Below are positions 1 to 11,329 of a stretch of DNA of 11,329 bases, in pieces. The DNA is from an uncultured Lachnospiraceae bacterium (GTDB lineage: Bacteria > Bacillota > Clostridia > Lachnospirales > Lachnospiraceae). Location of the stretch: positions 1 to 11,329 of the forward strand of contig CASDUB010000063.1 in assembly GCA_949283905.1 (NCBI GenBank). Direction: 5' to 3'. Each line of letters opens with the position of its first letter. Positions within the stretch are counted from its first letter, which is position 1. Both the position numbers and the translations under genes were made by a program. Below the pieces are notes generated by a model, which had not been told where the DNA came from, searched no databases, and worked only from the letters and a program-made list of their open reading frames with translations.

Positions 1-114
1 ACTTTCCGTCGATGCATTTTCGGACGCAGATGGCGGCGGCGGAGTCAAAATGCCGCATCCGGCCATTGAAACAGCCATGGCCGCAGCGGCTGTAACAGCG
101 AATATTTTTTTCAT
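1..114 (-). CDS. Secreted lipoprotein, N-terminal fragment (runs off the left edge)
   Basis: The reading frame starts at the ATG complementary to 112-114 and stays open for 38 codons to the window edge. It begins MKKIFAV, then has an alanine-rich hydrophobic stretch and a Cys at residue 20 in the context SMAGCG. This matches a type II (lipoprotein) signal peptide, in which the Cys becomes the lipid-modified first residue of the mature protein. A Pro/Ser/Thr/Glu linker (PPPP, then SASENASTES) follows, as is common between the lipid anchor and a folded extracellular domain. A GGGGAG ribosome binding site lies 8 bases upstream. In Clostridia such proteins are most often ABC-transporter substrate-binding proteins, but no part of the folded domain is visible, so the function is unassigned. 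It has its own promoter and is transcribed away from the rest of the window. Confidence 0.85.
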   Translation of the reverse strand, partial: MKKIFAVTAAAAMAVSMAGCGILTPPPPSASENASTES

Positions 115-146
115 AATAATTTCTCCCCTTTTACGATATAAATTTC

Positions 147-181
147 ATGAGACACGGAGCACATCGCACTTCGCGTCTCAT
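147..181 (-). promoter_or_regulatory. Hairpin in the lipoprotein leader
   Basis: ATGAGAC at 147-153 pairs perfectly with GTCTCAT at 175-181. Inside it, CGGAG (155-159) pairs with CTTCG (169-173) with one G-T wobble, separated from the outer stem by a single mismatch and closing a 9-base loop. In the lipoprotein mRNA it lies about 33 bases before the start codon, beyond the ribosome binding site. No run of T follows on the minus strand, so it is not an obvious terminator there. It could stabilise the message or be a protein or ligand target. Confidence 0.5.
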
Positions 182-226
182 TTTAATGGTTTAAAGCGTC
201 AAGCCGTTATATCGTCAATGTTCTAA

Positions 227-254
227 ATTATATAACATTATTTCAAAATGTCAA
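227..254 (-). promoter_or_regulatory. Promoter of the left-edge lipoprotein gene
   Basis: On the minus strand a perfect TTGACA (complement of 249-254) and a perfect TATAAT (complement of 227-232) are separated by 16 bases. This is a consensus housekeeping-sigma promoter. The start of transcription would fall near 220, giving a leader of about 105 nt before the ATG at 114. Confidence 0.75.
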
Positions 255-260
255 TTTAAA

Positions 261-300
261 ATGATACCCTGGTCTGCACGAAGCAATCCGCAGGTATCAT
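261..300 (-). terminator. Intrinsic terminator after the acyl-CoA synthetase gene
   Basis: ATGATACC (261-268) is the exact reverse complement of GGTATCAT (293-300). A second inner helix pairs GGTCTGC (271-277) with GCAATCC (283-289), with one mismatch and one wobble, around a 5-base loop. Read on the minus strand, the hairpin starts 27 bases after the stop codon and is followed by TTTTAAATT. It separates this gene from the lipoprotein promoter immediately downstream. Confidence 0.65.
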
Positions 301-327
301 AAATGGGAAATTTTAATGCTTTTCTTA

Positions 328-1968
328 TCAGCTCATGATCTGCGCTTCTACGAGACGTTTTGCGTGATATTTCTGTCGGAGCGCCGGCTTTTCGATCTTT
401 CCTGTAGGATTTCTCGGAATCTTGTCAAATATGATCTTTTTCGGACGTTTATAACGCGGAAGTTCCTTGCAGAACTCATTGATCTCTTCTTCTGTGCACT
501 CCACGCCCTCTTTCAGCTCAATGATAGCAGCGGCGATCTCTCCGAGTCTCGCGTCAGGAAGTCCTATTACGGCAGCGTCTTTTATCTTGTCATTTTTTCT
601 GAGGAAGTTTTCGATCTGAACGGGATACAGGTTTTCTCCTCCCGATATGATAACGTCTTTCTTCCTGTCAACAAGATATATAAATCCGTCCTCGTCTTCC
701 ATAGCCATATCGCCGGTAAGAAGCCAGTCGCCCATCGTAATATCTTTTGTCGCTTCTTCGTTTTTATAGTAACACTTCATCACGCCGGGGCCTTTTACCG
801 CAAGCTCTCCGACTTCTCCTTTTACCACGTCTTTTCTGTTTTCATCAAGGATACGCGTCTCCCAGAGATATCCGGCCTTGCCTATGGCGCCGACTTTATT
901 TATATTTTCGATGCCGAGATGAACGCATCCCGGTCCGATAGACTCGCTGAGTCCGTAGTTCGTATCGTACTTATGATGCGGGAATTTTTCTTTCCATCTC
1001 TGAATCAGGCTCGGAGGAACCGGCTGTGCTCCTATATGCATAAGCCTCCACTGTTCGAGATGATATTTATTTATATCTATCTTTCCGCTGTCTATGGCGT
1101 CAAGAATATCCTGCGCCCACGGAACCAAAAGCCATACTATAGTACATCTTTCCTTGCTCACGGTTCTTATGATATTGTCAGGCGATACGCCTCTTAAGAG
1201 AACGGCCTTGCTTCCCGAAATCAGACTTCCGAACCAGTGCATCTTTGCTCCCGTATGATAAAGCGGAGGAATGCATAAAAATACATCTTCTCTTGTCTGT
1301 TTGTGGTGATTCTGCTCCGTAAGGCACGAGCAGTACAGCGCCTTATGAGTATGAAGAATCGCCTTCGGAAATCCCGTCGTTCCGGATGAAAAATAGATTG
1401 CGGCGTCATCCTCCTGCTTTAATTCTATAGGCGTGCTGACAGACGAGCAGAAAGACATGAGCTTCCAGCATTCTTCTGCGTACTCAGGCACATCTTCTTT
1501 TCCTATATAAAAGAACATTTTTATAAAAGACATGTCGTCCTTTACTTTATCTATTCGCTCAATAAACTCAGGCCCGAATACAAGAACCTCTACATCCGCA
1601 AGATCAGCGCAGTATCTTATCTCTTCGCAGGAATATCTGAAATTCATCGGAACAACTATACATCCGGCCTTCAGCGTTCCAAAATATATCGGCAGCCATT
1701 CAAGACAGTTCATCATAAGGATGGCTACTTTTGTTCCTCTTTTCATTCCTCTTGACAGAAGAAGATTAGCGAAGCGGTTTGCCCTGCTGTCAAATTCTCT
1801 CCATGTCATCTCTCTTCTGAACGGTGATCCCGGTTCCGCTACTTCTATAAGATTAGCTTCTTTCCATGAAGCGGTCTTGCCTTCTTCCACATCCGGGTTT
1901 ACTTCCACAAGCGCCGTTTCGTCTCTGTACAGTCTTGCATTTTTTTCTAAAAGGTCTGTGATTACCAT
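328..1968 (-). CDS. Acyl-CoA synthetase (ANL superfamily, AMP-forming)
   Basis: Predicted to activate a carboxylic acid to an acyl-adenylate with ATP and then transfer it to CoA (cytosolic). All ANL core motifs are present in the 546 residues: the phosphate-binding loop SSGTTGFPK (194-202), YGLSES (338-343), the hinge-region LLTGD (416-420) and DRKKDVIISGGEN (434-446), and the C-terminal PTGK with the catalytic Lys near 524. Length is normal for the family. An extra segment of about 25-30 residues (about 24-52) sits between the N-terminal helix and the MTWREFD motif. The start is the ATG at 1966-1968, with AGGAGC six bases upstream. The acid substrate cannot be read from the motifs; a medium/long-chain fatty acid or aromatic acid are both possible. 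It is monocistronic by context, with a terminator downstream and a long structured leader upstream. Confidence 0.93.
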   Translation of the reverse strand: MVITDLLEKNARLYRDETALVEVNPDVEEGKTASWKEANLIEVAEPGSPFRREMTWREFDSRANRFANLLLSRGMKRGTKVAILMMNCLEWLPIYFGTLKAGCIVVPMNFRYSCEEIRYCADLADVEVLVFGPEFIERIDKVKDDMSFIKMFFYIGKEDVPEYAEECWKLMSFCSSVSTPIELKQEDDAAIYFSSGTTGFPKAILHTHKALYCSCLTEQNHHKQTREDVFLCIPPLYHTGAKMHWFGSLISGSKAVLLRGVSPDNIIRTVSKERCTIVWLLVPWAQDILDAIDSGKIDINKYHLEQWRLMHIGAQPVPPSLIQRWKEKFPHHKYDTNYGLSESIGPGCVHLGIENINKVGAIGKAGYLWETRILDENRKDVVKGEVGELAVKGPGVMKCYYKNEEATKDITMGDWLLTGDMAMEDEDGFIYLVDRKKDVIISGGENLYPVQIENFLRKNDKIKDAAVIGLPDARLGEIAAAIIELKEGVECTEEEINEFCKELPRYKRPKKIIFDKIPRNPTGKIEKPALRQKYHAKRLVEAQIMS

Positions 1969-1997
1969 GATTTTGCTCCTAAAATTTCATTATTGTG

Positions 1998-2032
1998 TGA
2001 GTCTTATTGACTCATCTTTTGTATGAGTCAAT
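1998..2032. repeat. TGAGTC/GACTCA palindrome cluster next to the start codon
   Basis: ATTGACTCAT (2006-2015) and ATGAGTCAAT (2023-2032) form a perfect 10-bp inverted repeat with a 7-base spacer. The first arm can also pair with TGAGTC at 1998-2003, so two hairpins are mutually exclusive. It lies 30-64 bases before the acyl-CoA synthetase ATG. The symmetry suits either a dimeric repressor operator or a switchable RNA hairpin that affects access to the ribosome binding site at 1975-1980. Confidence 0.6.
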
Positions 2033-2049
2033 GCACATAAAAGCTCCCG

Positions 2050-2082
2050 GATTGTTCCGCACCTATCGGTGCTCTCACAATC
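2050..2082 (-). other. Leader hairpin copy A, with purine internal loop
   Basis: On the minus strand, outer stem GATTGT/ACAATC (6 bp), internal loop GAGA opposite GGA, inner stem GCACC/GGTGC (5 bp), loop GATA. It is part of a longer unit running from TATGAGTC (2022-2029) to AATCACTTAA (2079-2088), and has the same plan as the hairpin at 2135-2168. Confidence 0.55.
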
Positions 2083-2134
2083 ACTTAACTCATCTGTTTG
2101 ATTTCCGTTTATTTCAACTTTTATATGAGTCTAC

Positions 2135-2168
2135 GTGATTTTTCCGTGCTTCGCACTCCCAAAATCAC
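2135..2168 (-). other. Leader hairpin copy B, with purine internal loop
   Basis: On the minus strand, outer stem GTGATTTT/AAAATCAC (8 bp), internal loop GGGA opposite GGA, inner stem GTGC/GCAC (4 bp), loop GAA. It lies within a unit running from TATGAGTC (2124-2131) to AATCACTTAA (2163-2172), the same flanking words in the same order as copy A. Its tip contains GCGAAGC, known as an exceptionally stable mini-hairpin in single-stranded DNA. Confidence 0.6.
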
Positions 2169-2189
2169 TTAAAACATTCGGATTCTGCT

Positions 2190-2230
2190 CATTTTTTTGC
2201 AAAAAATGGCGCCATCCTCATGTTTTGGCG
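2190..2230 (-). terminator. Possible attenuator in the leader (weak)
   Basis: On the minus strand CGCCA (complement of 2226-2230) pairs with TGGCG (complement of 2210-2214), and this is followed by CCATTTTTT, an intrinsic-terminator-like arrangement. The T run can instead pair with the adjacent A run: CATTTTTT at 2190-2197 is complementary to AAAAAATG at 2201-2208. That gives two competing folds. The GC stem is only 5 bp, so termination efficiency may be low. Confidence 0.25.
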
Positions 2231-2240
2231 GTCCTCATAA

Positions 2241-2273
2241 ACACAAATCCGTATGCAAGCATCCGATTTGTGT
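2241..2273 (-). other. Leader hairpin near the 5' end of the leader
   Basis: ACACAAATC (2241-2249) pairs perfectly with GATTTGTGT (2265-2273). A short inner TGC/GCA helix follows across an asymmetric 4-by-3 internal loop. The shape resembles copies A and B, but the internal-loop sequence differs. In the predicted mRNA it would start about 16 nt after the transcription start. Confidence 0.5.
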
Positions 2274-2295
2274 CCATTCGTCCCTTGACTCATAC

Positions 2296-2324
2296 ACTTT
2301 AGCACGTAAAACCGCTAAAGTCAA
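2296..2324 (-). promoter_or_regulatory. Promoter of the acyl-CoA synthetase gene
   Basis: On the minus strand TTGACT (complement of 2319-2324) and TAAAGT (complement of 2296-2301) are separated by 17 bases. The expected transcription start, near 2289, falls inside the GTATGAGTCAA repeat (2285-2295). A protein binding that repeat would be placed to block initiation. Confidence 0.6.
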
Positions 2325-2361
2325 CCGTATTAAAAAAGTCTGTAAAATATAATATTAATAA

Positions 2362-2389
2362 TTGACTTTTTGTTTATTATCAGTATAAT
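2362..2389 (+). promoter_or_regulatory. Promoter of the polyamine-transport operon
   Basis: TTGACT (2362-2367) and a perfect TATAAT (2384-2389) are spaced 16 bases apart in a very AT-rich stretch. Transcription would start near 2396, giving a leader of about 60 nt before the regulator gene at 2456. Confidence 0.7.
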
Positions 2390-2404
2390 TAGTCTGCGTA
2401 ACAG

Positions 2405-2433
2405 AGTTTAGCAAAAAAATATTTAAAGTTTAG
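2405..2433 (+). repeat. Direct repeat AGTTTAG, candidate operator
   Basis: AGTTTAG occurs at 2405-2411 and again at 2427-2433. The copies are exactly 22 bases apart, about two DNA turns, just downstream of the predicted start of transcription of the pot operon. The position suits autoregulation by the XRE-family protein encoded next. The repeat is short and AT-rich, so chance is a real alternative. Confidence 0.3.
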
Positions 2434-2455
2434 AATTACAAAACAGGAGGCGTCT

Positions 2456-3010
2456 GTGGAATCAGAACAAGTTAATATCAAGATAGGAAAACGTATAAAA
2501 GATCTAAGGCTTGAACTGGGGCTGACACAGCAGGAGCTCGCAGACCGAACCGAGCTTACAAAGGGCTATATTTCCCAACTGGAACGAGGCCAGGTTGCTC
2601 CTTCGATCGTTACACTTATGGATCTTATCGAATGCCTCGGAACAACAGCTTCGGAGTTCTTTGCCGAACACGACGAACAGATAGTATTTCACAAGGAAAA
2701 CTTTTTTGAAAAACTTGACGAAAACGGAAATTCCATACAGTGGATAATCCCTACGGCTCAGAAAAACGATATGGAACCGCTTCTCGTTGAGATCAAACCT
2801 CACCAATCTCTTCCCGAAGACAAGCCCCATGCGGGTGAAGAATTCGGATACCTCCTTTCAGGCCGTCTGAAACTTCATCTGGGTGAAAAAATCTACACGG
2901 TAAAATCGGGAGAGAGTTTTTATTATGAAGCAAAGACTTCACACTGGCTTGAGAATCCCGGTTCGATCAGCGCGAAATTAATCTGGGTCTCAACCCCTCC
3001 AATGTTCTAA
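2456..3010 (+). CDS. XRE-family regulator with C-terminal cupin domain (probable polyamine-responsive repressor)
   Basis: A 184-residue cytosolic DNA-binding protein. Residues about 10-65 form an XRE/Cro helix-turn-helix (LRLELGLTQQELADR, then GYISQLERG). Residues about 105-180 form a cupin fold with HAGEEFGYLLSG near 125-136 and a second conserved strand around residues 152-166 (GESFYY...SHWLEN). The XRE-cupin layout is that of E. coli PuuR, the repressor of putrescine use, and genes like this commonly head pot operons in Bacillota. Start choice: GTG at 2456-2458 with a perfect AGGAGG (2445-2450) five bases upstream; no ATG suits the alignment. It is the first gene of the operon, with PotA starting 22 bases after its stop. 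I infer that it binds polyamine or a derivative through the cupin and controls its own operon. Confidence 0.9.
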   Translation: MESEQVNIKIGKRIKDLRLELGLTQQELADRTELTKGYISQLERGQVAPSIVTLMDLIECLGTTASEFFAEHDEQIVFHKENFFEKLDENGNSIQWIIPTAQKNDMEPLLVEIKPHQSLPEDKPHAGEEFGYLLSGRLKLHLGEKIYTVKSGESFYYEAKTSHWLENPGSISAKLIWVSTPPMF

Positions 3011-3032
3011 AAATACGGAAGGAAAAGAAAAA

Positions 3033-4475
3033 ATGCCAAACAACAGTGAAAACATCATCGAATTAAAAAATGTATTTAAAACATTTAAAGACGGTTTCAG
3101 CGCTGTTTCAGACTTCTCTTTAACGGTAAAGCGCGGTGAATTCGTTACTTTTCTCGGTCCTTCAGGCTGTGGAAAAACAACAACTCTGCGAATGATTGCG
3201 GGGTTCGATCTGCCTTCGTCGGGCGAGATCCTGTTAAACGGAAAGAGCATCACTGATCTTCCTCCTCACAAAAGACCTATAAATACGGTTTTTCAGAGAT
3301 ACGCTCTTTTCCCTCACATGAATGTTTTTGACAACATCGCCTTTGGTCTCAAGCAGAAAAAAACAGACAAAAATCTTATCGAGAAAAAAGTCAAAAAAGT
3401 TCTCGACCTCGTTGATCTTGAGGGCTTTGAAAACAGAAGCATTTCCACTCTTTCAGGAGGTCAGCAGCAGCGTGTCGCCATAGCCAGAGCTCTTGTAAAC
3501 GAACCGGAAATCCTTCTTCTCGACGAGCCTCTCGGAGCTCTTGACCTTAAAATGCGTAAGGAAATGCAGCTTGAGTTAAAAGCGATGCACGACGAGCTCG
3601 GAATCACTTTTATATATGTAACTCACGATCAGGAAGAAGCGCTTACAATGTCGGACAAGATCGTTGTAATGTCGGAAGGCAAGATCCAGCAGATAGGAAC
3701 TCCTGAAGATATATACAACGAACCCAAAAATGCTTTCGTCGCCGACTTTATCGGAGACAGCAATATTTTCAACGGCATCATGACCGACAAATTGAGAGCC
3801 CGCTTCTGCGGCGGAACTTTCGACTGTGTTGACGACATCGAGGTCGGAACGCATATAACGGCGGTAGTAAGACCGGAAGACGTTATCATTACAACGCCTG
3901 CAGACGGAACCATCACAGGAAAGATCACTTCCATCATTTTTAAAGGCATTCACTATGAAATAACAGTCGAATCCGGAAAAAATGAGATCGTAATACAGAC
4001 GCTCCACAGCGCTCAGGTCGGCGACTATATTGGCATGAAAGTCGAGCCTGATAACATCCACATAATGATCGCGGAAGATCATACAAATATCTTTGCCGCA
4101 GATCTGAACAAAGACTTTGAGCTTGAATATAACGGAAAACCCCTCGATGCGAATATCACCGAGATATTTAAGAACAGTTCCCGCGCAGCTGACGGCGCTG
4201 TCATAGATTCCCACGGCGACGTCATAGATCCTAAACGCGTAAAGATCATGGTCTATATACAGCCCCAGGATATACAGCTTACCGATGACCGCGAGCAGGG
4301 ACTTGTCGAAGGTTATATAAGCGACCTTATATATAAAGGCGACCATTACAGCTATGTCATAAAGACGGATATCGGGCAGGATTTCGTTGTTGACGACGAA
4401 TATCTCTGGAATATGGACGACCATGTCGGTCTTATAATGCCTGTAGAAAAAATGAAATTCAAAGTAAAAAAATGA
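3033..4475 (+). CDS. potA: Spermidine/putrescine ABC transporter ATPase PotA (extended C-terminus)
   Basis: The ATPase that powers polyamine import, on the inner face of the membrane with PotB and PotC. The nucleotide-binding domain is complete: Walker A GPSGCGKT (42-49), Q-loop Gln88, signature LSGGQQQ (140-146), Walker B LLLDEP (161-166), D-loop, and switch His198. The protein has 480 residues, about 100 more than E. coli PotA. The extra length comes from a second copy of the C-terminal OB/TOBE-like module. VVRPEDV...GTITGKITSIIFKG (from about 288) is echoed by VYIQPQDI...GLVEGYISDLIYKG (from about 411), with a linker of roughly 60 residues between them. Start is the ATG at 3033 with GGAAGGA upstream. 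The stop codon sits 12 bases before the chosen PotB start, so translation is likely coupled. Confidence 0.95.
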   Translation: MPNNSENIIELKNVFKTFKDGFSAVSDFSLTVKRGEFVTFLGPSGCGKTTTLRMIAGFDLPSSGEILLNGKSITDLPPHKRPINTVFQRYALFPHMNVFDNIAFGLKQKKTDKNLIEKKVKKVLDLVDLEGFENRSISTLSGGQQQRVAIARALVNEPEILLLDEPLGALDLKMRKEMQLELKAMHDELGITFIYVTHDQEEALTMSDKIVVMSEGKIQQIGTPEDIYNEPKNAFVADFIGDSNIFNGIMTDKLRARFCGGTFDCVDDIEVGTHITAVVRPEDVIITTPADGTITGKITSIIFKGIHYEITVESGKNEIVIQTLHSAQVGDYIGMKVEPDNIHIMIAEDHTNIFAADLNKDFELEYNGKPLDANITEIFKNSSRAADGAVIDSHGDVIDPKRVKIMVYIQPQDIQLTDDREQGLVEGYISDLIYKGDHYSYVIKTDIGQDFVVDDEYLWNMDDHVGLIMPVEKMKFKVKK

Positions 4476-4477
4476 GT

Positions 4478-4482
4478 GGGAG
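4478..4482 (+). promoter_or_regulatory. Ribosome binding site fixing the potB start
   Basis: GGGAG lies five bases before the ATG at 4488. A GTG in the same frame at 4476 has no such site placed for it and would overlap this one, so the ATG is preferred. Confidence 0.65.
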
Positions 4483-4487
4483 AAAAA

Positions 4488-5282
4488 ATGAGTAAATTTA
4501 CTTTTTCCAGAAAAAGCCTGGGGATTCCATATTTTATTTTTCTTTTAATATTTGTTGTAGCCCCGCTTGTAGTTCTGTTCTGCTTTGCATTTTCAGATAA
4601 GGACGGTCACTTTACATTTGCGAATTTCGCAAATTTCTTCACCGACCCGAATACCCTCGGCACACTCTTTTACAGTCTTGCCGTTGCGGTAGTTACAACT
4701 ATTGTAAGCCTTCTGATCGCTTATCCCCTGGCTTACATACTTTCAAGAAGCAGGTTAAAATCAAAGGCGGTCATGCTTCTTATCATAATCGCGCCTATGT
4801 GGATCAATTTTTCACTTAGAATATCGGCGCTCAAGGAAATACTGACCGTTATCGAAGGAAATCTTGCGTATTATCCGTTTATAAACGCCGTAATAGGTAT
4901 GACATACGATTTCCTTCCGTTTATGATACTTCCGATTTACAACACTCTTGTAAAAATGGATCTTTCTCTTGAAGAGGCCGCAAGAGACCTCGGAGCCGGA
5001 AATTCACAGACTTTCTTAAAGATAACTCTTCCGCTTTCAACCCCGGGAATCATAAGCGGAGTTATGATGGTCTTCCTTCCGGCAATGACTAACTACGTTG
5101 TTCTCGACATGCTCTACAACAGCACATATATCATGGGAAGCCTTATCGGAAGTTATTTTGCCGCATACAACTGGCACGGAGGTTCAATGATAGCCCTTAT
5201 CCTTCTGGCTATTATCTGCCTGTTCAACATAATCGCCGGCGGTTCTTCCGAAGAAAACAATCAGGGAGGTGCATTATTATGA
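4488..5282 (+). CDS. potB: Spermidine/putrescine ABC transporter permease PotB
   Basis: One of the two membrane subunits that form the polyamine channel. The 264 residues contain about six hydrophobic segments (roughly 12-34, 60-86, 93-112, 130-152, 186-208, 232-250). The cytoplasmic EAA loop that docks on the ATPase is clear at 162-188 (EEAARDLGAGNSQTFLKIT, then LPLSTPGI). The length matches PotB/PotH permeases. The start is taken as ATG 4488 rather than the in-frame GTG at 4476. It ends in an ATGA overlap with potC, so the two permeases are translationally coupled. The C-terminal tail (GGSSEENNQGG) is short and hydrophilic, with nothing unusual. Confidence 0.94.
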   Translation: MSKFTFSRKSLGIPYFIFLLIFVVAPLVVLFCFAFSDKDGHFTFANFANFFTDPNTLGTLFYSLAVAVVTTIVSLLIAYPLAYILSRSRLKSKAVMLLIIIAPMWINFSLRISALKEILTVIEGNLAYYPFINAVIGMTYDFLPFMILPIYNTLVKMDLSLEEAARDLGAGNSQTFLKITLPLSTPGIISGVMMVFLPAMTNYVVLDMLYNSTYIMGSLIGSYFAAYNWHGGSMIALILLAIICLFNIIAGGSSEENNQGGALL

Positions 5283-6085
5283 TCAAAAAATCAGGAAAGA
5301 TCATTTTTATCGGTCTTGTACTTATTTTTCTGTATGCGCCTATAGTTATCCTCGCAATTTACAGCTTTACCAGCGCGACGACAATCGGCGGCGCCGGAGG
5401 ATTTTCCCTGCAGAACTATAAAACTCTTTTTACGACGGAAGAACTTATAAATATGATCCTCGGCACCATAATGCTGGCTCTTATTTCGGCGTTGATCTCA
5501 ACTATTCTCGGAACAGTCGGCGCTATCGGATCGTTTTATTCAAAAAAAAGGTTCAGATCCTTTTATTCAACCGTCAATCAGATCCCGGTCATCAACGCCG
5601 ATGTTGTAACAGGATTCTCCATCTGCATACTTCTTGTTGTCGTATTCGGCGTCAGCAAAGATACATATATTCCGCTTATTTTCGGTCATGTAACCCTTTG
5701 CGCGCCTTTTGTATATCTTTCGGTCATGCCGAGACTTAAACAGATGGATCCGTTCATTTACGAAGCTGCCCTTGATCTCGGAGCCTCACCGTCGTCCGCC
5801 CTCAGAAAGATCGTTATTCCGCAGATATTTCCCGGAATCCTTTCAGGATTTATGCTTGCGATAACTCTTTCTCTTGACGATTATTTTATTGCAACATATA
5901 CAAAGCCGGCGACATTTGACACCATAAGCACCTATGTCGTAAACGCCACAAAAGGCGCTCAGACATCCATCAAAACAGCGCTTTGGGCTCTTTCAACGCT
6001 CATCTTCATAATAGTAATAATCGCAGTTATCATTATGAATGTTATGGCGTCGCGCAAAGCCGGAAAGATAAAGAAGGAGGCATAG
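5279..6085 (+). CDS. potC: Spermidine/putrescine ABC transporter permease PotC
   Basis: The second membrane subunit of the polyamine transporter, 268 residues. Hydrophobic segments lie near 8-29, 56-88, 104-126, 131-150, 184-204 and 234-257. The EAA loop is at 162-186 (EAALDLGASPSSALRKIVI, then PQIFPGI). LSLDDYFIATY near 197-207 is the conserved PotC-type segment. Its ATG at 5279 overlaps the potB stop codon (ATGA), and GGGAGG at 5264-5269 supports this start. It ends two bases before the potD ATG. The basic C-terminal tail (RKAGKIKK) fits a cytoplasmic end. Confidence 0.94.
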   Translation: MIKKSGKIIFIGLVLIFLYAPIVILAIYSFTSATTIGGAGGFSLQNYKTLFTTEELINMILGTIMLALISALISTILGTVGAIGSFYSKKRFRSFYSTVNQIPVINADVVTGFSICILLVVVFGVSKDTYIPLIFGHVTLCAPFVYLSVMPRLKQMDPFIYEAALDLGASPSSALRKIVIPQIFPGILSGFMLAITLSLDDYFIATYTKPATFDTISTYVVNATKGAQTSIKTALWALSTLIFIIVIIAVIIMNVMASRKAGKIKKEA

Positions 6086-6087
6086 TC

Positions 6088-7587
6088 ATGAAAAAGAAAA
6101 TAACGGCAATGGCTCTTGCCTTCGTTACCTGTGCATCTCTTCTTCCCGCTTTCAAGGTATTCGCGGATGAGCCGGCTGCCGAAGAGGTAACGCTCCGCGT
6201 GTGCAACTGGGAAGAATATATAGATCTCGGCGACTGGGATCCCGATGAAGAAACGATCGACCTTGACAACGGCGACATTTTGGGCGTAACCCCGATGGTT
6301 GATGATTTTGAAGAATGGTATTTTGAAACATACGGCATAAAAGTAAATGTCGAATACAGTACTTTCGGCACAAACGAAGATCTTTACAACATGCTCACAT
6401 TGGGAGATGTCTATGATCTTATCTGCCCGTCTGAATATCTGAACATGAAGCTCATGGCCGAAGACGCTCTCGTTCCGCTTTCGTCTGATTTCTTCGATGA
6501 GTCAGACGAAAATAATTATTATATAAGAGGTCTTTCCCCGTATATAAGAGATATTTTCGACAGCAAGGAAATAAACGGCGAACCCTGGAGCAAATATATG
6601 GCAGGCTACATGTGGGGCATAACGGGCATAGTGTATAATCCAAACGAGATTACAAAAGAAGAAGCCTCAACGTGGACGCTGCTTTCCGATCCCGAGTATT
6701 TCCGTCAGATAACGATAAAAGACAATGTACGCGATTCTTATTTCGCGGCGGTGGGCGCTGTCAAAAAAGATCTTCTGACATCGGAAGAATTTTTGAACGA
6801 TCCGAACTACGCTCTGAATCTCGAAGCCGAGATGAACGATACTTCTCCCGAAACGATTCAGGCCGCTCAGGACTGGCTGCAGTCGGTTAAGAATAACGCC
6901 TATTCTTTTGAAACGGATTCGGGAAAAGCTGATATGATAACCGGAAAAGTTCTCGCGAATTATCAGTGGTCCGGGGATGCCGTCTATACTATGGATCAGG
7001 CTGACGAAGACGATTACACTTTAAACTTCGCCGTTCCTGTCGAATCTTCAAACATTTATTTTGACGGCTGGGTAATGCTTAAAAGCGGCATAAATCAGGA
7101 TCCGCGCAAACAGCATGCTGCCGAAAGTTTTATCAACTTTCTGTCACGTCCCGATAACGTCGTAAGAAATATGTACTATATCGGATACACTTCAGTTATC
7201 TCGGGAGGCGACGACGACACGATATTCCAGTATCTCGACTGGTCATACGGTGCGGAAGACGATGAAGAAGACGTTACCGAATACGATCTGTCATATTTCT
7301 TTTCAGAAGATCCCGACAGCGGCGAATATGTCATCAGCGCGCCTACGGATCAGGTAGACAGACAGCTTTCAGCTCAATATCCGCCCCGGGATATAATCGA
7401 CAGAACTTCAATAATGGTTTATTTCGACAATGATAAAACAGACGTTATAAATCAGATGTGGATAAATGTAAGATGCTTTAACCTCGATACGATTCCCGTA
7501 TTGGGAAAAGCGCTTATAGTAATAGCGATCACAGCTGCTGTTATCTTTATTATCAGAAGCAAGATACGAAAAAAAGCTCACAGATAA
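6088..7587 (+). CDS. potD: Polyamine-binding protein PotD with C-terminal membrane anchor
   Basis: Extracellular substrate-binding protein that captures spermidine/putrescine for PotABC. It has 499 residues, against about 350 in E. coli. A signal peptide (1-26) ends in VFA-DEP with no lipobox. The family hallmark NWEEYID is at 40-46, followed by an extra acidic segment of about 30 residues. Other family blocks are YDLICPSEY (109-117), WGITGIVYN (176-184), WSGDAV (294-299) and FDGWVML (325-331), whose Asp326 I align with the ligand-binding Asp257 of E. coli PotD. A second acidic insert (DDEEDVTEYD) lies near 391-400. The last about 30 residues are a hydrophobic helix (about 471-489) and a basic tail (RSKIRKKAHR), so the protein appears tethered by a transmembrane helix. 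Start: ATG 6088 with AAGGAGG seven bases upstream; longer in-frame starts would run into potC. Confidence 0.93.
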   Translation: MKKKITAMALAFVTCASLLPAFKVFADEPAAEEVTLRVCNWEEYIDLGDWDPDEETIDLDNGDILGVTPMVDDFEEWYFETYGIKVNVEYSTFGTNEDLYNMLTLGDVYDLICPSEYLNMKLMAEDALVPLSSDFFDESDENNYYIRGLSPYIRDIFDSKEINGEPWSKYMAGYMWGITGIVYNPNEITKEEASTWTLLSDPEYFRQITIKDNVRDSYFAAVGAVKKDLLTSEEFLNDPNYALNLEAEMNDTSPETIQAAQDWLQSVKNNAYSFETDSGKADMITGKVLANYQWSGDAVYTMDQADEDDYTLNFAVPVESSNIYFDGWVMLKSGINQDPRKQHAAESFINFLSRPDNVVRNMYYIGYTSVISGGDDDTIFQYLDWSYGAEDDEEDVTEYDLSYFFSEDPDSGEYVISAPTDQVDRQLSAQYPPRDIIDRTSIMVYFDNDKTDVINQMWINVRCFNLDTIPVLGKALIVIAITAAVIFIIRSKIRKKAHR

Positions 7588-7590
7588 AAG

Positions 7591-7629
7591 ACAGGGATTA
7601 TCGAAATTCATTCGGTAATCCCTGTTTTT
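7591..7629. terminator. Shared intrinsic terminator between convergent operons
   Basis: A 15-bp stem with one G-T wobble (7591-7605 with 7611-7625) encloses a 5-base loop. It begins three bases after the potD stop codon and is followed by TTTTT on the plus strand. On the minus strand CTTTTATCT follows, so the hairpin can also end the converging two-component operon, more weakly. Confidence 0.85.
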
Positions 7630-7659
7630 CCATAAAGCGTTTCAGCGATCAAAAAATTC

Positions 7660-9072
7660 TCAATAATTGATTATCCTGTCCGAAATATCCTCCATATATT
7701 CCAGACTTGACTTGACAACGATCACTGCCGTTCCGCGATTTGAAAACTTTTTTATAAACGAAGCCACGATCGAAACGCCGTATGTATCACAGAACGTAAA
7801 AGGCTCATAAAGCACTATTACTTTCGGATTGAATACATACCAACGATTAAACGCTATCGCGATATGATCATTTGAATTCAGTTCTTTTAAAACAGTATCA
7901 CTGTCTAATGAACTGTTTTCTATTTCACTGCTCAATACACGTGTAATCATTCCTCCCGATGAGAAATATTCAATTCTTGGAATCTTTTCAATAGACGGAA
8001 TAAGCAGATTATCTCCGACCGACATTTTTTCAAACAGCTCATAATCATTTCCTGTTTTCATTATGGATACGATCCTGCTCTTTTTAAATCGCGAAAAAAC
8101 CGGCTGCCTGACCCATTGTCCGTCAAGAAGATACTCCATATAATCCGGTGTATTTCGGCCGCACAGCTTTTCAAAAAAATTCAATCTTTCAGCATTATTT
8201 ATTATAACAAAAGTAGTGATCTCGCCTTTATGAAATTCGAAATACTCTCTTTTCCCTTTGATCGGAATGTTCTGCACGCCATAGACAATGTCTTTATCCA
8301 GGCTTATGTATCTGGTATATCTGTCAAGGGATTTCTTTTTAAGTATCAACGACCCGCCTAAAAGATAATGATTGATATCTACATGCCTGTCTTTAAAGTC
8401 TCCCCATCCGTGCTTAATAATACGGCCTTTTCGAAAAATAATATAGTTGTCTATCAAAAGGGAGGCCGTTGCCTCAGAATGACAGAGCAGCAATACTGTC
8501 ATTTTTCCTTCAATGGCTCTTCGAAGAAATGATCTGTATTCCATAATGGTTTTTCTGTTCATCCCTTCGCACTCATCCTCAATAATAAGGACTCTGACGC
8601 CTTTTTTTCTTGCCCTTACCAGTTCAACCACACGGCGTTCAAGTTCACTGAGCTCTTTCATCTTTTTATCTATATCCAATGAAGCTCCTATTTGCGCGAA
8701 CTGCTCGCTCACCATACGGCGAAGCTGTTTTTTTGCCTTTATAGTCAGCAGCCAGCTGACATCGTTCAATCCTACGTATTCCGCCACTGTCAGATGCTCT
8801 ACTGCCGGCGCTCCGCCGACTATATGACCTACAAGTTTGCGGCCTTCCTTGGGATCTCTTATCTGTCTGCCGTCAATATAGATATTTCCGCTGTTCCATT
8901 CTATTCCGGGTTCTCCAAGCAAAATTCTGACGGCTAATTCATTTCCCGAGGAATCCAGTCCCATAAGCCCGCTGACTTCACTCTCCATTGTAAAAAACGA
9001 CGCATACTTAAGCTTTCCGTAACGCTCGTGACTGACATTCAGATTATTGATCTTCAGAACTATTTTCTTCAA
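7660..9072 (-). CDS. Degenerate RbsA/MglA-like tandem ABC ATPase (probable pseudo-ATPase)
   Basis: Two fused ABC domains laid out as in the sugar-importer ATPases RbsA/MglA/XylG, 470 residues, but most catalytic motifs are lost. Domain 1: the Walker A position reads GLDSSGNE (38-45), with the essential Lys and Ser/Thr replaced by Asn and Glu; the Q-loop Gln is absent (GHIVGGAP, 82-89); the signature reads LSELE (141-145); Walker B-like IIEDE (163-167) and the switch His198 remain. Domain 2: the Walker A region is INNAERLN (291-298) and the signature region LNSNDH (398-403). Family landmarks such as EKMSVGDNLL (348-357), LYEPF (421-425) and SSLEYMEDISDRI (455-467) still align with RbsA. The frame is intact and well translated, so this is unlikely to be a decaying gene. 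Start is TTG 9072, inside the kinase gene. No partner permease or binding protein is adjacent. I infer a signalling or scaffolding role with the kinase. Confidence 0.85.
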   Translation of the reverse strand: MKKIVLKINNLNVSHERYGKLKYASFFTMESEVSGLMGLDSSGNELAVRILLGEPGIEWNSGNIYIDGRQIRDPKEGRKLVGHIVGGAPAVEHLTVAEYVGLNDVSWLLTIKAKKQLRRMVSEQFAQIGASLDIDKKMKELSELERRVVELVRARKKGVRVLIIEDECEGMNRKTIMEYRSFLRRAIEGKMTVLLLCHSEATASLLIDNYIIFRKGRIIKHGWGDFKDRHVDINHYLLGGSLILKKKSLDRYTRYISLDKDIVYGVQNIPIKGKREYFEFHKGEITTFVIINNAERLNFFEKLCGRNTPDYMEYLLDGQWVRQPVFSRFKKSRIVSIMKTGNDYELFEKMSVGDNLLIPSIEKIPRIEYFSSGGMITRVLSSEIENSSLDSDTVLKELNSNDHIAIAFNRWYVFNPKVIVLYEPFTFCDTYGVSIVASFIKKFSNRGTAVIVVKSSLEYMEDISDRIINY

Positions 9073-10075
9073 CTGTCAACTCCTCTGTCTGATTATTCAC
9101 AGGAATTATTATTTCTACATCTGTTCCAAGCCCCTCGGAGCTGTATACATTTAATCCATATCTTTTTCCATAGAGCAGCTGTATACGCTTATTTATATTC
9201 GGCAGGGCAATACCTGTTTTTCCCCGCTCCTGACCGCTCTCATCCAGAAGGCTCATATCCTCAGAATGAATGCGGCTGTTCAGATCGTCAAGCTCTTTCA
9301 GCGACATTCCCTTGCCATTGTCAGACACAGTTATTATCAGATCCTCGGCAACAGTTACCTCAATATCTATGTGAGCCCCTTCGATCACATCCTCTAAACC
9401 GTGAACTATGGCATTTTCAACTATCGGCTGCAGAATCAATCTCGGAACATAGCAGTCATATGCTATCTGCTCTTCATCATCTATCTCGATCTGCATTGAA
9501 AATCGGTTTGCATAGCGGTATTGCTGAATCTTCATAAAATTTTTTATATTGTTTAATTCATCGCGAAGAGTAACCATATTTCCTTTGCGGCTGATACTGT
9601 ACCGAAAAAACGAAGCCAGAGTTTCTATCATGTTGGCAGCTTCTTTGTCATCCGCCGACAGCGCCTGTCCGCGGATAGTATCGAGCGTGTTGTATAAAAA
9701 ATGTGGATTTATCTGGCTCTGCAGCGCCATAAGCTCTGTCTGTTTATTAAAGATTTCCGCATTATTGCGGCGTATTCGCTGCACCGCATACCTTTCTATA
9801 AGCCGTTCCAATTCCGCCACATAATATAACTTTTTTTTATTTGAAAAAGGATCTTTTTCATCCGTATTTTTATCAAATATGTCCAGCTCATCCTGAACTA
9901 TCTTTAACGGCCGATATATAAGCACCTCTAAAGCGATCATATAAATGACCTGCAAAACTGACAACGCCAAAATCAGGAGCCTGATCCATGGGTTGTTAAT
10001 TACCCAAAAGCTCATGAAAACACACATCAGTTCTCCTGCCAACAGCACATACCCTAATCCTCGGATTCGTTTCAT
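9044..10075 (-). CDS. Sensor histidine kinase, YesM/LytS family, lacking an extracellular sensor domain
   Basis: A membrane histidine kinase, 343 residues. Two hydrophobic helices (about 7-26 and 31-53) are joined by only about five residues (NNPW region), so there is almost nothing outside the cell. Typical YesM kinases of about 550-600 residues carry a large dCACHE-type sensor there. After the second helix come a linker/coiled coil (about 55-115), then the His_kinase block INPHFLYNTLDTIR (122-135) with phospho-acceptor His125. The ATPase domain has N-box VENAIVHG (219-226), DNGKGM (252-257) and TGIALPNINKR (287-297). Start: ATG 10075 with GAGG upstream. It lies 36 bases after the response regulator gene and overlaps the pseudo-ABC gene by 29 bases. 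It presumably phosphorylates that regulator and must receive its signal in the membrane or cytosol, plausibly through the pseudo-ABC protein. Confidence 0.93.
   Translation of the reverse strand: MKRIRGLGYVLLAGELMCVFMSFWVINNPWIRLLILALSVLQVIYMIALEVLIYRPLKIVQDELDIFDKNTDEKDPFSNKKKLYYVAELERLIERYAVQRIRRNNAEIFNKQTELMALQSQINPHFLYNTLDTIRGQALSADDKEAANMIETLASFFRYSISRKGNMVTLRDELNNIKNFMKIQQYRYANRFSMQIEIDDEEQIAYDCYVPRLILQPIVENAIVHGLEDVIEGAHIDIEVTVAEDLIITVSDNGKGMSLKELDDLNSRIHSEDMSLLDESGQERGKTGIALPNINKRIQLLYGKRYGLNVYSSEGLGTDVEIIIPVNNQTEELTVEENSSEDQ
9081..9086 (-). promoter_or_regulatory. Ribosome binding site fixing a TTG start
   Basis: On the minus strand AGAGGAG lies seven bases before the TTG at 9070-9072, within the last codons of the kinase gene. 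This site, plus the MKKIVLKINNLNVS start that matches ABC-domain N-termini, supports the non-ATG start and a 29-base gene overlap. Confidence 0.7.
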
Positions 10076-10111
10076 TACCTTACCTCAAATCGTCAAAATT
10101 ACGCGGATTTT

Positions 10112-11329
10112 TCAGGAATGAAGCCTCCTGTATACCGCCGGCTTAACTCCAACTACTTTTTTAAAGAGCTGGCTGAAATATTTTTGATCTCCATATCCTA
10201 CCGCGTCTCCGATAGCCGCCACCGTATCATTCGTGGTTACCAGCATTTTTTTCGCTTTTTCCATCCTGACATTGATCAAATATGTACTGAAATTCATATC
10301 TGTTTCTTTCTTAAAAAGCGCGCTGAAATAAACAGGGTTCAGTCCTACGACCTCCGCTATATCATCAAGCAGTATCTTTTCTCTGTAATGTTCTTCCACA
10401 TACTGCTTCGCCTGCCGTATCGGCTTTGTAGATTTAGTCTCCGTCACCATGCGTATCATATCGAGACTGTCTCCAAGCTTTTGTTTGAGCAGCTGCGTCA
10501 GTTGTATAAGTTTTCTGCAATGCTGACATTGTATCTGCAGATTTTTCTTCTGCGAATCTAAATTTTCCTGGTTTAAATAGTCAAAAAACAATCCGACTAT
10601 TTGTTCCGCGGCAGTATAATAATCCGTATCGTCAACGCTGTTTGAATAATTATGTTCGTTAAAAAGATCTCCTATGCACGTTGTCAGTACATCTCTGGAA
10701 TACGTTTCAACACTTGAACGGATTATCTGTTTTGAATCTTCTGCTTTGCTTTTCAGCTCACTGTTTTCTTCAACTGTAAGAGCGTTGAAATATATCAGTC
10801 TTCCGCTTCCGAGATGCATTCTGTTGCAGACTGCCCTGTAAGCTTCCTTTATGGAAAAACGTATGTCGGCAAACTCTGTCTTTTCATTTCCGATACCTAT
10901 AGTCACTTCATAGCGGTCAAATCCCATAAGATATTCTTTTATTTTAAGAAGACTCTCGCTTATATAATTTCTCACGGCCTTTGACTTTTCGGCTTCGTAA
11001 TTGAGCAGACAATAAATGTGAAGCGTTTCCTTCTCGAAAATCAATATTTCATCAATATTTTCAGAAAAAATAGCTTCCACAAGTTCCTTAACACGATCCA
11101 CAGTCAGCTTGTCCTGCTTCTGATCCATTTTATTATGATCAAGACAATCGAGCTTAATATCTATTCCTCTATAAACGCCGCCGGGCATACTGGCAGCCAT
11201 TTCTTCATTCATAAAGCTTTCTTCCGACTGACTGATGATATTTTTAAGAAAACCCCTCTTTATAATATTTTTGCTTTTAACAACTTCTTCATGAAGCTTC
11301 TCTTTTATGATCGTTTCATGATCCTGAGA
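10112..11329 (-). CDS. AraC-type response regulator, YesN-like (5' end outside the window)
   Basis: The frame is open without a stop to the right edge (405 codons visible), so the ATG at 11212 is internal and the true start lies beyond 11329. The visible part starts in a charged helical linker (EKLHEEVVKSKN...), followed by a GGDEF-like degenerate middle domain (DRYEVTIGIGNEK, FSIKEAYRAVCNRM) of the kind found in YesN regulators. It ends with a two-helix-turn-helix AraC DNA-binding domain in the last about 100 residues (LLDDIAEVVGLNPVYFSALFKKE, split by position, then YGDQKYFSQLFKKVVGVKP). By family knowledge the missing N-terminus should be a phosphate receiver domain. It is the first visible gene of the kinase and pseudo-ABC operon and probably activates a transport or glycan-use operon. 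The target could be outside this window. Confidence 0.9.
   Translation of the reverse strand, partial: SQDHETIIKEKLHEEVVKSKNIIKRGFLKNIISQSEESFMNEEMAASMPGGVYRGIDIKLDCLDHNKMDQKQDKLTVDRVKELVEAIFSENIDEILIFEKETLHIYCLLNYEAEKSKAVRNYISESLLKIKEYLMGFDRYEVTIGIGNEKTEFADIRFSIKEAYRAVCNRMHLGSGRLIYFNALTVEENSELKSKAEDSKQIIRSSVETYSRDVLTTCIGDLFNEHNYSNSVDDTDYYTAAEQIVGLFFDYLNQENLDSQKKNLQIQCQHCRKLIQLTQLLKQKLGDSLDMIRMVTETKSTKPIRQAKQYVEEHYREKILLDDIAEVVGLNPVYFSALFKKETDMNFSTYLINVRMEKAKKMLVTTNDTVAAIGDAVGYGDQKYFSQLFKKVVGVKPAVYRRLHS

Follow-up and report, generated by a model that had tools for sequence, protein, structure and literature searches.

In Bce modules, the BceS kinase lacks an extracytoplasmic sensor and is encoded with BceAB, and the transporter itself is the sensor (as described in parts of PMC10314905, PMC7828314, and PMC6978683). 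In XylFII-LytS and CuaD-CuaS, a component of sugar transport signals to a two-component kinase through a binding protein that contacts an extracellular domain of the kinase (excerpts of PMC10384115). In PstSCAB-PhoU-PhoR, an adaptor joins an ABC importer to the kinase (a section of PMC6978683). The ATPase of the ribose importer, RbsA, ordinarily has one degenerate site itself (part of PMC11466899). A literature search of openly licensed PMC papers returned no system in which a pseudo-ATPase of the form considered here is described.

A degenerate RbsA-like gene beside a short kinase

We analyzed a stretch of 11,329 nucleotides (the window) that encodes a degenerate relative of RbsA, which we call the pseudo-ATPase. 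Its relevant features are as follows.

7590..7626, no strand assigned: hairpin in the intergenic gap where the pseudo-ATPase gene and potD converge (ViennaRNA: 16 pairs, -22.8 kcal/mol on the + strand, then TTTTT)
7660..9072, - strand: pseudo-ATPase gene, intact, for a tandem RbsA-like ABC protein of 470 amino acids; TTG start
7840..7884, - strand: domain 2 signature, lost (ELNSNDHIAIAFNRW, residues 397-411)
8563..8592, - strand: domain 1 Walker B, altered (VLIIEDECEG, residues 161-170)
8776..8802, - strand: segment past Q-loop 1 (VEHLTVAEY, residues 91-99; residue 94 is Leu, not Trp)
8938..8961, - strand: domain 1 Walker A, degenerate (GLDSSGNE, residues 38-45)
9044..9072, - strand: overlap of 29 bases between the kinase and pseudo-ATPase genes
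9080..9084, - strand: ribosome binding site AGGAG, 7 nt 5' of the pseudo-ATPase TTG
9044..10075, - strand: YesM-type histidine kinase, 343 amino acids (Pfam PF06580, 97.5 bits, and PF02518; His-box at residue 123)
10112..11329, - strand: YesN-type response regulator with an AraC HTH, 405 codons visible, 55% to the regulator of locus L013

The original prediction described an intact two-domain gene of 470 codons that overlaps the kinase gene by 29 bases and has its own ribosome binding site, and we found the gene to be so arranged. The predicted fold of the protein is still tandem ABC, about 500 residues long as in CUT2 importers: an AF2 model from 31 aligned sequences has a mean pLDDT of 84.6 and a pTM of 0.82, and it matches two-NBD structures over its full length. 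The top NCBIfam match is AraG, at 81.1 bits versus a cut-off of 689, and none of the curated cut-offs among the 25 models listed is reached. Not one complete ATP site is left, as the Walker A K-S/T, the Walker B D-E, and the domain 2 LSGGQ are all lost. Walker B1 reads IIEDECEG where DEP is expected, the Q-loop Gln is absent, signature 1 is LSELE, and domain 2 has neither Walker A nor LSGGQ. Judged by these motifs, both ATP sites appear to be dead. The claim that the Q-loop and both signatures are degraded thus stands for the Q-loop Gln and for domain 2, but the change to LSELE is mild because signature 1 of ordinary RbsA is LSVAE. The hairpin at 7590..7626 is likely the end of the pseudo-ATPase transcription unit; a terminator pattern scanner did not flag it and reported no terminator there.

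The kinase carries a His-box (NPHF at 123) and an N-box (ENAIVH). Its hydrophobic stretches lie at about residues 4-60, in two adjacent helices, which leaves no space for an extracytoplasmic domain; the sensor region that precedes the His-box in long YesM kinases is absent. The pair is otherwise of the YesM/YesN type, with a PF06580 plus HATPase_c kinase and an AraC-type regulator. Because the regulator gene runs past the contig end, its 5' part lies outside the window.

Families of pseudo-ATPases

A homologue search placed the window protein in a family of 78 (family A; 2 are partial, identity 32-100%), so that it is not an oddity of this window. Family A is well apart from ordinary RbsA, which sits at about 21% identity. 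The closest proteins (P0003-P0014) are 47-65% identical, and their loci are left out of the gene-order counts below. The few sources that name family members (P0064, P0131, P0136, and P0139) mostly call them ABC-type sugar transport or ATP-binding cassette proteins. Family A was found in 11 and B/I (see below) in 5 of the 397 family-level genomes, counting only matches above 440 bits (alignment A1) or 570 bits (alignment A2) and taking all others as ordinary RbsA. (The alignment A2 search at E ≤ 1e-60 matched 275 of the 397 genomes, and four candidates were scored per genome in the family-, order-, class-, and phylum-level searches; the genus search at E ≤ 1e-30 matched 4 of 7 genomes.) Matches from Streptococcus (L016-L020, 27-28% over 238 residues) were taken as ordinary ABC proteins. 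As to phage association, alignment A1 was used in a pattern scan of viral contigs; the pattern matched 50 times, and no relative was among the matches.

The Walker A Lys and Ser/Thr are both gone in the window, as had been claimed, but loss of the Lys is not a trait of the family, since 68 of 78 sequences retain it in domain 1. Family A is characterized instead by a substituted Walker A Ser/Thr (Asp or Glu in 73/78), a Walker B Glu changed to Asp (79/79), and a domain 2 without LSGGQ. In a second pseudo-RbsA family (family B), Walker A of domain 1 is intact (Lys in 40/41, Ser/Thr in 41/41), the catalytic Glu is found in 0/41, and the domain 2 LSGG is absent; family B may still bind ATP. The original prediction had named homologues with an intact Walker A in the same position as evidence against it, and taken literally, family B is just that. 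It counts against the idea that the function needs a broken Walker A and not against a non-hydrolytic protein, because the catalytic Glu and the domain 2 LSGG are missing. Among 27 pseudo-ATPases, 1 has the catalytic Glu and none has the domain 2 LSGG, versus 17/17 RbsA proteins from the same operons. (In the motif count, P0147 is grouped with I, yet it is an ordinary RbsA.) Walker A is wholly lost in the pseudo-ATPases of L105 and L107-L109.

We compared segment conservation in family A and RbsA, leaving out P0019, P0077, P0078, and near-identical sequences. The segments past the two Q-loops, which face the permease in ordinary ABC importers, score 0.62 and 0.58 in family A and 0.61 and 0.41 in RbsA. 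Conservation has collapsed at Walker A2 (0.32 versus 0.79 in RbsA) and signature 2 (0.50 versus 0.80). The Walker B1 segment is conserved in altered form (0.74), and therefore not all catalytic segments are free to drift. Past Q-loop 1, Trp94 is present in all 74 other family-A sequences compared and is lost in the window and in the copy from a genome of the same genus (G718), both of which have no adjoining importer. Of 50 near-invariant columns, the window protein deviates in five, this one included; a further three sequences likewise deviate in five (fragments P0077 and P0078 excluded), so singling out Trp94 is after the fact.

Gene order and the importer

A check proposed earlier was whether homologues consistently sit beside YesM/YesN genes. 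They do: the kinase gene adjoins in all 16 family-A and all 5 family-B loci that could be read (the L044 kinase was read directly in frame). The full order in family A is regulator, kinase, pseudo-ATPase, binding protein, genuine RbsA, RbsC. It is found in 14 of the 15 other loci read, the exception being G718, and hence in 14/16 overall, with the window and G718 as the remaining two. All 14 other loci have the binding protein and permease, each with a genuine RbsA, and the permease of L013 is a PF02653 (BPD_transp_2) protein. Relative to L013, and with L047 set apart, the binding proteins of other family-A loci are 68-99% identical and RbsC is 71-99% identical. In family B, the order regulator, kinase, pseudo-ATPase, binding protein holds in 5/5 loci, and an importer adjoins the module in 4/5.

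As far as the contigs reach, no permease or binding protein lies beside the module in the window or G718. A search of the window's own genome (83% complete) found no orthologous binding protein or permease; the best binding protein match has 29% identity and 41.5 bits, and the best permease match has 35%. At 83% completeness, and with a contig that stops within the regulator gene, the importer may have been missed. The module in this genus may read another CUT2 permease or may have taken on a new input.

Short kinases adjoin pseudo-ATPase genes

We took a census of YesM-type kinases (PF06580, E ≤ 1e-8) in 8 of the 14 genomes found with family A. All 15 short membrane-anchored kinases adjoin a degenerate RbsA-like gene, versus 0 of 39 long kinases and 0 of 1 soluble short kinase; the long kinases are 39 of 55 in all. 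When the 8 family-A loci that had led to the choice of these genomes are removed, the contrast is 7/7 short versus 0/39 long. In the short kinases, the start of the His-box falls at residue 92-148, versus 248-483 in 32 of the 39 long kinases; in the other 7, the box is unrecognisable. The long-kinase neighbourhoods were fetched separately (38), and they contain 17 RbsA-like genes or fragments and no pseudo-ATPase. A six-frame profile recheck of this control added two edge fragments (L112 and L136) and no degenerate gene. One long kinase (L103, 12166-13887) is 4.4 kb from the pseudo-ATPase of a short-kinase module in the same stretch and was counted as unlinked. In a kinase tree built without L014, L033, L104, and 5 of the 39 long kinases lacking a recognisable His-box, the 26 linked kinases all fall on one side of a branch with support of 94/98. 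None of the 17 kinases is short in 7 genomes that are known to be without family A, so the module is sporadic.

Pseudo-ATPase distances follow the kinase more than the transporter

Across 13 loci (L014 and L033 left out), pairwise distances between pseudo-ATPases correlate with those of the histidine kinase (r = 0.95) and the response regulator (0.95) and less with RbsA (0.49), RbsC (0.38), and the binding protein (0.38), all of these distances sharing a phylogeny. Without the divergent L047 and L048, the values are 0.87 for the kinase, 0.79 for the regulator, 0.71 for RbsA, 0.69 for RbsC, and 0.59 for the binding protein. In 4 family-B loci, they are 0.96, 0.93, 0.91, 0.73, and 0.81 in the same order, and for both families together 0.96 for kinase and regulator, 0.82 for RbsA, 0.77 for RbsC, and 0.81 for the binding protein. 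On these distances, the pseudo-ATPase tracks the kinase more than the transporter, with a weaker contrast in family B and without L047 and L048. In L047, the module is kept beside a different CUT2 importer, and this locus has exchanged its transporter.

We also considered whether the pseudo-ATPase is a recent duplicate of the operon's RbsA, and rejected this. In a tree with a midpoint root, where long branches meet, and without near-identical sequences and fragments, seven operon RbsA proteins group with canonical RbsA, apart from A and from B+I.

Proposed function and alternatives

We propose, with a probability of roughly 60%, that the pseudo-ATPase is a non-hydrolytic adaptor derived from RbsA that replaces the sensor of the kinase and signals which state a CUT2 sugar importer is in. 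It would join the regulator and the kinase as the adaptor and third subunit of one module, standing in the place of the extracytoplasmic sensor that the kinase lacks. Having kept the RbsA fold and the segments past both Q-loops, it would bind the cytoplasmic face of the permease (the RbsC dimer), the normal seat of RbsA. The loaded or idle state of the permease would pass through the pseudo-ATPase to the kinase, which would phosphorylate the AraC-type regulator and so induce the sugar operon. Binding to the kinase, binding to the permease, the direction of the signal, and independence from ATP are the elements that we infer. The window is where the permease part of the model is at its weakest, because no importer adjoins there. 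Among the 60 of 77 PDB sequence matches listed for a real RbsA, there was no CUT2 structure.

The original prediction was that the protein no longer powers transport and has become a signal relay. The missing hydrolysis residues, selection on the gene, and kinase adjacency agree with this, and the relay is borne out in part; it is strengthened by the lack of a sensor domain in the linked kinases, the kinase-tracking evolution, and the one transporter exchange. Such a relay might work by capping the permease or by keeping the kinase switched off.

A decaying transporter gene that was retained by chance would explain why most catalytic motifs are gone and why the window's genus has no adjoining importer. 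However, no family-A genome match has an internal stop, and dN/dS is 0.05-0.09 in 5 of 7 pairs (dS for the pseudo-ATPase gene is saturated in the other two). Between the window and G718 copies, dN/dS is 0.074, with a dS of 1.14 that is near saturation. The gene is under purifying selection. Many residues are near-invariant and gene order is fixed across genomes of several families, so that selection and conservation already refute decay for the family, and we consider it extremely improbable; random loss, which had been named as a possible refutation, was looked for and was not seen for this gene. It is also very unlikely that the protein pairs with the operon's real RbsA to share one working site. 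A single degenerate site is a familiar feature among ABC exporters (excerpts of PMC7756269), but RbsA and the pseudo-ATPase each hold two NBDs in one chain, the domain 2 LSGG is missing in 27/27, and no RbsA adjoins the gene in the window.

The pseudo-ATPase might instead bind only the kinase and sense a nucleotide or sugar phosphate in the cytoplasm, with no permease contact. The full Walker A of family B, the tight tie of the unit to kinase and regulator, and its retention in the window and G718 with no importer adjoining would all fit. Nucleotide sensing is not common to all, however, because Walker A is wholly lost in several groups (L105, L107-L109); furthermore, the segments expected to face a permease stay conserved, and an importer adjoins in 14/16 family-A and 4/5 family-B loci. 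We view a purely cytoplasmic sensor as unlikely. Alternatively, the protein could act on transport, by competing with RbsA at the permease or modulating uptake; it would then lie next to the kinase gene through operon order alone. Common descent with RbsA, the conserved segments past the Q-loops, and the downstream binding protein, RbsA, and RbsC genes (14/16 family-A loci) speak for this. Yet its distances track the kinase and regulator rather than the binding protein and RbsC (less so in family B), the module persists where the transporter has changed (L047) or is missing next door (the window and L033), and none of the 38 long-kinase neighbourhoods has a pseudo-ATPase despite their 17 RbsA-like genes or fragments. 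Action on transport seems to us distinctly unlikely.

A broader and more tentative suggestion, which we put at a little under even odds, is that two-component systems have a third way of sensing nutrients: a kinase without a sensor would have as its receptor a dead copy of the importer's motor, docked on the sugar permease. Adaptor, kinase, and regulator would travel together, so that the module could be plugged onto different importers, such as those of DAK-kinase sugar operons or of the methylthioribose-type operon in L047, and change its specificity with no need for another sensor.

Comparison with known systems

Kinases coupled to transporters are already known, and in those we found, the role of co-sensor falls to a binding protein or to the transporter. 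A dedicated pseudo-ATPase in place of the sensor domain, if true, would be a new solution. It would explain the input to sensor-less YesM kinases and offer synthetic biology a modular part for sensing sugars. The finding makes testable a family that would otherwise be read as a pump motor.

With the CUT2 ATPases (RbsA, MglA, AraG, and XylG), the pseudo-ATPase has in common the tandem ABC plan, length, fold, and sequence relationship. It differs in scoring far below their cut-offs, in that both ATP sites are apparently dead, and in that a real RbsA is also encoded in the same operon in 14/16 family-A loci. The kinases and regulators are of the YesM/YesN type, but the linked kinases depart from the long-kinase plan. 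XylFII-LytS, cited as a precedent in the original prediction, proved a poor analogy because it uses an extracellular kinase domain that these kinases lack; compared with both it and CuaD-CuaS, the added component here is predicted to be cytoplasmic. PhoU is not an ABC protein, whereas the adaptor proposed here is related to the ATPase of the importer itself. The kinase resembles that of Bce modules in having no extracytoplasmic sensor. However, a permease of the BceB type, with its large extracellular loop, is absent: the permease of the relatives is a PF02653 protein (L013), and none adjoins the window gene. In place of the Bce components, we find a YesM-type kinase, an AraC-type regulator, and a CUT2 importer, to which a dedicated pseudo-ATPase has been added.

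The gene in the window

The features around the pseudo-ATPase gene are as follows.

7660-9072, minus strand: pseudo-ATPase gene, 470 codons, TTG start, AGGAG box 7 nt upstream
9044-10075, minus strand: kinase gene (Pfam PF06580 and HATPase_c), overlapping the pseudo-ATPase gene by 29 bases
10112-11329: AraC-type response regulator gene (Pfam HTH_18), upstream of the kinase gene and truncated by the contig end
7590-7626: hairpin of 16 pairs, downstream, between the pseudo-ATPase gene and the facing PotD-like gene
3033-7587, plus strand: PotABCD-like operon of the spermidine/putrescine type, behind a cupin-XRE regulator (2456-3010)

The original prediction described an intact reading frame with a good ribosome binding site and an overlap with the kinase gene, and the sequence agrees on all three. 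Pfam's ABC_tran model matches the protein at 25 bits, just at the threshold, and the nearest NCBIfam models (AraG and YtfR) score 81 bits against a cut-off of 689. The AF2 model is of high confidence (pLDDT 84.6, pTM 0.82) and is a full-length match to proteins with two NBDs. The Pot gene names are presumed from the sequence, and the domains of the adjacent regulator are from Pfam. At its C-terminus, the PotD-like protein has a hydrophobic helix and then basic residues, which is odd for a binding protein.

A conserved family with degenerate ATP sites

A search over 5.8 billion protein sequences, with 7999 candidates scored, gave 99 matches. The window protein and 77 others form one block (32-100% identity), and after a gap come ordinary RbsA-like proteins at about 21%. 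We aligned the 78 block members and one further protein, P0101, as family A (79 rows). The Walker B Glu is replaced by Asp in all 79 rows and the Walker B Asp by Glu in 77. Immediately after the Walker A Lys, 73 of 78 sequences have Asp or Glu and one has Ser, and none of the 78 retains the final Gly of the domain-2 signature. The Walker A Lys itself is retained in 68 of 78, so its loss, as originally predicted, holds for the window's subclade and a few other sequences (some separate in the tree) but not for family A at large. In ordinary RbsA, one of the ATP sites is already degenerate (PMC11466899). Judging by its motifs, family A has lost the second ATP site too.

The segments after the Q-loops, which in ABC importers contact the coupling helices of the permease, are conserved. 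Residue agreement after Q-loops 1 and 2 is 0.62 and 0.58 among 58 family A proteins versus 0.61 and 0.41 among 72 RbsA proteins, with equal background agreement (0.39 versus 0.38). The Q-loops have collapsed in family A relative to RbsA (0.25 versus 0.65 and 0.36 versus 0.74), as have Walker A2 and signature 2; the Walker B1 segment, in a changed form, remains conserved (0.74 versus 0.62). Within the segment after Q-loop 1, Trp94 and Tyr99 are family A residues; in RbsA, the first of these positions is variable and the second is Asn. Trp94 is present in 74 of 74 elsewhere in the family and is Leu or Met in the two copies that are known to have no adjoining importer. A tie between this loss and the missing importer is only suggestive, because Trp94 is one of five columns that deviate out of 50 near-invariant ones, other sequences deviate as often, and the two copies are related to each other.

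Nei-Gojobori estimates of dN/dS for the pseudo-ATPase are 0.074 between the window and G718 (a genome of the same genus) and 0.088, 0.080, 0.053, and 0.049 for four pairs of near relatives, whose RbsA genes give 0.013-0.036; dS was saturated in two wider pairs. The pseudo-ATPase is under constraint, although weaker than that on the RbsA pump.

Gene neighborhoods

We read 16 family A loci (the window, L033, L013-L015, L040-L048, L050, and L052), of which L013, L014, L015, and L040 are near relatives of one another. The kinase gene is ahead of the pseudo-ATPase gene in all 16 (in L044, by frame reading) and the regulator in 15 (the contig of L033 begins at the kinase). In 14 of the 16, genes for a CUT2 sugar importer (SBP, RbsA, and RbsC) lie downstream; the L052 contig stops within RbsC. 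The other two loci are the window and L033, the G718 locus, and in both a PotD gene faces the unit. At about 900-975 of L033, the kinase frame is broken near a run of A and conserved coding sequence goes on in another frame up to the pseudo-ATPase start, which is either a sequencing error or a recent mutation.

A DAK-type kinase and an epimerase-like gene are found downstream in 9 of the 14 loci with an importer. At L013 (15132-18420) and its equivalents, the genes often encode a DAK1-DAK2 kinase, a SIS-like protein with no Pfam match, and an epimerase-like protein; some operons also have RpiB-like or TIM homologues. This gene content may point to a tetrose or similar sugar as the substrate; the tetrose pathway is our presumption. 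In L047 (4458-10574), a different CUT2 importer adjoins the module, and the downstream genes match Pfam APH and IF-2B. We take these to resemble MtnK and MtnA, and they suggest that uptake and salvage of methylthioribose are controlled in the same manner.

Genome G364 matched the family A profile at 217 bits and led to family B (P0100 and P0102-P0141) and the related group I. All five family B loci (L049 and L083-L086) have the order regulator, kinase, pseudo-ATPase, SBP; RbsA and RbsC are present in four (after inserted genes in L083), and the stretch read at L084 ends just short of an RbsA match. The proposed tabulation of neighbors thus places a kinase beside the pseudo-ATPase in 16/16 family A and 5/5 family B loci.

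In family B, the domain-1 Walker A is complete (Lys in 40/41, Ser/Thr in 41/41), the catalytic Glu is found in 0/41, and the domain-2 LSGG is absent. Homologues with an intact Walker A in the same position had been named as evidence against the original prediction; family B is literally such a set, yet it lacks other residues needed for hydrolysis. Its sequences show that the putative role would not require a defective Walker A. Across 27 pseudo-ATPases of known context, the Glu is present in one (L103) and LSGG in none, and 17 of 17 RbsA proteins from those same operons are complete in their catalytic motifs. The pseudo-ATPases of L105, L107, L108, and L109 have lost the P-loop wholly (FDN..E.. 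instead) and retain an EN and a DN segment after the Q-loops; CUT2 genes adjoin them, on the opposite strand in L107 and L108.

The pseudo-ATPase tracks with the kinase

Correlation of pairwise pseudo-ATPase distances with those of neighboring genes (HK, kinase; RR, regulator)
13 family A loci: HK 0.95, RR 0.95, RbsA 0.49, SBP 0.38, RbsC 0.38
Without L047 (10 loci): HK 0.95, RR 0.94, RbsA 0.82, SBP 0.59, RbsC 0.46
Without L047 and L048 (9 loci): HK 0.87, RR 0.79, RbsA 0.71, RbsC 0.69, SBP 0.59
4 family B loci: HK 0.96, RR 0.93, RbsA 0.91, SBP 0.81, RbsC 0.73
17 family A and B loci: HK and RR 0.96, importer genes 0.77-0.82

In every set, the kinase has the highest correlation or ties for it, with all values inflated by shared descent. 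Part of the contrast with the importer genes is due to L047, and it is smaller still in family B. For the L047 regulator (51%) and pseudo-ATPase (46-48%), the counterparts in L050 and L052 are the nearest or among the nearest, and the L047 kinase is 68% identical to that of L041 over 238 residues. The RbsA (37-38%), RbsC (27-31%), and SBP (partial matches only) of L047 are no nearer to these operons than to others: the transporter there has been swapped for another.

Short kinases accompany degenerate RbsA-like genes

In the 20 linked kinases that we scored, the hydrophobic stretches at the N-terminus lie inside residues 1-76, mostly as two adjacent helices, and the His-box is at 98-139. A census of PF06580 kinases (E ≤ 1e-8) covered 8 of the 14 genomes in which family A was found and gave 55 matches: 16 with open frames of at most 370 codons and 39 with at least 417. 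Eight of the short kinases are at family A loci and another seven (L102, L103, and L105-L109) have another degenerate RbsA-like neighbor, which in L102 adjoins the regulator and not the kinase; a single helix was called in the L103 kinase. The short kinase of L104 has no degenerate RbsA-like gene adjoining it and also lacks a hydrophobic N-terminus of this type. None of the 39 long kinases has its own degenerate RbsA-like gene (about 5 kb on each side for 38 of them, with a six-frame profile recheck); the 39th shares L103 with a short-kinase module, whose pseudo-ATPase is 4.4 kb away. Near the 38 are 17 RbsA-like genes or edge fragments, with canonical motifs in the visible part. Fisher's exact test gives p = 1e-13 for 15/0 versus 0/39, but 8 of the 15 were chosen by design, so the fair figure is 7/7 versus 0/39. 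In seven more genomes, all known to lack family A, none of the 17 kinases is under 417 codons. A tree built from 60 kinase cores has a branch (94/98) that separates the 26 linked kinases from 34 of the 39 long ones.

L102 (161-4213 of contig C213) is in the window's own genome and has the order pseudo-ATPase, regulator, sensor-less kinase. Its pseudo-ATPase has an intact GSNGVGKT, Ser in place of the Walker B Glu, and no LSGG, and its kinase is the sole other PF06580 kinase in that genome (E ≤ 1e-8).

Distribution

For the wide genome searches, four candidates were scored per genome. At E ≤ 1e-60, the family A profile (A1) found 12 of 397 genomes in the window's family (11 family A, including its own genome, and one family B), 5 of 392 at the order level (one new, G561), 2 of 391 at the class level (one new, G994), and only its own genome among 398 at the phylum level. 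In the window's genus, two of seven genomes (G000 and G718) exceed 640 bits; another two, with matches of 110-136 bits, were assigned to ordinary RbsA. Profile A2 matched 275 of the 397 genomes at E ≤ 1e-60, nearly all through ordinary RbsA at up to 294 bits, and five, with family B or group I, stand clear at 572-757 bits. Named carriers are Dorea sp. D27, Extibacter muris, and Lachnospiraceae bacterium CE91-St61.

A proposed mechanism and its known relatives

We propose that the partner of a kinase with no outside domain is an importer-motor look-alike that would be unable to run and would retain the face that a motor presents to the permease. In the simplest working model, the pseudo-ATPase would sit on the RbsC dimer or take turns there with RbsA, and it might alter kinase activity as the sugar-loaded binding protein engages or not; the direction and the contacts are part of the proposal. 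The ribose transporter reportedly forms a distinct set of complexes in vitro (work attributed to Clifton, 2015), which would leave room for exchange between RbsA and the pseudo-ATPase. In the window's genus, the module has no importer beside it, and the window's genome has ten CUT2-like permease matches (23-35%). Since the window's gene is still constrained, the module should have some input, perhaps another CUT2-like permease of the same genome.

The original prediction knew of no described system of this form, and the largely open-access literature that we searched likewise gave no pseudo-ATPase of CUT2 descent working with a kinase. Known functional relatives are the Bce modules, Pst-PhoU-PhoR, DctA/DcuB-DcuS, and kinases linked to binding proteins. 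The module would be a variant of transporter-coupled two-component sensing that is new in using a CUT2-derived pseudo-ATPase, and there is a chance that it forms a class of its own.
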